Below are positions 1 to 64,000 of a stretch of DNA of 64,000 nt, in pieces. A program made the position numbers and the translations under genes. The DNA lies in contig JAKAYA010000007.1 of assembly GCA_021826965.1 (NCBI GenBank), positions 1-64,000 on the forward strand, in the 5' to 3' direction. Each line of letters begins with the position of its first letter. Within the stretch, counting starts at the first letter, position 1. A model generated the notes under the pieces. That model did not search any database. It worked only from the letters and a program-made list of their open reading frames with translations, and was not told the origin of the DNA. The DNA is from Nitrospirota bacterium (GTDB lineage: Bacteria; Nitrospirota; Leptospirillia; Leptospirillales; Leptospirillaceae).

Positions 1-390
1 GTCCTCCAGAACGCCGGCCAGCAAAGGCAGGTCTTTCATGACCAGTTGTTCCTGAAGAGAAACCGTCGCCGTCGACACAAGAAGAGTCTTTTTTCGGCTC
101 CGGGCCAGAACGATGCCTGCGAGGAAATAGGCCATGGTTTTCCCGGTCCCGGTCGGTCCCTGGATGACTGCGATATTCTCGCCCTCTGCCGAAGGGCTGC
201 CATCTTCCCTGCACCGGGAAAAAGTGCGGGCGACTTCCGCAATCATGGCCCGCTGCCCCGCCCGCGACACGAACCCCGGAAGCTTCCCTGACAATCTTTC
301 CAGCAAGGTGCGTATCCCTTGCTTCTCATTTTCGAGAAGGGCTTCTCCGGAAGATTTGACAAACCCGGCATGCTTTCCGGTGACGCCCAA
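1..390 (-). CDS. DinG-like ATP-dependent helicase, N-terminal part (runs off window start)
   Basis: Minus-strand translation contains GENIAVIQGPTGTGKTMAYFLAGIVLARSRKKTLLVSTATVSLQEQL (Walker A and helicase motif Ia-like). Probable TTG start directly after the comF TGA. Confidence 0.75.
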   Translation of the reverse strand, partial: MGVTGKHAGFVKSSGEALLENEKQGIRTLLERLSGKLPGFVSRAGQRAMIAEVARTFSRCREDGSPSAEGENIAVIQGPTGTGKTMAYFLAGIVLARSRKKTLLVSTATVSLQEQLVMKDLPLLAGVLED

Positions 391-1098
391 TCAAATCTCC
401 TCACCGACGCGTAAAGGTGCGTCGAACAACGCGACAGCTTGCACGATCCGGGCCCCCCTGGACAGAAGAAAAGCCGCAAAAGATTGAATGGTTCCGCCGG
501 TCGTCACCAAGTCGTCGAGAATGGTCACTCCGGACATGCGAATAGAAGGATAGGCTCCACCGAACGTCTCACCGTGACGGATCCGCGCAAGCCTGCCGGA
601 TCGGTCCAGACTCTTCTGTTCCCTTTGTGCGCGCGGGGGACCGCCATCGAGAGTGCAGGGAATACCGGTCAGTCTTTCCAGACGCCATGCCATCCGGTCC
701 GGCAGGCTGAACCCTCTGAGAAGCAACCTCCGCTTGTCGGGCGGAACGGGGATCCACAGATGGACCCCGGAAGGGAAAGGCATGCGCTCCATCCCGCGAT
801 CGATCAAGAAATCCGCCAGGGAACGATCTCCTTGAAATTTTGCCAGACCGAAGATCTCGCGGGCAATCCCGTCATATCGAAAAAGGCCACGAACGGGGAA
901 GCCTCCCGATGCCGGACGAGCGGGAGGAAAGCGACGCGTCTCCCGGAAAAACTGTTCCAGACATCGAAAACAAAGAGGTGTTCCGGTTCGTGAAAATGCT
1001 TGGCACAAGCGGCAGGACAACCCAAAAAGCATGAAAAACCTTGGGGCTAGGATGTATCCGGAAATACGGTCAGCCGGACTGGCCGAGAGAATACGCAT
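391..1098 (-). CDS. comF: ComF family phosphoribosyltransferase-like protein
   Basis: Cys motifs (CRLCQAF..CFRCLEQF) and PRPP-binding motif VTILDDLVTTGGT. Start chosen at MRILSA; the longer ORF overlaps the upstream gene. Confidence 0.85.
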   Translation of the reverse strand: MRILSASPADRISGYILAPRFFMLFGLSCRLCQAFSRTGTPLCFRCLEQFFRETRRFPPARPASGGFPVRGLFRYDGIAREIFGLAKFQGDRSLADFLIDRGMERMPFPSGVHLWIPVPPDKRRLLLRGFSLPDRMAWRLERLTGIPCTLDGGPPRAQREQKSLDRSGRLARIRHGETFGGAYPSIRMSGVTILDDLVTTGGTIQSFAAFLLSRGARIVQAVALFDAPLRVGEEI

Positions 1099-2476
1099 CA
1101 ATGGTCGGATCCGACAGCGATCCCCCGCTGTCTTTGCGGTCATCTGCAGACTGGTCCTGAAGGGAAGGAGTCTGGACATATCCCGGATGAAGGCTCACAG
1201 ATCCCCAACGACGGCAGGAGGGACACTGTCCGGTCCAGCGGACGAGACGTTGAGCACAATGCCGGCAGTACAAACGTCCGGAATGATTCTCGGCATGAGC
1301 CCCTTTCTGAAACGCTTCCAGAGCGCTCGCCCGATCCTTGTTCCGGAGATAGAGATCTCCGAGAAGACGATAGAACTCTCCTTCCCAGTTTTCGCGACCC
1401 TCAAGTGATTCCAGGCGATCCTGCGCAAGGTCGACCATCATCAGTCGGTCATACAGCCTCGCCTGTGCATAGAGGAGAGCCGGATTCTGGGGATCGGCGA
1501 GGACTGCTCTTTCGAAAGCCGTCAGGATACGTTCCGGCGATCCGGCTTCCAGAACCATTTCTTCCAGTCGATAGAGATACACCGGATCCCGATCTTTCTG
1601 ATAACCTTCCTCCAGCGTCGTAAACGCTTCCGAAACACGTCCCTCGCGGGACTGTGCCTCGGCCAGCCCGATCCGGGCCGGCGAGAAAAGGGGATCGATC
1701 TTCAACGCCCCCCGAAAGGAGCGACGGGCCAATTCGGTTTCCCCCTGATCAAGATGGAGACGACCTGTCTCGTAGCGAATCCCGACAAGTGTCGCCACTT
1801 CCAGATCTCTCCTCTCTCCTTTGCCAAGGGAACGGGAAAGAACAGACTGGACGGCCAGTGCCTCTTCCCACTTCTGACGGGAAACAAGGCGGTCGCGATA
1901 TCGGCCCAGAACATCCAGGTTCCGTCCTTCCTTTTTATGGAAATACTCTCCGAGAAGGGCCATTTCGTCATCGGGGCGCCCGGCCTGGCGATAGTCCTCA
2001 CAAAGGGCAAGCACAAGACGGACATCTTCTTCGTCGAAAACACGGGCCCTCCGGTGAAGACGGATGGCCCCTGTCGCATCCCCCGTCGAGCGACGGAGGT
2101 TCCCGAGAAGAAGAAGGGCTTCCAGGTGGTTCGGATAGAGGGAGACCAGTCTCTCCAGCAGGGATAGTGCCTGGGGAACATGGGAACGATTCAGTTCCTC
2201 CCGGACCTTTTTCCACAGTGCAGTCACCTTTTCTTCCCGCTTTTCCTCCCGTGTGTCGTCCAGGTTCCGTAACCACCTCAAGAAATCGCCCGTTCCGTGG
2301 ACGACCATCACGAACCCCGCACCCAATCCCAACGAAAGGACGAAAAGTGCCACTTCAGGAAGCTGTATGACGTGTCCTGGCAGATACTGAAAGTTGACGG
2401 ATCCCGGATTCCATTCGAAGAGCTTTACGACGAACACCAGGGAAAGAAGAAGAGCCAGGAGGAGGAAACGGGTCAT
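1070..2476 (-). CDS. lapB: LapB/YciM-like TPR protein with C-terminal rubredoxin-type zinc ribbon
   Basis: N-terminal TM segment, TPR repeats, C-terminal CRHCAQRLVRWTGQCPSCRRWGSV. Confidence 0.85.
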   Translation of the reverse strand: MTRFLLLALLLSLVFVVKLFEWNPGSVNFQYLPGHVIQLPEVALFVLSLGLGAGFVMVVHGTGDFLRWLRNLDDTREEKREEKVTALWKKVREELNRSHVPQALSLLERLVSLYPNHLEALLLLGNLRRSTGDATGAIRLHRRARVFDEEDVRLVLALCEDYRQAGRPDDEMALLGEYFHKKEGRNLDVLGRYRDRLVSRQKWEEALAVQSVLSRSLGKGERRDLEVATLVGIRYETGRLHLDQGETELARRSFRGALKIDPLFSPARIGLAEAQSREGRVSEAFTTLEEGYQKDRDPVYLYRLEEMVLEAGSPERILTAFERAVLADPQNPALLYAQARLYDRLMMVDLAQDRLESLEGRENWEGEFYRLLGDLYLRNKDRASALEAFQKGAHAENHSGRLYCRHCAQRLVRWTGQCPSCRRWGSVSLHPGYVQTPSLQDQSADDRKDSGGSLSDPTIDAYSLGQSG

Positions 2477-3033
2477 CAGACGCTCGGATGCCCCAAGGGC
2501 GGGGATGGTCTCCGGGAGATGTGTTCCGTCATCTCCGGAAGGGGCCTTCGTTCGGGCGTGAGCTCTTCCAGGATCCCCGACTCGTTCAGGAGCAACAGGG
2601 GAGCCGTCGGAAACAGGTCTTCCAGCCGGTAGAGAGACCGTCCACCATTCAGAAACAGGTGGATCACGACAGAGTTGAAATCCACAAGCGTCCAGAAGTG
2701 TCCTTTTTCAGACCGGAACGGCTCTCCTCGCCTGGAAAACTGTTCGTCCAGAAGTTCGAGAACGGCATCTCTGTGTCTTTCATGCTCGACATCCCCGAAG
2801 ATCAGGAAGTCCGCATAGGCACACGCTTCGCCCGCGACAAGAATCCAGACGGAATGAACTTTCTTTTCCTGAAGGAACCGGGCCATCCGTTCCGCTCGGT
2901 CTCGGGTTTCGGAGTCCGTTTCCTTTTGGGGGACTTTTTCCCTTTCCAGAAGGAACTCCCGGGATGGAGTGTGGAAAACGCCGGTCTCAGGGACCGGACC
3001 GGGTCCGGATTGTACTGGTGGACGAGAATCCAT
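2476..3033 (-). CDS. rsfS: ribosome silencing factor RsfS (Iojap/YbeB)
   Basis: ...ARFLQEKKVHSVWILVAGEACAYADFLIFGDVEHERHRDAV...GHFWTLVDFNSVVIHLF; adjacent to nadD. Start at MDSRPP inferred. Confidence 0.85.
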   Translation of the reverse strand: MDSRPPVQSGPGPVPETGVFHTPSREFLLEREKVPQKETDSETRDRAERMARFLQEKKVHSVWILVAGEACAYADFLIFGDVEHERHRDAVLELLDEQFSRRGEPFRSEKGHFWTLVDFNSVVIHLFLNGGRSLYRLEDLFPTAPLLLLNESGILEELTPERRPLPEMTEHISRRPSPPLGHPSV

Positions 3034-3760
3034 AAAGCCCTTTCTCAACGATATAGGATTTGACATTGGCTGGCAAGAACTCTTCAAGGGGCTCTCCCCG
3101 CCGGAGAGCATCCCTTGTCCGCGAAGACGAGAGGTCCGGGGTTCCCGGTCGCACGAACCCGAAATACGTTTCGACTTCCCCGTGCCGGAACCTCTGGACA
3201 AAAACTTCCGGCAGACCCGGTTGTTCCATCTCCGGGAGAAGAACCGGAGCCAGACCGAACGACGCCAGACGGTCAACCCCGGACGTGATCGACAAAAGCG
3301 TATCTCCTGGGCGCCACGCCACCAGCAGATGGACTCGGGCCAGAAGTCGTCCGGGCTCGAACCATCCGTCGAGCCCCATGAAAGCGTCCGAACCCAGAAT
3401 GAGCCAGGGCCTCTCTTCCGGAAACAATGCTTCAACGGTGCGCACGGTGTAAGAGACCTTGTCCGACCGGCATTCGAAATCGGAAATCTCCCATCGGGGT
3501 TCTCCGGCAATCGCCTTTTCCAATAATATCAAGCGTTCGGAACATCCGGGGTCGTCCGGCAAAATCCGATGAGCCGGTTTCCCGACCGGAACGAAAACGA
3601 GCCGCTCAAGCTCCAATTTCCGCGTCAGATAACGGGCAAGAGCAACGTGGCCGCGATGGACGGGGTTGAAGGCTCCTCCGAAAACGGCGGTTCTGGGCAA
3701 AGGCACCGTCAGGGACCTCCCGGAGTCAGGCGTTCCGGAGATGTCCGTTACCGCGGACAA
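2987..3760 (-). CDS. nadD: nicotinate-nucleotide adenylyltransferase
   Basis: AVFGGAFNPVHRGHVALAR and ISSTxxR-like SSSRTRDALRRG motifs. Confidence 0.93.
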   Translation of the reverse strand: MSAVTDISGTPDSGRSLTVPLPRTAVFGGAFNPVHRGHVALARYLTRKLELERLVFVPVGKPAHRILPDDPGCSERLILLEKAIAGEPRWEISDFECRSDKVSYTVRTVEALFPEERPWLILGSDAFMGLDGWFEPGRLLARVHLLVAWRPGDTLLSITSGVDRLASFGLAPVLLPEMEQPGLPEVFVQRFRHGEVETYFGFVRPGTPDLSSSRTRDALRRGEPLEEFLPANVKSYIVEKGLYGFSSTSTIRTRSGP

Positions 3761-4991
3761 GATATTTTGTCGTGGTCAGCTCCGGCAATCCCATCGTCCC
3801 CCGGGCATGGATTCGGGAGGTGCTGATCCCGACTTCCGCTCCCAGTCCGAAGGCAAAGCCATCATGGAGACGGGTCGACGCGTTGACCATGACGCAGGAC
3901 GAGTCGACTTCCATCTGAAAACGTTCGGCTTCCTCGAGATCCCGGGTCAGAATTGCTTCGGTATGTCCGGACCCATATTCCCGGATATGCAAAAGAGCCT
4001 CATCAAGAGTTTCGACCTGGCGAACATTGAGCGCAAGCGACAGGAATTCCGTCCGGTAAGTGTCCGGAGAAGCGGGGAGGATACCCTCTCCAAGCTTCCG
4101 GGTTTCCGGACATCCATAGACGAGAACTTCCTTTTCACGCAACGTTCCGACAATATCGGGTAAGAGGGTCGTACGATGAGAAGAATGGACCAGTAACGTT
4201 TCCATCGCATTGCAGGTCGAAGGCCTGCTGGTCTTGGCGTTTATGACAACAGACATCGCCTTTTCCGGATCCGCCGACGCTCCGACATAGATGTGGCAGA
4301 TACCCTGGTCGTGTTTCAGGACAGGCACCCTCGCATGTTCGTTCACAAGCTTCATCAGCCCTGCGCCTCCCCGGGGTATCACCACATCCAGATCCTTGCT
4401 GGAAAGAAGGTCGACCACCGCCTGTCTGTCGGTCCATGGAAGGAAAGTCGCCCCGCCGGGAGGGATCCCTTCTTCCGAAAGTGCCTGTCTTATCAAGTCT
4501 GCCAAAGCCTGGTTGGAAGACAGTGCTTCCGAACCTCCGCGCAGTACTACGCAGCATCCCGCCTTGAGACACAGGGAAAATACTTCCACTGTGACGTTTG
4601 GACGAGATTCATAGATCACGCCCACGACACCAAGAGGCACCCGGACCTTTTCGATCAGAAGTCCATCGGCGTTTGTCCATCGGTCCACCGATCGTCCCAC
4701 AGGATCCGGCAGGGCACAAACGTCGTGAAGGCCTTGAACCATCTGGACATAACGACCTTCTGTCAGAAGAAGACGGTCGCACAGGGCAGGGTCGAGCCCA
4801 CGCTCGAGAGCATTCCTGTAGTCCTTCTGATTTTCATGAAGGACATGGTCTTTCTCTTTCCGGAGCAAACCGGAAAGACGGGTCAGAACCGCGTTCTTCT
4901 CTTTGGGCTTCAGAACCTGAGTCCGATAGAAAGCCTGTCTGGCATCCCGAAGGAGAGCTTCGAGATTTTTCCGGTCATACAGCCGATCCAT
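3726..4991 (-). CDS. proA: gamma-glutamyl phosphate reductase
   Basis: Full-length ProA similarity (VIYESRPNVTVEVFSLCLKAG, VLRGGSEALSSN, LGAEVGISTSRIHARGTMGLPELTTTKY). Confidence 0.95.
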   Translation of the reverse strand: MDRLYDRKNLEALLRDARQAFYRTQVLKPKEKNAVLTRLSGLLRKEKDHVLHENQKDYRNALERGLDPALCDRLLLTEGRYVQMVQGLHDVCALPDPVGRSVDRWTNADGLLIEKVRVPLGVVGVIYESRPNVTVEVFSLCLKAGCCVVLRGGSEALSSNQALADLIRQALSEEGIPPGGATFLPWTDRQAVVDLLSSKDLDVVIPRGGAGLMKLVNEHARVPVLKHDQGICHIYVGASADPEKAMSVVINAKTSRPSTCNAMETLLVHSSHRTTLLPDIVGTLREKEVLVYGCPETRKLGEGILPASPDTYRTEFLSLALNVRQVETLDEALLHIREYGSGHTEAILTRDLEEAERFQMEVDSSCVMVNASTRLHDGFAFGLGAEVGISTSRIHARGTMGLPELTTTKYLVRGNGHLRNA

Positions 4992-4996
4992 AAGAC

Positions 4997-6145
4997 CTAC
5001 TCCTCTTCCTTCTTCCACAAGACCATGGCATTTCTGTGAACAACCAGGGGCCAAGAGTCCGTGGACCTTTCCTTTTCAATTTTCCGGTGCGTCCATTGGG
5101 CCACGGCGGAAGACGGTAACCGGCAGATGCCCCGACCGATTTCCCGACCGGAATGGGACAGAAGGCGAACGACTTCACCGGGTTCAAAAATCCCTTCATA
5201 CCGGGAAATCCCCGCGGCCAAAAGACTTGACTTCCCGCGGGAAAGAGCTTCCGATGCCCCTTCGTCAAGGATGAGATCCCCGGATGGTTCTGCAAAAAAG
5301 CCGATCCAGACTTTCTTTGCAGGCCAAAGTTTTTCTCGGGCGGAAAAAAGTGTTCCGGCCCCCTGAAAAAACCGTTCGACCGGAGAGTCTTCCCGTCCGT
5401 TGACGATCCCGACCGGGAGACCCCACCGGTTCGCCCAACATGCCGTCAGGACCTTTGAGGCCATTCCACCCGTTCCGAACCCCGACCGGGAAATTCCTGC
5501 CAGACTTGCGACTTCGGACGTCACCTTATCCACATGGTGGATGGGAGTGGCGGTCGGAACCCGGGAAGGATCGGCCGTATACAGCCCATCGACATCCGAC
5601 AGGATGAGGAGAAAATCGGCCTTCACCGTTCCGGAAACCAGAGCGGAAAGGCGATCATTGTCTCCAAACCGGATCTCTTCCGTGGCCACCGAATCGTTTT
5701 CGTTCACAACAGGCACCACACCGAGGGACAGAAGCGTTTCGAGCGTTCTCTCAAGATTGGTGAATCGGTTTCTCCGGACAACATCACGTGGCGTCAGGAG
5801 AACCTGGGACACCATCAGCCGATGGGGAGAAAAAGCCCTTTCGTACCCCCACATAAGACGGCTTTGCCCGACGGAAGCGGCAGCCTGCTTCATGGCCAGA
5901 GTCAGGTTTTTTTTTCCGAAAACCAGCTTCATCCTTCCTGCAGCGATCGCACCGCTCGAAACAATGACAACACGGATCCCCTTCGCGCGAAGCCAGGCAA
6001 CCTGACGGGCAATCACTCCGAACACCCGGGTGTTGACTCCTGCACGAGGGGAGGCCAGGACCGTGCTCCCAACCTTCAGGACCAGTGTTCGGACGGAAGA
6101 CAGGATCTCAGTCCGCAAACCTCGCTCTTCCGGGTCCGGAATCAT
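4997..6145 (-). CDS. proB: glutamate 5-kinase with PUA domain
   Basis: LVLKVGSTVL, VSSGAIAAG, VPVVNENDSVATEEIRFGDND, C-terminal PUA region. Confidence 0.95.
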   Translation of the reverse strand: MIPDPEERGLRTEILSSVRTLVLKVGSTVLASPRAGVNTRVFGVIARQVAWLRAKGIRVVIVSSGAIAAGRMKLVFGKKNLTLAMKQAAASVGQSRLMWGYERAFSPHRLMVSQVLLTPRDVVRRNRFTNLERTLETLLSLGVVPVVNENDSVATEEIRFGDNDRLSALVSGTVKADFLLILSDVDGLYTADPSRVPTATPIHHVDKVTSEVASLAGISRSGFGTGGMASKVLTACWANRWGLPVGIVNGREDSPVERFFQGAGTLFSAREKLWPAKKVWIGFFAEPSGDLILDEGASEALSRGKSSLLAAGISRYEGIFEPGEVVRLLSHSGREIGRGICRLPSSAVAQWTHRKIEKERSTDSWPLVVHRNAMVLWKKEEE

Positions 6146-7224
6146 TTGTCCGGAGTTCCGGCTTCTTTCCGGTCGTCCCGAATCACCTGATTATCCGGCA
6201 CGACCGACACCGGCGGCAAAGAGGGCAACGTGTCTGAAAGAACGGAGAGAAGACGGGGGAGACCTTCCCCTGTATGGGAGGAGATCAGGAGAAGGGGTCG
6301 GCCTTCCTTTTCAAGAAAAGAAGAAAGTTCTTCGAGTCTTTCGGGATCTGCAGAATCTTTCTTCGTTCCGACAAGAACTTCCGGTTTTTCAGCCAAATCC
6401 GGATTGAAGGCCAGCATCTCGTTCCGCACAATCTGGTAGGCTGCCACAGGACCATGGGTATTTTCCGCCGACAGGTCCACAAAATGGAGAAGGATTTCGG
6501 TCCGCTCCACATGTTTCAGAAACTGGATTCCCAAACCCTTTCCTTCATGGGCTCCTTCGATCAGACCCGGAAGATCGGCAATCACAATTTCGCGTTCGTC
6601 CGGTTGAGAACCCAGTATCAGAACCCCCAAATGCGGATGCAACGTGGTAAAGGGATAGGACGCTATGCGAGGATGGGCCTTCGTGACACGGGAGAGAAAG
6701 GTGGATTTTCCCGCATTGGGGAAACCGACAAGGCCAACTCGGGCCATGACCTTCAGCTCCAGCCGGATTCGAAAAGACTGGGATTCCCCTCCCGGCTCGG
6801 CAAAATCCGGCGTCTGGCGGGTGGAGGTAGCAAAGTGGACATTCCCCCGTCCTCCTCGCCCTCCTTTCGCTACGACAATCCGGGCATCCGGCTGGGTCAG
6901 GTCGTAAAGAAGTTCACCGGTTTCCTCATTCAGAATTTGCGTTCCGAGAGGCACCTCCAGAACAAGGGAACGACCGTTGGAACCGTGCTGTTTTTTTCCT
7001 CGCCCCGCCTCTCCCGGCTGCGCTTTCAGAACGGGTCGGTGCTTGAAATCCAGGAGGGTTGACTTTCGGGCCGTACCTACAAAAACAACATCGCCACCTT
7101 TCCCTCCGTCTCCACCGTCTGGCCCCCCTCTGGGAACATACTTTTCACGGCGGAACGACACGCAACCATGACCTCCTTTTCCGGACTCGATAGCAATCCG
7201 GGCTTCATCGACAAACTGGGGCAT
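6142..7224 (-). CDS. obgE: GTPase Obg
   Basis: Gly-rich OBG fold (GGHGCVSFRREKYVPRGGPDGGDGGKGGDV) and GTPase motif GFPNAGKSTFLSRVT. Confidence 0.97.
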   Translation of the reverse strand: MPQFVDEARIAIESGKGGHGCVSFRREKYVPRGGPDGGDGGKGGDVVFVGTARKSTLLDFKHRPVLKAQPGEAGRGKKQHGSNGRSLVLEVPLGTQILNEETGELLYDLTQPDARIVVAKGGRGGRGNVHFATSTRQTPDFAEPGGESQSFRIRLELKVMARVGLVGFPNAGKSTFLSRVTKAHPRIASYPFTTLHPHLGVLILGSQPDEREIVIADLPGLIEGAHEGKGLGIQFLKHVERTEILLHFVDLSAENTHGPVAAYQIVRNEMLAFNPDLAEKPEVLVGTKKDSADPERLEELSSFLEKEGRPLLLISSHTGEGLPRLLSVLSDTLPSLPPVSVVPDNQVIRDDRKEAGTPDK

Positions 7225-7251
7225 GGTTGTCCTGTCCGGAGAAAAAAGTCG

Positions 7252-7530
7252 TCAGTTCGTCGAAGTCGCTTCTGCCGGGAGAGGAACGACATGGATTTTC
7301 TTCCTGTCACGTCCCCAACGAGAAAACTTGACCGTACCGGTTTCCTTTGCAAAGAGCGTATAATCCCTGCCCATCCCGACATTGTCTCCCGGGTAAAACT
7401 GTGTTCCTCTCTGACGTACGAGAATATTTCCCGCCAAAACCTGCTGGCCGTCATGCCGTTTGACGCCCAGTCTTTTCGATTCGCTGTCGCGTCCGTTCCG
7501 GGTGGAGCCCACCCCTTTTTTATGTGCCAT
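7252..7530 (-). CDS. rpmA: 50S ribosomal protein L27
   Basis: [43 protein letters not shown]. Confidence 0.97.
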
Positions 7531-7597
7531 GATGCCTTCTCCGCTTTCCTGGTCGATAACCCCCTGTAAAAAACCGGGGGATTGATGCGTCTAATCC

Positions 7598-7918
7598 TCA
7601 GGCCGTCCGGACAATCTCGAGGATCTGGATCCGGGAGACATTTTGTCGGTGGCCTTGCTTGCGCCGATAGTTTTTCCGCTTTTTCTTTTTGAAAACGATG
7701 ATTTTCTTATCGCGTTCCTGACGGAGAATGCGCGCTTTCACCGTTACCGGAAGAACCTTGTTCCCTTCGGCAAAAAGGGTTCCCTGCTCATCCGAAACCA
7801 TCAGGACATCCCCGAGAGTAAATTCCCCTTCGCCGGGCACCCGTTCGACAACCAACACCTGACCGGGAGCAACGCGGTACATTTTTCCGCCCGTCCGGAC
7901 AACTGCAAACTGAGCCAT
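7598..7918 (-). CDS. rplU: 50S ribosomal protein L21
   Basis: MAQFAVVRTGGKMYRVAPGQVLVVERVPGE...KKKRKNYRRKQGHRQ. Start at MAQF. Confidence 0.96.
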   Translation of the reverse strand: MAQFAVVRTGGKMYRVAPGQVLVVERVPGEGEFTLGDVLMVSDEQGTLFAEGNKVLPVTVKARILRQERDKKIIVFKKKKRKNYRRKQGHRQNVSRIQILEIVRTA

Positions 7919-8178
7919 CGTCTTTCCACCTTCTTTTGAAAATACAACCAAACAGTCCCAAGGGACTTTTACCTGAAAAAGCAAAATAAGATGTTACCAA
8001 ATTTTTTCATTCAAATGCAAAGCCATCCGGAACGGAGAGGAAGGAGAGTGGGTTCCGATCTCCTGATAGATGGCCTGTGGTCTCACCGCCGGGCTGCCAT
8101 GAGAGAACCCCCCACCCATGTCCCCCTGGGTCTGAGAAGGATAGAAAGACAGATATCAGACAGATTTCGGTCAAAAAG

Positions 8179-8207
8179 TTGCCTGAATCCGAACGGCCTT
8201 GTAAAAT
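8179..8207 (+). promoter_or_regulatory. putative sigma70-type promoter of fur
   Basis: TTGCCT-N17-TAAAAT about 60 bp upstream of the fur start. Confidence 0.5.
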
Positions 8208-8268
8208 ATCCATATTTGGACAACATGGGTTCTTCCGGTTTCTGGATTCACTTGCCATGATCAAAACT

Positions 8269-8775
8269 ATGGAACGACGATCCCACGATCCCTTAACGAA
8301 GGAAAGGCGTGGAATGGTTGCCTTTCACGACCCATCGGACGAAAACGCCCTGACGAAACGTTTCCGGGATGCAGGCATCCAGGTTACGCCCCAGCGGCTC
8401 ACGATAGCCGATACTCTTTTTCAATGCGAAAAGCACATCAGCGCCGAAGAACTCTATCTTCAGGTCCGGGAAAAGAATCCTCGTATCGGATTGGCGACCA
8501 TATACCGGACGCTCCATATCCTTAAGGAAAAGGGGCTCGTCGAAGAGCACAGGTTCAACGATGAGTTCAGCCGCTATGAAGTCAAGGACTCGACCCACCA
8601 CGACCATCTTATTTGCATCGAATGCGGCAAGGTCGTCGAATTCGGACAACCTGTCATCGAGCACCTGCAAGATCTGGCTGCCGAAGAGAAAGACTTCACC
8701 ATTGTTTCCCACAAACTGGAAATCTACGGCATCTGCAAGGATTGCCGGGACCGGAAGGCGATGAAGAAACGCTGA
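8269..8775 (+). CDS. fur: Fur family ferric uptake regulator
   Basis: FRDAGIQVTPQRLTIADTLFQCEKHISAEELY...IGLATIYRTLHILKEKGLVEEHRF...HHDHLICIECGKVVEF. Confidence 0.93.
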   Translation: MERRSHDPLTKERRGMVAFHDPSDENALTKRFRDAGIQVTPQRLTIADTLFQCEKHISAEELYLQVREKNPRIGLATIYRTLHILKEKGLVEEHRFNDEFSRYEVKDSTHHDHLICIECGKVVEFGQPVIEHLQDLAAEEKDFTIVSHKLEIYGICKDCRDRKAMKKR

Positions 8776-8796
8776 TTGACCGACACCGGGGCCGGA

Positions 8797-9918
8797 TCAG
8801 CGGTTCGGGACTTTCCCTCCGGCACTTTCAGGCAAAAGGACCACATCGGGAGAGCCGGTTGCCCGGAAATGGGTTTCCCCGCAGGTTACTCCCAGAAAAT
8901 CGACCATAGGCGCCGCCGGCAGAACAGGATGGACGTTCCCGTTTTTGTCCAGGCTCCAGAAGGCACCTCTTTCTCCGACCAGGATCATTTGTCCTGAGCC
9001 GGTCCGGCATGCCCCATACAAATCGTGCTCAACCGGAAGCGGAACCCGTCGGAATGATCGCCCCTTGTCCGAAGAGAAAAACACCAGACCATGATCTCCG
9101 GCGACCAGAAGTTCGTCCTGGTCCCCCCAGAGGACGTTGAAGGACGCTTTTTGGCGAGTGACTCGCGGAACCGACAACGGGACGGTGGACCAGGTCCTTC
9201 CGCCATTACGCGTCGAAAGCAAGGTCTGGTGCCAACCGGCAATCCAGCCTTCGTTCCGGTTCCGGAAATGGACCGCATAAAGATTTTGATCGGTCGGAAG
9301 AGGCATTCGTGTCCACGTGTGTCCGCCGTCCTGTGTTTTCAGCAGGGTCCCTCTTTCACCGACGACAAATCCGTGCAAGGGATCCGGAAAATTGATATCT
9401 TCCAGAAACCTGTCATGGACTGGGGTCGGAACCACCGACCAGGATGCACCCCCGTCCCGAGAAAAGAGGAGAGTTCCTTCATCACCGGCGATCCAGCCAT
9501 GTCGGGGATCCGGAAAAACAACCCGATAAAACTCCGCCCTCACCGGAGGGCGGACACTTTCCCATTTGCCGGAGACCTCGTCGATCTGCCAGATCGTCGA
9601 CTGGGCGCCTACGGCAATTACCCGGCCGGCATCCGGACGGGCAATCGAAAAAAGAAGCCCGATATAAGCTGGTTTTTTTGGATCAGATTTCTCTTTTTCG
9701 GAGGGTGGAGAAGGGAGAGGCTGAACAATTCGATACCCTGACGAGGAGGGAAGGGAAAGAACCGGGATGCGGGAAGCCGTTTTTTCCGAACATCCCGGAA
9801 AAACAAAAAAAACGAAAAGTATGGCAACGCCAACAACTTTCTTTACGGGGCGGAGCGGAACAGTCCACTGTCTGCCGGCTCCGGCAAAAATCCTCTTGGG
9901 GCGAGAAGCAAACATCAT
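8797..9918 (-). CDS. Ycf48-like / BNR-repeat beta-propeller lipoprotein
   Basis: Repeated GWIAGDEGTLLFSRDGGASW / GFVVGERGTLLKTQDGGHTW blocks; N-terminal signal with lipobox-like VFPGC. Confidence 0.8.
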   Translation of the reverse strand: MMFASRPKRIFAGAGRQWTVPLRPVKKVVGVAILFVFFVFPGCSEKTASRIPVLSLPSSSGYRIVQPLPSPPSEKEKSDPKKPAYIGLLFSIARPDAGRVIAVGAQSTIWQIDEVSGKWESVRPPVRAEFYRVVFPDPRHGWIAGDEGTLLFSRDGGASWSVVPTPVHDRFLEDINFPDPLHGFVVGERGTLLKTQDGGHTWTRMPLPTDQNLYAVHFRNRNEGWIAGWHQTLLSTRNGGRTWSTVPLSVPRVTRQKASFNVLWGDQDELLVAGDHGLVFFSSDKGRSFRRVPLPVEHDLYGACRTGSGQMILVGERGAFWSLDKNGNVHPVLPAAPMVDFLGVTCGETHFRATGSPDVVLLPESAGGKVPNR

Positions 9919-9982
9919 CTGTCCAATCTAGCACACGTTCCGGGTTCCGTCACCCTCTTTCGCCCAACTGGACCGCACCACC

Positions 9983-10894
9983 CTAGTGGATATTCTGTTC
10001 TTCCTTGTACTGTTCTCCCTCTTCCTGACTTCCGAAGGGCTTGAAATGATATTCAAAGATCGTCTTGAAAACGAAAGGAGCGCTGGCCTGGGTCAATCCC
10101 GTCCCCACGCCGACGTTCCAGTCGATATGATCGCCGATGGCAAAGTTCCACGACTGAAAAATATAGTTTTGCTGGATATTGGCCGATCCGATCGGACCGC
10201 CGAACGGAAGCATGGCCGTCACAGGACCAAGAGCACCGAACGCTTCGACACCGAAGTTCACATTGTCCGCAAGAAGATAATACAAGCCGCCGGAATACTC
10301 CATGTCAGGCGGGATCCCTTGGGCTGCCCCGCCGGGATTTTCCGTCTCAAAAAAGAAACTCGTATTGATATCGAGAACAAAGGGGCCGACCTTTTTCTCG
10401 CCGATCAGGATCAGGTCGAGAAAGGAAGGATTGTTCGCAGCACCTGTCGGAAGCCAGTACTCGATCTGAATGGCCGGATCGATGAAATCGGGGATGCGGG
10501 GGAACCGGATCCGGGAGGTAATGGCACGAGTCTGAAGGTAGGAGTATCCCTGCCCGGCTCCCGACATGAAATCGACATAGGTCCCGAGCGTCCACCAGTC
10601 CGTTACGCCAAATTCCAGGACGTACGTCGAAAAAAGAATGTCCTGGTTGTATTCGGAATGGCTGAAGGCCGCTTCACCGGACTTCGACGGAAGAAGGACG
10701 CTTTGCCAGGTTCCAAGACTGATTTCTCCCTGCTCGGGCGTTTCATAAGGATAGATGATGAAATCGTTGAAAGAAGTCGCGAGCGCTCTTTCCGGAAAAG
10801 AAACGAGCAAAAACAGGAAAGAAACCCAAAAAAGGGACAACCGTCCGAGACCTGTGAACGACCGGTCGTTCGAAGAATCCGGATCGCCGGTCAT
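9983..10894 (-). CDS. hypothetical secreted/outer-membrane beta-barrel-like protein
   Basis: Signal peptide (LFWVSFLFLLVSFPERALA) and alternating aromatic/polar strands. Start at MTGDPD inferred. Confidence 0.6.
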   Translation of the reverse strand: MTGDPDSSNDRSFTGLGRLSLFWVSFLFLLVSFPERALATSFNDFIIYPYETPEQGEISLGTWQSVLLPSKSGEAAFSHSEYNQDILFSTYVLEFGVTDWWTLGTYVDFMSGAGQGYSYLQTRAITSRIRFPRIPDFIDPAIQIEYWLPTGAANNPSFLDLILIGEKKVGPFVLDINTSFFFETENPGGAAQGIPPDMEYSGGLYYLLADNVNFGVEAFGALGPVTAMLPFGGPIGSANIQQNYIFQSWNFAIGDHIDWNVGVGTGLTQASAPFVFKTIFEYHFKPFGSQEEGEQYKEEQNIH

Positions 10895-11302
10895 CGCCTT
10901 CAGCCTTTCTTTACCGTCAGGATACAACAATCCCCCTTCCCACAGGCCGCTTGACGGGGCCAAAACAAGGCATTGGGAAATACACAAGAACGGTCCCGGG
11001 TCAGGCGAAAAAACCGCCGGACTAAGGGTAGAAGATGCCCGAGAGGAACGATCGAAATCAGTTGAATGGAAGTCGGAAAAGAATACCATAATCTTTTTTT
11101 CTTTCAAGTGCTTTTACGCGGATCCCGAAACTTCTTCCGCCCCTTTGCCGGCATTGACCAAAACTGTTTTGTGTTTTTCAACCATTCCTCCCGTTGAGAT
11201 CCCCTCCCCAAACGGGCAACCATTCGTGTAAAATCATCCCCGGGGAAATTACGTTCACCATCACCGCGGGAGACTCGGGTTGTCCATTCGAAGGTTCTGT
11301 CT

Positions 11303-11689
11303 GTGTTTCTAGTATCGGTGGCGTCAACATTTGCCGCCAGCCACATCATTCCGGGCTATCCCGGCCTTTGTTCCAGGCTTCACGGACACAACTGGACCGT
11401 CGACGTGTCCTGGTCATCGGAGGGACTCGATCCTCTCGGGATGGCGATGGACTTTCATGAAGCCGAAGCTCTCCTGGCTCCGGTCATCCGGGAACTCGAC
11501 CATTCTCACCTGAACGATCATCCTTTTTTTCACAATCGGCCCCCGACCTCCGAACAGGTCGCGTTCTTTATTTACGGGCGGCTGAAAGAAGCGATGTCCA
11601 CCATGAACAAATCCTCCGCCGTCCGCCTCGATCAGGTCGCCGTCACCGAAATGGCTCCCTTCCGGGCCGTTTATCGCGAGACGCCCTGA
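11303..11689 (+). CDS. queD: 6-carboxy-5,6,7,8-tetrahydropterin synthase (QueD/PTPS family)
   Basis: FAASHIIPGYPGLCSRLHGHNW (CxxxHGH) and ELDHSHLND. Confidence 0.9.
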   Translation: MFLVSVASTFAASHIIPGYPGLCSRLHGHNWTVDVSWSSEGLDPLGMAMDFHEAEALLAPVIRELDHSHLNDHPFFHNRPPTSEQVAFFIYGRLKEAMSTMNKSSAVRLDQVAVTEMAPFRAVYRETP

Positions 11690-12699
11690 TGGGAGGAAAC
11701 GCCGTTTCACCTATTCTCGAGGTCAAAGACCTGACGGTCCGGATCGACACTCCCCGTGGACCAGTCTTTCCAGTCCGTTCGTTTTCCCTCTCTCTGGAAC
11801 AAGGAGATCTTCTGGGGATCGTTGGAGAATCGGGATCCGGCAAGACGATGGCGGGGCTTTCCCTTCTCGGTCTTTTGCCGGAAAGCGCGCGGATCCTGGA
11901 AGGGTCGATCCGCTTCTTCGGACAGGAACTTGTCGGAGCAACGGAAAGCACCTGGAACCGGATCCGGGGATCCCGGATTGGCCTGGTTTTTCAGGAGCCC
12001 CAGAGCGCCCTCAATCCTATCCTCCGGATCGGCACCATGTTCGAGGAAATTTTCGACAGCCACCGGGCGGGCGAGGGAAGGGAACTGCGCGCCGGAATTA
12101 TCCGAAACTTGCTCCTTTCCGTCGGCCTGGACCGACCGGACGCCATCATCCGTTCCTACCCCCATCAACTTTCCGGAGGAATGCGTCAGCGCGTCCTGAT
12201 CGCCATGGCAATTGCACTGTCACCCGAAATTCTGATTGCCGACGAGCCGACGACGGCACTCGATCCGACGATCTCTCACCAGATCCTGGACCTTCTTCTC
12301 GAACGGAATCGCCGGGACAATATGACCTTGGTCCTGATCTCCCATGATCTCGGCATCATCCGGCGGTCGACGCGAAAGATCCTTGTCCTTTATGCGGGTC
12401 GCGTTGTGGAATCCGCTTCCGGAGACCGTTTTTTTTCCATCGGTCCGGCCCATCCCTATTCCGGAGCTCTTCTGCTCTCCCGACCTGGGGACGCTCGAAA
12501 AACCAAAAGAGACGGGCCTCTTGAAGCCATCCGCGGACAAGTCCCCCCCCTCTGGGAATTGCCGCAAGGCTGTGCTTTTGCCCCACGCTGTCCCCGGGCA
12601 GATGCGCGCTGCCACATCGAACCGCCACCCTGGATTCCGACCGGCCCGAACGAAGGAGCCCTTTGCTTCTATCCTTCCATCCAGGAAAACGTGGCTTAA
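11689..12699 (+). CDS. oppD: oligopeptide/dipeptide ABC transporter ATP-binding protein (OppD-like)
   Basis: Walker A GESGSGKT, signature QLSGGMRQRVLIAMAI, Walker B LIADEPTTALD, C-terminal Cys cluster CAFAPRCPRADARC. Confidence 0.92.
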   Translation: MGGNAVSPILEVKDLTVRIDTPRGPVFPVRSFSLSLEQGDLLGIVGESGSGKTMAGLSLLGLLPESARILEGSIRFFGQELVGATESTWNRIRGSRIGLVFQEPQSALNPILRIGTMFEEIFDSHRAGEGRELRAGIIRNLLLSVGLDRPDAIIRSYPHQLSGGMRQRVLIAMAIALSPEILIADEPTTALDPTISHQILDLLLERNRRDNMTLVLISHDLGIIRRSTRKILVLYAGRVVESASGDRFFSIGPAHPYSGALLLSRPGDARKTKRDGPLEAIRGQVPPLWELPQGCAFAPRCPRADARCHIEPPPWIPTGPNEGALCFYPSIQENVA

Positions 12700-12700
12700 C

Positions 12701-13732
12701 ATGCGGACCTCACCAGACGAAACGGTCCTTGAAATCCGTCATCTGACAAAGATTTTTGCCCGGCCGAGGACTTCGATCTTTCGTCCCCCCGAACAACAGG
12801 TCGCCGTCTACGATGTTTCCTTTTCCCTGCCCAAAGGCTCGATCGTGGGACTGATCGGGGAAACGGGATCCGGTAAAACGACTTTGGGGAGGATGGTCAT
12901 GCGACTTGTGGATCCCACGTCGGGCTCCATTCATTTCGACGGAAACGACCTGACGCGCCTGCGCGGAAGATCCCTGAGAACTCTCCGAAAACGGTTCCAG
13001 ATGGTGTTCCAGGATCCATACTCTTCTCTCAATCCCCGGATGACCGTCCGGCAGACGATCGAAGAACCCTACCTCGTGCATGGCGTGCTTCCGGACAAGA
13101 GCCAGCGGAGAAAAGCGCTGGAATCTCTTTTACTGAAAGTCGGCCTGGACCCCGCCGACCTGGATCGCCTTCCGGGAGAGTTTTCCGGCGGAGGCCGCCA
13201 GCGCATCGGAATCGCCCGCGCCATCGCACTTTCTCCGGACTTCCTGGTGGCAGACGAGCCTGTCTCTTCCCTGGATGTCTCCATCCAGGCTCAGATCGTC
13301 AATCTTTTTGCCCGTCTGAACAGGGAAGACAACATGACGTTCCTGTTCATCTCGCACGATCTGAACGTGGTTTCCTATCTGTCGGACTATGTGCTGGTTC
13401 TCTACCGGGGTCTGAACGTGGAGTCCGGGCCGGTCGAAGAGGTGTTTGACCGGCCTCTTCATCCTTATACGCGTCTGCTCGTCTCTTCCGGATCCCCCAA
13501 CGGCCGTCCGACGGAAATTGCATCGACAGACACCGATTCCGGACCTGGCCAGTCTCCTCCGCTCTGTCCGTTTTTCGACCGTTGCCCGGAAAGAGTGGAC
13601 GCCTGCCGAAACGAACCCCCTCCTTTCCGGATTTCCGGAACGACCGAGCCACCGGTCATGCAAATCCCCTGGATGCATGCCGTCTCCTGCCACTCACCCC
13701 TGGGAGAGACACTCCCCCACGAAAAGGAATAG
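12701..13732 (+). CDS. oppF: oligopeptide/dipeptide ABC transporter ATP-binding protein (OppF-like)
   Basis: GETGSGKTTLGRM, FSGGGRQRIGIARAIAL, LVADEPVSSLDVSIQAQ. ATG one base after the oppD stop. Confidence 0.92.
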   Translation: MRTSPDETVLEIRHLTKIFARPRTSIFRPPEQQVAVYDVSFSLPKGSIVGLIGETGSGKTTLGRMVMRLVDPTSGSIHFDGNDLTRLRGRSLRTLRKRFQMVFQDPYSSLNPRMTVRQTIEEPYLVHGVLPDKSQRRKALESLLLKVGLDPADLDRLPGEFSGGGRQRIGIARAIALSPDFLVADEPVSSLDVSIQAQIVNLFARLNREDNMTFLFISHDLNVVSYLSDYVLVLYRGLNVESGPVEEVFDRPLHPYTRLLVSSGSPNGRPTEIASTDTDSGPGQSPPLCPFFDRCPERVDACRNEPPPFRISGTTEPPVMQIPWMHAVSCHSPLGETLPHEKE

Positions 13733-13748
13733 TTGAAAGGATGAACAC

Positions 13749-15308
13749 ATGAGCTGGAATTTTCATCCTCTGGAGATCGCCGTTCTGAAAGCTCTTTTCA
13801 GTCGGCCCGCAGGGGAGAGGGAGGACCTTCTCCGGGAAGCAGTCCGGATGGATTCTGGACAGTTTCAGATGGCCACCGGTTGGCTGAAAGCCAAGAATCT
13901 TGTCGAAGAGACCGTCCTCGAAACCCGGACGGAAGTCTCACTGACCGAAACGGGGCAAAAGTATGTCGAGGATGGCTTCCCGGAGGAATGGATCCTTCGG
14001 AAGCTGAAGGAGGATCCTTCCCTGACGCTGGATGCTCTCCGGAAGTCCGTGGAAGATCCTGCCCAGATCTCGAAAGCCATCGGAGACCTGAAAGAAATGG
14101 GAGTCCTGTCCATTCTTCCCGGTGGTCGGCTGGAACAGGGCGGACCCTTCCCCCCTTCGCTGGAAAGAACATACGGGATCATTCGAACGCTTGTAGAGAA
14201 TAGCCCCTTGACGCTCGAGGATCTTTCTCCGGAGGACCGGGATCTTCTGGGATCCTTCCAGAGAAAAAGAGGGAAAGGGAAGGGGGTTCTCCGGTTCGAC
14301 GTCCGGGAAATCCGGCGTCTGTCCCTGAAGAAGGGAGCCCTTTCCCCCGAAGATCTGGACGTCCGGAACGACCTTCTCGGACCTGTCACTCCCGAAATCA
14401 TCCAATCCGGCTCCTGGAAAGGTGCGACATTTCGCCCCTATTCCCTCGATACCCCCCCGCCCCGTCCGATGCTTGGCCAGACACACCCGTACCGGGACTA
14501 TCTGGAAGAAGTCCGCAAGCAACTTGTCCGTCTCGGATTCGAGGAGATGACAGGACCGATCGTGGAAAGCGAGTTCTGGAACATGGACGCTCTCTTCATC
14601 CCCCAAACTCATCCCGCGCGCGACATTCATGACATCTATTTCGTCCGGGATCCTCGCGAAATAACGACCCTGGACGAAAACGTCGCCTCCCGCGTCCGGG
14701 CTGTCCACTCCGGGGAAGGCGAAACGTTCGGAAGTCGGGGCTGGCGACAGCCTTTTAACGAGAAGCAGGCCAGGAGACTTCTTCTCCGAAGTCAGGGGAC
14801 GGCCCTGTCGGCCCGGAAACTGGCCTCGGGCCCCCGGATTCCGGGAAAGTATTTCGCTCTGGCCCGATGCTTCCGCTATGAGCAGGTGGATCAGACGCAT
14901 GCGGTGGACTTTTACCAGGCGGAAGGGATCGTCGTCGAAGAAGGCGCGTCTTTCCGGACACTTCTGGGACTTCTCAGCCTTTTTGCCCGGGAAGTGGCAG
15001 GAGCACGGGAAGTTCACTTCAAACCCGCCTATTTCCCTTTCACCGAACCTTCGGTCGAGGTGCATGTCAAACATCCTCAGCTGGGATGGATGGAACTCGG
15101 CGGAGCAGGTCTCTTCCGCCCGGAAGTTCTTCGACCGCTTGGCGTTACGACACCGGTTATCGCATGGGGCCTGGGCATCGACCGAATGGCCATGATGCGC
15201 CTTGGACTTTCCGACATACGGGATCTCTTTTCCGGGTCTCTCCACACGCTGCAATCCATGATCCTGTCCCGCGCCAGGTCCAGACAGGCGTACCAACAAT
15301 ACCTCTAG
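13749..15308 (+). CDS. pheS: phenylalanyl-tRNA synthetase alpha subunit, archaeal/eukaryotic-like long form
   Basis: 519 aa with N-terminal winged-helix-like region; THPARDIHDIYFV; CFRYEQVDQTHAVDFYQAEGIV; GLFRPEVLRPLGVTTPVIAWGLGIDRMAMMRLG. Confidence 0.92.
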   Translation: MSWNFHPLEIAVLKALFSRPAGEREDLLREAVRMDSGQFQMATGWLKAKNLVEETVLETRTEVSLTETGQKYVEDGFPEEWILRKLKEDPSLTLDALRKSVEDPAQISKAIGDLKEMGVLSILPGGRLEQGGPFPPSLERTYGIIRTLVENSPLTLEDLSPEDRDLLGSFQRKRGKGKGVLRFDVREIRRLSLKKGALSPEDLDVRNDLLGPVTPEIIQSGSWKGATFRPYSLDTPPPRPMLGQTHPYRDYLEEVRKQLVRLGFEEMTGPIVESEFWNMDALFIPQTHPARDIHDIYFVRDPREITTLDENVASRVRAVHSGEGETFGSRGWRQPFNEKQARRLLLRSQGTALSARKLASGPRIPGKYFALARCFRYEQVDQTHAVDFYQAEGIVVEEGASFRTLLGLLSLFAREVAGAREVHFKPAYFPFTEPSVEVHVKHPQLGWMELGGAGLFRPEVLRPLGVTTPVIAWGLGIDRMAMMRLGLSDIRDLFSGSLHTLQSMILSRARSRQAYQQYL

Positions 15309-15342
15309 GAAATCACCTCGATACAAGCAGGAAAGGATACAC

Positions 15343-17052
15343 GTGCCCACCCTCGAAACGACCTTCAAAGACCTGGAATCCTTGACAGGCATGACTCTTC
15401 CCGCGGACAAACTCGACTCGCTCCTGGATTGGGTCAAGGGAGAGCTCAAGGACTTTGATCTCAAGACCGGCACACTGAAAATCGAACTGAACGACACCAA
15501 CCGTCCCGATCTCTGGACCGTCGAAGGCATCGCCCGTCAACTGAGAGGAGGGCGCTCCCCGTCCGGCAGACCATGGGAGGAGATCTTCGCAGAGAGCAAG
15601 GGAGTGGATCCTTTGCCGTCCATTCGCGTTCACCCTTCCGTTTCCCGGGTGAGACCGGTCATTGGAGGATTCATTGCGCGCGGACCGGCTCTTGGCGAGG
15701 AGGGACTCACCCAGCTGATTCAGACCCAGGAACGTCTTTCCGAACTCTACGGCCGGAAAAGAGCCGACGTCGCCATTGGCATCTACCCGTTGCGAACGCT
15801 CCGGTTTCCCTTGCTCTACGAAGCTGTGGCCCCGGACAGCGTAACCTTTGTTCCCCTGGGTTCCAACTCTTCCCTTTCGCTTCGAAACATTCTGGAGAAC
15901 CACCCGAAAGGGCGGACCTACAAGAACCTCCTGTCCTCCCGGGACGTCTATCCCGTCCTCCGGGACGACAGCGGAACCGTCCTCTCCTTTCCACCCATCA
16001 TCAATGCGCGAGATACCGGAGAGGTATCGTCCACGGACTCGGAGCTCTTCGTCGAAGCAACAGGCATCGATTCCGGGCGCGTGAACCTGGTGATCAATAT
16101 TCTGGCCGCCAACCTGTTCGACCGGGGATTTACCCTGACACCGGTGACGGTTGAAGAAAACGGGATAAGGACGACTTATCCCCGTATGGAAGGGCCGGAA
16201 GTTCTGGTCCCGGCAGACCTGCCGGAACGCATCACCGGAGAAGTCATTGACCGTGATCTCTTCCAGCGGAAACTTCTTGATTACGGCTACGTCGAGGTCG
16301 AGATCCGAAATGACGGGTATCAGGTCCGGGCCCCTTTCTACCGGGACGACCTTCTTCACCCCGTCGACTGTGTCGAAGATTTTCTGATCGCCCGCGGATA
16401 CGACACCTTTACCCCTTCACTCCCGGCGTCCTTTACGAGTGGCAAGGAAGCGTCCTCCCGTGAACCGGAAGAGCTCGTCCGACATTTGATGACCGGAATG
16501 GGATTCCAGGAGATCCTTTCCAACATTCTGACGTCTTTGGAAAAGGATACTCAGGATCTGGGGCGTCCTTCGGACAAGACCGTTGAAATCGACAATCCCG
16601 TTTCCCGACAATTCAGCGTGGTCCGTTCCACCCTCCTCTCATTCCTTCTTTCGGCGGAAAGCCAGTCGAGTCGATACCCTTACCCGCATCGTCTTTTTGA
16701 AGTAGGGGAGGCACTCGAAAAAACGTCCGGATCTCCTTCCAGCGTCCAGGAAAAAATGCTTTTTGCAGGTCTTCTTTCGCATCCCCAGGCATCCTTCTCT
16801 GAGCTCGCCGGCATGATTTTCGAAGTTCTCCGGACCATGGGGCACGAACCTTCTCTTTCACCGCTCGAATCCTGTCCCTATATCGCCGGGCGTTCGGGTT
16901 CCATCCAGATCGAAAAAAACCGGGATCCCGTCGGGGAAATCGGAGAAGTCCATCCCGAATGGCTGGAACGCTGGGGAATACGGATGCCATCCGTTCTGTT
17001 CGAGATCGATCTGTCGAAGATGTATCCAGGGTTATACATTGAACGGAAATAA
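15343..17052 (+). CDS. pheT: phenylalanyl-tRNA synthetase beta subunit, archaeal/eukaryotic-like short form
   Basis: 569 aa, starts directly with the short-form N-terminus ([25 protein letters not shown]-type), no EMAPII-like N-terminal domain. Confidence 0.92.
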   Translation: [569 protein letters not shown]

Positions 17053-17082
17053 GGAGATAAGGAAGCTTCCGGATAAAGAGTC

Positions 17083-17130
17083 AAAAAAGCCGGTCTGTCT
17101 TTCGGAAAACAGAACAGACCGGCTTCAATA
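17083..17130 (-). terminator. intrinsic terminator at 3' end of rplT, near-palindromic between convergent pheT and rplT
   Basis: Perfect 12-bp stem AAGCCGGTCTGT (17087-17098) / ACAGACCGGCTT (17114-17125), followed on minus by a T run. Confidence 0.85.
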
Positions 17131-17144
17131 AAAGCGGGGAAAAG

Positions 17145-17501
17145 TCAGGAGATGGCCTGTTTCGCCTTCTGGGTCAGTTCCCGGAATGTGTCCGGCTGAT
17201 TTAATGCCAGGTCCGCAAGAATCTTTCGATCCAGGGAAATGCCAAGTTTGCTCAAACCAGCCATAAAACGGCTGTAGTTGATGGATTCCATCCGGCAGGC
17301 GGCGTTGATGCGCTGGATCCACAACGAACGGAACTCCCTTTTCTTGACCTTCCTGTCACGATAGGCGTAAGTCAGACCTTTCTCGACCGTATGACGGGCG
17401 GATCGGTAAAGACGGGAGCGTCCCCCCCAAAAACCCTTCGCCAAATCCATAATCTTTTTCCGGCGGGACTTGTGAATCGTTCCGCCCTTCACTCTGGACA
17501 T
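17145..17501 (-). CDS. rplT: 50S ribosomal protein L20
   Basis: MSRVKGGTIHKSRRKKIMDLAKGFWGGRSRLYRSARHTVEKGLTYAYRDRK. Confidence 0.97.
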   Translation of the reverse strand: MSRVKGGTIHKSRRKKIMDLAKGFWGGRSRLYRSARHTVEKGLTYAYRDRKVKKREFRSLWIQRINAACRMESINYSRFMAGLSKLGISLDRKILADLALNQPDTFRELTQKAKQAIS

Positions 17502-17580
17502 TTCTTGTCTCCTTTTTCCAGGTCTTTCGGGGACTTCCCCGAAAACCACCGATTCAATAAAACTACATCCGGAAACCTGG

Positions 17581-17778
17581 CTATCCCAGCACCTTCCGGA
17601 TATTGTCGGACTGCCCTTTTTCCAGGGTCCCCGTCTTGAGCGAGCGTGTCCGTTTCGACGACTTCGACGTCATCAGATGTCGCTTGTTTGTCTTGTGATA
17701 GCGGATCTTTCCAGTCCCGCTGACAAAAAAACGTTTGCTCGCCGCACTTTTGACTTTCAGTTTTCTTCCTGTTGCCAC
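17581..17778 (-). CDS. rpmI: 50S ribosomal protein L35
   Basis: [42 protein letters not shown]. Confidence 0.95.
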
Positions 17779-17823
17779 GATCGATCCTTTCGTCTTGTTG
17801 ATAATCTCCAGACAACCCGGAAC

Positions 17824-18402
17824 TCAGGAATCTGCCGGTCCACTTTCCTCAGTCTTTTCATTCGTCCCCGCGGATTTTCCGGTTTTCACGGGAGGCGCGG
17901 CGGGTGCCAGCGTCATCGTCATGTTTGAGCCTTCCATTCTGGGAGGAACTTCCAGAACGGCCGTTCCCTCTGTCGCCACGATGATCTTCTGAAGCAACTC
18001 CCTTCCCACTTCCGTATGAATCATTTCACGACCCCGGAACATCATGCTGATTTTCGCCTTGTTCCCGTCTTCCAGAAAGCGCTGGACATAATTGATCTTG
18101 GTTTCAAGGTCATGCTCGTTGATATGCGGCCGGAACTTGACTTCCTTGATCTGCCCGGACTTCTGGTGCTGTTTCATCGCATGAACCTTCTTGCTCTGTT
18201 CATACATGTACTTGCCGAAGTCCATCATTTTGCAGACGGGAGGCTTGGCGGTCGGAGAGACCTCGACGAGATCGAATCCCTGCTCTTCCGCCTTCTTGAT
18301 GGCCACATGCGTCGGAAAGATCCCGAGCTGTTCGCCCTCCGGACCAATCACGCGCACTTCCTTGATTTTAATCTCATAATTGACACGGGGTTTTGGATTA
18401 AT
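17824..18402 (-). CDS. infC: translation initiation factor IF-3, probable ATT start
   Basis: INPKPRVNYEIKIKEVRVIGPEGEQLGIFPTHVAIKKAEEQGFDLVEVSP. GAGGAGG precedes an in-frame ATT; no in-frame ATG/GTG/TTG between the thrS stop and this position. Confidence 0.9.
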   Translation of the reverse strand: MNPKPRVNYEIKIKEVRVIGPEGEQLGIFPTHVAIKKAEEQGFDLVEVSPTAKPPVCKMMDFGKYMYEQSKKVHAMKQHQKSGQIKEVKFRPHINEHDLETKINYVQRFLEDGNKAKISMMFRGREMIHTEVGRELLQKIIVATEGTAVLEVPPRMEGSNMTMTLAPAAPPVKTGKSAGTNEKTEESGPADS

Positions 18403-18423
18403 AGAATTCCTCCTCGTTAAACA

Positions 18424-20184
18424 TCAGGATCCATTCGAACGGGGCGCCATTTCCGGAGGCCAGCAACGGACGGCTATCTCGTCGAGTGCGGATTCGAGCG
18501 GACAGAGGTCCTTTTTCTCTCCTTCGCGCGTCCGGACAGACACCCGGCCTTCTTCCACTTCACGATCTCCCACGACCCACATTTCGGGAATTTTTTCCAT
18601 CTGGGCTTCCCGAATCTTGAAGCCGATCTTTTCGTTCCGAAAATCCCCTTCCACCCGAACGCCCCTGTCCTTCATCCGGCGCAACACATCCTGTGCGTAT
18701 GGGATATGACGATCCGCTATCGTCATGACGCGCACCTGTTCGGGCGCCAGCCAAAGGGGAAAGGCTCCCGCATAATGTTCGATCAGGATTCCGAAAAACC
18801 GTTCGACCGAACCGAACAGGGCCCGATGAATCATGATCGGACGACGGGGTTCACCGGAATCGTTCCGGTATGTCAGGTCAAACTTCTCCGGCAGGTTGAA
18901 GTCGACCTGAATGGTCGACAACTGCCAGGCCCTGCCAATGGCGTCATGAAATTTGATATCGATTTTCGGGCCGTAAAAGACGCCTTCTCCCGGATCGATC
19001 TCGTAGGGAATACCGGACTCTTCCAGGGCCGTTCGAAGAGCTCCCGTCGCCATCTCCCAGTTCTCGTCGGAGCCGACGGATTTCTCGGGCCGGGTCGACA
19101 GATAGACCGTCCTGTCCGTAAATCCGAAGCGTCCGACCATCTGGTCGACGAGAGCCAGAACCTTTCGGATTTCTCCCGAAAGGTCTTCCGGCTTGCAGAA
19201 GATATGCGCATCGTCCTGCGTGAATCCCCGGACACGCATCAATCCGTGCAGGGTGCCCGAACGCTCGTACCGATAGACGGTTCCCAGTTCTGACAACCGG
19301 ATAGGGAGATCCCGGTAACTCTGGACACTTTCACGGAAGATCAGAATATGAAACGGACAGTTCATGGGTTTCAGCTCGTAAGCCGTCCCTTCCGTTTCCA
19401 TCGGGCGGAACATGCTGTCCTGATAATAGTCCCAGTGGCCGGACTGCATCCATAAGTCCAGACGCGCAATGTGCGGCGTGTAGACATACCGGTAACCGTG
19501 ACGGTCGTGAAGGACTTTCCAGAGGTCCTCCAGAGTCCGGCGAATCTGGCTTCCTTTGGGAAGCCAGAGGACGAGACCCGCCCCCTTTTCGTCGAGCGTG
19601 CGGAAAAGTCCCAGTTCTCGTCCCAGCTTGCGATGATCCCTTCTCTGGACCTCTTCCTGGCGACGGAGGTAATCGGAAAGCTCCGCTTCGCTGTGAAAAG
19701 CCGTTCCGTATATCCGCTGGAGGGAAGGGTTCGACTCCATTCCTTTCCAGTAGGCACTGGAAGTGGAAAGGAGACGGATCGCAGGGATCTCTCCCGTCGT
19801 CGAAATATGTGGTCCCCGGCAAAGGTCCACGAATTCGCCTTGCTCGTAGACCGTGATCTCGGCCTCTTCCGGTATCCCCCGGATCAGTTCGAGCTTGAAA
19901 GGCTCGTTCCGTTCAAGAAAGACCTTTTCGGCTTCCGCGCGACTCACCGGCTTGCGAACAATCGGAAGGTCGGAACGGATCAACGATTTCATCTCGTTTT
20001 CGATCCGCTCGAGATCGTCCGGGGTGAAGGGCCTTTCGTACCGGAAGTCGTAATAGAACCCCTCTTCCGTTGCCGGACCGATCCCCACCTGCGCCGAAGG
20101 GTAAAGCCTCTTTACCGCCTGGGCCAACGTATGTGCCGCGCTGTGCCGGAGCGCCGCGAGAGACTGAGTGCCTTTTTCCGTCAT
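18424..20184 (-). CDS. thrS: threonyl-tRNA synthetase (TGS-less)
   Basis: Editing domain RHSAAHTLAQAVK...VDLCRGPH; class II core PMNCPFHILIF...YRYERSGTLHGLMRVRGFTQDDAHIFC. Confidence 0.95.
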   Translation of the reverse strand: MTEKGTQSLAALRHSAAHTLAQAVKRLYPSAQVGIGPATEEGFYYDFRYERPFTPDDLERIENEMKSLIRSDLPIVRKPVSRAEAEKVFLERNEPFKLELIRGIPEEAEITVYEQGEFVDLCRGPHISTTGEIPAIRLLSTSSAYWKGMESNPSLQRIYGTAFHSEAELSDYLRRQEEVQRRDHRKLGRELGLFRTLDEKGAGLVLWLPKGSQIRRTLEDLWKVLHDRHGYRYVYTPHIARLDLWMQSGHWDYYQDSMFRPMETEGTAYELKPMNCPFHILIFRESVQSYRDLPIRLSELGTVYRYERSGTLHGLMRVRGFTQDDAHIFCKPEDLSGEIRKVLALVDQMVGRFGFTDRTVYLSTRPEKSVGSDENWEMATGALRTALEESGIPYEIDPGEGVFYGPKIDIKFHDAIGRAWQLSTIQVDFNLPEKFDLTYRNDSGEPRRPIMIHRALFGSVERFFGILIEHYAGAFPLWLAPEQVRVMTIADRHIPYAQDVLRRMKDRGVRVEGDFRNEKIGFKIREAQMEKIPEMWVVGDREVEEGRVSVRTREGEKKDLCPLESALDEIAVRCWPPEMAPRSNGS

Positions 20185-20346
20185 GCTTTTCGCGTTCCTG
20201 TCCCTTTCCGTTCCTTATCCAGCGGGATCTTCCGCACGGCACCGACGGTTCCGTGCAAATACCCTGAACATGGAGAATCTTATAAAGATATTGAATGACA
20301 ACAATGATGTCAAACATGTCCTCTCTTCCATCTTCCCGGGGACCCC

Positions 20347-23300
20347 TCAGAGCTTTTCCTGAACGATCAGACGGACCAGCTCCGACGAAAACTCCGATTC
20401 GACAGTCCGAAGGGCCGACACAGACCCGACTCCACGCGTTTTCAGCTCATGGATCTTGCGATGAAGAACTCCGGCGGGAAGAGACGAGAGGCCATGGTCT
20501 TCCAGAAACCGGGTATTTGGGCAATCTTCCAGAGTCAGGCGGTACCGGGAACTTTCGAGGAGCGTGCTGGAATGCGTCATCCTCCAGTGCAGAGCCAGGG
20601 CTCCGAGGGCGGTTCGGGGAATATGGATGGGCGAGAACCGGGAAAAATGTCCGCACCATTCCGCCACGTTCATCGCCGGCATAGGAGTGGCCAGGAAAAA
20701 TCCCTGGCCAAAATGAGCTCCCAGGAAAGAGGCGATCTCGACCTGTTCAAGAAATTCCAGACCTTCGACCACGACGCTCATGTCCAGATCACGCCCCAAC
20801 TGGACCAGCATTCCAATAAAGCTGACCGTGCGATAGGGATCCGTCCGGGCATTGCGGATCAGACTCTGGTCGATCTTGACAGCCTCGAACGGGAGACTCC
20901 TCAGACGTTCAAGACTGCTGTAGCCTGAACCCAGATCGTCCATCACGATATGGACTCCCAGCCGGGAAAGGTCCTGCAACGACATGACAAATGCGTTGTT
21001 CATCTCCATCTGCAAGCTTTCGAGCAATTCGAGATACAGACGATTCGGCGATACTCCATTCTTTCGAAGAGTCTCGCGAAGCCGCGATAGAAAATCCGGC
21101 TGAGTGAGGACGAACGGAGGGGCATTGACGGAAAGTCCCAGATTCAAACCGCCGGCTTCCCATTTCCGAAGATCGGACAGGGCCAGGGAGAGCCCGTGCC
21201 AAAAAAGTCGGTCGAGTTCCTGCTCCCCCAGAACCCCGATGAATTGACCCGGCAAGACCGTCTGACCGTCTTCCATTTCCAGTCGGGCAAGCGCTTCCAC
21301 CTTAGGTGAAAATCCCCCCATAAGATTGATCACAGGCTGATAGACCATACGGAGCCCTCCGGAGAAAAGGCGGTCCCGCCAGCGGCGGGACGTGACTTCC
21401 GGAAATATCGGCAAAAGCCCCGGTCTGGAAAGAAGCAGCGTGCCCCGCCTGGAAAGACCTTCACAGAACTGACGCATCCAGTCGGATTCGAACTGTCCCG
21501 GATATTCACCGCTCAGATGGAGCACATAGGCGATTTTTCCGTGAACATCGAAAACGGGAATGGCGACGGCACTCCGGATCCCCATTTTCTGATAAAGCGT
21601 CCACCACGGTTTGAGTCTTGGATCGGAAACGGCAACGGGGGAGCTCGTGATTCGCCCGTCGAGCCAGGCCATCGGAAGGAGGCCTCTCCCGGCAGGACGG
21701 GTCGTGTCCAGAACCGGTGGATCTCCTCCTGTCGTCAGAAAACCCTGATATTCCTCCGGAATCCGGTGGCTGAAAACAGGCACGAACACACCTTCCCGAT
21801 CGGGACGGAACAGGATGACCGTCTTGATTCCGGGCAATTGTCCAAGCCTCTCCATTTCCTCTCCGATGACATCCGTCATCAGAGATCCCGTCGAGGGAAG
21901 ATTCCGGCCCAAGAGGGAATGGTAAGCCTCCATCGTCCATTCCAGTCCCTTGAACTGTCCTTCTGTGGCATCTTTCAGACGGGCGAGCAGGATGGACAGA
22001 AGGCCGACTTTTTCTTCCTGGGGAAACGAAGACCGGAGCACCTTTTCCTGAAAGAATCTCTGAAAATGACGAAAGGATTCGTCGATCTGGGACCGGTCCA
22101 CACCAACAAAGGAATGGGTCCGTCCCATCGACTGACCATGCATAAAAACGGTCTCCCGGGAGACCGGTATCGAAAGGATCAGGCTTAAATGGTCGTTCAG
22201 GCTTTCCTCCAGGTACCTCATCTCTTCCGGAGAAACCCGATCGATGATCGCGCTGATTCCGGGCATCGCCCGGAGATTTTCATAGAATTCCCGGCCGAAT
22301 CCTTCGGTGACAGAAAGCCGGAAGGATTCGGTCCGCTCCAGAATTTGAGCGGATTCCGCACCATAGGGATCAAGGCCATACGCCGGAGCCCTTTCTCCCG
22401 TCACTTCCCCTGACTCCCAGCGTTTCCACCAGACCGGCCGGTCGTTCTTGTGAATCTTCGAACTATAGAGGGCGTTGTCGGCCCGGCGCAAAAGGAGATC
22501 CGGATCGTCTCCGTCCAACGGATACAAGGCGACCCCGGCCGACAGATCCAGATTCGCGAGTTGGCCTTCCCCGAGAGAGAAAGGGGTCAGAACGATGGAA
22601 CGAATCCGTTCGAAGACGGGGGCGAGGTCTTCCGGGCCCCCAAGACCTTCCAGAACCAGGACGAACTCGTCCCCTCCCATTCGGGCCAGAAGCTCGCCTT
22701 CCCTCCGGATCTGCCGGAACCGCTCCGCCAGCTGACGCAGGACCAGATCCCCCGCCGCATGCCCGTTCTGGTCGTTCAGGGTCTTGAAGTTGTCCAGATC
22801 CAGCATGCAAACGGCCATCAGGGTCCCCGTCCTGCGGGCTCGCCCGACAGCCCCACCCAACCCGTCTTCGAGACTCAGACGGTTGGGAAGACCTGTCAGA
22901 GGATCCAGGCGCGCCCGGAGAGATTCCCGCTCCACCTGATCGGCGAGTTTTTCCCGAAGGGCGAAGTCGGAAAGGCTGTGCCCCAACAACCTCGCGATTC
23001 GCCGGCAGTGTTCCCGCACGTCGGGCTCCAGCGCCCATTCTTTTCCGGACGCCAGAAACAGGATCATATCCGGAACTCCGTCACGGGAAACGGGAACGGC
23101 GATACCCGTTTTCCAGTGATTCGCCGCAAAAAGGGTCCGTTCCGACCTGACGAGATCTCCCGGAAAACGAACGACGACTATTTCGCCTTTTGTCCTGCAG
23201 CGAAATACCAGAGATTGCTCACGACCGACGGCGTTCACCACGAATTGTCCGATCGCATCGGCTCCGGCGCCTGCCCGGGCCAGATCCCGGAAACCTCCAT

Positions 23301-23919
23301 CCGGACCGGGTTCACCGATCCAGGCTGCATCGAAAAGCTCTCCACGGACAAGCGTCTGGCAAAGGCCCTGAAGGAGAAGTCCCGGCTCCCGGGAAGGGAG
23401 GAGCTCCTCCACGGCGGGAACGAGAGAAACATAGAGATTCTCGAGGAGGTGGAAGCTTCTCTGAAGATCGAGACGCAACAATCCGGCGCCGATCTCACAA
23501 ACGATGGTCTCCAGAAAAAGCGGTATCTCTCCGGATATCTCCGGACCATCGAGACAAACGACCAGAAGTCCTTGGACTCTGGCCCTCAGGAAGACTGGCA
23601 GAAAACAGGATCCGCTGCCGGACGGCAGGACTCCGCAAATCTCTTTCCCTTCTATCCAGGCGTTTTCAGCCAGGTCCTTTCCCTCCGGAAAATCTTTCCG
23701 CCCGAAAAAGACTTCCCATACTCCCGTCGGTTCGCGGGCTCCGGCCCAGACGCTTCGGACACCGGCAAGCTTTTCCAGGAGACCGCAGGTTTCTTTGTAG
23801 AGGACCATCGTGTCCGGAGCTTGCGCCGAAATGCGCACGCATGCGGCAAGCGTCTTCAGAAGGGTATCCGAGGGGAATTCCGAATTTCTGGAAGGACGGC
23901 GCGGTTCCGGAATGCTCAC
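20347..23919 (-). CDS. multidomain c-di-GMP protein: GAF-like x2, GGDEF, globin-like sensor, GAF-like, EAL
   Basis: ARMGGDEFVLVLEGL; globin-sensor-like FYENLRAMPGISAIIDRVSPEE...GRTHSFVGV; EAL KVEALARLE, ELLES, DDLGSGYSSL, KIDQSL, VVVEGLE. GTG start overlaps the thiD stop (GTGA). Confidence 0.88.
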   Translation of the reverse strand: MSIPEPRRPSRNSEFPSDTLLKTLAACVRISAQAPDTMVLYKETCGLLEKLAGVRSVWAGAREPTGVWEVFFGRKDFPEGKDLAENAWIEGKEICGVLPSGSGSCFLPVFLRARVQGLLVVCLDGPEISGEIPLFLETIVCEIGAGLLRLDLQRSFHLLENLYVSLVPAVEELLPSREPGLLLQGLCQTLVRGELFDAAWIGEPGPDGGFRDLARAGAGADAIGQFVVNAVGREQSLVFRCRTKGEIVVVRFPGDLVRSERTLFAANHWKTGIAVPVSRDGVPDMILFLASGKEWALEPDVREHCRRIARLLGHSLSDFALREKLADQVERESLRARLDPLTGLPNRLSLEDGLGGAVGRARRTGTLMAVCMLDLDNFKTLNDQNGHAAGDLVLRQLAERFRQIRREGELLARMGGDEFVLVLEGLGGPEDLAPVFERIRSIVLTPFSLGEGQLANLDLSAGVALYPLDGDDPDLLLRRADNALYSSKIHKNDRPVWWKRWESGEVTGERAPAYGLDPYGAESAQILERTESFRLSVTEGFGREFYENLRAMPGISAIIDRVSPEEMRYLEESLNDHLSLILSIPVSRETVFMHGQSMGRTHSFVGVDRSQIDESFRHFQRFFQEKVLRSSFPQEEKVGLLSILLARLKDATEGQFKGLEWTMEAYHSLLGRNLPSTGSLMTDVIGEEMERLGQLPGIKTVILFRPDREGVFVPVFSHRIPEEYQGFLTTGGDPPVLDTTRPAGRGLLPMAWLDGRITSSPVAVSDPRLKPWWTLYQKMGIRSAVAIPVFDVHGKIAYVLHLSGEYPGQFESDWMRQFCEGLSRRGTLLLSRPGLLPIFPEVTSRRWRDRLFSGGLRMVYQPVINLMGGFSPKVEALARLEMEDGQTVLPGQFIGVLGEQELDRLFWHGLSLALSDLRKWEAGGLNLGLSVNAPPFVLTQPDFLSRLRETLRKNGVSPNRLYLELLESLQMEMNNAFVMSLQDLSRLGVHIVMDDLGSGYSSLERLRSLPFEAVKIDQSLIRNARTDPYRTVSFIGMLVQLGRDLDMSVVVEGLEFLEQVEIASFLGAHFGQGFFLATPMPAMNVAEWCGHFSRFSPIHIPRTALGALALHWRMTHSSTLLESSRYRLTLEDCPNTRFLEDHGLSSLPAGVLHRKIHELKTRGVGSVSALRTVESEFSSELVRLIVQEKL

Positions 23920-24779
23920 GTGCAGTCGTCCTCTTTCGAAAAAATGACGGATGCGGATCTTTCGTGCGGAGGAAGAAACACAGCGTCCAATGTCCGGCGG
24001 GGACCTCCCGGGCGTCTGATTTCCCGATCCAGCGCCGATTGGAAGATTTCTCGTGCCTGACGCACGACAGTCGCCCAAGAAGACTCGGGAGCCATGACCC
24101 GACAACCTGTCAGAAGGGATGCCAGCGTACAACCACCTCCGTGAAGGGCAGAAACCGGCAAGGAAGGATACGTCAGCTCCAGGATTTCCTCCCGAGTCAC
24201 GAAAAGATCGATCTTCTCCTTTCCTCCGCCGTGTCCGCCTTTCAGGTAGACGGCGCCTCCCCCGAAGCGGAACAGGATTTCTTCCGCCGCACCGCGCATG
24301 TCCTCCTTGTTCGAGAGGATCTCCCGACCAAGGAGGGCCGAAGCCTCCGGAAGATTCGGAGTCACAAGGGAGACATGCGGAAAAATCCGGTGGGCCATTG
24401 CCTGAAAAGAATCCGGATCCTGAAACGGATCTCCCGAACCGAAGCGGAAAATCGGATCGAGTACGACCGGTATTCCGGAAGAAATTGCGTCTGACAAAGA
24501 CAGAAATTCCGTGATCAGGGTTTCAGGCAAAAGGCCAACCTTGATAGCCGCCGGACGTTCGACGTCCAGAAGCGCCTGGAGCATTTCCCGAAACACGTCC
24601 GTCGATACGGGAACCACCCGTCGGACTTCACGGATATTCTGGGCAGTCAGAGACGTCGGAATTCCCTTCGCCATGACGCCCAATGCAGAAAGGACGCGGA
24701 GGTCCTGGTGCAGACCGGCCCCCCCCGAAGGATCCACTCCGGCCAGAACCCAAATCGAATCGGGAGACGACTCCGGCAT
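23916..24779 (-). CDS. thiD: hydroxymethylpyrimidine/phosphomethylpyrimidine kinase
   Basis: GVDPSGGAGLHQDLRVLSALGVMAKGIPTSLTAQN, LHGGGCTLASLL. Confidence 0.92.
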   Translation of the reverse strand: MPESSPDSIWVLAGVDPSGGAGLHQDLRVLSALGVMAKGIPTSLTAQNIREVRRVVPVSTDVFREMLQALLDVERPAAIKVGLLPETLITEFLSLSDAISSGIPVVLDPIFRFGSGDPFQDPDSFQAMAHRIFPHVSLVTPNLPEASALLGREILSNKEDMRGAAEEILFRFGGGAVYLKGGHGGGKEKIDLFVTREEILELTYPSLPVSALHGGGCTLASLLTGCRVMAPESSWATVVRQAREIFQSALDREIRRPGGPRRTLDAVFLPPHERSASVIFSKEDDCT

Positions 24780-24780
24780 G

Positions 24781-25668
24781 CTAGTGCCCCGACAAGGGGA
24801 GTCGAATCCAGTCTTCGTCAGAAAGAAGCATAGGATTGATGTGATTTCCGTCCAGAACTGCGCCGTAATGAAACACCGGACCGGTCACCCGCCCCGTATG
24901 ACCGAGATGGCCGATCAACGATCCTCGCCGCACGATATCTCCGGAGCGCACCCGAAAATCCCGGAGGTGGAGGTATTCGGTGAACAGGCCGCCACCGTGA
25001 TCCACGATCACCATGTTTCCGTCGTAATAGAAACGGCCGGCCAGAACCACTCTTCCATCGTTTGCCGCCACAATGGGAGTCCCTTCGGATGCGTCGATGT
25101 CTTCTCCCAGATGGCGGGACATAGGCTTTCCGTTCAGGATCCGGATCGCTCCGAAATCATGGGTCACACGCCCATTGAGCGGGAGGATGAAGGGTCCGGA
25201 AATCAAAAGAGAGGTGCGTCGGGCGAGCACAGCATGGATGGCCAGGCTTTCCCGGCGGATACGGGCCAGGAGCTGCGGGGGGGGAGTCACGTAACGGGAA
25301 CGAACGTGCAGCCTGGACAACAGAAACTTCCTGGGAACGACCCGGACCGTCACAGTTTCGCCGGTCTCGATCACCTTCAGAGAATACCCCCCCGGTTTCT
25401 GGGCCAGATCGATCCCCAGAACAAGGAGGCGGGTTCCGGAACCAAATCCCTGGAAAGGCCCCCTTCCTTCTCGCCGCATCCTCTCCAGGGGTATTTTCCG
25501 GTCAAGGAAAAGGATGTTCCTTCCCTTGGATCCGGGGGGCTCGCTCACCAGAAAAAAGCCTCCCTGCACAACGTCTATCGTGCGGTTATCCGTCCGGGCT
25601 CCTGCGGAAAATGCGGAAAGGAAAAGCAAACCCAGCGAAACGACCACCAGGATAAATGATCGGACCAT
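24781..25668 (-). CDS. M23/LytM-type peptidase
   Basis: Signal peptide; RHLGEDIDASEGTPIVAANDGRVVLAGRFYYDGNMVIVDHGGGLFTEYLHL. Confidence 0.9.
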   Translation of the reverse strand: MVRSFILVVVSLGLLFLSAFSAGARTDNRTIDVVQGGFFLVSEPPGSKGRNILFLDRKIPLERMRREGRGPFQGFGSGTRLLVLGIDLAQKPGGYSLKVIETGETVTVRVVPRKFLLSRLHVRSRYVTPPPQLLARIRRESLAIHAVLARRTSLLISGPFILPLNGRVTHDFGAIRILNGKPMSRHLGEDIDASEGTPIVAANDGRVVLAGRFYYDGNMVIVDHGGGLFTEYLHLRDFRVRSGDIVRRGSLIGHLGHTGRVTGPVFHYGAVLDGNHINPMLLSDEDWIRLPLSGH

Positions 25669-26315
25669 CACGAACGGAGATCCCCCTGTCTGGACCAGCA
25701 TCGTCGCAGGGAAAACGCCCGGGAGCGCACGTCTTCCTCATAGGCCAGTGCACCCATGACGGCAAAACCGGACGCTCCGGCCGACCACACCTCCGGAATT
25801 CCACCTTCGGCTATCCCTCCGATCGCCAGGACCGGCAAGGGGACGGAACCCGCCACTTCTTTCAGGAGAACCGGTCCTGGAGGAACCCCGTAAGGACGTT
25901 TGGAAGGGGTGTCGAAGACCGGTCCGGCGATCAGATAGTCTGCCCCTTCGGAAAACGCCTTCCGAGCCGCCTTGAGCGAATGGCAGGAGACCCCCAGTCG
26001 AAGGGCCGGAGCACGGTCCCGCAAGCGCTCCAGAGGGATGTGGTCTTCCGGCAGATGAAGACCCCAGGCACCGGCTTCCAGTGCGACATCCAGACGTGAA
26101 TTGATGATCAGGGGAAAACCCGAAGGGAGGGAGTCCGCAAGAAGAATTGCGATGTCAAAAATTTCCCGGGCGCTTCCTTCCTTCCTCCGCACCTGAATCG
26201 ATGTCACACCTCCGGCCACCGCGTCCAGCGCCCTCTGGACCAACGGCTTGACCGGAATGTCTTCGGGAGTGACATACATCAATGGAAACAGGGGAGACAC
26301 AAGACTTTTGATCAT
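25668..26315 (-). CDS. thiE: thiamine-phosphate synthase
   Basis: VTSIQVRRKEGSAREIFDIA, LIINSRLDVALEAGAWGLHLPED, GADYLIAGPVFDTPSK, AIGGI. Confidence 0.9.
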   Translation of the reverse strand: MIKSLVSPLFPLMYVTPEDIPVKPLVQRALDAVAGGVTSIQVRRKEGSAREIFDIAILLADSLPSGFPLIINSRLDVALEAGAWGLHLPEDHIPLERLRDRAPALRLGVSCHSLKAARKAFSEGADYLIAGPVFDTPSKRPYGVPPGPVLLKEVAGSVPLPVLAIGGIAEGGIPEVWSAGASGFAVMGALAYEEDVRSRAFSLRRCWSRQGDLRS

Positions 26316-26317
26316 TT

Positions 26318-27142
26318 TCAGGGAGCAGTTCCATGGGCAGGGGAAGAGATCATCCCGTCCAACGGGGACGATGCATTGGCATAAAGTTTTCGAGACATGC
26401 GACCCGCCAGGAAGGCGGCTCTTCCGGCCTCGACTCCCAGACGCATCGCGTGTGCCATCAGGACAGGGTCCTTCGCTTCCGCAATGGCCGTGTTCATAAG
26501 AACGCCTGCACAGCCCATCTCCATGGCAATGGCCGCGTCGGAAGCGGTTCCGACCCCCGCATCGACGATCACCGGCACGCCGACCGTTTCCTGGATGATC
26601 CGGATGTTGTAGGGGTTGCGGATACCCAGTCCGGAACCGATCGGAGCCGCGAGCGGCATCACGGCCGGGCAGCCGGCGTCTTCCAGCTTTTTCGCAATGA
26701 TCGGATCGTCACTGGTATAAGGGAACACGACAAAACCTTCCTTCACGAGAACCCGGGCGGCTTCGACGAGACCCACGACATCCGGGAAGAGGGTCCGGGG
26801 GTCACCAATCACCTCCAGCTTCACCATGTCGGAAATTCCTGCAGCCCGGGCCAGTCGGGCATACCTGAGGGCCTCCTCGACGGTATAACATCCCGCGGTG
26901 TTGGGAAGAATCTTGAAGTTGTCCGGCGGCAAATAGTCCAGAAGATTGGGCTCGTCCTTCCGAAGGATGTTGACGCGACGGACGGCGACCGTCACCACAT
27001 CCGCACCAGAGGCCAGAATAGCCTCACGCGTCTCTTCAAAAGACTTGTATTTCCCCGTTCCGACCCACAGTCGGGAACTGAATCGGATATTCCCGATCCG
27101 GAGGCTGTCTTCACGCTGGAGTTTCGCTGCCGATGTTTCCAT
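26318..27142 (-). CDS. thiG: thiazole synthase
   Basis: [34 protein letters not shown]...[24 protein letters not shown]...[29 protein letters not shown]. Confidence 0.95.
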
Positions 27143-27393
27143 TGCTCCATGTCCCCTTTCATGCCGTCCCGACAGGGACGGAAAATCCGTTCATCCGAGC
27201 TTTTATTTTACAGCCGTCCAGGGGAGCTCTACAAGGCCGGAGGTCCTTCCCGGAAAAACGGAGCCTGACCTGAGAAGATTCGGGTGATGGTCTGGAAGTC
27301 CGATCTGTATTAGAATGAACAGACAACCGATTCAAATGCCGTCTTCATCACCGACAGACATGAATAATTCAGGATCCAGGGGGCGCTGAACTC

Positions 27394-29316
27394 ATGGGCA
27401 AGGAACTCGAACCGAAATCCGGTGGAATGCTTCCTCTCTTCCATCCGCCGGAAGAAACCCTCCGGAATGCGCACGTTCAGGATTATGCCAGCGTTTACCG
27501 GGAGTCCATCGAGGATCCGTCCGGGTTCTGGGGCCGGATCGCCGCCGAACTCGAGTGGTACACCCCATGGACTTCGGTTGTCGACTGGGACCCGGAAACA
27601 TTCACGGGACGGTGGTTTTCCGGTGGCACAACCAACATTTCCCACAACGCCCTCGACCGGCATGTGGCCAAAGGCCACGGGAACAAAGTCGCCCTCATCT
27701 GGTCGGGAGACCGGTCGGAAGAGCGCGTCCTGACCTACGGCCAGCTTCTGGACGCCGTGGAGCGCCTTTGTCACGGATTCCTCTCCCTGGGACTGGAAAA
27801 AGGCGACCGTGTAGCCATTTTTCTTCCACCGACCCCCGAACAGGTGATCGCCATGCTGGCCTGTGCCAGGATGGGTCTTGTTCATTCTGTGGTTTTCTCA
27901 GGATTTTCCGAAGCCGCTCTCAAAAGCCGCATGGAAGACGCCCAGCCCAAGCTCCTGATCACAGCAGACGCCGGTTTTCGCCGAGGGAAGGAAATTCCCC
28001 TTTTACAGACGGCGCGAGCGGCCAGGAAGAAAATCCCCTCCCTTCAGCACACGCTGGTCGTCCGGCGAAAAGAACCCGGTCTCGCAGTCGATGCCGATTC
28101 TGGTGAAAAGGCTTACGACGAAGTTCTGGAAAGCCAACGGAAAAAGGGGCCTTTTCCTCCGGTTCCCATGGGGGCCGACGATCCCCTCTTCATTCTCTAC
28201 ACATCGGGAACGACCGGGAAACCGAAGGGCATTGTCCACGTCCAGCCTGGCTACATGGTTGGCACCTATCTCACGACCCGATGGGTATTCGATATCCGGG
28301 ATCAGGATGTTTATTTCTGCGTTGCCGATCCAGGCTGGATTACCGGACACAGCTATATCGTCTACGGCCCGCTCCTGAACCGGGCAACGGTTCTCCTCGC
28401 GGAAGGAGCCCCCGATTGGCCCAATCCGGGACGGTGGTGGAATCTGATCGAAAAATACCGGGTCACGGTCTTTTATTCGACACCCACGGCCGTTCGACTC
28501 CAGATGCGCCATGGGGAAAAATGGCCGGCCGGTCACGATCTTTCCTCTCTCCGCCTTCTGGGATCCGTCGGCGAACCCATCAACCCGGAAGCCTGGCTAT
28601 GGTTCCGGAAGGTGACCGGAGGAAATCTTCCCATCATGGACACCTGGTGGCAGACAGAAACCGGAATGCACATGATCACCCCCCTTCCGAGCACGCCCCT
28701 CGTCCCGGGATCCGCCACAAGACCCTTTCCCGGAATCGAAGTCGACATCGTGGACAAGAACGGCAACCCCGTTCCGGTCGGAGAAGACGGCCTGGTTGTC
28801 ATCAAGAAGCCTTGGCCTGCGATGTTCCGAACCGTCTTCAAGGATCCGGACCGATACCGGCAATACTGGACAGAAATTCCTGGCATGTATTTTTCGGGCG
28901 ATTCGGCCCGGCGCGACCAGTCCGGTCTTTTTCACCTCATCGGCCGGATCGACGACGTCATCAAGGTCGCCGGACACCGACTGGGCACCGCGGAAGTCGA
29001 AAGCGCACTCGTGTCGCATCCGGCAGTCGCCGAAGCCGCCGTTATCGGCAAACCGGATCCCCTGAAAGGAGAATGCCTGAAAGCGTTTGTCATCCTGCGC
29101 CAAGGACAAAAACCCGAAACGGAAGAAGGTCTCGACGCCCTTCGGAAAGAAATACGCCGGCACGTCCGGGATGAACTCGGAGCCATCGCACAGCCCGACG
29201 AAATCGACATCACAGACTGGCTCCCGAAAACCCGGAGCGGAAAAATCATGCGTCGGGTCCTTCGCGCGAAAGAACTTGGTCTCCCGGAAGGAGACACCTC
29301 GACACTGGAAGACTGA
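27394..29316 (+). CDS. acsA: acetyl-CoA synthetase
   Basis: LYTSGTTGKPKGIVHVQPGY, DTWWQTETGMHM, PKTRSGKIMRRVLR. Confidence 0.94.
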   Translation: MGKELEPKSGGMLPLFHPPEETLRNAHVQDYASVYRESIEDPSGFWGRIAAELEWYTPWTSVVDWDPETFTGRWFSGGTTNISHNALDRHVAKGHGNKVALIWSGDRSEERVLTYGQLLDAVERLCHGFLSLGLEKGDRVAIFLPPTPEQVIAMLACARMGLVHSVVFSGFSEAALKSRMEDAQPKLLITADAGFRRGKEIPLLQTARAARKKIPSLQHTLVVRRKEPGLAVDADSGEKAYDEVLESQRKKGPFPPVPMGADDPLFILYTSGTTGKPKGIVHVQPGYMVGTYLTTRWVFDIRDQDVYFCVADPGWITGHSYIVYGPLLNRATVLLAEGAPDWPNPGRWWNLIEKYRVTVFYSTPTAVRLQMRHGEKWPAGHDLSSLRLLGSVGEPINPEAWLWFRKVTGGNLPIMDTWWQTETGMHMITPLPSTPLVPGSATRPFPGIEVDIVDKNGNPVPVGEDGLVVIKKPWPAMFRTVFKDPDRYRQYWTEIPGMYFSGDSARRDQSGLFHLIGRIDDVIKVAGHRLGTAEVESALVSHPAVAEAAVIGKPDPLKGECLKAFVILRQGQKPETEEGLDALRKEIRRHVRDELGAIAQPDEIDITDWLPKTRSGKIMRRVLRAKELGLPEGDTSTLED

Positions 29317-29343
29317 AAACACCTCTCTCAGGAAGGCCGTCCC

Positions 29344-30219
29344 ATGACCTCTTCAGACAAGCCCATGGTCAAAAAACTTCTTCATACCCGCATGCGCGTA
29401 AACGATCTGGACAGGACCGTCCGTTTTTACCGCGATATCCTGGGTCTGCGGGTCTCCCGCATGTTTACCTCTCCCAGGGGATCCCGGATCGCTTATCTCT
29501 GGATACCGGGATCGGACGCAGAACTCGAGATCACGGAATTTCCGGCCTCCGGTCCCGTCAATGTTCCGCCGGATCTGGTCCATCTTGCCTTCGAAGTCGC
29601 CAGCATGGACGAGACGATCGACCGACTGGCCTCCCTGAATGTACCGGTGACCGACGGCCCCACGAATACTGGACACAGCATTTTCGCTTTTATCGATGCT
29701 CCGGAAGGATACGAGATCGAACTGATCCAGGTCGTCCATTCTCCTCCCTCGCCGCCGGCACTGCCGGGAGGGGAAGAGCTGGAGCTCGGGTCCATCGGAC
29801 CCGACTCTTCTCCGGAAATCCTTTTGGAGCTCTCTGCAAGCCTCGACCGATGGGTCCGGGAAACGGTCGCAGGACATCCCGCCACTCCGTCCGAAGCCCT
29901 CCTCACCCTGTCGATGGACCCCGACCCTCTGGTGAGGGAAGTCGCGGCACAGAACCCGTTCCTTCCTGAAGAGGCCTTCCAGGTTCTCTCCCGCGATCCG
30001 AAAGAAGTCATACGATCGGTGCTGGCGAAAAACATTTCGTTGTCCGAGGAAATCGCCCGAACGCTTCTGTCGGATCCTTCGCCCTGGGTGCGCGAATCCC
30101 TGGCATGGAACGAGGCACTTCCGGCCGGCATTCTGGAAATCCTCCACAAAGACGAACACCCGGTGGTCCGGAGCGCCGCCACCTTTACCCTGTCGGAGAA
30201 AACCCGTCCGAAGAGCTGA
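29344..30219 (+). CDS. glyoxalase I-like VOC domain fused to leucine-rich-repeat-variant (LRV) repeats
   Basis: LLHTRMRVNDLDRTVRFYRDILGLRV...ELEITEF...LVHLAFEV...GYEIELIQ; then repeated D..P.VRE..A.N..LP blocks. Confidence 0.85.
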   Translation: MTSSDKPMVKKLLHTRMRVNDLDRTVRFYRDILGLRVSRMFTSPRGSRIAYLWIPGSDAELEITEFPASGPVNVPPDLVHLAFEVASMDETIDRLASLNVPVTDGPTNTGHSIFAFIDAPEGYEIELIQVVHSPPSPPALPGGEELELGSIGPDSSPEILLELSASLDRWVRETVAGHPATPSEALLTLSMDPDPLVREVAAQNPFLPEEAFQVLSRDPKEVIRSVLAKNISLSEEIARTLLSDPSPWVRESLAWNEALPAGILEILHKDEHPVVRSAATFTLSEKTRPKS

Positions 30220-31192
30220 ACGGCCTGTTCTCCACCGGTGCCCACGGACGGGGCGCCTTCCGGTAACGTTCCAGCAGCTGTCCGACCTGCAGGTACAGAT
30301 GGCCGGAGACACCGGCATACCAGCCTACGAGAAGAGCCTGACGCCGTCCTTTCCTGCCGGAGCTCTCCAACACCCGGCACAAACGCTTGAAGCTCATATC
30401 GAGGTCATGCAGCCGGCCCAGGGAACGGTCCAGCTTTGCAAGAATCTGGTCCGATTCCCCGTCCGGAAGATCAGGGACGAGTTTCCGGGCCAGAGACCAG
30501 GATTCGTGAAGAACCCGAACAACCTTCCGCAGTCGGTGACGACCCTCTGCTCCAAGAACATCCCACCTTGCCGCAAAGCGTTCAAGGACCGCATCCCGAT
30601 CGGCGAGAAACGTCCGGAGACGGAAGAAAAACACGGACGAATCCCCGACGGGCTCTTTCCGGAAACTCTTCAGACGGCTTGGACAACCCGGGAAAGCACA
30701 TCTTTCGGCTTTCCGGAGAACACGCTCCAGCAACCGCCTTCGTCGCCGGTGGTCTTTCCCTTCCTCTCCCATTCGAGACAAAGGCGCGCACTTCCGGATA
30801 TCCGGAATTCTCCGGCACAACTGTCTCCATGCTTTTTCCCTCACGTCACGTTCCCGCCAGGGCCCCAGGACCGCATAGGCCTTTCCCAATACGGCGAGAT
30901 CTTTCCGGCTGGATCGGCTCAGGCATCCGGCAAATCCGATAAAAATTCCGATCCGGATCCGCCTTCTGAACGATCGTCGGACTTCATGAAGAGCTTTGGG
31001 GCCATGAGATTTCCGGATCATTTCCCGGACCGATCGCTCTTCCTCTTCCCAAAAATGTCCAAGGATTTCGACAATACGACTTGCGTCTACCCTGGACTTT
31101 TCTCCCCCAGATAAACGCTGTCCGACTTTTTCGACCATTACGGCGACCTCATCCGAACTTATCTCCTGATATTGCCTTGACCTTGCCGTCAC
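30185..31192 (-). CDS. CHAD domain protein
   Basis: ALHEVRRSFRRRIRIGIF...LGKAYAVLGPWRERDV, second half RLRKVVRVLHESWSLARKL...LDRSLGRLHDLDM; His/Arg-rich helical pattern. Confidence 0.8.
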   Translation of the reverse strand: MTARSRQYQEISSDEVAVMVEKVGQRLSGGEKSRVDASRIVEILGHFWEEEERSVREMIRKSHGPKALHEVRRSFRRRIRIGIFIGFAGCLSRSSRKDLAVLGKAYAVLGPWRERDVREKAWRQLCRRIPDIRKCAPLSRMGEEGKDHRRRRRLLERVLRKAERCAFPGCPSRLKSFRKEPVGDSSVFFFRLRTFLADRDAVLERFAARWDVLGAEGRHRLRKVVRVLHESWSLARKLVPDLPDGESDQILAKLDRSLGRLHDLDMSFKRLCRVLESSGRKGRRQALLVGWYAGVSGHLYLQVGQLLERYRKAPRPWAPVENRPFSSSDGFSPTG

Positions 31193-31261
31193 AACCTTTA
31201 CCGGAGAATGGAGCGAAAATATCCGCCTCTGCCCTTCCCGTCACCAGGAGGAGGTCCATCG

Positions 31262-32389
31262 ATGATCACACTCTTTCACGCATCCGCCGGACAGGGTCAT
31301 CAGAAAGCGGCCGAAGCCCTTCATAAAGCACTCCTCTTTCAAGGATACCCCTGTCCGGACCCGGTCGATACCCTGGATCTGGTGAGACCCGCTTTTCGTC
31401 GTCTTTACCGGGACGGATATCATTTTCTCGCCAAAAGAAACCCGCGTCTCCTCGAAATCCTTTACCGAAAGACCGATTCCCCCTCACGAAACGGCCTCTT
31501 CCATTCCGGACGCATGAAAGTCCAGAAACATCTGGCTCCCGGGTTTTATCCGGCTCTCCGATCCCGATGCCCGGACGTGATCGTCTGCACCCACTTCCTA
31601 CCTCTGGAACTTCTCTGGAAAAAAACCGCCCGACCGGATCCCCGGTCCATCATCGTCGCCGTCCTGACGGATCTCTTGCCTCACGGGCTCTGGATCCATC
31701 CACATGTGGATCACTATGTGGTTCCGACGGAAGAAGCCCGGCATGAGCTTCTCCGGGAGGGGATCCGACCGGAATCCATTCACGTTATGGGCATCCCGGT
31801 GGACCCGCGTTTCACCCGGAGACATCCCGCCGCAGAAACCCGCCGGAATCTGGGCCTTCCGGAAAAACCCACCCTGCTTGTTTTGTCCGGAGGATTCGGA
31901 ACCGCTCCACTGAGTCGGGTTCTCGGCTCGTTTCGGTCTGTCACCGGTGATATATCGCTCATTCTGGTGGCCGGACGAAACAAGCCCCTTCAGCAAGCCC
32001 TCGAGTCCCGAAAAAACGACTTTCCCTTTCCGGTACGGATCATGGGGTTTGTTGACAACCTCTCCGAATGGATGGACGCATCGGATGCCGTTCTGACAAA
32101 ACCCGGAGGATTGACGATTTCGGAAGTTGTATCCAAAGCCATTCCCCTGATCCTTCTGCCACCTCAGGGCGGGCAGGAAAGGCGAAACAGAGACTACCTC
32201 GTTTCCAATGGAGCTGCCGTGTCCACAGATCTGTTCCACGCCGGGAGGACGTCGGTCAACATTCTGGAAGACCCGGAAAGATGTCTGGGCCTGATCCGAT
32301 CCTGTCGACGGATCGCCTGGCCCCATGCTGCCGAATCGATTTCCTCCTTCCTCATCGAGCTTGACCGTTCAGACAGGAGGCTGCCTTGA
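31262..32389 (+). CDS. GT28/MGDG-synthase-like glycosyltransferase
   Basis: HASAGQGHQKAAEAL, VLTDLLPHGLWIHPHVDHYVVPTEEAR, LVLSGGFGTAPL, LTKPGGLTISEVVSKAIPLILLPPQGGQERRNRDYL. Confidence 0.85.
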   Translation: MITLFHASAGQGHQKAAEALHKALLFQGYPCPDPVDTLDLVRPAFRRLYRDGYHFLAKRNPRLLEILYRKTDSPSRNGLFHSGRMKVQKHLAPGFYPALRSRCPDVIVCTHFLPLELLWKKTARPDPRSIIVAVLTDLLPHGLWIHPHVDHYVVPTEEARHELLREGIRPESIHVMGIPVDPRFTRRHPAAETRRNLGLPEKPTLLVLSGGFGTAPLSRVLGSFRSVTGDISLILVAGRNKPLQQALESRKNDFPFPVRIMGFVDNLSEWMDASDAVLTKPGGLTISEVVSKAIPLILLPPQGGQERRNRDYLVSNGAAVSTDLFHAGRTSVNILEDPERCLGLIRSCRRIAWPHAAESISSFLIELDRSDRRLP

Positions 32390-33321
32390 AATACAGGACC
32401 ATCTGGATTTCCGACATTCATCTCGGCACACGGGGTTGCCAGGCCGAGCGTCTGCTCCATTTTCTCCGGAATACCGAATCCGAGACCCTCTTTCTGGTCG
32501 GAGACATCATTGACTTCTGGGCCCTGAAGCGATCCTGGTACTGGCCGGAAAGCCACAACACCATCGTCCAGAAAATTCTCCGAAAAGCCCGTCATGGAAC
32601 CCGCGTTGTCTACCTCGAAGGCAATCACGACCCCATCCGAAAATTACTGGACTTTTTCCTGGACAACCCTTTCCCTTTTTTCGGAAACATTCACATCCTC
32701 AAGGAAGCCGTCCACACGACCCGGGACGGGCGTTGCTTCCTGGTCCTGCACGGTGACCGATTCGACGCGCTCATCCGGTGCGCTCCCCTTCTGGTCCACC
32801 TGGGAGACAAAGGATACGATCTCCTTGTTCGGGCGAACCGGACCCTCCATTCGTTTCTGTCGCACATCGGGATCCGGTCGGAATGGTCCCTGTCCCGGAC
32901 CGTCAAGAGCTCTGTCAAATCCGTGCTGGCTTATATCGAAAGCTTCGAATCCCAGATCGCCCGGGAAGTTCAATCGATGGGACTGGACGGAGCTGTCTGC
33001 GGACATATCCATAAACCGGCCATCAAAATGTTCGATTCCATCGTCTACCACAACGACGGAGACTGGGTGGAAAGCTGCACCGCTCTCGTGGAACACCAGG
33101 ACGGCAGAATGGAGCTGGTGAACTGGCATCAGCCCGAAATATTGTCCGGAACGGATCCTCCGAACGGCCTTTCCCTCCTGATGCCGGCGGAAGAGCAAGA
33201 GGAAAGAACTTTCCAGGCTGTGGCGACCTTCAGGAAGACGGACGGAGATTGGGGTCGTGACGAAGAAAAAACGTCCAGTAGAGAAAGAGGTAAGATCCTT
33301 GCAGAAAGGCCCCCAGGATAA
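32386..33321 (+). CDS. LpxH-like UDP-2,3-diacylglucosamine hydrolase/metallophosphoesterase
   Basis: TIWISDIHLGTRG, LVGDIIDFW, YLEGNHDP, LVLHGDRFD, VCGHIHKP. Confidence 0.87.
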   Translation: MKYRTIWISDIHLGTRGCQAERLLHFLRNTESETLFLVGDIIDFWALKRSWYWPESHNTIVQKILRKARHGTRVVYLEGNHDPIRKLLDFFLDNPFPFFGNIHILKEAVHTTRDGRCFLVLHGDRFDALIRCAPLLVHLGDKGYDLLVRANRTLHSFLSHIGIRSEWSLSRTVKSSVKSVLAYIESFESQIAREVQSMGLDGAVCGHIHKPAIKMFDSIVYHNDGDWVESCTALVEHQDGRMELVNWHQPEILSGTDPPNGLSLLMPAEEQEERTFQAVATFRKTDGDWGRDEEKTSSRERGKILAERPPG

Positions 33322-34492
33322 AAGGCCACCGGATATGTCCCGAATGAAAAAGGGCCCCTGAAAGATAAGGTCCGACAGCCATGGGCAGCTGGGTCGAGAC
33401 AATATGGATGGTTCCGGCGAGACCATGTCGTTTCTGGCCGACCAGATTGAGGCTCAGGGACTGTCTCGATCCCACGGACCCCTGATTGAAGACCGACCGA
33501 AGAACGTAGAGGAAAAACGCAACGATAAAATTCGGCGAAAAAGGAAGAAGCATGAGCATCAAGAGACCCACCCCCCGCGTCAGGAGGACGGATCGGACGA
33601 CCCCGAGCACGAACGAGAGGCGTGCGATCAAAAAGGAAGAAACGGCGATCAGAAGATAATTGACAGCGAATAAGGCGCCCAGACTTTGGGGTCCTCGCCC
33701 GAACCGGACGCTGAACCACCAGGCCAGAAGAGGAAAAAAGAGCCCGATGCCCAGACCGTTGAGTGCGTTGGCCAAAACCAGTTTTTTCAATAAACGATTT
33801 TCTTCTTCCCGAGAGCGACAGATTCCGGCGCTTTCTTCCTCTTCCAGGAGAGGCGGAGCGGGAGAGCGGGAGACCAGAACACAGGAAAGAAATAGGACGA
33901 GAGAGAAAACGGGAAATGCTGGGCGATACAGGGAGGGACCGGTTACAGGACCTGCCAGCACGTTCGGAAACATTCCCAACAAGGCGCCGATCCCGATCCC
34001 TGCAAATCCGGCGCTGTTACTGAAACTGTAAAGCTCGCCGCGTTTTTCCGGGCGGACCATTCTTCCGAGCCATGCGAGCTCGACTGGAGAAAACGGTCCT
34101 GAAGCCGCTCCGGCACCGATCCCGAAACCGCAGAGCAGGGCACATACCCACAGGACGGCTGTCGAACCGGAAAACCAGGGGCCCAGAGAAATGATCCCCT
34201 GTAAAAGGCCGATGGTGAGAAGGACCGGACGCGGTCCAAGCCGGTCGACCAGAGGGCCGGTCAAGAGGATCAGGACGATCTGGGAAAAAATGCCGGCCGT
34301 AAAGAGCGCTCCCAACTGGACGGCTGTCCAGCCGAGAGCGCGAAGGTACAAGGTAAAATCGACAAGCAGTATCCCCTGGGCAACGCTTCTGAGACATCTC
34401 GCCGCGATCAGGGGACGGGCGATTGCAATCAACCCGGTTGGCCGGGCAGCATCGGGTTCCGCCAAGCTGTCCCGCGCGTGTCGTCCACCCAA
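33230..34492 (-). CDS. MFS transporter
   Basis: About 12 hydrophobic segments; LTGPLVDRLGPRPVLLTIGLLQG (motif A-like). Confidence 0.85.
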   Translation of the reverse strand: MGGRHARDSLAEPDAARPTGLIAIARPLIAARCLRSVAQGILLVDFTLYLRALGWTAVQLGALFTAGIFSQIVLILLTGPLVDRLGPRPVLLTIGLLQGIISLGPWFSGSTAVLWVCALLCGFGIGAGAASGPFSPVELAWLGRMVRPEKRGELYSFSNSAGFAGIGIGALLGMFPNVLAGPVTGPSLYRPAFPVFSLVLFLSCVLVSRSPAPPLLEEEESAGICRSREEENRLLKKLVLANALNGLGIGLFFPLLAWWFSVRFGRGPQSLGALFAVNYLLIAVSSFLIARLSFVLGVVRSVLLTRGVGLLMLMLLPFSPNFIVAFFLYVLRSVFNQGSVGSRQSLSLNLVGQKRHGLAGTIHIVSTQLPMAVGPYLSGALFHSGHIRWPFILGAFLQGSYLFLYWTFFLRHDPNLRPSS

Positions 34493-34499
34493 AACACTT

Positions 34500-35300
34500 T
34501 CACTTTCCGGGGCTCTTCAGATGTTCTTTCAGGAAGAATGTGGCGAGATGCCACGCCGGCATGGCCGCGGCCTCCCGATACGAACTCCGCTGCCAGCAGG
34601 AAAACCCGTGGGGAGCTTCAGGATAAACGGCCATGAGGTACGTCTTGTCGAGCGAACTCAGCGTCCGGGCGATCCGGCCGTGTTCGTCGGCCGGAATCGA
34701 TTCATCCTTCGAACCATACAACAAGAGAATCGGAGACGTCAGACGTCCGGATCCGGACAGGACTTCCTTTCGCCCCAGTCCGTCGAGACCTTCGTGACCG
34801 ATGGAACCCCCATAATAGGAAACACCCGCCCTGAAGCGGTCGGGAAATGTCGTCAGGGACAGGAACGTCAGTCTTCCTCCCATGCAAAAACCCATGGCGC
34901 CGATACGGTCTTTTCGAACATCACCCTGTTTTTCGAGCCAGTCCAGGGTCTGCCGGGTCTGTTCCATGACGGCGTCATCCTTCAGTCGGGACAGATGTCC
35001 GATTGCATTTGAGAAGTCCGAGTATTCATAGGTTTTGCCTTCATAAATATCAGGAGCCACCGCCAGAAATCCTTCCGCCGCCAGAAGACGGAGAATATCG
35101 CGGATGTATCCGTTCAGACCGAAGGCTTCCATGAACACGACCATCGCCGGATGGGGTCCCGGGCCTTTTGGCCGGGCAAAAGCTCCTCCCAACGACGAAG
35201 ACAGCTGGCATTCCTCTGTCGAAATTCCGGAAAGGTCCGATGAATGGAAAAAACCGGGTATCTGGTGTGTGTCTGTCATGCGTATGCCCTCCTGAGTCAT
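34500..35300 (-). CDS. dienelactone hydrolase family protein
   Basis: GAMGFCMGGRLTFLSL nucleophile elbow; GSKDESIPADEHGRI; YPEAPHGFSC. Confidence 0.88.
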   Translation of the reverse strand: MTQEGIRMTDTHQIPGFFHSSDLSGISTEECQLSSSLGGAFARPKGPGPHPAMVVFMEAFGLNGYIRDILRLLAAEGFLAVAPDIYEGKTYEYSDFSNAIGHLSRLKDDAVMEQTRQTLDWLEKQGDVRKDRIGAMGFCMGGRLTFLSLTTFPDRFRAGVSYYGGSIGHEGLDGLGRKEVLSGSGRLTSPILLLYGSKDESIPADEHGRIARTLSSLDKTYLMAVYPEAPHGFSCWQRSSYREAAAMPAWHLATFFLKEHLKSPGK

Positions 35301-35364
35301 GTCTCGTTCTTGTGGCTTTTCCTGACTATTTTAACAACCCGACACGCCCTGTGCATCCCGATCG

Positions 35365-35396
35365 AAAAAACAAAAGACGGGGGAGAATCCCCCGTC
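35365..35396 (-). terminator. intrinsic terminator
   Basis: GACGGGGGA/TCCCCCGTC 9-bp stem (35376-35384 / 35388-35396) followed on minus by TTTTGTTTTTT. Confidence 0.8.
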
Positions 35397-35618
35397 CCTG
35401 TAACCCGGTGGATATTTCACTGGAAGGGCCGGTCGGGCCGGTTTTACTTGCAGAAAAGCAGGGAAGGTGCGCGAAGAAGGCTGGACAACAGAGGAAGGGG
35501 CTCTGGAAGAGTCCACCGGGGAACGAAAGGACAGGCCGGGACCTTCAGCGATGAAGGAGCCCGTCCTGATTATTATCTTTGTTGCACTGGCACGGACCCT
35601 GTCCCGAAGGATCCGTGC
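35365..35618 (-). ncRNA. candidate structured small RNA (or long leader) with own promoter and intrinsic terminator
   Basis: Promoter-like box with -10 TATAAC at 35624-35629. 5' stem GCACGGATCC/GGGTCCGTGC (35590-35618), hairpin 35528-35567, terminator 35376-35396 with T-rich tail. No convincing ORF. Confidence 0.5.
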
Positions 35619-35623
35619 TTTCT

Positions 35624-35658
35624 GTTATACGAAAAGATTCTGGAAAAATGATGGAAAA
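35624..35658 (-). promoter_or_regulatory. putative activated promoter of the candidate ncRNA (shared box copy 1)
   Basis: TTTTCCATCATTTTTCCAGAATCTTTTCGTATAAC on minus; TTTTCCA direct repeat with 11-bp period. Confidence 0.6.
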
Positions 35659-35700
35659 CGCATGAGACCCCCGTCACACTCTTCCGGTTCGGAATCGATC

Positions 35701-37185
35701 TCAGGAAGAAGCCTTTTCTTTCCAAAGCGAAAGGGGAATCGCCAGAATCCAGTCCCAAGAATTTGCGAGATAGATCGTGCCTCCGATAATGGTCGGGCTC
35801 ACAATGCCCATACGGCCTCCGATCCATTTTTTGGCCAATTCCTTCCCGGATTTCGGGTCCAGGACGTAAACGTGGTCCGCCCCGGCGATAAAAAGACGTC
35901 CGTAGGCGAAGGTCGGAGCCGATCGGGCGGAAGAAATACGGTTCCATTTCCAGATCCGTTTTCCGTTTCTCAGGTCCCGGGCTTCGTAGTCCCCGTTGAC
36001 GGGCGAACCCACATAGACGACATGTCCATGGATCATCGGAACACCTCCCTTGAACGCCGGCGGACGAGGACCTCTCCTCATCCTTTTTTCCCAGAGGGTT
36101 TTTCCGGTCTTTGCATCGAACGCTTCGATCACCGGCTGAAGCGTAACTCCTTTTCGGCCCCTTTCCGGTCGAGTGACCGTATCCATCACCACAATCCCTT
36201 GAGAGACAGTCGGAGACACATCCCCCATCCCTGTGTTCGCGGCACCCCGAATCGTCCGGCTCCACAAGACTTTGCCGCTCCTTGCATCCAGGCTATACAG
36301 ACGGGGCGGATCCGCCATCGAAAGATAGATCCGTCCGGAAGAATAGGCCGGACTCGACATGTTGTCGTTTCCTTTCAGGCGAGTCGTCCACAAAGTTTTT
36401 CCCGTCCTGCGGTCGAGTGCATGCACGCTCCCAGACCCCGTGGCAAAATAGAGGGTATTTCCATGAACGGCAGGCGTCGGCATGGCTTCTCCCACGGATC
36501 CATGGTGCCAGAGCAGCTGTCCGGTCTTGCGATCCAGCGCATAAATTCCGTTGTAGCTGACATCCATGCCACGAACCGCGTACCCCGTCGCCCGATAACG
36601 CACGACGTTGGCGAAATTGAACCCGACCCCTCCGGCGGAAAGATATACGAAACGGCCTTTCACGACCGGGTTTCCCATCAGGTGGTTTCCGACCGGACTG
36701 GTCCGCCAGACGAGCTGTCCCGTCCTGGCATTCAGAGCGTAAGCGAACATGTCGTCGGATTCGGCGTAGACAATACCGTCCACGATGGAAACTCCCAGGG
36801 CGTTCCCGTAGAATTGCGTCTGGACCGCCGCCGCTTCGACTTCCCCGTCAGTATGGGTCCCGAAGGGCTCTTTTTCCCGGAGAGGCCATGCGCGCGCTTC
36901 CGCGAATCGCCACCCCACTCCGTCGAAAAACCAGGAAGGTCCGCCCTTCTCTTGGAGAAAGGCGGCGTTATGTTCGGCATTGCCGTTCATCTGCTCCCAG
37001 GATTTCGGACCAAAAAACCGGTCTTTTCCTCTTGGAGCGTTCTGGGGCAGGTAGACCCTGGAGAAGGGACCTCCCGGGGCAACCGGCAAGGGTTCGTCCG
37101 CGGGAGACCTCCCTTGTCCCGACAGAACGAGACAAACAAAAAGAAAAAATGCCGCGACCGTCGAAAGGATCTTTCTTCTTCTCAC
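35701..37185 (-). CDS. secreted PQQ-binding-like beta-propeller protein
   Basis: Signal peptide and repeated docking motifs (TGQLVWRTSPVG, TGQLLWHHGSVG, TGKTLWTTRLKG, SGKVLWSRTIRG, TGKTLWEKRM). GTG start with GGAGG SD. Confidence 0.85.
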   Translation of the reverse strand: MRRRKILSTVAAFFLFVCLVLSGQGRSPADEPLPVAPGGPFSRVYLPQNAPRGKDRFFGPKSWEQMNGNAEHNAAFLQEKGGPSWFFDGVGWRFAEARAWPLREKEPFGTHTDGEVEAAAVQTQFYGNALGVSIVDGIVYAESDDMFAYALNARTGQLVWRTSPVGNHLMGNPVVKGRFVYLSAGGVGFNFANVVRYRATGYAVRGMDVSYNGIYALDRKTGQLLWHHGSVGEAMPTPAVHGNTLYFATGSGSVHALDRRTGKTLWTTRLKGNDNMSSPAYSSGRIYLSMADPPRLYSLDARSGKVLWSRTIRGAANTGMGDVSPTVSQGIVVMDTVTRPERGRKGVTLQPVIEAFDAKTGKTLWEKRMRRGPRPPAFKGGVPMIHGHVVYVGSPVNGDYEARDLRNGKRIWKWNRISSARSAPTFAYGRLFIAGADHVYVLDPKSGKELAKKWIGGRMGIVSPTIIGGTIYLANSWDWILAIPLSLWKEKASS

Positions 37186-37224
37186 GACACACCTCCGCTT
37201 CCGGACAGGACGTTCACCAAAACG

Positions 37225-37249
37225 AAAAAAGGGCACCCCGAAGGTGCCC
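37225..37249 (-). terminator. intrinsic terminator after Spy-like gene
   Basis: GGGCACC/GGTGCCC stem (37231-37237 / 37243-37249) followed on minus by TTTTTT. Confidence 0.85.
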
Positions 37250-37274
37250 CCGTTCAGAGATGATCTTTCCGGCA

Positions 37275-37769
37275 TCACATACGATGGCCGGACTCCATCA
37301 TCCCGTGATGCATCATCATCATTTCCCTCCAGAGTTTCTTGACTTCCTCATACTGTTTTGGAGAAAGGATCAGATGCGCTTTTGAAACCATGTCGGCATA
37401 GCTGTGCAGAATAAGTTTCTTGTGTTCGAGAATCTTGTCCATATCCTTTTTGACATCGGAGGTATCGATCTTCCGGTGCATCATGTCGTTCATGATGTCC
37501 AGATGAAGCACCTTGATGTCCGCCTTTTCCATGATGACCGTCTTGCGGAATGACTCCTTGAGTTTCATGAGCCGGGTGACCTGCTCCCGGGATAGTCCCA
37601 GGCGATCCTGGTTCATCAGGTAAAACGGAATCGGTCCGCCATGCATCATCATGTGCATCATCATCCTGTGATGGTCCATATGGGCTTCCGCTCGAGAAAC
37701 TCCGGAAAAAATGATCATTCCGGCCGCCATCATAAAAACAAGGATCCCTCTGAGTCTGCCTTTCAACAT
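37275..37769 (-). CDS. Spy/CpxP-like periplasmic His/Met-rich protein
   Basis: Signal peptide; MDHHRMMMHMMMHGG; helical LGLSREQVTRLMKLKESFRK and LILSPKQYEEVKKLWREMMMMHHGMMESGH. Confidence 0.8.
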   Translation of the reverse strand: MLKGRLRGILVFMMAAGMIIFSGVSRAEAHMDHHRMMMHMMMHGGPIPFYLMNQDRLGLSREQVTRLMKLKESFRKTVIMEKADIKVLHLDIMNDMMHRKIDTSDVKKDMDKILEHKKLILHSYADMVSKAHLILSPKQYEEVKKLWREMMMMHHGMMESGHRM

Positions 37770-37843
37770 GTCTGCCTCCAGTCATTAATGAATGGGAGTT
37801 TGCAGGAGAGGACCCGGGAGTCCACCCTTTTCGTAGCCCATCC

Positions 37844-37878
37844 TTTATCTCCCAGAATTCTTGAAAAATGATGGAAGA
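37844..37878 (-). promoter_or_regulatory. putative activated promoter of the Spy-like gene (shared box copy 2)
   Basis: TCTTCCATCATTTTTCAAGAATTCTGGGAGATAAA on minus; same box and same spacing to -10 as 35624-35658. Confidence 0.6.
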
Positions 37879-37888
37879 GTGTTCGATC

Positions 37889-39313
37889 TCAGACAGGAAG
37901 CTCGATCAGAAGCTCCGTGCCCGTCTGTTCCAGTCCCGCTTCCTTCAGGTTTCGAACAGATAGCGTTCCTCCGTGTACCCGGACGATCGCTGCCATGATG
38001 ACGGATCCCAGACCGAGGGAAATCTCCGAATTCGACAGGGTCCGGTCGATTGAAAATCGTCTCGTCCGGCGTTTCCCGAAGTTTGCGGCTTCATCCGGTT
38101 CGATGCCCGGTCCGTCGTCGAGCACGCGGATCCTGGCCCGATGAAGACCGTCTTCCGCCTTGATTCGTTCGACCGTCACCTCGATCGAAGTCCGGGCATA
38201 CTTTCGGGCGTTCTGCAGGGCATTTCTGAAGAGCCGCTTGAGAAGAATCGGATCCCCGACGACCTTGACCGGTTTCGGATCCGAAACGAGCCTGCTGAAA
38301 ATGGGGTGGTTTCTTTTCGGATCGTTTTCTTCCCGCTGCTGGATTTCCGCCTTGAGAAGCTGGGTGAGGTCGACCTCTTCGGCCGTTTTTCGATATCGGG
38401 GATCCCCCACTTCCGCGATAAAGAACAGGTCGTCGATCATACGCAGAAAATAGTGGCTCTCCGCCTGAATAATCCGGACGAACCGCTCCCTTTCTCCTTC
38501 GGACATCGCTCCTCCATAGGAGAGAAGCGTATCGGCCGAAGCCCGAAGGCTCGTCATCGGGGTACGCAAGTCATGCCCCAGTTCCTGCAACAGTTCCTGC
38601 CTCGCCCGATCGGTCTCTTCGACGCGCGCTACCAGACGTTCGATCGCGTCTGCCATCCGGTTGAAATCCGTCATGAGGCTTCCCGCCTCGTCGAGGCGGG
38701 TAATCGGAAACCTCGCTTTCAGGTCACCCCGTTCGAGACGTCCGAGAACATCCTTCGCCTGCAGGGATTTTTGTCGAAGATAGACGAACGTGATCAACAG
38801 ACCCGCGAAGGCAGAGGCCGCCATCGTTCCAAAAAGGAAAACCGACTGACCGAGTAGCGTTCTCTGAATGGCGCCGGCGTTGGGAATACGTACCATGAGA
38901 AACGTGGGAACGTAAGAATCCAGCCGGATGATCATGTAATCCGGTGTCAGATGAAACGGCCGATAGTGGGCGACAATGCCGTGAACCTTCCGGGGTTTGA
39001 CCAGCGATTTCCACTCCACCGGAAGAGGACCGTAAGGAGAGGTTTCGGCGTAGATCTCCCCGTCCTGCCCCACGATCCAGACGGGCATGATCCCAAGCCC
39101 CAGCTTGATCCTCATCGCTTCGAAAACCTGAAGAGTCGCCTGATAGGGGCCTCCCCGTTCGATCACGCGCGCCATGAACTTCAGAGCCGGGTTCTGGACA
39201 GGGCCTTCCCCGGCCTCGTTCAGGCTCCGGATTCCTGTAATGATCGCGGCACCCAGAACAAAGGAGACAGAAAGACTGATGAGAAGCAGTTGCAGGAAAA
39301 GTTTTCGGTTCAA
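37889..39313 (-). CDS. sensor histidine kinase (HAMP, HisKA, HATPase)
   Basis: Two TM segments; H-box ELGHDLRTPMTSLRASADTLL; RVLDDGPGIEPDE; LGLGSVIMAAIVRVHGG. Confidence 0.93.
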   Translation of the reverse strand: MNRKLFLQLLLISLSVSFVLGAAIITGIRSLNEAGEGPVQNPALKFMARVIERGGPYQATLQVFEAMRIKLGLGIMPVWIVGQDGEIYAETSPYGPLPVEWKSLVKPRKVHGIVAHYRPFHLTPDYMIIRLDSYVPTFLMVRIPNAGAIQRTLLGQSVFLFGTMAASAFAGLLITFVYLRQKSLQAKDVLGRLERGDLKARFPITRLDEAGSLMTDFNRMADAIERLVARVEETDRARQELLQELGHDLRTPMTSLRASADTLLSYGGAMSEGERERFVRIIQAESHYFLRMIDDLFFIAEVGDPRYRKTAEEVDLTQLLKAEIQQREENDPKRNHPIFSRLVSDPKPVKVVGDPILLKRLFRNALQNARKYARTSIEVTVERIKAEDGLHRARIRVLDDGPGIEPDEAANFGKRRTRRFSIDRTLSNSEISLGLGSVIMAAIVRVHGGTLSVRNLKEAGLEQTGTELLIELPV

Positions 39314-39324
39314 GACAGGCCATC

Positions 39325-39993
39325 CTAGGCTTCCAGGCGATAACCGACGCCATAGACCGGCTGGATCTGGATCCGGTTGTCGGCGACTTCCCGAATTTTC
39401 TTTCGCAGATGGGAGAGATGGGAATCGATGGTACGGTCGTACATTTCCGACTGGTCGGACAAAGCGTCGAGGATCTCCTCACGGGTCACCACTTCCCCGC
39501 CTCTCCGGACCAGAATGCTGAAAATCTCAAACTCCTTCCGGCCCAATGAAAGCTCTGCGCCATCGACCCACGCCAGTCTTTCAGACCGGTTGATACGAAT
39601 GTTCCGGTAAGTCACCCAAGTGCTCCGGTTGGCTTTTCTCTCCACCAGCCGGTCCATCCGCGCCGTCAGTTCATCGAGGCCGAAGGGTTTTCGGATGTAG
39701 TCGTCCGCTCCCATGGACAGGGCGCGGACGGCCGAAGGTTCGTCGGTCCTTGCTGTCACCATCAGGATGGGGACGACAAGGTCCTTCTCACGAAGGCGCC
39801 TGCAAAGCTCGAACCCGGTGCCATCAGGAAGCTGGACATCCAGGAGGATCATGTCGTATTTCCCTTCCGACAATCGCTTCCATCCCTTCTCGAGTGAACC
39901 GACCGAATCGATCGAATATCCCCGGTAAGGGAGACTCATCACGAGGGTCTGGGAAATGACCGGATCGTCCTCGACCAGAAGAACATTCTTCAC
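39325..39993 (-). CDS. OmpR/PhoB family response regulator
   Basis: LLVEDDPVISQTL, YDMILLDVQLPDGTG, RKPFGLDELTAR; winged-helix output domain. Confidence 0.95.
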   Translation of the reverse strand: MKNVLLVEDDPVISQTLVMSLPYRGYSIDSVGSLEKGWKRLSEGKYDMILLDVQLPDGTGFELCRRLREKDLVVPILMVTARTDEPSAVRALSMGADDYIRKPFGLDELTARMDRLVERKANRSTWVTYRNIRINRSERLAWVDGAELSLGRKEFEIFSILVRRGGEVVTREEILDALSDQSEMYDRTIDSHLSHLRKKIREVADNRIQIQPVYGVGYRLEA

Positions 39994-40047
39994 GCATCAA
40001 ACCTCCCGGAGACCTGGAATTCCGTCAGAAACCCACCCGCGGGGCAT

Positions 40048-40683
40048 TCAATAGCGGATTTGCTGAACACGGGACCAGCAAACCCGGTTATCGGAAAAAT
40101 CCAGGGCTTCGAGATGAGCCGATATCACTCGCCCCTTCTCCATGGAGAAATGGGCAACCACGCCGAAATCTGCCCCGATCACCCGTCCGGGAGCATGAAG
40201 GGTGGAACTTCTGGCGTGCTGCATCTGGAACAGGCGTTCTTCCGACAGTGCCCGTCGTTTGACTTCCGAAGCGGTCACGTACTGGACAGAACGGGAATTC
40301 ACGAGACGGTCCACCAGAAATTCCCGAAAAAGGATCATGGCGCGTCTGGCATCTTCCCTTTCCTGAAAAAGACGGCGGGAATGCATCTGTCCGATCCCGC
40401 CTCCCGGTGGACGACGAAAGCTTCCCCCGACTTCGCCCACTTCGACAGCCGGATAGGAATTCCCGGGTTCGCATCGGGCCAGACCCCGAATCAGATCGAT
40501 TCCCGTACTTCTTGCCGCCTCCCGGATTGCGGCCTCTCCGTTCCCTTCCGGAGAAGTGGCGCACCCTCCCTGGATCACCATCGTCAGAACAGTGACGAGA
40601 AAAGCGAACCATTGGTGGATCTTTTGTTTTCCTTTCTCCCTCTGTTTTTCCTTCAAATCAAGAGCAAGTCCTTTTTCGCTCAT
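40048..40683 (-). CDS. putative lipoprotein, possibly LpoB-like
   Basis: Lipobox VIQGGCATS; C-terminal VQYVTASEVKRRAL...GRVIGADFGVVAHFSMEKG...LEALDFSDNRVCWSRVQQIR. Confidence 0.65.
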   Translation of the reverse strand: MSEKGLALDLKEKQREKGKQKIHQWFAFLVTVLTMVIQGGCATSPEGNGEAAIREAARSTGIDLIRGLARCEPGNSYPAVEVGEVGGSFRRPPGGGIGQMHSRRLFQEREDARRAMILFREFLVDRLVNSRSVQYVTASEVKRRALSEERLFQMQHARSSTLHAPGRVIGADFGVVAHFSMEKGRVISAHLEALDFSDNRVCWSRVQQIRY

Positions 40684-40774
40684 CCTTCGGGGCAATCCTT
40701 TCGAACCAATCCTCTGAATATTGGACGATGCACGCGGCGATTGGAAACGGGACAACGGTCGGATGGAAAACTGG

Positions 40775-40848
40775 TCGGGGCGAAAGGATTTGAACCTTCG
40801 ACTCCCTGCTCCCAAAGCAGGTGCGCTACCAGGCTGCGCCACGCCCCG
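40775..40848 (-). tRNA. tRNA-Pro(TGG)
   Basis: CGGGGCGTGGCGCAGCCTGGTAGCGCACCTGCTTTGGGAGCAGGGAGTCGAAGGTTCAAATCCTTTCGCCCCGA folds as a cloverleaf; anticodon TGG. Confidence 0.96.
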
Positions 40849-40977
40849 TTTGACAGGATAAAACCGATACGCAAGGATTATAAAGGATTCTGTACGGTCA
40901 TTTCCAGCAGGCCGATCCGGACAGAGAGCCGAATCGCTTACGGGATTGTCCCTCTTTACCGGTTCAGGCCATAATGG

Positions 40978-41982
40978 ATGCAAAGGGGAGTCATGCGTTT
41001 TCCCTCAAGAACACCAACACATAAGGTGAAAATGCCTCGTTTCTTCTGGATCTTGCGAACGATTTTTCTTTTCCTTTTGTTGCCCGTCGCCGGGTGCTCG
41101 ACTCCCCAGATCGTTCTTCACGACACGATAAACCCTCCGATTCGGTTGGAAAATGCACAAAAAATCGGCGTTCTGATCTGGCCTTTGAACAGTCCGGAAA
41201 ATCGGCTGTTCAAGAAAACGATGATCCGGAACCTGGAGTCCATCGGCGGGATCCGGGCCATTCCGGTCGATTTTCCTTCCGGCTTTTCGGACAATCCGGT
41301 TTCCCTGGAAAATCTGTCCCACATCACGCAGTCCAATGTTCTTATATTGCTTCACATCCTGTCCCATACCATCAAGGACGAAGCCATTTCGAGCAGCGGG
41401 AAATGCTCCAGTCCATCCTGCAACGTTCTTTCGGTTCCAATGTGGATTCGTCACAACAGAATGAAGTTCCATATCGCCATCGTCCAGGTTTTTCCGTACA
41501 GGATTTTTCTCGACAAGACGATCGAAACGGGAAATGAAACACGAAAAGTACCCCTTTCCCTTTTCAACCGCCACTTTGAACCACAAAAGATATTGAATCT
41601 CAAACTCTACGGGAAAATTTCCCAACATATCGCCTATCTTCTCTATCCGGTAAAAATTACGCTCAAAAGACCTTTCTACCCGTTCGACCGATATTCCCGC
41701 AGAGCCTTCAAAAGCCTGCAGGAGCAAAAAAGGAGGCTCGCCCTTTTTTTTCTGAACTCCGACTACTCTCTGTATCTTAAAAAAAAGAAAAACCCGCCCT
41801 ATCAGCTCTATTTCGATCTGGGCGTCGTATACGAAAACCTCGGATTTTATTCCCTGTCGGATTTTTATTATAAAAAAGGTCTCAACATCAAAAACAAACG
41901 CATCTTCGTTCGTCTGGAACATCAAGTCCGTTCGCTACTCGTTTATTTTATCGGCATCAATTTCTTTGAGGAAGGGTCCTGA
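40978..41982 (+). CDS. hypothetical lipoprotein
   Basis: Signal peptide and lipobox LLPVAGCS; no recognised domain; Lys/Phe/Tyr-rich C-terminal half. Confidence 0.6.
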   Translation: MQRGVMRFPSRTPTHKVKMPRFFWILRTIFLFLLLPVAGCSTPQIVLHDTINPPIRLENAQKIGVLIWPLNSPENRLFKKTMIRNLESIGGIRAIPVDFPSGFSDNPVSLENLSHITQSNVLILLHILSHTIKDEAISSSGKCSSPSCNVLSVPMWIRHNRMKFHIAIVQVFPYRIFLDKTIETGNETRKVPLSLFNRHFEPQKILNLKLYGKISQHIAYLLYPVKITLKRPFYPFDRYSRRAFKSLQEQKRRLALFFLNSDYSLYLKKKKNPPYQLYFDLGVVYENLGFYSLSDFYYKKGLNIKNKRIFVRLEHQVRSLLVYFIGINFFEEGS

Positions 41983-41986
41983 ATCA

Positions 41987-42865
41987 ATGACAGTCAATTT
42001 CGAACTGGAGGACCAGTTTTCCGACGTGTTGAAGAAATTCCGGTACGGAAGAAAAATGGGGCTCCGGAACTTGTCGGAACTGACGGGAATCGCTCCTGAC
42101 ATCTTACGAAACGCGGAGTCGGGAACGTATCTCCCGTCGGACAACGAATGGCATCTCCTGGGACAGGCCTTGGGCTTCGAGGGCTCGGTGATGCAGAAAT
42201 TGCATTTCTCGCCGGACCACACCCCTCACCCCGTTCTTCCTCCACAAATCGTTCCCGTCGGGGAATCCTATCATGGCTATGCCGTCTGGACCTATGTCGT
42301 CCTCCATCCGCAAGATCCGGGAAGAGCCCTCCTGATCGACACGGGTGGTATCGGCAACCGTCTTCTTGAAACCATCGATGATCTGGACGTGACTCTCGAT
42401 GGAATATTATTGACTCATGGACATTCGGATCATGCCGGGGACTTGTCACGCCTTGGAAAACGGCTGCCGGAAGCCGTCTTCCTGTCAGAAGCCGATGTTC
42501 CATTGCTCGATGCTCCGATTCCCTTGCATCTTCAAAGAAGGGAGCCGGAAGCCGTGTCGGACGGGTTTTTCCGCAAAGGCTGGAAAATCGACGTTTACCC
42601 TGCGAACGGACATACGGCCGGTTCCGTCGCCTATCACCTCGGGGGGGTGGTCTTCGTCGGAGACGGGATATTCTGCGGATCCTGCGGAAAACCGGATACA
42701 CCCGGCGACTTCCCCGCCTCTCTCGCTTCGGTCAAGAGGCTTCTGGACGGGCTTCTTCCCTCGACGATTATTGTTTCCGGACATGGACCTTACACAACGG
42801 TGGGACAGGAGCGGGAGTGGAACCCATTCTACGGGGCTGCCATCGAATTGGGAGGAAAGAAATAA
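41987..42865 (+). CDS. XRE-type HTH fused to metallo-beta-lactamase-fold hydrolase
   Basis: FRYGRKMGLRNLSELTGIAPDILRNAESGTYLPSDNEWHLLGQALG (HTH); LLTHGHSDHAGD, NGHTAGSVAYHL, VFVGDGIF, VSGHGPY (MBL ligands). Confidence 0.85.
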   Translation: MTVNFELEDQFSDVLKKFRYGRKMGLRNLSELTGIAPDILRNAESGTYLPSDNEWHLLGQALGFEGSVMQKLHFSPDHTPHPVLPPQIVPVGESYHGYAVWTYVVLHPQDPGRALLIDTGGIGNRLLETIDDLDVTLDGILLTHGHSDHAGDLSRLGKRLPEAVFLSEADVPLLDAPIPLHLQRREPEAVSDGFFRKGWKIDVYPANGHTAGSVAYHLGGVVFVGDGIFCGSCGKPDTPGDFPASLASVKRLLDGLLPSTIIVSGHGPYTTVGQEREWNPFYGAAIELGGKK

Positions 42866-42868
42866 AAT

Positions 42869-42907
42869 CGGAGGCCGGATGAAAAATAGGAAATCTCCCG
42901 GCCTCCG
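42869..42907 (-). terminator. intrinsic terminator of atp operon, between convergent genes
   Basis: Perfect 10-bp stem CGGAGGCCGG (42869-42878) / CCGGCCTCCG (42898-42907), T-rich tail on minus. Confidence 0.75.
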
Positions 42908-42924
42908 TTCGCGGATTATGATCC

Positions 42925-43356
42925 CTATTCTTCGAGAGATCCGGGATGTCTCGTCGAATGACGACGGGAAAGAATGCCGAGACGGACACCTTCCCGTTTG
43001 AGGACCTGTTCGTATCCAAGACGGGATTCCGGCGAAATGGGTTGCTTCAGAGCTTCCATGGCATTCTGCCTGGCTTCTTCGGCTCTTTTTCCGTCGATTT
43101 CTTCCGCGCGCTCAATGGTATCGGCCAAAACTGTCACTCTGTCCGGAAGAACTTCCACCACTCCGCCAGCAACGAAATAGGAATACAATGCCTCTTTGTT
43201 TCGCACCAGCAATTCGCCGATGTCCAGAAGGGTCAGGAATGGGGTATGTCCTGTCAGGACACCGAATTCTCCCTCTACCCCTTTAGCCTGGATGTAGTCG
43301 ACTTCTTCCGACAGCAAATGTCTTTCTTGTGTCATCAAGGACAGCATGAAGGCCAT
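42925..43356 (-). CDS. atpC: F1Fo ATP synthase epsilon subunit
   Basis: GVEGEFGVLTGHTPFLTLLDIGEL...FVAGGVVEVLPDRVTVLADT. Confidence 0.95.
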   Translation of the reverse strand: MAFMLSLMTQERHLLSEEVDYIQAKGVEGEFGVLTGHTPFLTLLDIGELLVRNKEALYSYFVAGGVVEVLPDRVTVLADTIERAEEIDGKRAEEARQNAMEALKQPISPESRLGYEQVLKREGVRLGILSRRHSTRHPGSLEE

Positions 43357-43361
43357 GAAAC

Positions 43362-44798
<1,437 letters not shown>

Positions 44799-45674
44799 TC
44801 AACCCTGGCTGATCGCTTCCGCACCGGAGGAAATTTCCGATATTTCCTTCGTAATATTGGCCTGTCGCAACTTGTTGTATGTCAACGTGAGACCGTAAAT
44901 AACTTCCTTGGCATTGGCCGTGGCATTTTTCATGGCGACCATCCGGGCACTGTATTCACTGGCGAAGTTTTCCAGGACTCTCTGAAAAATAACCGTTTCG
45001 AAATATCGTGGAATCAGGACGTCAAGAATGTCGCGACGGTCTGGCTCAAAAAGATATTCGCCCGAGAGACCGGCCGGAATTTTTTCTGTCAAGAACTGAG
45101 GGTCTATCGGCAACAGTTTTTCATGCCTTGGCTTTTGCGACATGATCGACTCGAACTGGGTATAGAAAATCCAGACTTCTTCCCAGTGTCTTTTTGCATA
45201 AAACTCTTCAATCACAACCTGCGTGGCCGGCAGAATTTCTTCGATCGTCCCCCGATCCTTCACTCCATGAATAACACCCTGAAGGGGCAGACCCGATCGG
45301 CGAACAAAGTCTCTTCCTTTGCGGCCAATCGTCACAAACTCGAAATTTGTTCCGGGCCGCTCTTTCATAAACCGGGTCAAGGAGCGGAAGAGGTTCGCGT
45401 TGATCGCTCCGCAGAGACCGCGGTCGGTCGACACAAGAACGATTCCCGCCGTCCTGACCGGGCGAACCTCGAAATACGGATTCGGAAAAGACCTTTCAAG
45501 ATAGGCAATCCGGTGCATCAGGTCATAAATTTTTTCCGCATACGGGCGGGTGTCGATGACTCTTTGCTGTGCCTTGCGCATCTTTGCAGAGGCAACCATC
45601 TCCATGGCTTTTGTAATCTGACGGGTATTTTTTACCGACTTGATCCGGGATCGGATTGAGCGAAGGGATGGCAT
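44799..45674 (-). CDS. atpG: F1Fo ATP synthase gamma subunit
   Basis: RSIRSRIKSVKNTRQITKAMEMVASAKMRKAQ. Confidence 0.97.
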   Translation of the reverse strand: MPSLRSIRSRIKSVKNTRQITKAMEMVASAKMRKAQQRVIDTRPYAEKIYDLMHRIAYLERSFPNPYFEVRPVRTAGIVLVSTDRGLCGAINANLFRSLTRFMKERPGTNFEFVTIGRKGRDFVRRSGLPLQGVIHGVKDRGTIEEILPATQVVIEEFYAKRHWEEVWIFYTQFESIMSQKPRHEKLLPIDPQFLTEKIPAGLSGEYLFEPDRRDILDVLIPRYFETVIFQRVLENFASEYSARMVAMKNATANAKEVIYGLTLTYNKLRQANITKEISEISSGAEAISQG

Positions 45675-45677
45675 CCC

Positions 45678-47216
45678 TTAAGACTCCTGAAAGATGTTTT
45701 GAAAACTCGACAACAGCGCCTTCAGCTGTTCCGTCGTCTTTTCCGAAAGCGTCTTTTCCTCGCGGACCGCTTTCAAAAGTTCCGACCCGTTCGTGTCGAG
45801 ATAAATGGACAGTTCTTTTTCATACCGCGAAACACTGGCGGGCTTGATGGCATCCAGAAAACCGTTCGTCGCGGCAAAAATGATGGCGATCTGCTTTTCC
45901 ACCGGAATGGGAGAGTAGTGTGACTGCTTGAGAATCTCCGTCAGCCGAAGACCGCGTTCGATCTGGTCACGGGTTGTTTTGTCCAGGTCCGAAGCAAATT
46001 GGGCAAATGCTGCCAATTCCCGGAATTGGGCCATTTCGAGACGGAGTTTTCCCGCTACCTGCTTCATTGCCTTGATCTGGGCTGCACCGCCGACCCGAGA
46101 GACAGAAATTCCGGGGTTGATCGCAGGACGGATCCCGGAATAGAAAAGGTCCGTTTCCAGATAGATCTGGCCATCGGTGATCGAGATGACGTTTGTCGGA
46201 ACGAAAGCGGAAACATCACCTGCCTGGGTCTCGATGATCGGAAGCGCTGTCAGGGAACCTCCTCCATGATTCTCGTCCAGCCGGGCCGCACGTTCCAGGA
46301 GACGGCTATGGAGATAGAAGACATCGCCGGGATACGCTTCCCGTCCAGGCGGCCTCCGGAGAAGAAGGGAAAGCTGGCGGTATGCCCAGGCATGCTTCGT
46401 CAAGTCGTCATAGACGATCAGAGCGTCCTGGTTCCGGTCACGGAAATATTCCCCCATGGCACATCCGGAATAGGGGGCCAGATACTGGAGAGCCGCTTGC
46501 TCCGAAGCCGATGCAGCCACGACGATGGTATATTCCATCGCACCGTTCTTTTCCAGAATGTTGACGGCATTGACCACACTGGAAGCCTTCTGACCGATGG
46601 CCACATAGATGCAAATGACGTTTTTCCCTTTTTGGTTCAGAATTGTGTCGAGGGCGATGGTCGTTTTTCCGGTCTGCCGGTCCCCGATGATCAGTTCCCT
46701 TTGGCCACGACCGACCGGGATCATGGCATCGATAGCCTTGATCCCCGTCTGGAGCGGAACTCCGACGGCCTTACGCGTCGCCACACCGGGGGCAACCTTT
46801 TCGACCGGGGATGTCATCTTCGCCTGAATGTCGCCTTTTCCGTCAATTGGTTGTCCCAAGGCATTGACGACACGTCCCACCAGTTCCGGACCGACAGGAA
46901 CTTCCATCACCCGCGAAGTCGTCCGGACCTCATCCCCGGCACGGACATCTTCCGTTGCTTCCAGAAGGGCCGCACCGACCTCGTTTTCTTCGAGGTTCAG
47001 TACAAGAGCCTTTCCCCCTCTGACAAGTTCCAGCATTTCTCCTGCCTTCGCCTTTTCCAGACCGGCGATACGAATAATCCCGTCGCCGACCTCCAGGATC
47101 GTCCCCCGATCATCCGAAATCACTCCTCCCCGGAAGGCGTTCAGGCTTTTCAATATGTCGCTCGTGATTTCCGTGCTTTTCAAGGTTATCCCATCCCCCA
47201 TCTCATCCGGGCTCAA
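45678..47216 (-). CDS. atpA: F1Fo ATP synthase alpha subunit
   Basis: [69 protein letters not shown]. Confidence 0.98.
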
Positions 47217-47782
47217 GCCCGATCCAGGAGTTCATTCTGCATCTGGTTCAAGCGCCCTTTCAGGCTACCGTCCCACACATGCGTACCAGCCTGAATCACC
47301 AGGCCGGCGATCAACTCCGGCTTCATTGTCCAGTTCGCCCTGACCTGCAGGTTTCCCAGCTTTTCCGAAAGCAACTGTTCGATTTTCTTTTTTTCCCCGG
47401 CGTCGATTGGATGCGCCGACTCGATGGATACCTCCACCTGCCCTGTCTCAAAGAAGAATCTTTTCTGAAGCTGTGTGCGACAGCTCGGGAGAACATCCCA
47501 CAGGTTTTCCAGAATCAGCACAGACAGAACACCCTGCGCAACATCTTCCGGCAAGGAAAGACCGGCATCCCGGAACACTCCCTGAAACAATTCCGTCTTC
47601 TCTCCCAAGGGAATGGAACGCGTCAACGCAAAAGTACGTACCTTCCTGTTGAAACGCAGACCCTCCAGAATGGACAGCGCATTTTCCCAGGCCGAAAACC
47701 GTTCCTCGTTCCCTGCGATCCGTTCGAGCAAATATTCGACGAGACGCTTGGCCTTCGCCTCCGCTTTTCTTCCGACTCTCAT
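47213..47782 (-). CDS. atpH: F1Fo ATP synthase delta subunit
   Basis: Size and position; C-terminal [33 protein letters not shown]. Confidence 0.92.
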
Positions 47783-48306
47783 CCTGCCTTCTTTGGCTCT
47801 CCCTTGACGTGGCCAGCTTCCACCGCCCGGATAGCCCTGTTGATAAACATCATCTTTTGCGTTTCGTTCAGACTTTCCTCAAGTACGGATTCGATCCCTC
47901 GAACAACGAGCGAAACCGTTTCCTTGCGAAGTTCGTTTCGCACCCTGTCCACGTCCGCCTTGATCTGGGCTTCTGCTTTTTTCAGTCGGGCTTCCACTTC
48001 CAGCAACGCTTCCTTTTGTTTTTCTTCCCGGACGACTCTCCCCATCTCTTCCGCCTGGCGCAAGATTTCCTCCGCCTGCGCCCGGGCCTTCGAAAGAAGA
48101 ACCTTCTGCTCTTCAAGGATGCGGGCAGATTCTTCGCGATTGTTCCGGGCGGCTTCCAGGTCCGATACCACTCGCGTCTTCCGTTCTTCCAAAACCTTGA
48201 CCAGCGAGGGAAGGAGAACTTTCCAGACGATAACAAGCATCAGAAAAAAGGACAGGACCGTCCACAACCCGAGAGAAGAAAAGAATCGGGCATCAAACTG
48301 CGGCAT
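47779..48306 (-). CDS. atpF: F1Fo ATP synthase b subunit
   Basis: N-terminal TM followed by long charged coiled coil; position between atpE and atpH. Confidence 0.92.
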   Translation of the reverse strand: MPQFDARFFSSLGLWTVLSFFLMLVIVWKVLLPSLVKVLEERKTRVVSDLEAARNNREESARILEEQKVLLSKARAQAEEILRQAEEMGRVVREEKQKEALLEVEARLKKAEAQIKADVDRVRNELRKETVSLVVRGIESVLEESLNETQKMMFINRAIRAVEAGHVKGEPKKAG

Positions 48307-48351
48307 CTGTGTTCCTTTCTTTGACTTCCAGAACCTTTCCTCCGGTCATAT

Positions 48352-48582
48352 TTATTTCCGGAGCCCCATGATGATGAACGCGATCACCAGGGCATAAAGA
48401 GCCACTGCCTCTGAAAGCGCAAAACCCAGCCACATGTACTTCGAGACCCGGCCTTCCACTTCCGGCTGACGGGCGACCGCCTCGATCATCTTACCGAAGA
48501 TATAACCGATTCCCGCACCGGATCCGGCAACACCGATTGCGGCAGCACCCATACCAATCAACGCAGCAGCGTGAACATCCAT
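48352..48582 (-). CDS. atpE: F1Fo ATP synthase c subunit
   Basis: GMGAAAIGVAGSGAGIGYIFGKMIEAVARQPEVEGRVSKYMWLGFALSEAVALYALVIAFIIM. Confidence 0.96.
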   Translation of the reverse strand: MDVHAAALIGMGAAAIGVAGSGAGIGYIFGKMIEAVARQPEVEGRVSKYMWLGFALSEAVALYALVIAFIIMGLRK

Positions 48583-48611
48583 GAAAAATGACCCTCCGTT
48601 TGGAATGACCC

Positions 48612-49349
48612 TTAATGATTGAGCTTGACAGCCTGCCCAATGTAAACCGCGGACAGGATGGCGAAAATATATGCCTGGATAAAGGCCACGAGGACCTCCA
48701 GGAGATACAGGACGACGGAAATCGAAAATGGTAACCACTTAAGATAAACCGCAAGCGTCCCGGTCAGCGTGAACAAAACAAAAAGGATGGTGTGCCCCGC
48801 CGTCATGTTTGCAAAAAGACGGACAGCCAGAGACAACGGCCTTGCAAGCTGGGAGATGATCTCGATCGGAACGATGAGGGGCATCATCCAGACTGGCACC
48901 CCTTCCGGTACCAGCACCTTCAGAAAACGGATACCGTGCCGGGAAAACCCGATTGCCAGACTTGTCAGATAGACAGCGACCGCCAGTATTCCCGTCACAA
49001 CGAGTTCGGAGGTGACCGTAAAGACATGAGGAACCAGTCCCAGGAAGTTTCCGAGAAACACCAGCAGGAAAATGGAAAGAATCCACGGGAGATACTTTTC
49101 CCTGTTTTCGATGCCGATATTCTCGTCCACGACGCGAGCCATCGTCTCATAGAGCATTTCGACAAGACTCTGGAACCGCCCCGGAACAATTGAAGCCCTC
49201 GCACGGATGTGCAGGGCTCCGAGCAGGGCTATGGCTCCGATGACCCAGAAGGAAACAACCGCCTGAGTCACCGCAAAATCATGTCCCATAAGGCGCAAGG
49301 TAAAAAGCGAATGAAGAAAGAACTCTTCCAGTGGATTGCCGTTCAACAT
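48612..49349 (-). CDS. atpB: F1Fo ATP synthase a subunit
   Basis: LAVRLFANMTAGHTILFVLF and FIQAYIFAILSAVYIGQAV. Confidence 0.96.
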   Translation of the reverse strand: MLNGNPLEEFFLHSLFTLRLMGHDFAVTQAVVSFWVIGAIALLGALHIRARASIVPGRFQSLVEMLYETMARVVDENIGIENREKYLPWILSIFLLVFLGNFLGLVPHVFTVTSELVVTGILAVAVYLTSLAIGFSRHGIRFLKVLVPEGVPVWMMPLIVPIEIISQLARPLSLAVRLFANMTAGHTILFVLFTLTGTLAVYLKWLPFSISVVLYLLEVLVAFIQAYIFAILSAVYIGQAVKLNH

Positions 49350-49598
49350 CTACTCCCGTTTATCTGGATTCCTGTCGCCGTCCTCAAGACGGGTCATGCG
49401 CGAAATCGTCCGGTACACCATCCAGAAGCCTGCACCCCCACCGATGAGGAGTCCGGCAATGGACAACACCGGGAAAAACCGCATGCCGAATCGGGAATCA
49501 AAATAATAGCCGACACCTGCACAGGCAAACGTCGTGACAACCAGTTCGAAACCCAACCGGGTGACAAACACGAAACCGTTTTCTTTTTTCTCGCTCAT
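49350..49598 (-). CDS. AtpZ/AtpI-like membrane protein
   Basis: 82 aa, two TM segments with GVGYYFDSRFG...GLLIGGGAGFW; first gene of the atp operon. Confidence 0.8.
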   Translation of the reverse strand: MSEKKENGFVFVTRLGFELVVTTFACAGVGYYFDSRFGMRFFPVLSIAGLLIGGGAGFWMVYRTISRMTRLEDGDRNPDKRE

Positions 49599-49750
49599 GG
49601 ATCAACCCGCACCGTGCCATCCGGGAACCGGAAATGCCTGAATAGGGAAAACAGGAGAGGTTTCGGCAGAGATATCGCTTGATCCTGCTGGGGGCCAGCT
49701 CCCCGTCTGGGGAACATGCATGAAAAATTTTCCGAGAAAAAATCCTTACC

Positions 49751-49779
49751 ATTACAACAAAATGGATTTTAATTTTCAA
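49751..49779 (-). promoter_or_regulatory. putative promoter of the atp operon
   Basis: TTGAAA-N17-TGTAAT on minus, in an AT-rich stretch. Confidence 0.5.
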
Positions 49780-49852
49780 TACCTACCCCATCCCAGCGAT
49801 CCGAATAGACCCGAAAGCTTGACCGGTCTTATCACATCCCTTACACTCGGGT

Positions 49853-50347
49853 ATGGTCTTGCAACGGCTTCTCTATCTGATCTATGGCTATGTCCTTGTC
49901 TTCCTGACCGGCGGAACACTGGTTTTTACCCTTTTTGTCACCCCGGTGCTTTTTCGCTCTCTGGGGAAAGATCAGGCCGGTCACGTCGTAGGGGTTCTTT
50001 TCCCACCGTATTTTCATCTGCTTTTCGTCTTTACGCTCGTATCTCTTCTCCTTCAAGGCAGCCGAGTCGTCCTCAAGCCTTCGAATGGCAAAAAATCCCT
50101 TTACTTCTTGGGAATCCTGACAGCCATGACCGGATACCTCGCTCTTTCTCTCGGACCCCGTGCCATGTCATCCAGAGCTGCATGGTACGCACGACCGGAC
50201 GATTCTTCCCTGAAAGCAGCGTTCGACTCACTCCATCAGCAGTCCGTCCTCCTGAACGGATTCATCCTTGCCGGATATCTTGCGCTGACCCTCTTTCTCC
50301 TGACAGAACCCCCATCCATTCCTGCAGGAAAGATCCGAGATCGCTGA
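49853..50347 (+). CDS. DUF4149-like four-TM membrane protein
   Basis: Hydrophobic profile and GGTLVFTLFVTPVLFRSLGKDQAGHVVGVLFPPYF...SSRAAWY motifs. Confidence 0.75.
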   Translation: MVLQRLLYLIYGYVLVFLTGGTLVFTLFVTPVLFRSLGKDQAGHVVGVLFPPYFHLLFVFTLVSLLLQGSRVVLKPSNGKKSLYFLGILTAMTGYLALSLGPRAMSSRAAWYARPDDSSLKAAFDSLHQQSVLLNGFILAGYLALTLFLLTEPPSIPAGKIRDR

Positions 50348-50981
50348 CCTCCCGAAAGATCCTGTCCGCTGAAAACTCCGGATTTTCCAACGGATCCCCG
50401 AACCCCCACCTGACACCGACGGTCAGAACCCCCGCGCGCCGACCGGCTTCCATGTCGATGATACTGTCTCCGATAAAGGCTGTCGCGTTTTTATCCACGT
50501 TGAATTTTTCGACCATCTTCAGAACAGGAGTCGGGTCCGGTTTGCGCCGATCGAACGTATCGCCTCCCACGATTTCCTGAAAGAACCGTTCGGCTCCGAG
50601 CTTTCGGATCAGTTCGCGGCAGAGGTCTTCCCTTTTGTTCGACAGAACAACATGGATACACGGAAGACTCTCCAGTATTTCCGGAATTCCCGAAAAAAAG
50701 TGCGTCCTGTCCGCAATATGATCGCGATAATAATCCAGAAATATCTGTATTGCCTTTTCCCGTTCCTCTTCCGGAACATAATGAGGCAACGCCTGATTCA
50801 CAAGAAAACGGACGCCATTCCCGACCATCTTCTCAAAATGGTCGTCATGTACAGGCTCATACCCCAAAGTGGTCACCGCAACATTTGTTGCATGAACCAG
50901 ATCCTTCCGGGAATCGACCAGAGTTCCGTCCAGATCCCATAAGATCAGTCGCCGTTCTTTTTCTTTATCTGAAATCTCCAT
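50262..50981 (-). CDS. gph: HAD phosphatase, phosphoglycolate phosphatase-like
   Basis: LILWDLDGTLVDSRKDLVHATN, VVLSNKREDLCRELI, AFIGDSIIDMEAGRRAGVLTVGVRWG. Confidence 0.88.
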   Translation of the reverse strand: MEISDKEKERRLILWDLDGTLVDSRKDLVHATNVAVTTLGYEPVHDDHFEKMVGNGVRFLVNQALPHYVPEEEREKAIQIFLDYYRDHIADRTHFFSGIPEILESLPCIHVVLSNKREDLCRELIRKLGAERFFQEIVGGDTFDRRKPDPTPVLKMVEKFNVDKNATAFIGDSIIDMEAGRRAGVLTVGVRWGFGDPLENPEFSADRIFREVSDLGSFLQEWMGVLSGERGSAQDIRQG

Positions 50982-51075
50982 CCGTCATGACGCACCCCCT
51001 GCCATTTCATCCCCGGAAGAAGTGCGAAACGTCCTTTCTGTGTTCGGTGCCCAAAAGACAACGGCGCGGAAACCG

Positions 51076-52107
51076 TTACCCGGCATTTCCGTTCTGATCA
51101 GGCTCCCGAAGCCGGTCTCCAAGCAAATTGAACAAGACAACGATGATCACGATAACCGCCCCCGAAAGCAACAACCAGGGAGCGGCTTTCATCGCTGGCA
51201 AAGACTGCGACTCTGCCAGGATATTCCCCAGACTGGGATGGGGCTCGGACACACCAAGGCCCAGAAAGGACAATCCGGCTTCACCCACGATAAATCCCGG
51301 TATCGAAATCGTCAGCGCGACCAGAAGATAATAGGACATGTTCGGCAGAATATGGCGTCCCCAGATTCCCCACCACGAAACGCCGACAGCCTGTGCCGCC
51401 AGGACAAATTCCTCCTGACGGAGACTGCGCGCCACACCCCGCACGACCCTGGCGAGACCCGCCCATCCGACAAAAGCCAGCGCACCAGTCATGATCAGAG
51501 TGACTTCTGTTGTGGACAAACCGGGCGGAAACACAGCCCGGATCCCCATCAATAAGTACAGGGAAGGGATCGCCATGAAAACTTCGCCCGTCCGCATGAT
51601 CAGTTGATCGATCCATCCTCCTCCTGTACCGGCGACCAGACCGGCCAGCACCCCGACCAAAAACGAAAGAGAGACAGCCGAAATGGATAACAGGAAAGAA
51701 AATCGGATCCCATAGAGAAGACGCGACCACAGATCCCGCCCAAACACGTCAAGCCCCAGAATCGAAAGTCTACCGGGAGAATCCACGCAAAAAAGATGAA
51801 GACGGGAGCGGATCACCCCCATCCATCGATACCCCTCTCCCCGACAAAGGAACCGGACCGGAACCCATTGGCCGGAGTTTTGCCGAAACCGGTGAAGGAT
51901 CGGGTCGGACACGGACATCACCGGCACTTCCAGTCGCCCTGAATGCACGGAAGGCCAAACGGGTGGCATATAGCTCAGGTCAAAACGGACACTGTCATAT
52001 CGGTAGGGAGCCAGAAATTCCGCAAAAAGCCCGGACACAAAAAAAATCGCCAGAATCGCCAAAGGCAGCCTGGCCCGGCGAAAATATTTACCCGTTCTTC
52101 CTTTCAC
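51076..52107 (-). CDS. oppC: oligopeptide/dipeptide ABC transporter permease (OppC-like)
   Basis: LGLDVFGRDLWSRLLYGIRFSF, EFVLAAQAVGVSWWGIWGRHILPN (EAA loop), EAGLSFLGLGVSEPHPSLGNIL. GTG overlaps oppB stop. Confidence 0.9.
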   Translation of the reverse strand: MKGRTGKYFRRARLPLAILAIFFVSGLFAEFLAPYRYDSVRFDLSYMPPVWPSVHSGRLEVPVMSVSDPILHRFRQNSGQWVPVRFLCRGEGYRWMGVIRSRLHLFCVDSPGRLSILGLDVFGRDLWSRLLYGIRFSFLLSISAVSLSFLVGVLAGLVAGTGGGWIDQLIMRTGEVFMAIPSLYLLMGIRAVFPPGLSTTEVTLIMTGALAFVGWAGLARVVRGVARSLRQEEFVLAAQAVGVSWWGIWGRHILPNMSYYLLVALTISIPGFIVGEAGLSFLGLGVSEPHPSLGNILAESQSLPAMKAAPWLLLSGAVIVIIVVLFNLLGDRLREPDQNGNAG

Positions 52108-53078
52108 CCGGTCACCCCCTCTCTTGTCCGGGGATCCAGAAGATACAAGGCTGCATCCGCCAGAAGATTTCCGAGAAGAAGCATGAGGGAACCCGCCAGA
52201 ATTCCCCCCATGACCAGATAAAGGTCTTCTGTCATGACGGCGTGAAGCATCAGTCGACCCATTCCAGGCCACGCGTACACCATTTCCACGAATGCCGCCC
52301 CGGACAACAGCCCTCCCAGTTCCATTCCGAACACGGTAACCAGGGGATTCAAAGCATTTCGGAACAGATAGCGGACCCGGAGAATCCATTGGGACAAACC
52401 TCTCGCGCGCGCTGCCGCAAAAAAGGGTTTGCTCCGGACTTCCAGGACGGAAGATCGCATCAACCGGTACAGGACGCCAAAGCTTCCGAGCGCGAGGGTC
52501 AATGCCGGCAACGCGAGATGATGGATGAGGTCGAACCCGCCTGCGAACCCGCCGGAAGAGACGGAAGCTTCGCTACGGGCTCCTCCGATAGGAAACCATC
52601 CGGTCGCACCTGCCAGGAGGACGCCGAGAAGTGCCAGAAAAAATGAAGGAACAGAGATGGACAGGTAGGAGAAAGCGGTCAGCGACCTGTCCAGCCATCC
52701 GTCGGGTCTTGAAGCCCCGACGACCGCGAACGGAATGGCCATACCCCAGGAAAGCAGGACAGCGGTCACCGTCAGAAGCAACGTCAGTGGGATGCGCGAA
52801 AAGAGAAGCTGGATCACCGGCAAATGGTAGGAAAACGAATAACCGAGATTGCCGTGGAGGACGGCGGCCATCCAGTCCAGAAACTGCAGATAGAAGGGCT
52901 TGTCCAGTCCGTATAACGTTTTCATCTGGCGGATGATGTCCGGAGAAACCTGTGGGTTCATCGCCATCTGGGACAGGAAGTTTCCCGGAGCAAGATGGAT
53001 CAGGAGAAAAGACAGGAACAGGATGCCGGAAAGAACGACAACGAGATGGAACAAGCGTATCAGAACGATCCGGATCAT
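52104..53078 (-). CDS. oppB: oligopeptide/dipeptide ABC transporter permease (OppB-like)
   Basis: LIHLAPGNFLSQMAMNPQVSPDIIRQMKTLYGLDKPFYLQFLDWM; EAA loop region PFFAAARARGLSQWILRVRYLFRNAL. Confidence 0.92.
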   Translation of the reverse strand: MIRIVLIRLFHLVVVLSGILFLSFLLIHLAPGNFLSQMAMNPQVSPDIIRQMKTLYGLDKPFYLQFLDWMAAVLHGNLGYSFSYHLPVIQLLFSRIPLTLLLTVTAVLLSWGMAIPFAVVGASRPDGWLDRSLTAFSYLSISVPSFFLALLGVLLAGATGWFPIGGARSEASVSSGGFAGGFDLIHHLALPALTLALGSFGVLYRLMRSSVLEVRSKPFFAAARARGLSQWILRVRYLFRNALNPLVTVFGMELGGLLSGAAFVEMVYAWPGMGRLMLHAVMTEDLYLVMGGILAGSLMLLLGNLLADAALYLLDPRTREGVTG

Positions 53079-54811
53079 GTCGGCGTCAGGACTCCTTGCT
53101 GGTAGACCTGAGTGATATGAGGAACGACCCCTCCCAGCGGTGTCGGACGGATTCCGCCCAACGTCTTCCGGACGGCCGTGATCTGGTCGGGGGTGACGAG
53201 ATCGATCAGGGGGAGTTCACGATGGGCGATTTCCTGCCAGCGATCGTAAATTTTTTTGCGAGCGTTCAAATCCAGCGTGGTGTCTCCACGATCGAACAGA
53301 GAATCCACTTCCGCTTCCCAGGGCTGGTCGGGTTTGGGTTCCCGCGGATTCCAGAGATGCAGAAAACCGGAAGACTTCCAGACGGAAGAGTCACCATGGG
53401 GATCAACAACGCCGGTCAGCCCGAAGAGAAGCATTTCCCACTGGTAGCTCGTCATGACCATCGTGGCCAGCATGTTGAACTGGAGTGGAACAATCCGGAT
53501 CTTGATTCCCACATCTTTCAAATTGGCTTGAAGAATCTGTGCCATCTGGATCCGTTCGATACTTTCCGTATTGGTCAAAAGTACAATCAAGACCCGATGG
53601 CCCTGGTCGTCAAACAGGCGACCATGAACGTAACGGAACCCTCCTCGAACAAAGCATGTTCGGGCTTTCTGTGGATCGAGAGGAAATGGCCGGATCTTTT
53701 CGTTAAAAAAAGCTTTGACAGCACGGGGGACCGGTCCGGGAATCGCCTCCCCCATCCCATTCAGAACGATATTGATCATGGCCTGCTTGTCGATCGAAAG
53801 GGCGATCCCTTTGCGGAACAGACGATTTCTGAACCAGCGGATCTTCCAGGCTGGGAGAGGGGCTCGTGGGTTCTCGTTGAACGTCACGAAAGACTCGGTC
53901 AAAGAGGGTCCCCGGACCATGAGGTCAAACGCGTCCTCCTTCTGGACGGGTTTCAGGATGGCCATCTGCTGGGGAGAGACCCCATAAAGATCGGTTTTTC
54001 CTGTCATGAACCGGATCAGGGAGCTTGTGTCATTCGGGACGATGCGTAATACAAGACGAGCGAGACAAGGCATCGGACATCCCGGAGACGGTTCGAGTCC
54101 GACCGGTGGACGATAGTGTGGATTGGCTGTTAGAACAACCAGTTGTCCGGGAAGATATTCTTTCAGGACGAAGGGGCCCGTTCCGACAATATGGGAGGGT
54201 GGCTCTCTGACAGACCAGGCCTGATTGAAGTTTCCTCGTTGAATCCAGGGCTCCAGAACGTGGCGCGGAAGAATTTCCACCCCCATCGTTTCCAGCAAAG
54301 GTGCAAAAGGGCGGACGGTTTTCACAATCACTGTCAGACGCCCTCGTCGTTCGACAGAAAAAGGCTTTCCGTCGACCATCAATTCGGAACGAACAGCGGT
54401 GGCCACCGCAGGGTTGTAATATACATGCCGAAAGGTAAATGTCACGTCACGGGCATCAAGCGGAGCTCCATCGGACCACAACAGCCCTTTCTGGAGATGG
54501 AACACGATTTTCCGACCCCCGTCGCTGACCTTCCAGTCCTTTGCCAGATCCGGCCGGATCTTTCCGTTGACGGGAGACTGTCGGGTCAGTCCCCGAAAAA
54601 GATACCCCAGGATCTGGGTGCTGGTTGTTTCTGTCGCCAAAGCCGGATTGAAGGTCTTCGGATCGGACACGACATCCATGACCAGCTTCCCACCCGCGGG
54701 AGAGGAGCGAGGAAGAACCGTCCAGGTCTTATGGACGGAATTTTGACATCCCGCCAACACGATACAGAGGAAAAGCATCGACAGGAACGGGACAGTCTTC
54801 AAGTCCCTCAC
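53075..54811 (-). CDS. oppA: oligopeptide/dipeptide ABC transporter substrate-binding lipoprotein
   Basis: Lipobox CIVLAGCQN; SBP family 5 motifs (DPKTFNPALATET, WKVSDGGRKIVFHLQKGLLWSDGAPLDARDVTFTF). Confidence 0.93.
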   Translation of the reverse strand: MRDLKTVPFLSMLFLCIVLAGCQNSVHKTWTVLPRSSPAGGKLVMDVVSDPKTFNPALATETTSTQILGYLFRGLTRQSPVNGKIRPDLAKDWKVSDGGRKIVFHLQKGLLWSDGAPLDARDVTFTFRHVYYNPAVATAVRSELMVDGKPFSVERRGRLTVIVKTVRPFAPLLETMGVEILPRHVLEPWIQRGNFNQAWSVREPPSHIVGTGPFVLKEYLPGQLVVLTANPHYRPPVGLEPSPGCPMPCLARLVLRIVPNDTSSLIRFMTGKTDLYGVSPQQMAILKPVQKEDAFDLMVRGPSLTESFVTFNENPRAPLPAWKIRWFRNRLFRKGIALSIDKQAMINIVLNGMGEAIPGPVPRAVKAFFNEKIRPFPLDPQKARTCFVRGGFRYVHGRLFDDQGHRVLIVLLTNTESIERIQMAQILQANLKDVGIKIRIVPLQFNMLATMVMTSYQWEMLLFGLTGVVDPHGDSSVWKSSGFLHLWNPREPKPDQPWEAEVDSLFDRGDTTLDLNARKKIYDRWQEIAHRELPLIDLVTPDQITAVRKTLGGIRPTPLGGVVPHITQVYQQGVLTPT

Positions 54812-54813
54812 GT

Positions 54814-55119
54814 TCAGGGGGTCTTTGTTTTAGGCGGTTGAGCTGTCGGCAGGGACTTGAGGGGAGAATTCAGAAGGAGAGACGGCCCGACGGGACTCTG
54901 ACGAATCAGGGACAAGGACAGGGACGTCACCATGAAGAGTGTCGCCAGCACAACGGTCACTTTGCTTAAAAACGAAGACGCCCCCCTGGCGCCGAAAAGG
55001 GACTGGCTGGAGCCTCCGATCATGACGCCGGTTTCTGCTCCTTTCCCGGACTGGAGAAGGACGGCACCGACGATCAGAATGCAGGTCAGAACATGAATGA
55101 CGGTAATCAAGGCTGTCAT
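54814..55119 (-). CDS. secG: preprotein translocase subunit SecG
   Basis: ILIVGAVLLQSGKGAETGVMIGGSSQSLFGARGASSFLSKVT. Confidence 0.95.
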   Translation of the reverse strand: MTALITVIHVLTCILIVGAVLLQSGKGAETGVMIGGSSQSLFGARGASSFLSKVTVVLATLFMVTSLSLSLIRQSPVGPSLLLNSPLKSLPTAQPPKTKTP

Positions 55120-55169
55120 GGCAAAATTACTCCTTATTCAAAAAATAACCGGCCTATAGGCGAACTGTG

Positions 55170-55928
55170 TCAGGACAGGGCCAGGATGGAATTCAGAAAA
55201 ACCTCCGGGTCCAGCCAAGCGCTCCCCACAAGGAAGCCGGACAAGTGTTCCAGTGCGGCAAGAGAAGCAATGTTTTCCAGATTGACCGACCCTCCGTACA
55301 GGATCCGTGGAGGAGCAGGCCAGGAAAAGTCCTCCCGGACAGCCAGGATGACCTCCCGAATATCCGCGCAGGAGGCATTGGCTCCCGAACCGATTGCCCA
55401 GACCGGTTCGTAAGCCAGATAGACCGGGGTATCGAGGCCGTTTTTCGAGGCTTTCGCTGCTTCTTCGGCAACACCGGACACCTGTTTCCGAAGAATCTCC
55501 AGGGTCTTTCCGGCCTCCCGCTCCTCGCGGGATTCGCCAAAACACACCAGTGGAACCGCACCGCCCTTGAGACAAAGCCCGGTTTTTCGGGCGACCTCCG
55601 CATCCGTTTCCCGGAAGTACTGCCTTCTTTCCGAATGGCCCAGAATGGATCCAACCGCTCCGACATCCAGTATATTCCGGACGGAGACCTCTCCGGTAAA
55701 CGCTCCTTCGGTCCGGGTGGAAACATCCTGTGCAAAGACCCTTACCGGAAGATCGCGTCGGGACGCTTCTCCGGAAAGATATTCCAGATAGACGTGGGTC
55801 GGCGCAAGAACAACTTCATGTCGGGTTCCGGTAAGAACCGACGACAAACGTCGCCCGTCAAGGGCATCGAGATACTTCCCGATCCGGTCCCGGGTCATGT
55901 TCATTTTCCAGTTTGCAACAAGAAACAT
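55170..55928 (-). CDS. tpiA: triosephosphate isomerase
   Basis: VANWKMN, ILGHSERRQYF, YLAYEPVWAIGSG, RILYGGSVN. Confidence 0.97.
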   Translation of the reverse strand: MFLVANWKMNMTRDRIGKYLDALDGRRLSSVLTGTRHEVVLAPTHVYLEYLSGEASRRDLPVRVFAQDVSTRTEGAFTGEVSVRNILDVGAVGSILGHSERRQYFRETDAEVARKTGLCLKGGAVPLVCFGESREEREAGKTLEILRKQVSGVAEEAAKASKNGLDTPVYLAYEPVWAIGSGANASCADIREVILAVREDFSWPAPPRILYGGSVNLENIASLAALEHLSGFLVGSAWLDPEVFLNSILALS

Positions 55929-55956
55929 CCATCCCCCGGCGGCCTATAGAGCGCTT

Positions 55957-60669
<4,713 letters not shown>

Positions 60670-60845
60670 GTATGAGGAATCCCGACGGATTGCGCCCAGG
60701 AAGTCTGGAAGGACAGGACATGAAGCCAGAAGGCGTTCATTCGACTGCTACAGGCAAAGAAGAAAAAAGGTGGTTCATGAACACCCGAAAGCTTTCACAA
60801 CGAAGCGGCTTTGTATCCGGATGGAAAACGGTTTCGACCCCGATC

Positions 60846-60890
60846 AAAAATCCCCCGAAACACGAAAATACCTTGGCGTTCCGGGGGATG
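60846..60890 (-). terminator. intrinsic terminator after small membrane ORF
   Basis: ATCCCCCGGAA ... TTTCGGGGGATTTTT on minus. Confidence 0.75.
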
Positions 60891-60904
60891 ATTCCTGCGA
60901 AAAA

Positions 60905-61057
60905 CTACTTCTCGAAGGTCTTGACGATCATCATCGTGGAAGCCATCGCAAATCCCACAATGAGGACAAAGATAACAAAAAGAGTGGTTCCCTTGCTGAA
61001 ATCCGGCTTTGGAACATACGTTCCGAACTTGTAGGCCGCCATCAACGCCTGAGCCAT
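60905..61057 (-). CDS. 50-aa single-TM small membrane protein
   Basis: MAQALMAAYKFGTYVPKPDFSKGTTLFVIFVLIVGFAMASTMMIVKTFEK; SD GGGAGGT; dedicated terminator. Confidence 0.7.
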   Translation of the reverse strand: MAQALMAAYKFGTYVPKPDFSKGTTLFVIFVLIVGFAMASTMMIVKTFEK

Positions 61058-61299
61058 TTTGACCTCCCTCACGTCCATCAGGACAGAACAAGTAAAATGC
61101 CATCCGACTGCAAATGAATGAAACAAAAGTAAAGGGCGGGACGATGAGCCCATTACCGCAGATAATCCCACAGTCCCGGGAAGGAAATCAAGCGTCCACC
61201 AGCGCACGGGTGCACGTCAGGATTTTCAGAAAAGATTAGGAGTGGCTGTTGTAACCTCCTTTCTGATTTTATATTATTTAATCAGATGGGAGGTTACCC

Positions 61300-61686
61300 A
61301 TGCCAAACCAGCCACTGCCAACACTCCATGAGCTTGAGATCGTGCGTGAACGTCTGAAAGAGCAGATTGCCCAGATCGGAGACTTGCGTCTCGGAACTCT
61401 TTCAGAAAGTTACCGGAAGTGCGGAAAACCCACCTGTCATTGTGCTCGGGAGGGAGATCCCAAACATGGCCCTTTTTATTTGCTATACAGACGAGGAAAG
61501 GGACAGAAAGCCATTGGACACGCCATTCCTGGCAAATATGTGGAGAAAACCAGGGAACAGGTGGCGGAATGCCATCGCTTCAGGGAGCTTTGTCGTGAAT
61601 ATATGGAGATCAGCGAACAGATTGGGGACCTCAAGATGAAAGCGCAGGGAGAAGGCCTGAGTGAACCGGTAAAAAAAAACTCTTGA
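61300..61686 (+). CDS. IS-associated small protein with Cys motif (DUF6788-like)
   Basis: LSESYRKCGKPTCHCAREGDPKHGPFYLLYRRGKGQKAIGHAIPG; inside the IS, upstream of the transposase. Confidence 0.8.
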   Translation: MPNQPLPTLHELEIVRERLKEQIAQIGDLRLGTLSESYRKCGKPTCHCAREGDPKHGPFYLLYRRGKGQKAIGHAIPGKYVEKTREQVAECHRFRELCREYMEISEQIGDLKMKAQGEGLSEPVKKNS

Positions 61687-61705
61687 AAACGATCTCCTCC
61701 GTGAA

Positions 61706-63022
61706 GTGTCCTCCGAACTTGAGCATCTGCTCGGGAAAGAAGCCGGGAAGACGATCGATCTCGAGGCCCTGGAGCAGGCCATGCGGTCCAGGGCCCTTGA
61801 TGTGGCGGCCCGGGTTCTCGAACGCCATCTGAACCAGGGAGGGGAAGAGGGCTTCCCCGTCCTTCCCTGCTCCTGCGGCAAAGAGGCCCGTCCTGCCGGA
61901 ACCCGTTCCAAAGACTTCCTTTCCGTTCTGGGTCCCCTGAGGCTTGAGCGCCGGTATTACCTTTGTCCCTCCTGCAAGACGGGGGTCTTTCCGAAGGACC
62001 GGACTCTGGGAGTCGACGGGGCTTCCGTGACTCCCGGAGTCCTCCGCATGGTCGGGATCGTCGGGGCGGAGCTCTCTTTCGAAAAAGGGGGCGCGTTCTT
62101 GAGAGATCTTGCCGGTCTTTCGGTGAGCCCCAAGCAGGTGGAGAGGGTGGCCGAGGCCCTGGGGGCCGAGATGGCCGAAGACGAACGGACCGTCTTTGAT
62201 CCGGACCCCGTGGCCGATCTTCCGTCCACCCTTTATCTGGGCCTCGACGGGACCGGGATCCCCATGCGTCCGGAGGAGGTGGCCGACCGGCCGGGAAAGC
62301 AGCCCGACGGATCGTCCAGGACCCGGGAGGTCAAGCTGTGCGTCCTCTGGAGCGCGGAGACGACCGACGAGGAGGGCATCCCCGTCCGGGACGAGGGATC
62401 CGCCACCTATTCGGCCGCCATCGAAAGCGCGGCGTCAACCGATACCGAAGGCGAGAGCTCCGAGTTTGCCAAACGGGTTCTTCGGGAAACCTCCTGCCGC
62501 CAGTTTGACCAAGTCACCCGGCAAGTCGCGGTCGCCGACGGCGCTCCCTGGATCTGGAACATGATGAACGAACACTTTCCCAAAGCCATTCAGATCCTCG
62601 ACCTCTTTCATGCCAAGGAACACCTGGGGACCGTCGGAAAAGCGCTCTTCGGTCCCGAAAGCGACCGGATCCGCCCGTGGGTCAAGGAAAGGCATGCGGA
62701 GCTTGACGATGGAAAGATCGATGCGATCATTACCGAACTCAGGATCTACGCGCCCCGGTGCGAGGAGGCGAGGAAATGCATCGGGTATCTGGAAACGAAC
62801 CGCTCGCGGATGCGGTATCCCGAGTTCAGGGCCCAGGGACTCTGCGTCTCCTCCGGAATGGTCGAAGCCGGTTGCAAGGTGACGGTCGGAGCCCGTCTCA
62901 AACAATCGGGCATGCATTGGAGCCTCACCGGCTCCAATGCCATCATTGCGCTTCGATGTGCGAAACTCAGCGGACGGTTCGAAGGTTTCTTCGAGCGCCG
63001 GGCAGCAAGAAAGTGCGGTTGA
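61706..63022 (+). CDS. ISKra4-like family transposase
   Basis: VLPCSCGKEARPAGTRSKDFLSVLGPLRLERRYYLCPSCKTGVFPKD..., ILDLFHAKEHLGTVGKALFG, GMVEAGCKVTVGARLKQSGMHWSLTGSNAIIALR. Confidence 0.88.
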   Translation: MSSELEHLLGKEAGKTIDLEALEQAMRSRALDVAARVLERHLNQGGEEGFPVLPCSCGKEARPAGTRSKDFLSVLGPLRLERRYYLCPSCKTGVFPKDRTLGVDGASVTPGVLRMVGIVGAELSFEKGGAFLRDLAGLSVSPKQVERVAEALGAEMAEDERTVFDPDPVADLPSTLYLGLDGTGIPMRPEEVADRPGKQPDGSSRTREVKLCVLWSAETTDEEGIPVRDEGSATYSAAIESAASTDTEGESSEFAKRVLRETSCRQFDQVTRQVAVADGAPWIWNMMNEHFPKAIQILDLFHAKEHLGTVGKALFGPESDRIRPWVKERHAELDDGKIDAIITELRIYAPRCEEARKCIGYLETNRSRMRYPEFRAQGLCVSSGMVEAGCKVTVGARLKQSGMHWSLTGSNAIIALRCAKLSGRFEGFFERRAARKCG

Positions 63023-63076
63023 AGATCAGCCAGGGGCGGGTTTTCTGCAGAATCTTACTTTTTTGTCGTGCACCCC

Positions 63077-63124
63077 CAGCGCACCAGCGCACCAGCGCAC
63101 CAGCGCACCAGCGCACCAGCGCAC
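63077..63124. repeat. tandem repeat, 6 x CAGCGCAC
   Basis: Six perfect 8-bp units read directly; one further unit lies left of the IS at 61200-61207. Confidence 0.95.
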
Positions 63125-63125
63125 G

Positions 63126-63159
63126 AAAAACTTTCCTGCATCTTCACAGAAACAGGAAA
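63126..63159 (-). terminator. intrinsic terminator of pyrE
   Basis: TTTCCTG/CAGGAAA stem followed on minus by GTTTTT. Confidence 0.6.
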
Positions 63160-63179
63160 CAAGCGCCCCGAAAAGGGGA

Positions 63180-63818
63180 CTACCGGGTCCCGCGCACTTC
63201 CGAATCGTATTCGATGAACTTCTTCAGGGGAAACAACGCTTCAAAAGGAAGTCCTGCCCCTTCGAACAGGTCTCTGCCACCTTCTTCCCGGTCGACGAGT
63301 GCGATGACCTTCAGAACCCGGTGACCGGCGTCCTGACAGGCCTGAACGGCTTTCATGCCGGAAGCGCCCGTTGTTACAACGTCTTCCACCACCACCACGC
63401 GGGAGCCCGGAGCCAGATCTCCTTCAATCGGATTGCGCGTTCCGTGGACCTTGGCCTCCTTGCGTACGACGAAGGAGGGGATGGGCTGGCGATAGAGGCC
63501 GCTGACCAGAGAGACCGCGACACTGATAGGATCAGCCCCCAGGGTCAGACCGCCGACTCCTTCCGGAGAAAAGGGGGAAATCATCCGATAGAGAAGATCG
63601 CCGACGAGGAACTGTGCCCGGGGATGGCCGAGGGTCGTTTTCTTGCCATCGAGATAAACCGGGCTCTGGCGACCGGAAGACAGCGTGAAGGGACGATCCG
63701 GACGATACAGAAAAGACCTCTCATAAAGAATCCGGAAGAGCTCTTCCTTTTCTTCCTGAATACGTTGGACACGCTGGTCCGGGGATACGAACTGGAGTGA
63801 TATGTGTAGGTCGGACAC
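63180..63818 (-). CDS. pyrE: orotate phosphoribosyltransferase
   Basis: FTLSSGRQSPVYLDGKKTT, GLTLGADPISVAVS, RVVVVEDVVTTGASGMKAVQACQDAG. Confidence 0.95.
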   Translation of the reverse strand: MSDLHISLQFVSPDQRVQRIQEEKEELFRILYERSFLYRPDRPFTLSSGRQSPVYLDGKKTTLGHPRAQFLVGDLLYRMISPFSPEGVGGLTLGADPISVAVSLVSGLYRQPIPSFVVRKEAKVHGTRNPIEGDLAPGSRVVVVEDVVTTGASGMKAVQACQDAGHRVLKVIALVDREEGGRDLFEGAGLPFEALFPLKKFIEYDSEVRGTR

Positions 63819-63882
63819 GTTCCGGGGATTCTCGCAGTGTGTTTGAGGGATTATCCTGTTTTCGTTGAAAGACGAGGGTTGA

Positions 63883-63911
63883 TTATCCCCCTCGCAGGAA
63901 AACCTGTCAAC
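63883..63911 (-). promoter_or_regulatory. putative sigma70 promoter of pyrE
   Basis: TTGACA-N17-GATAAT on minus, about 65-90 bp upstream of the pyrE start. Confidence 0.65.
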
Positions 63912-64000
63912 ACCTTAATAGCTCTCAAGATGCAAGGGAACCATACGCCGGCAGACGCTCTGGGCCAAATACCCCGCGGAAGGTCTCCCCTCTCCGCTCC

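Follow-up and report, generated by a model that had tools for sequence, protein, structure and literature searches.

We identified a candidate small RNA gene in a member of the Leptospirillaceae that is apparently switched on by a two-component stress system which also controls a CpxP/Spy-like gene. The window analysed here, a stretch of 64,000 nucleotides from a Nitrospirota genome, contains on its minus strand about 250 nt that, judged from sequence, very likely represent an independent gene for a small RNA. The computational evidence comprises promoter homology in two genera, an activator box that tracks the kinase gene, a covarying 5' hairpin (H1), a terminator, the lack of an ORF signal and a genomic position that changes between genomes. 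The whole account, which we favor with moderate confidence, is that of an sRNA gene with a PhoB-box-like promoter, driven by a regulator (39325-39993) that it would share with the CpxP/Spy-like gene and giving rise to an RNA that would pair with mRNAs in a Hfq-free manner.

Results

The RNA locus lies in an intergenic gap of 400 nt between the end of a propeller gene (35701) and the start of a DLH gene (35300). A previous sequence-only reading had proposed an undescribed structured RNA at this place, possibly a trans-acting sRNA, and this proposal gains support from the conserved promoter, the covarying H1, the terminator, the non-coding character and the absence of an Rfam match. The elements it had listed (the -10 TATAAC, a 10-bp stem, the hairpin at 35528-35567 and the terminator stem at 35396-35376) were all recovered at their minus-strand coordinates (Table 1), while the long-range stem P3 and the 22-bp box upstream of the -10 had been overlooked. 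In H1, GCACGGATCC (35618-35609) pairs with GGGTCCGTGC (35599-35590) over ten pairs, one of them G-U. P3 is a 9-bp long-range stem that encloses the stretch from the second hairpin to the terminator. The minus strand from 35365 to 35620 folds at -99.6 kcal/mol, compared with -79.5 +/- 5.0 for dinucleotide shuffles (z -4.05), and none of 200 shuffles was as good. The plus strand of the locus also folds well (z -4.8), as inverted repeats in such number would lead one to expect; the minus strand is favored since promoter, terminator and conservation all point there. The unpaired residues of the RNA are 75% pyrimidine in this genome and 59% and 56% in two genomes of a sister genus, and short accessible C-rich stretches are present in the RNA of all three. 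The earlier failure to recognise a known RNA class agrees with Rfam 15, in which no family reaches its gathering score at the locus and the best weak match lies on the opposite strand. The sister loci, searched against Rfam at E up to 1, gave weak chance-level matches only.

Table 1. Features of the predicted RNA gene and of the neighboring two-component locus (positions in the window)
Feature	Position	Strand	Remarks
Candidate sRNA transcript	35365..35618	-	About 250 nt, start and end predicted; promoter, terminator, fold, no coding signal
Intrinsic terminator	35365..35399	-	Stem 35399-35373, T-rich tail to 35365
P3, 3' arm of long-range closing stem (TCCACCGGG)	35404..35412	-	Predicted fold and shuffles
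P3, 5' arm of long-range closing stem (CCCGGTGGA)	35512..35520	-	Predicted fold and shuffles
H2, 16-bp hairpin with internal asymmetry	35528..35567	-	Predicted fold
H1, 5'-terminal hairpin	35590..35618	-	10 bp; 7/7 inner pairs kept in three genomes
-10 element TATAAC	35624..35629	-	9 nt past the second heptamer of the box
Activator box TTCCATCATTT/TTCCAGAATCT	35635..35656	-	PhoB-box-like 11-bp direct repeat at the place of the -35; same sequence in two genomes of the sister genus
His/Met-rich CpxP/Spy/ZraP-like periplasmic protein gene	37275..37769	-	Pfam Metal_resist below cut-off; orthologue passes
Second activator-box copy	37855..37876	-	Upstream of the CpxP/Spy-like gene
Sensor histidine kinase gene	37889..39313	-	HAMP, HisKA, HATPase
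OmpR/PhoB-type response regulator gene, proposed activator	39325..39993	-	Linkage to the boxed gene seen in four genera

The closest matches to the locus in other family genomes are to the promoter stretch ending at the -10, not to the RNA body. The consensus of the box is an 11-bp direct repeat, TTCCATCATTT/TTCMAGAATCT, 22 bp in all. Within the window the motif TTCCATCATTTTTCMAGAMTC occurs twice, before the RNA (35656) and before the CpxP/Spy/ZraP-like gene (37876), with a chance expectation of 0.02. Across the 21 family genomes the box was found at 11 sites with at most two mismatches, versus 0 control sites, and at 19 sites with at most three, versus one control site. A -10-like hexamer with an invariant A stands at a fixed distance of 9 nt from the second heptamer (13/13 aligned sites), and the spacing between TATAAC and the box is the same in the three RNA-bearing genomes. 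The RNA promoter has no consensus -35 hexamer. An 11-bp repeat period is typical of OmpR/PhoB-family binding, and at PhoB-type activator-dependent promoters the regulator takes over -35 recognition. The RNA promoter has this layout, with a regulator that would replace -35 recognition. A weight matrix applied to 1.55 Mb, about 70% of this genome, returned only two strong sites, at the RNA (44.3 bits) and at the CpxP/Spy-like gene (42.7 bits), scores that are inflated because both sites are in the training set of the matrix. The informative part of the scan is that a third site comes nowhere near the top two: the next-best sites reach 22.4 and 19.1 bits and the reversed-sequence null reaches 16. 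The weaker of these (L241 1822, minus strand, on G000:C44), at 19.1 bits still above the null, immediately precedes a transporter-looking ORF, a possible third regulon member. Another genus has a variant of the box, TTCATTCATTTTTCAAGAATA, that is conserved in two of its genomes (L073 1501-1521 and L067 1501-1521); the site is intergenic, roughly 370 nt ahead of an ORF in both, and may belong to a further member of the regulon or to a distinct RNA found in that genus.

The CpxP/Spy-like gene with the second box lies 2 kb from the RNA, beside the genes for the kinase and the regulator. The order regulator, orthologous kinase, boxed CpxP/Spy-like gene is found here and again in three further genera. 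Across these four genera the box tracks the kinase, and most CpxP/Spy-like paralogues at other places in these genomes, which are without the kinase, are also without a close box match. Because box and regulator/kinase co-occur, the box is presumably bound by the regulator 39325-39993, a link that is correlational. In NCBIfam this regulator is not a CpxR equivalog and it stays under the PhoB and CreB equivalog cut-offs. A second CpxP/Spy-like paralogue in this genome (G000:C76:57597-58061, 61% identical) has neither a box nor an adjoining kinase.

In two genomes of the sister genus (G002 and G003) the box and TATAAC recur unchanged, together with a matching 5' hairpin. The H1 promoter unit is followed there by an ORF-less stretch of 335 and 336 nt, respectively, closed by a GC-rich terminator. 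Windowed identity between the two is 0.5-0.93 over the unit and 0.2-0.47 past the terminator. Conservation of the stems in relatives, which had been put forward as a check on the proposed RNA, was seen for H1: in the three genomes 7/7 inner pairs are kept, two of them with changes on both sides. Slid pairings drop to 10-60% paired and 51/500 shuffles do as well, so that the covariation of H1, drawn from three sequences, is only suggestive. In the sister-genus RNA, 76/76 consensus pairs are kept, seven of them compensatory, and 5/500 shuffles do as well; the consensus structure had been obtained from these very two sequences, a bias in its favor. At the place of H2 the sister genus has a longer hairpin with five compensatory pairs. 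No further members were found in the remaining 18 family genomes; the order contains no genomes outside the Leptospirillaceae, and the RNA is known from three genomes. Weak model matches in other genera (L084 and L090) were judged to be chance matches because the region is collinear over 3 kb and coding-like; by eye we take it to resemble Ffh.

Discussion

The DLH gene lies downstream of the terminator on the same strand, and the sequence-only reading had considered an attenuating leader of this gene as one explanation of the RNA. The sister loci do not bear this out. In one of them (L059) the unit has a P-type ATPase gene on one side and, 163 nt downstream, an ArsR-family gene on the other; in the other (L060) it lies between an M50 peptidase gene and a PEP carboxylase gene and cannot be a leader, because the PEP carboxylase gene is convergent. 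Furthermore, a search of 16 relatives of the propeller gene found none with a DLH gene nearby, and the stretch from the terminator to the DLH gene contains a weak promoter match distinct from that of the RNA. A cis-acting transcription-attenuation leader, whose position upstream of DLH is not conserved, was therefore rejected and is very improbable. Since the neighbors differ in each genome and one is convergent, the unit is likely an independent sRNA gene, and the changed neighbors also make it unlikely that the RNA is the conserved 3' UTR of a single upstream gene. We give hardly any credence to the idea that the locus encodes a small protein. The sister RNAs do contain open GTG/ATG frames, but starts and ends of the frames differ between the species, indels break them, and the longest frame common to the sister RNAs has 4 synonymous versus 31 non-synonymous codon changes and is for this reason judged not to be coding. 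In this genome the earlier statement that there is no ATG ORF holds, and the only minus-strand ORF of at least 60 aa located in the gap is indeed a GTG ORF (35516-35331) that reads through the terminator.

A further explanation is that selection is limited to the promoter and about 30 nt at the start of the transcript, the rest being a fast-diverging, lineage-specific RNA of minor function, or that the two genera use the promoter for different RNAs. From sequence comparison, promoter and H1 are clearly homologous between this genus and the sister genus. The last 100 nt of the RNA align across the genera somewhat above chance (10-34 of 500 shuffles are as good), the middle aligns no better than shuffles, and the total lengths are unlike (254 nt here, 335 nt in the sister genus), as this explanation would predict. 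However, the body is conserved with compensatory changes inside the sister genus, and both genera have a common layout with H1 first, one long hairpin, and a long-range stem that abuts the terminator. Out of 3000 shuffles, a closing stem of such length was seen in 29 for this genome and in 6 and 4 for the two sister genomes, the latter two not being independent in this test. The arms of the stem read CCGGTGG/CCACCGG here and CCGATGG/CCATCGG in the sister genus, a difference that would be compensatory if the arms are homologous. Taken with the common layout, selection confined to the promoter is unlikely. Titration of a protein in place of base pairing, for example as a CsrA sponge or a 6S-like decoy for RNA polymerase, would fit a highly structured RNA in a genome that encodes CsrA (L135 on G000:C6, plus strand from about 1848) and in which Hfq was not found. 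We consider it improbable: GGA counts are ordinary (6, 10 and 7) and ANGGA occurs only one or two times per RNA, which speaks against a sponge of the CsrB/RsmZ type, and 6S RNA (RF00013) has no match at the locus, this genome having a separate 6S RNA above the Rfam cut-off at G000:C34:4929-5108. Matches to 6S-like RNA were found in 16/21 family genomes.

For the preferred reading, an sRNA gene under the control of the two-component system, the following mechanism is proposed. Envelope or metal stress would be sensed by the kinase, leading to phosphorylation of the regulator. The phosphorylated regulator (39325-39993) would bind the direct repeat in the -35 region and recruit RNA polymerase, and it would likewise drive the CpxP/Spy-like gene (37275-37769). 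With one regulator for both promoters, the response to stress would thus include a regulatory RNA alongside a chaperone-like protein. The RNA, with its 5' hairpin, long hairpin, closed pyrimidine-rich domain and terminator, probably acts by base pairing with mRNAs without Hfq, and G-rich ribosome-binding sites would be fitting partners for its accessible C-rich stretches. That the locus is transcribed, that it is this regulator which binds the box, which stress is signalled and that the RNA acts in trans are all predictions here. Hfq was detected in 0/21 family genomes, this one being 89% complete, and the same search was positive in 5/14 control genomes. By the sequence comparisons made, the RNA would be a new RNA family, in bacteria where Hfq was not detected. 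In a genome-wide search of the pyrimidine-rich domain against start regions, duplex energies were no better than for the reversed control; because the reversed domain pairs equally well, no target is claimed.

To our knowledge, little sRNA biology has been worked out beyond Proteobacteria and Firmicutes, and in the open literature (subscription papers were outside the search) we found no sRNA study of Leptospirillum-type bacteria. A candidate sRNA, its putative activator site and a co-regulated gene, in bacteria with no detectable Hfq, make a concrete small regulon, with which one can ask how an RNA arm serves the envelope-stress response of bacteria exposed to acid and metals. In addition, promoter plus hairpin provide a usable signature for a new RNA family.

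Activation of sRNAs by response regulators is known from the RprA, OmrA/B and MicF type, which act together with Hfq and measure about 90-110 nt. The RNA described here resembles them in being a stand-alone sRNA gene with a (predicted) response-regulator box at its promoter, but it is longer, with 250-340 nt, and more structured. At the level of sequence it has what such a gene should have, its own promoter with a box shared by the regulon, a predicted non-coding transcript and an intrinsic terminator. OmpR/PhoB-family regulators occupy direct repeats in head-to-tail fashion, PHO boxes being an example (PMC4415409), and the RNA promoter is like PHO box promoters in having such repeats ahead of the -10 and no consensus -35; however, the repeat core is TTCCA here and CTGTCAT in the PHO box. 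A precedent for an sRNA where Hfq is lacking is RepG of Helicobacter pylori, a trans-acting sRNA that targets a G-repeat in a bacterium without Hfq or ProQ (PMC8322730); the target of RepG is known, whereas our search found none, and homology is not claimed. The nearest working analogy is the CpxP/CpxQ pair of E. coli, where the cpxP transcript supplies the CpxQ sRNA from its 3' UTR (PMC4817254). There, too, one envelope-stress two-component system gives rise to a CpxP-type periplasmic protein and an sRNA. In contrast, the RNA described here has its own promoter 2 kb away with a duplicated box, Hfq was not found and the regulator is not a CpxR equivalog, and no sequence relation is claimed. 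It is conceivable, and we put this forward tentatively, that the two-component system controls essentially two units in bacteria where Hfq was not found, the CpxP/Spy-like protein and a structured sRNA of 250-340 nt whose promoter, H1 and layout persist despite rapid turnover of its body and changes of genomic position, and that this pair would be an independent counterpart of CpxP/CpxQ.

Follow-up and report, generated by a model that had tools for sequence, protein, structure and literature searches.

The window analyzed here, a stretch of 64,000 nucleotides, lies on a 70-kb contig of an assembly that is 89% complete, from a Leptospirillum-like bacterium (56% GC). Read along its minus strand, to which all features below belong, the locus contains, in order, a response regulator gene, a sensor kinase gene, a sequence box (box A), a Spy-like gene with its terminator, a β-propeller protein gene, a second box (box B), and a candidate RNA with a terminator of its own. 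As the preliminary description had it, the OmpR-type regulator (39325 to 39993) and the kinase (37889 to 39313) are located directly 5' of the Spy-like gene.

The regulator, a 222-aa member of the OmpR/PhoB family and the proposed binder of the boxes, carries a receiver domain (PF00072, Response_reg; E = 1.8e-29) and a winged-helix domain (PF00486, Trans_reg_C; E = 3.3e-19). Its best NCBIfam models were CreB, PhoB, PmrA, and BaeR, each under its cut-off (CreB, 161.8 versus 273; PmrA, 150.4 versus 330; BaeR, 147 versus 380; PhoP scored 117.8 versus 336), and no CpxR model was found among the best 25 NCBIfam matches. Judged by its sequence, it is a generic OmpR/PhoB-type regulator, nearest to CreB, PhoB, PmrA, and BaeR. 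The sensor histidine kinase (474 aa) consists of a transmembrane helix, a short periplasmic sensor domain, a second transmembrane helix, and a standard core of HAMP, HisKA, and HATPase domains; its orthologues were aligned, and its predicted model matched, by fold, kinase cores of the CpxA/PhoR/WalK/HK853 type.

The Spy-like gene (37275 to 37769) encodes a predicted periplasmic protein of 164 aa with Met/His-rich ends. In Pfam, it matched Metal_resist below the cut-off (E = 7e-4; 20.2 bits versus 29.2), while no NCBIfam family matched, and a profile search of PDB sequences with the Spy-like family gave no match. Its AlphaFold model is all-helical (mean pLDDT of 80), and the fold matches, with CnrX, NccX, and CpxP among them, were weak, with a best E-value of 0.09 and an identity of about 8%; the CnrX match had a TM-score of at most 0.70 by target length, with CpxP also listed, at E-values of 0.35 or worse. 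Two LTxxQ-like motifs, LSREQ and LSPKQ, were read by eye. The label Spy-like is apt only in the broad sense of the Spy/CpxP/CnrX fold group; on closer inspection the protein is nearer to a Met/His-rich protein of the CnrX/CpxP type, and its Met/His-rich ends suggest that a metal-linked periplasmic role may be as likely as general chaperoning. A second Spy-like gene in the same genome (G000:C76:57597-58061; L044, L107) is about 61% identical and has no box, and such pairs of Spy-like paralogues are common in the family.

Between the two units preceded by a box lies the gene for a PQQ/BamB-type β-propeller protein (35701 to 37278), which in fact probably starts near 37187 and not at 37278. It is cut off from the Spy-like gene by the intrinsic terminator of the latter (37251-37229), a 10-pair stem followed by a T-rich tail. 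A secreted PQQ/BamB-type protein in this position was seen in this genome only, and no β-propeller gene was found beside the two-component system in relatives.

A near-identical box at two promoters

Box A (TCTTCCATCATTTTTCAAGAAT; 37857 to 37878) lies 5' of the Spy-like gene and box B (TTTTCCATCATTTTTCCAGAAT; 35637 to 35658) lies 5' of the candidate RNA, and both promoter sequences of the preliminary description were verified at their minus-strand positions. The boxes are identical at 20/22 positions, with mismatches at position 2 (T/C) and position 17 (C/A), and each is followed at the same distance of 7 nt by a -10 element, GATAAA (37844 to 37849) at the Spy-like promoter and TATAAC (35624 to 35629) at the RNA promoter. 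The latter hexamer and its 7-nt spacing were also present in two relatives; the former is weaker because position 6 is an A, the final T being absent. No sigma-70 -35 match was found at either promoter, the box standing in its place as had been proposed. The direct repeat given earlier, TTTTCCA-N4-TTTTCCA, is exact at the RNA promoter but holds for only 5/7 positions at the Spy promoter (TCTTCCA-N4-TTTTCAA), and the repeat retained between genomes is TTCCA-N6-TTCMA with a period of 11 bp. Across 19 aligned sites from the family, the layout expected of OmpR/PhoB-type operators, a direct repeat of approximately 11-bp period shortly 5' of the -10 and in place of a -35, was fixed: the second half-site lies 11 nt from the -10, the box-to--10 spacing is 7 nt throughout, and the -10 retains A2 in 17/19 and T6 in 15/19 sites.

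The box is also rare. When the whole genome (2.2 Mb) was scanned with up to 3 mismatches, just these two sites were recovered, both of them intergenic, so the random occurrence within coding regions named beforehand as the refuting case was not seen; a reversed control pattern gave 0 matches in the same genome. With a leave-one-out matrix from which this genome was excluded, box A scored 33.5 bits and box B 30.0 bits, compared to 8.2 bits for the best other site in the window. Among GTDB contigs, five exact 20-mer matches were found, two of them in unrelated Clostridia-type records, near the chance rate. Because the assembly is 89% complete, further boxes might have been missed.

A short repeat with two copies only in its own genome could be a product of chance or of recent duplication, with no regulatory role. 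Such an origin appears extremely improbable, given that the box is kept over five genera while the flanks have diverged, that copies at the fixed -10 spacing stand at different genes in several genomes, and that 100 shuffles of the window gave 0 matches with up to 3 mismatches.

Distribution of the box and the regulator in the family

The comparison covered 21 whole genomes of the family, in which regulator orthologues were called at E ≤ 1e-45. An orthologue was present in 12/21 genomes, and the box was found at that locus in 12/12 of these and in 0/9 of the genomes without the regulator (Fisher p = 3.4e-6, kinship ignored), a co-occurrence that is partly trivial and weaker than this p value because box and regulator share one locus. 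The correlation gains strength from a rearranged locus and from boxes at differing downstream genes. In G004, where the order is box-Spy-regulator-kinase (C38:89209-92130, L097), the box is still 5' of the Spy-like gene. A second regulator copy in G004 (C22:3774-4430, L098) is 61% identical to the regulator of the window and has no adjacent kinase orthologue.

Conservation in relatives, another expectation of the preliminary description, was borne out in 11 genomes, where the box lies 5' of a Spy-like gene linked to the two-component system; for G001 and G013, whose copies of the locus are divided over contigs, linkage was deduced from the kinase 3' end or a shared small open reading frame (ORF). 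The 12th genome with the regulator, G008, has no Spy-like gene at the locus and carries its box 5' of a small ORF. In the 11 Spy promoters, the information per column was low in the flanks and 1.2 to 2 bits across TTCCATCATTTTTCAA; the -10 reached 2.0 bits at A2 and 1.6 bits at T6, with the spacer fixed at 7 nt. Moreover, the recognition-helix motif DRTxDSHLSHxRKK was essentially invariant in 13 regulator sequences, which is what an invariant operator would predict.

Each genome holds many OmpR-family regulators (11 to 29 candidates at first look), and since operators in this family are alike, the boxes might be read by another regulator, the link to the neighboring two-component system being merely positional. 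We regard this as decidedly unlikely: the presence and absence of the box match those of the neighboring regulator perfectly, the box is retained despite the rearrangement in G004 and also where the downstream gene differs, and no box was found upstream of Spy-like paralogues away from the two-component system in the family genomes, including those present in most of the nine genomes that lack the regulator. A shared operator-promoter that would be read by the neighboring regulator is strongly supported by the conserved footprint, the co-occurrence, the invariant recognition helix, and a geometry of class II type. The regulator does not seem to activate its own system through the box, except in G004, where the Spy-like, regulator, and kinase genes form one run; in G000, G003, G005, G010, and G016, inspection of the DNA 5' of the regulator gene revealed no box.

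An intergenic site in G003 and G009 (TTTTCATTCATTTTTCAAGAAT) was dropped as a member of the regulon, as its matrix score was low (approximately 20 bits) and both half-sites were broken in G007 although the neighborhood as a whole is conserved. In the genus of G003 (G003, G009, and G007; L151-L153), a strongly conserved block, GAAGAGCCCGGGGAAAATACACTTTTTT, with more conserved sequence of a non-coding kind behind it, lies near a formamidopyrimidine-DNA glycosylase-like gene; it is probably unrelated to the regulon and perhaps marks another small transcript.

The second transcription unit

Box B precedes a candidate structured non-coding RNA of approximately 249 nt (35369 to 35617), with ends placed from the -10 element and an intrinsic terminator (35373 to 35399) that consists of a 12-pair stem, AGGGACGGGGGATTCTCCCCCGTCTTT, followed by TGTTTTTTCG. 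The 249-nt RNA folded with z-scores of -3.2 and -4.0, which became modest (-0.7 to -2.3) when the terminator was left out. No Rfam family matched at the gathering score, permissive E-values giving only matches far below threshold. Its designation as a small RNA (sRNA) is well supported by the unit's own promoter, strong terminator, structure, and lack of a plausible ORF, while its expression and its targets we infer.

In two relatives, G001 and G005 (loci L094 and L091), the box and a TATAAC -10 lie 5' of a 334-nt unit with a strong terminator in other gene neighborhoods. These two RNAs are equal in length and 73% identical, and their joint alifold z-score was -5.7 against column shuffles, in which dinucleotides were not kept; double-sided changes were not in excess (7 versus a shuffle mean of 5.4). 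BLAST with the 249-nt RNA matched the relatives only at the box and -10, and BLAST with the G001 RNA found G005 only. At their 5' ends, however, the three RNAs can be aligned gap-free over 27 nt, which form one hairpin, as read from the sequences; two of its pairs have changed on both sides (C-G to T-A and T-G to A-T). All three share the same order of elements: the 5' hairpin, a second hairpin, a long-range helix around a pyrimidine-rich domain, and the terminator. The 249-nt and 334-nt RNAs are probably homologous, although this rests on few positions because sequence likeness is confined to the promoter plus the 27 nt of the hairpin.

A gene for a dienelactone-hydrolase-like protein (34500 to 35300) follows on the same strand, and the terminator (35399-35373) precedes its start, so the transcript could be the 5' leader of this gene, an attenuator whose terminator would work as a conditional switch. 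The units in G001 and G005, however, do not stand ahead of a hydrolase gene (the next gene is of the ArsR type in G001 and convergent in G005), and the terminator is strong, with no alternative anti-terminator identified. An attenuator is, therefore, unlikely.

In a third type of arrangement, found in G016, G013, and G008, the box is situated where the kinase gene ends, is separated by the usual 7 nt from a GAGAAT, and is followed by a conserved ORF of 35 to 46 aa (L103:8938-9280 in G016; L099:8042-8240 in G008; L105:1-169 plus the 3' end of L104 in G013). The ORF (MRKSNTLPIIRDVLSIVLLASISISLAALSRIRPGKAL) has one hydrophobic stretch, predicting a single-helix membrane protein; the box in G016 is weak (17.1 bits with the leave-one-out matrix). 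This membrane ORF was absent from the other family genomes. By analogy, it could be an MgrB-like feedback peptide of the kinase, which we regard as possible. The second transcript in the window might thus be the mRNA of a small protein, as in this branch of the family, but this too is improbable, more so than the attenuator: the 249-nt RNA has no ATG-initiated ORF of at least 12 aa, its non-ATG ORFs differ among species, substitutions between the G001 and G005 units fall evenly on the three codon positions whichever frame is read, i.e., they are not codon-like, and the small ORF has no match in G000, G001, or G005.

A non-coding RNA thus remains the preferred reading of the unit downstream of box B. 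The genome contains two CsrA genes (C40 and C6), and a Csr/Rsm-type sponge was considered and rejected despite these, accessible GGA motifs numbering one in G000 and zero in G005 and G001. An Hfq gene was not found in the genome, although one might be missed in an assembly that is 89% complete. The RNA exposes pyrimidine (C/U-rich) runs, with C/U-rich stretches at RNA positions 118-157, and, because Hfq was not found, pairing through these stretches is judged the most likely mode of action.

A two-promoter regulon and its relation to known systems

The comparison across genomes shows a shared predicted operator, a common promoter geometry, an association of both with the regulator, and a transcript unit that is conserved and putatively structured. 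It is quite likely that both boxes are operators of the neighboring OmpR/PhoB-family regulator and that they define a two-promoter regulon, which would comprise a protein of the Spy/CpxP/CnrX group and a structured RNA of approximately 249 nt. According to this model, the kinase (37889-39313) would phosphorylate the regulator (39325-39993), two subunits of which would occupy the direct repeat TTCCA-N6-TTCMA, with its 11-bp period, where a -35 would otherwise lie. We infer binding and activation, rather than repression: the bound regulator would recruit sigma-70 RNA polymerase to the -10 located 11 nt past the second half-site, as in class II activation. The first promoter would yield the Met/His-rich periplasmic protein, which may buffer envelope proteins or bind metal, and the second would yield the RNA with its 5' hairpin, pyrimidine-rich central domain, and terminator. 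The exposed C/U-rich stretches of the RNA would most likely pair with purine-rich, Shine-Dalgarno-like sites in mRNAs and thereby lower the synthesis of some envelope proteins. The presumed signal and role, envelope stress in the preliminary description, are qualified by the Met/His-rich ends of the protein, which suggest metal as much as misfolding.

More tentatively, and with somewhat less than an even chance in our estimate, the minimal regulon may consist of a periplasmic Spy/CnrX-like protein as its most constant target and a lineage-specific second target, namely a new, possibly Hfq-independent structured RNA family in some genera and a small membrane protein, a possible feedback regulator of the kinase, in others; a single slot would then be filled by either of two kinds of small regulator.

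The arrangement resembles several known systems. In the CpxAR system of Enterobacteria, an OmpR-family regulator controls CpxP and Spy as well as the sRNAs CpxQ, CyaR, RprA, and OmrA/B (PMC6737893), and the locus described here would likewise join an OmpR-family regulator to a Spy/CpxP-type periplasmic protein and a candidate small RNA. It differs in its operator, in a regulator that reaches none of the NCBIfam equivalog cut-offs listed, in having only two promoters, and in that Hfq was not found; unlike CpxQ, which derives from a 3' UTR, the candidate RNA has its own promoter, and the lineage is that of Leptospirillum, not Enterobacteria. CreB and CreC were the best NCBIfam models for the regulator and kinase, and the cre tag of the CreBC regulon, TTCACnnnnnnTTCAC (PMC3660660), also has a 5-6-5 structure with an 11-bp period, but the scores were far under the CreB and CreC cut-offs, the half-site and targets are different, and no creD was seen adjacent. 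The box 5' of the 35 to 46 aa single-helix membrane ORF linked to the two-component system in three relatives recalls, in its arrangement, PhoP, which drives the 47-aa feedback inhibitor MgrB (PMC2789325, PMC8404706); the small ORF is absent from the genome studied here. The Spy-like protein, for its part, resembles metal-responsive proteins of the CnrX/ZraP type in its best Pfam match (Metal_resist), in several of its top fold matches, and in its Met/His-rich ends, but it falls under the Pfam cut-off, shares only about 8% identity in the fold matches, and is a putative metal binder. The sRNA RepG acts through a C/U-rich loop in a bacterium that lacks Hfq. RepG of Helicobacter pylori is described as targeting G-repeats in mRNA leaders (PMC8295292), and the candidate RNA is like such sRNAs in its C/U-rich stretches, with no sequence relation.

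Control of a Spy/CpxP protein and sRNAs by one regulator is thus already known from Cpx, whereas the lineage, the operator, the RNA, and the small-ORF variant are new; our literature search brought up no publication in which a two-component system controls small RNAs in Leptospirillum relatives. These bacteria are iron-oxidizing acidophiles of importance in bioleaching and acid mine drainage. For them, the analysis yields a concrete regulon, with a regulator, an operator, two promoters, and one new candidate RNA. It also suggests that the coupling of a periplasmic chaperone-like protein to a small regulator, both controlled by a single response regulator, is found again far outside the Enterobacteria, and that either an RNA or a membrane peptide can serve as the small partner in such a coupling.
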